Source: a bacterium
GTDB taxonomy: Bacteria; JAHJDO01
NCBI GenBank assembly: GCA_030611945.1
Contig: JAUWOV010000083.1
Span: forward strand, 1 to 6,994
DNA length: 6,994 nucleotides
Reading direction: 5' to 3'
Each line of letters begins with the position of its first letter. The first letter of the stretch is position 1. Positions 1 through 6,994 of the stretch are shown here, in pieces. The position numbers and the translations under genes were made by a program. The notes under the pieces are model-generated. The model saw only the letters and a list, made by a program, of their open reading frames with translations. It made no database searches and was not told the origin of the DNA.

Positions 1-26
1 CATGATGCTTCTTTCTTTATCTCCTT
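1..26 (-). promoter_or_regulatory. Possible start site of a divergent gene at the window edge
   Basis: On the minus strand an AAGGAG motif (complement of 21-26) is followed 17 bases later by an ATG (complement of 1-3). The spacing is too long for a standard ribosome binding site, and no coding sequence lies inside the window to test it. It is recorded only because a divergent gene would make 4-315 a shared intergenic region. Confidence 0.2.
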
Positions 27-59
27 AAATATTCCCGTAGATACTATTAATATTTTCCT

Positions 60-91
60 GACCCCATCCCGAAAGCTTTCGGGATGGGGTC
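60..91. repeat. Perfect 32-bp GC-rich palindrome (REP/MITE-like intergenic repeat)
   Basis: The arms GACCCCATCCCGAAAG (60-75) and CTTTCGGGATGGGGTC (76-91) are exact reverse complements with no loop, in an otherwise AT-rich intergenic stretch. No T-run follows on either strand, so it is not a classic intrinsic terminator. A second, imperfect dyad follows directly at 99-120 (TCCT and CCACC facing GGGGG and AGGA around TA), which suggests a small composite element. Its intergenic position, base composition and perfect symmetry resemble dispersed REP or MITE-like repeats. Copy number cannot be judged from one window. Confidence 0.75.
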
Positions 92-152
92 CCTTGTATC
101 CTCCACCTAGGGGGTAAGGATGTATCTTACCATTTCCATAAGGGTTGCTTTT

Positions 153-172
153 AGCTATTGACAACTATAGCT
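153..172. promoter_or_regulatory. Candidate operator dyad over the -35 box
   Basis: AGCTAT (153-158) and ATAGCT (167-172) form a 6-bp inverted repeat with an 8-base spacer, and the dyad contains the TTGACA hexamer at 158-163. A dimeric repressor binding here would block the promoter. The arms are short and could arise by chance, so this is a weak call. No PyrR-type RNA site or other pyrimidine control element was recognised. Confidence 0.25.
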
Positions 173-187
173 GTACTATGATACAAT
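158..187 (+). promoter_or_regulatory. Sigma-70-type promoter for the carB cluster
   Basis: A perfect -35 box TTGACA (158-163) is followed after 18 bases by TACAAT (182-187), with a TG at 179-180 giving an extended -10 (TGATACAAT). Transcription would start near 194 and leave an untranslated leader of about 120 bases before carB. That leader shows only weak structure: CCCAT/ATGGG at 193-212 and CTAT/ATAG at 239-248. A second possible -10, TATAAT at 276-281, lies closer to the gene but lacks a convincing -35 box. Confidence 0.6.
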
Positions 188-301
188 TCTACCCCATGAG
201 ATTTTCAATGGGATTTTCGATCGCCTCTCCAATACGGTCTATCCATAGGTGTCTGTTTTCTAGTAAAACCATGTTTATAATATCTGATATACAAAAACAA
301 T

Positions 302-307
302 AAGGAG
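302..307 (+). promoter_or_regulatory. Ribosome binding site of carB
   Basis: AAGGAG lies 8 bases upstream of the ATG at 316, close to ideal, and fixes the start of the CarB N-terminal part. Confidence 0.85.
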
Positions 308-315
308 ATTATTTT

Positions 316-1152
316 ATGCCGAAAAGAACTGATATTCATAAGATTTTAATTATAGGTTCCGGCCCTATAATTATAGGCCAAGCTTGTGAGTTTGACTATT
401 CAGGCACTCAAGCGTGTAGAGCGCTTAAGGAGGAAGGGTATGAAGTAGTGCTTGTAAACTCCAACCCTGCTACTATTATGACAGATCCTGGTACAGCTGA
501 TAAAACATACATAGAGCCGCTTACTGTAGAAAGCCTTGAAGAAATTATCAAGAAGGAAAAGCCGGATGCGCTTCTTCCTAATCTTGGAGGACAGACAGGA
601 CTTAATCTTGCATCCAGTCTTCACAGCGCAGGAGTATTGAAAAAATATGGAGTTGAGGTTATTGGTGTTAAAGCAGATGCCATCAAGCGTGGAGAAGACA
701 GGGTTGCATTTAAGAAGACAATGAATAAATTGGGCATATCTCTTCCCAAATCTGAACCGTGTTATTCTGTGAAGGAAGCTGAAAATATAGCAGAGAAGCT
801 TGGTTACCCTGTGGTATTGAGACCTGCATATACTATGGGAGGCACGGGTGGCGGAATAGCATATAATGTGGAAGAACTCAGAACGATCGTAACTCGAGGA
901 TTGTCAGTTAGCCTTGTTCATCAAGTTCTCGTTGAAGAGTCTGTGCTTGGATGGGAAGAACTTGAGCTAGAAGTCGTAAGAGATGATAAAAACCAGAAAA
1001 TCACAGTCTGTTTTATTGAAAATATTGACGCTATGGGCATACACACACAGGAGACAGCTTCTGCTCCGCGCCTATGCTCACAGTTCCAAAAACGCTGCAG
1101 AAACGTATGCAGGATATTTCTTATAGGATCGTTGATGCTATTGGTGTTATAG
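316..1152 (+). CDS. carB: Carbamoyl-phosphate synthase large subunit, N-terminal part (frameshifted)
   Basis: CarB uses two ATP, bicarbonate and ammonia to make cytoplasmic carbamoyl phosphate for pyrimidine and arginine synthesis. This frame encodes most of the first (carboxyphosphate) ATP-grasp unit. Visible are the pre-ATP-grasp loop [17 protein letters not shown] at residues 14-30, the [12 protein letters not shown] segment, the GGQTGLN segment, the glycine-rich ATP loop [14 protein letters not shown], and the acidic ELELEVV stretch. CarB similarity runs to about residue 244 (GIHT, base 1047). The last ~34 residues are out-of-frame sequence unlike CarB, ending at a stop at 1150-1152. The reading continues in the frame of the next entry after skipping two bases. 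The ATG is supported by AAGGAG and by the normal CarB N-terminus. No carA precedes it. As read, this piece alone would be inactive. Family identification is very secure. Confidence 0.95.
1041..1049 (+). other. carB: Frameshift site in carB at an ACACACACA tract
   Basis: The upstream frame reads G-I-H-T through 1047. Skipping CA (1048-1049) and resuming at GGA (1050) gives G-D-S-F-C-S-A-P and then M-L-T-V-P, the sequence expected of CarB. The joined protein has 244 + 830 = 1074 residues, matching the usual ~1073. The tract therefore seems to carry one extra CA unit. Dinucleotide slippage in the cell, or a sequencing or assembly error, would explain it. No X-XXY-YYZ slippery heptamer is present. 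Confidence 0.85.
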
Positions 1153-3542
1153 GCGGCACAAATGTTCAGCTTGCGCATAATCTTAAGGATGACAGGTTAG
1201 TAGTGATAGAGATCAATCCCAGAACGTCGCGCTCATCTGCTCTTGCCTCTAAAGCGACTGGATTTCCAATAGCCCGTATCTCCACAAAGCTTGCTGTTGG
1301 CATTACACTGGATGAGATTCCGTACTGGAAGAAAGGAACTCTTGAGAAATATGAACCCAGTGGAGAGTATGTAGTAATTAAATTTGCGCGCTGGGCTTTT
1401 GAAAAGTTTCCGGGAGCCAAGGATATACTTGGAACACAGATGAAGGCTGTAGGCGAAGTAATGAGCATAGGGAAAACATATAAAGAATCCTTCCAAAAAG
1501 CCATCCGTTCTCTTGAGATAAGCAGATGCGGTCTTGGCGGAGCTAAGAACTTTAAAACACTTTCCCTTGAAAGATTGAAAGAGAAATTAGCAACACCCTC
1601 CAGCGAACGTATTTTTCTGATGTATGAGGCGCTGCGCAAGGGTATGAGTGTAGAAGAACTTTACCAGATGACCTACATCGGACGTTGGTTTATTAAAGAG
1701 ATGAAGGAACTTGTAGAATTTGAGGAAGAATTAATTAAAAACACATGGGAAAATCTTCCTGAAGGAAAATTGGCAAAAGCAAAGGAGTGGGGATTTTCAG
1801 ATAAATATCTGGCAGGACTTTTTGAAGTAAAAGAAAAAGAGGTCAGACAAAAAAGAATCGCCATAGGCAAATGTGGATGTTTTGAAGCTGTGCCTGTAAG
1901 CGGAGTAAAGAACGCCGCTTATTATTATTCCACTTACAATGGGGAAGATTCGGTTCCTGTATCACCAAAAAAGAAAATAATGATTTTAGGCGGCGGACCT
2001 AATAGAATCGGGCAGGGTATTGAATTTGATTATACATGTGTACACGCAGCTTTTGCTTTGCGGGATGAAGGATATGAGTCAATTATGGTTAACTGCAATC
2101 CTGAAACCGTATCTACTGATTATGACACTTCAAATAAGCTTTATTTTGAACCTTTAACAGTTGAAGACGTACTCACAATTTACGAAAAGGAGAAGCCTAA
2201 AGGTGTTATTGTTCAGTTTGGCGGACAGACCCCTCTGAATATTGCTCAGGAATTAAAGAATAACGGTGTAAAAATTCTTGGGACAACTCCCGAAAGCATA
2301 CATCTTGCAGAGGATAGAGAACGTTTTAGAGAAAAAATGATCGCTCTTAATATTCCACAGCCGGAGAGCGGCATAGCGCGTTCATTAGACGAAGCCCTTA
2401 TAACTGCCAAGAAGATAGGATATCCTCTCATGGTGCGTCCGTCTTATGTGTTGGGAGGACGCGGGATGCAAATTATTTATGACGAAGCTATGCTGAGAGA
2501 TTACGCCATTGAAGCTATTCAGGTTAGTCCGGAGCATCCAATGCTTATTGATAGATTTCTTGAGCAGGCTGTAGAGGCAGAAGTTGATGCTATTTCCGAT
2601 GGAGAAAATACATTTGTAGCATCTGTTATGGAACATATAGAATTAGCCGGTGTTCATTCAGGAGATTCCGCATGTGTCATTCCATCAAGAACTATTAAAA
2701 AAGAGCATTTAAATACTATAGGACAATATACATCAGCAATTGCAAAGGAATTAAATGTCGTAGGTTTAATGAACATTCAATACGCAATATGTGATAATAA
2801 GGTTTATATACTGGAGGCTAATCCAAGAGCTTCGCGTACAGTTCCAGTAGTCTCTAAAGTAACAGGTATTCCAATAGCCCATATAGCAACTCAAATAATG
2901 CTGGGTAAAAAGATCCATGATTTTCCTGAACTAAAAACTTCCAAGCTTCCTTATGTAGCCGTTAAAGAAGCGGTTTTCCCGTTTAACATGTTTCCGGAAG
3001 TGGACCCTTTACTAGGCCCGGAGATGAGAGCGACAGGAGAAGTTATGGGTATTGCTGATACATTCGGACTTGCTTTTTATAAGGCAGCAGAAGCAGCCGG
3101 TTCAAAGCTTCCACTTAAAGGTAATGTGCTTTTGACAATAGCTGATAAAGACAAACCTTTTTTGATTCCCATTGCTCAACGAATTAAAAAACTTGGTTTT
3201 AGTATTTATGCTACAAAAGGCACAGCTAAATTTCTAAAAGAGAATGGCATACAGAATATAGAAATAAAAAAATTGCATGAAGGAAGACCAAATATAACCG
3301 ATGCAGTCAAAAACAAAGAAATCAATCTTATTATCAATACACCTGTTGGGCGCAGCGGGAAACATGATGACAGTTATATTCGCAGAACTGCAATACAGCA
3401 CAGGATTCCATACATTACTTCAATAACAGCTGCAGAAGCCAGTGTTGAGGGGATTGAATCCGTATCCAAAACTAAAAGTTCACCAAAATCTCTTCAGGAT
3501 TATCTCAAGGAACTTGAACACTCATGCCAACAAGAAACATAA
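1074..3542 (+). CDS. carB: Carbamoyl-phosphate synthase large subunit, C-terminal part (frameshifted)
   Basis: This is the rest of CarB. CarB-like sequence in this frame really begins at 1050; the ATG at 1074 is an internal methionine of the intact protein, so it is probably not a true start. In order it holds: the end of the first ATP-grasp unit (NVQLAHN, then [18 protein letters not shown]), the helical oligomerisation region (about residues 150-290), the second carbamoyl-phosphate ATP-grasp unit from about residue 300 ([49 protein letters not shown]), and the C-terminal MGS-type allosteric domain from about residue 682. In that domain the ATKGT, HEGRP and IINTP motifs resemble the E. coli UMP-binding site, although the last one has Pro where E. 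coli, from memory, has Thr. Feedback by UMP is thus possible but inferred. The next gene starts 22 bases after the stop. Confidence 0.95.
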
Positions 3543-3564
3543 AAAAATGTTATGACGCGATGCT

Positions 3565-4557
3565 ATGGATAAAAAGATAGATAGAATGAGCGTTAGAAAT
3601 CTGTCTAAAGGACAGGTAATAGTATATAGGAATAAAGTCGAAGTCAAGCTTGATAAGGAGACGGTCTGGCTGAATCTTAATCAGATGACAGATTTATTTA
3701 ATAGAGATAAATCTGTTATATCACGTCATTTGCGTAACGTCTTTAAAGAGAAAGAGTTAAACAAGAGTTCAGTTGTTGCAAATTTTGCAACAACTGCCGC
3801 TGATGGGAAAATATATCAGGTTGAATATTTCAACTTAGATGCGATTATCTCAGTGGGATATCGAGTTAACTCCAAGAGAGGCACCCAATTTCGCGTCTGG
3901 GCAACAAATGTGCTTAAGCAACATCTGGTTAGCGGATATACAATCAATGAAAAACGGCTAAAAGCTTCAGAGCATAAATATCGAGAATTACAGAAATCGT
4001 TAAGACTTTTAGGCAACGTTATTCAGATTGAGGCAGTTTCAAGTGAAACAAAAGGACTTATTCAGGTGATAACCGAATATTCGCATGCGCTTGATATTTT
4101 GGATGATTTTGATCATGAGCGGCTTTCTGTGCCAAAAGGAACAAGACAATCAAAATTTAAGTTTACCTATGAAGAAGCTAGAAAAATCATTGAAGCTATG
4201 AAGCGAAAATTTAAAGATTCAACACTTGTTGGACAGGAAAAAGACGAAAGTTTCAAAAGTTCAATTGGGACGATTTGCCAAACATTTGGCGGCGCAGACC
4301 TTTATCCAACCGTTGAGGATAAGGCAGCTCATTTATTATATTTTGTTACTAAAAACCACAGTTTTGTGGATGGAAATAAACGCATTGCAGCAGCGCTTTT
4401 TATTTGCTTCTTGCAAGGCAATGGGCTTTTGGTCCGAAAGAATGGAGATAAACGGATTGATGATAATACACTTGTAGCCTTAACACTTATGATTGCAGCC
4501 AGTAAAGCGTCCGAAAAAGAGACAATGATTAAGGTGATATTGAATTTATTGGGATAG
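3565..4557 (+). CDS. RhuM family protein with C-terminal Fic/Doc domain
   Basis: This 330-residue protein joins two domains. The N-terminal part (about 10-130) is RhuM-like, with WLNLNQMTDLFNRDKSVISRH, a DNA-binding-like segment, then FNLDAIISVGYRVNSKRG and TQFRVWATNVLKQHL. A helical linker follows. The C-terminal part (about 200-330) is a Fic/Doc fold with the motif H265-S-F-V-D-G-N-K-R273. Fic enzymes transfer AMP or other phosphate-containing groups to proteins. The Lys in place of the second Gly of HPFxxGNGR is Doc-like, and phage P1 Doc phosphorylates EF-Tu, so a kinase-like activity is possible but unproven. RhuM is named after a Salmonella pathogenicity-island gene of unclear role. No Phd-like antitoxin is adjacent and no inhibitory (S/T)xxxE(G/N) helix motif was seen. 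The start is uncertain: ATG 3565 lacks a clear ribosome binding site, and ATG 3586 is an alternative. Identification is strong; the function is open. Confidence 0.9.
   Translation: MDKKIDRMSVRNLSKGQVIVYRNKVEVKLDKETVWLNLNQMTDLFNRDKSVISRHLRNVFKEKELNKSSVVANFATTAADGKIYQVEYFNLDAIISVGYRVNSKRGTQFRVWATNVLKQHLVSGYTINEKRLKASEHKYRELQKSLRLLGNVIQIEAVSSETKGLIQVITEYSHALDILDDFDHERLSVPKGTRQSKFKFTYEEARKIIEAMKRKFKDSTLVGQEKDESFKSSIGTICQTFGGADLYPTVEDKAAHLLYFVTKNHSFVDGNKRIAAALFICFLQGNGLLVRKNGDKRIDDNTLVALTLMIAASKASEKETMIKVILNLLG
3770..3796. repeat. 27-bp perfect inverted repeat inside the RhuM-Fic gene
   Basis: CAGTTGTTGCAAA (3770-3782) and TTTGCAACAACTG (3784-3796) are exact reverse complements around a single T. 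The repeat lies in the RhuM-domain codons for S-V-V-A-N-F-A-T-T-A. The protein motif there is a conserved RhuM segment, which may account for part of the symmetry. A mRNA hairpin or a self-binding operator are alternatives. Confidence 0.7.
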
Positions 4558-4569
4558 TTTTAAAAATAA

Positions 4570-4575
4570 AAGGAG
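4570..4575 (+). promoter_or_regulatory. Ribosome binding site that fixes the PurF-like start
   Basis: AAGGAG lies 8 bases before the ATG at 4584. An in-frame TAG at 4578-4580 sits between them, so the protein cannot begin further upstream. This matters because it rules out a hidden propeptide carrying the usual PurF cysteine. Confidence 0.85.
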
Positions 4576-4583
4576 CATAGAAA

Positions 4584-5975
4584 ATGGACGGAATATTCGG
4601 AGTTGCCCTAAAAAAGGATTGTTCGGAGGTTTTATTTTATGGAACGGATTACCATTCTCATTTAGGAACAGAATACGGAGGGCTGGCAGTATTAGGGAAA
4701 AAATTATCCAGAAAGATTCACGCAATCAGCGGAGGACAGTTTAAGAGCAGGTTCTATGAGGATTATAAGAAAATGAAAGGGAAATCCGGCATTGGGGTAA
4801 TATCCACAATGGAGGAGCAGCCGATATATCTAAATTCAAAATTCGGACACTTATGTATTGTCAGTAACGGCTTAATCACTAATGCGGATTGTTTGACCAA
4901 TGGTTTGCAAAGACAGGGAATCTCGTTTAGTGAGACAGCTAAAAAAGGAGTGAACAACACTGAATTAGTTGCAAAACTAATAAATCAGGGCAGTAGTTTA
5001 GTAGATGGAATAGAAAATTATTTTAAAAGAATCAAGGGTTCCTGTTCCATCCTAATCTTACATAAGGACGGCATCTATATTGCCAGAGATAAACTAGGCT
5101 ATTCTCCTTTGATCATAGGTAAATCCAAGGAAGGCTGGGCAGTAACTACAGAAACCTCCGCTTTTTTCAATCTGGGATTTAGCATAGAAAAATATGTTAA
5201 GCCGGGCGAGATATTGCTTTTAAAGCATACTGGATTTAAAGTTCTTAAAGAAGAGGAGCCGAATCAAAAGACAGATACGTTTTTATGGATCTATACCGGT
5301 TTTCCTGCATCTAATTATGAGGGGATAAATACAGAAGAAGTAAGAGAGCGCTGTGGAAAATTTTTAGCAAAAAGAGACAACGTTGAAGCGGATTTAGTAG
5401 CAGGAGTTCCGGACTCGGGAACTACGCATGCTATTGGTTATGCAATAGAATCAAGGATGCCTTTTAGACGTCCTCTGGTTAAATACAATCCCGGTTATGG
5501 AAGGAGTTATATACCTCCTTCCCAAAGCATAAGAGACCATATTGCCAAAATGAAGCTGATCCCAATTAAAGAGATAATTAAAGGAAATAGAATCATTTTA
5601 TGTGAAGATTCAATCGTAAGGGGTACTCAGCTTAAAAGCTATACTATCCAGAAGTTATGGGAAAGTGGGGCAAAAGAGATTCATGTCAGGGTTGCGTGTC
5701 CGCCTCTGTTGTTTCCTTCCAAATTCGATTATTCTACCAAGAAAAAAGAAGAACTGGTTGCAATACGCACAATAAGAGCTTTAGAAGGCAAGGATATAAA
5801 AGATGTGAGTGAATACATTGATTCTAATTCAAAAAAATACAAAAAAATGGTAGATTGCATTGCAAAAGAATTGGACGTTACCACATTAAAATATCAAACC
5901 ATTGAAGACATGGTAAAAGCAATAGGATTACCCAAAGAAAAACTTTGTCTTTATGTATGGACAGGGAAGGTCTAA
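4584..5975 (+). CDS. PurF-like phosphoribosyltransferase lacking the glutaminase cysteine
   Basis: This 463-residue protein has the two-domain layout of amidophosphoribosyltransferase, which makes phosphoribosylamine from PRPP and glutamine-derived ammonia. The C-terminal phosphoribosyltransferase half looks intact: [16 protein letters not shown], the [20 protein letters not shown] block, and the PRPP loop C340-E-D-S-I-V-R-G-T348. The N-terminal Ntn-glutaminase half is degenerate. It begins M-D-G-I-F-G where PurF has (M)C-G-I-F-G, so the nucleophile is Asp. The usual HVRYST is shortened to GIGVIST (69-75), losing the glutamine-binding Arg. SNG (94-96) still matches the HNG motif. [12 protein letters not shown] replaces the usual LQHRGQ region. 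The C-terminal KLCLYVWTG keeps only one of the paired cysteines of Fe-S-type PurF. It probably cannot hydrolyse glutamine and may use free ammonia, another nucleophile, or only bind PRPP. The upstream gap is 26 bases, and its stop overlaps the next start. Confidence 0.88.
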
Positions 5976-6994
5976 TGGATAAAAAAATAGGTTTTGATAA
6001 TGAGAAGTATCTAAAAGAACAGACTAAGGCTATTCTTGAAAGGGTTGAGGGAGCCGATAATAAACTGTATCTTGAGTTTGGCGGAAAACTTGTTTTTGAT
6101 TTTCATGCTTCAAGGGTTCTGCCTGGATTTGATCCTAATGTGAAGATACGTCTCTTGCAGCAACTAAAGGACAAGGCAGATATCTTGCTCTGTATTTATG
6201 CAGGTGATATTGAAAGAAAAAAAGTAAGAGCAGACTTCGGAATTACATACGATGCTGCAGTGCTTAAACTAATCGACGATTTAAGGGATTGGGATATTGG
6301 CATACTGGCAGTTGTAATAACACGTTTTGAAGATCAGCCGGCAACCAGAATATTTAGGAACAAATTGAAGCGCAGAAACATAAAGGTTTATACTCATACA
6401 TTCACAAAAGGATACCCTACAGACGTGGATTTAATTGTAAGTGATGAAGGTTATGGAGCAAACGAGTATATTGAGACCAAGAAACCTCTTGTTGTAGTTA
6501 CCGGACCAGGGCCAGGCAGCGGGAAGCTAGCCACATGTCTTTCTCAATTATATCATGATTATAAAAGAGGAATGAAAAATGAATATGCAAAATTTGAAAC
6601 ATTTCCTATATGGAATCTGCCTCTTAAACATCCGGTAAACGTGGCTTATGAAGCAGCAACAGCGGATTTAGGGGATTTTAATATGATAGATCCATTTCAT
6701 CTTGAAATATATAACAAAGTAGCTGTGAATTATAACAGGGATGTAGAGGTATTTCCTGTACTTAAGAGGATATTGGAGAAGATAACAGGATCTGAGTCAA
6801 TATATAAGTCACCTACTGATATGGGTGTAAACAGAGCCGGGTTTGGAATCATAGATGACGAAATAGTAAAACACGCTGCAAAGCAAGAGGTAATAAGAAG
6901 ATATTTTAGATGTGCCTGCGAATATGTAATGGGTCTTGTGGATAAGGAAACCGTGCAAAGGGTGGAGCTCATTATGGAGGAGCTTAATCTTAAG
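5975..6994 (+). CDS. DUF1846 (UPF0371) family protein, 3' end cut by the window
   Basis: The reading frame is open from ATG 5975 to the window edge (340 codons, no stop). The translation starts [16 protein letters not shown] and carries the family hallmarks: [20 protein letters not shown] near residues 32-51, [28 protein letters not shown] around residues 174-186 (P-loop-like, G-x4-GKL), [41 protein letters not shown] and [10 protein letters not shown]. From memory, family members are near 500 residues, so roughly 150 are missing. The biochemical function is not known to me; the P-loop-like loop suggests nucleotide or phosphate binding, which is inference. The ATG overlaps the PurF-like stop by one base (TAATG), and AGGGA at 5963-5967 can serve as its ribosome binding site, so the two are likely translationally coupled. 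Confidence 0.92.

Follow-up and report, generated by a model that had tools for sequence, protein, structure and literature searches.

The first step of purine synthesis is, by the textbooks, a glutamine-fed, channelled reaction, and the stretch of DNA analyzed here (6,994 nucleotides; hereafter, the window) raises the question of what a PurF-like protein does once its glutamine-handling residues are gone. The gene concerned, a pseudo-glutaminase PurF paralogue of 463 amino acids, occupies positions 4584 to 5975 of the plus strand, stop codon included. The first-pass annotation had set its start at 4584, and direct reading of the sequence confirmed this; i.e., a ribosome-binding site (AAGGAG; 4570 to 4575, plus strand) lies 8 nt upstream of the ATG, and an in-frame TAG at 4578 to 4580 rules out a start further upstream. 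The protein aligns across the full NCBIfam equivalog profile of purF (TIGR01134) with a score of 205 bits, which is below the cut-off of 350 bits for a canonical PurF. It matches Bacillus subtilis PurF (1gph and 1ao0) at E ~1e-59, and the AlphaFold2 model (pLDDT 92, pTM 0.89) resembles B. subtilis PurF along its entire length (TM 0.84 to 0.86). As modeled, the open reading frame is a complete PurF fold. Such an alignment across TIGR01134 could cause the protein to be miscounted as PurF in pathway reconstructions.

At the position of the catalytic N-terminal cysteine, the window protein has Asp2 (4587 to 4589, plus strand), as the first-pass annotation had stated. Position 2 is Ser in 46, Gly in 47, Asp in 4, and Thr in 1 of the 99 distinct family members, with a gap in the remaining one; Asp is restricted to the genus of the window, and Ser, Gly, or Thr is found elsewhere. 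Cys is absent from all 98 scored N-termini, which disposes of a point mutation in the window gene, since close homologues would then have retained Cys2. The Arg of the HVRYST motif had also been reported as lost; this proved correct, and the lesion is larger than had been described, because the entire glutamine loop is missing. The canonical HVRYSTxG segment aligns to Ile73-Ser74, followed by a deletion of YSTxG, and Ser74 (4803 to 4805, plus strand) lies in the column of the glutamine-binding Arg, which is Ser in 99 of the 99 members. The canonical LQHRGQE region is replaced by a signature at residues 20 to 29 (4641 to 4670, plus strand), in which GTDYxSHLG is near-invariant in the family and position 26 is His in all 99 members. 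The suggestion that this signature marks a distinct PurF-like family was borne out, and every scored member lacks the N-terminal Cys.

Cys13 (4620 to 4622, plus strand) is near-invariant as well, being Cys in 97 of the 98 scored members and Ala in one (L067), with a gap in one more of the 99. If Cys13, which had been proposed as a substitute nucleophile, or the Ser, Gly, or Asp N-terminus took over the attack, the protein would still be a glutaminase. The conservation of Cys13, and the Val found at that position in a Cys-bearing sister sequence (L165), are in keeping with such a role, but Ntn amidotransferases use a free N-terminus, and Cys13 is an internal residue with no free alpha-amino group that L067 replaces by Ala. 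The glutamine-binding Arg and loop are gone in all members, and the N-terminal residue itself varies among Ser, Gly, Asp, and Thr. We consider continued glutaminase activity very improbable.

Comparisons among species of the window's genus give a dN/dS of 0.05 to 0.07 for the whole gene, the glutaminase half, and the phosphoribosyltransferase (PRT) half alike; only a closely similar pair (L005 and L006) falls below this range, and its N-terminal half is almost unchanged. Purifying selection on the dead glutaminase half implies that this half is retained for a function. The frameshift in carB upstream on the same contig indicates that errors or decay do occur nearby; however, a decaying gene, a point mutation, or an assembly error is refuted here by identical lesions in 99 distinct members from about ten phyla and by a dN/dS of about 0.05, which leaves this explanation a negligible probability. 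The glutaminase half of the window protein is dead as a glutaminase, yet it is kept as a folded, selected domain. The earlier formula of "a different reaction rather than decay" thus stands in its rejection of decay; as to its first part, the loss of glutamine use fits the same reaction on ammonia, or a regulatory role, equally well.

The PRPP-binding half, on the other hand, looks intact, and the motifs listed for it in the first-pass annotation (PDSG, GRSYIPPSQ, and EDSIVRGT) are all present in the window protein. The conserved PRT-domain motif VPDSG lies at residues 275 to 279 (PDSG at 276 to 279; 5406 to 5420, plus strand), and the flexible-loop region at residues 300 to 314 (5481 to 5525, plus strand) contains GRSYIPPSQ at residues 306 to 314 and a family-specific extra residue at Lys300-Tyr301. 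The PRPP loop, DDSIVRGTT in canonical PurF, is EDSIVRGTQ at residues 341 to 349 (5604 to 5630, plus strand), on a PRT fold within the TM range given above; DSIVRGTQ is near-invariant in the family, and its last residue, Thr in canonical PurF, is Gln349 in 99 of 99 members.

In canonical PurF of the B. subtilis type, a [4Fe-4S] cluster is held by four Cys. Three of the four positions are altered in the window protein, where Asp231 (5274 to 5276, plus strand) corresponds to Cys236 of B. subtilis PurF, Ser379 (5718 to 5720, plus strand) corresponds to Cys382, and the segment Cys455-Leu-Tyr-Val458 (5946 to 5957, plus strand) retains Cys at the third position and has Val at the fourth; two of the four ligand columns (Cys236 and Cys382) were verified against the numbering of 1gph. 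Asp or Asn, Ser, Cys, and Val occupy these positions throughout the window's genus and in Omnitrophota bin66 (L034), and four Cys are found in the full-length members outside this group. As the window's genus and L034 are sisters in the tree at 100/100, a single loss of ligands on the branch leading to them is the simplest reading.

Taken as a whole, the family shares with canonical PurF (EC 2.4.2.14, B. subtilis type) the fold, the domain order, and the PDS(G), GR(S/T), and DSIVRGT motifs, and most members also share the four cluster ligands. It differs from canonical PurF in lacking the N-terminal Cys, the HVRYST loop with its Arg, and LQHRGQE, in the Gln that follows DSIVRGT, in the one additional residue of the flexible loop, and, in the window clade, in the absence of three of the four Fe-S ligands. 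A contig scan of genomes yielded 64 loci of relatives with 43 to 94% identity, and the carriers include Omnitrophota, Planctomycetota, Krumholzibacteriota, Elusimicrobia, Latescibacterota, Firestonebacteria, Acidobacteriota, Prevotella, a Thermoplasmatales archaeon, and Asgard archaea. The 99 distinct members span about ten phyla of bacteria and archaea, Asgard archaea included. The family profile (threshold E 1e-90) was also run on 193 genomes sampled without bias, at mostly one per family; it matched 18 of them, or 15 when counted by genus, three of which belong to the sister group described below. A literature search, confined to one library, returned no paper describing the family, the 2011 report on PurF' being the only relevant one. 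Judged by sequence, this is a widespread, little-noticed bacterial and archaeal family of PurF-like proteins. One carrier, Prevotella communis E15-14 (L084), is in culture, which makes genetics possible.

The family forms one clade in the trees (100/100, and 99 in another tree), and its closest relatives are a sister group of three 444-residue open frames (L164, L165, and L166). These resemble the family in the RGTQ loop, the C-terminal CLxCx, and the absence of the glutamine loop; DUF1846 lies beside one of them (L207) and carA-carB beside another (L208). They differ from it in that LQHR(G/A)Q is kept and PDSG is changed (PNSG or PFSG). L165 retains Cys together with LQHRGQ and RGTQ, while its HVRYST loop is already gone; in L164 and L166 the Cys is missing and LQHR(G/A)Q is kept. 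These few sequences suggest an order of loss in which the glutamine loop would have gone first, the nucleophile later, and LQHRGQ last; such stepping-stone sequences open the order of events to testing.

The nearest known parallel is the crenarchaeal PurF', a Cys-less PurF paralogue encoded beside canonical purF and purine genes, for which ammonia dependence has been proposed but not tested (Brown et al. 2011, PMC3261824); Cys-less paralogues of PurF and an ammonia proposal are in this respect already known. The family likewise comprises Cys-less paralogues close to purF and purine genes, although the window has carB and DUF1846 as neighbors instead, and a contig shared with purF is seen only in the relative G003. 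Five archaeal second copies (L197 to L201), presumed to be PurF', are in tandem with canonical purF, with purD next in several, and they also lack the HVRYST loop. Unlike the family, PurF' retains Q(N/H/T)RGQE and, in the PRPP loop, the double Thr/Ser, and it has neither GTDYxSHLG nor Gln349. It forms a separate clade (100/100), although topology tests that join PurF' and the family (p-AU 0.89 and 0.31) did not reject the joining, and a single origin of the two was thus neither demonstrated nor rejected. On alignment and tree evidence, the family is set apart from PurF' by its signature and PRPP loop, by its phylogenetic range, and by where it falls in the tree.

Gene neighborhoods were counted within 4.5 kb at the 64 named loci, and the key labels were verified by NCBIfam. 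The neighbors include purM (13), a LOG-family gene (11), purL (9), carB, DUF1846, and canonical purF (7 each), purB (6), purQ (5), and purD and purE (4 each), and at least one pur gene is present at 18 of the 64 loci. The Omnitrophota order purL-LOG-purQ-pseudoPurF-purF-purM-purD-purE is complete in L060; in L034 the paralogue lies between purL and purM, and at this point L060 and L046 read pseudoPurF-purF-purM. At the 11 loci with a LOG-family gene (TIGR00730), this gene stands just 5' of purQ or of the paralogue within the purine operon (e.g., L060, 6429 to 7079).

Linkage of this kind, i.e., the paralogue beside purF in Omnitrophota, near purF-purM in Planctomycetota, and adjacent to canonical purF in 29 of the 35 carriers that the sampled relatives of G094, an Asgard genome, include (mostly divergent, as read from coordinates; the genomes are related and not independent), would suit a non-catalytic or weakly catalytic partner that regulates canonical PurF, either in mixed oligomers or by sensing PRPP, nucleotides, or, through its Fe-S cluster, redox state. 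The Fe-S ligands retained outside the window clade agree with such a partner, as does the co-occurrence of canonical PurF in most carrier genomes: purF scores above the curated cut-off in 33 of 50 other carriers, with a lower-scoring one in several more, and it is present in most carriers of the near-complete sample. Against it, three of the window genus's four near-complete genomes, and G249 (a draft MAG, 96% complete), yielded no canonical PurF, and strong purifying selection persists in the window's genus, PRPP half included, despite the undetected PurF. We regard a regulatory partner as possible, if on the unlikely side.

Whether the genome carries a separate canonical purF, as the first-pass annotation had asked, has two answers in the window's genus. 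None was detected in the window's own MAG (G000, 91% complete), in G002 (96%), or in G004 (95%), which are draft MAGs in which any single absence may reflect incompleteness; G003 alone has both genes, on one contig in the order purF-pyrG-gdh-carB-pseudoPurF. All five genomes of the genus examined contain purM and purD. G002 and G004, both without a detectable canonical purF, have a second, lower-scoring purD copy (G002:C126 and G004:C68).

The persistence of purD and purM without a detectable purF, together with the retained PRPP site and the behavior of Cys-less E. coli PurF, which loses glutamine use and keeps ammonia use when its N-terminal Cys is changed to Ala or Ser (PMC3261824), makes an ammonia-dependent reaction the best supported explanation. 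We tentatively favor, with a confidence that falls short of even, the view that the window gene encodes a glutamine-independent, probably ammonia-using PRPP aminotransferase paralogous to PurF. As the part that supplies nitrogen from glutamine is lost, another source such as free ammonia would probably be used, and PRPP and ammonia not derived from glutamine would be converted to phosphoribosylamine (PRA) or a close equivalent. The protein would then give purine synthesis a second entry that does not depend on glutamine, which may be the sole one in lineages where no canonical PurF is detectable, most of the window's genus among them. The family-wide loss of the Cys, Arg, and glutamine loop beside retained PRPP motifs and a whole PurF fold, the low dN/dS of both halves, and the linkage to purF, purM, purL, purB, purQ, purD, purE, and carB all support this reading. 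On the opposite side, most family genomes also have canonical PurF and so do not need a simple substitute for it, the invariant, family-specific Gln349 and Lys300-Tyr301 would be superfluous in a PurF that used ammonia alone, the purF-less genomes are draft MAGs, and a stronger form of the idea, in which other glutaminases are lost as well, failed because the window's genome retains purQ and hisH.

Because PurF is usually present in the same genomes and the loops carry changes specific to the family, both the regulatory partner and a further explanation stay alive. Under the latter, the protein would be a distinct PRPP transferase that operates alongside canonical PurF in bacteria and Asgard archaea; phosphoribose would pass from PRPP to an acceptor other than ammonia, and the former glutamine pocket (GTDYxSHLG and Cys13) would have been rebuilt to bind, guide, or deliver this non-glutamine substrate. 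New invariant residues in that pocket, the PRPP loop, and the flexible loop, coexistence with canonical PurF, and an association with DUF1846 point in this direction; DUF1846 occurs in 7 of 15 families bearing the paralogue or its sister group and in 6 of the 175 remaining families (Fisher p 5e-6). The linkage, however, is to the main purine pathway and to no distinct one, and the purF-less genomes keep the other purine genes and would need another source of PRA, so that we judge a new acceptor unlikely. A conserved paralogue that, in bacteria and archaea alike, keeps the PRPP half and discards glutamine use points to a putative second entry into purine synthesis or a second site of its control.

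The DUF1846 gene of the window (5975 to 6994, plus strand) lies directly downstream of the paralogue and is cut at the contig end. DUF1846 is often linked to carB, and a Clostridioides difficile DUF1846 protein is listed as essential, its role not being known (PMC12548448). The syntenic locus reads pseudoPurF-DUF1846-purQ-purL-hisH-hisF in G003 and pseudoPurF-DUF1846-purL-hisF in G002 and G004, whose purL genes (L111 and L112) are about 50% identical to that of G003 (L094). The lack of purQ and hisH at this locus in G002 and G004 suggested ammonia-fed biosynthesis; wholesale loss of glutaminases was nevertheless rejected for the window's species, in whose genome purQ and hisH are on contig C9 (L332). 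In Omnitrophota bin66 (G060), which was read in stretches, purF, purQ, glmS, asnB, and pyrG were not found, and hisH, guaA, and a TrpG-like protein are present; little weight is given to these absences because only 17 of the 20 tRNA types were recovered and a junction appears to be chimeric. The same bin has two carB-like genes (L254, 8272 to 11376; L272, 12704 to 15937), one of which lies beside genes labeled by eye as gdh, glutamine synthetase-like, and DUF1846.

The upstream neighbor in the window, carB (carbamoyl-phosphate synthase large chain; 316 to 3542, plus strand), is split into two frames by a 2-base frameshift near 1041; the difference from the intact G003 gene falls in an AC repeat and is either an assembly error or a real frameshift. 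Between carB and the paralogue, an inserted gene (3565 to 4557) encodes a fusion of RhuM and Fic (both Pfam), which is absent from the same place in G002, G003, and G004. Biosynthetic operons of this genus (L033, L116, and L332, 13961 to 17067) have ORF6N, RadC, methyltransferase, and HTH/Panacea antitoxin-like genes between their own, where they interrupt carB/pseudoPurF/DUF1846 and purQ/purL in a pattern resembling repeated small insertions.
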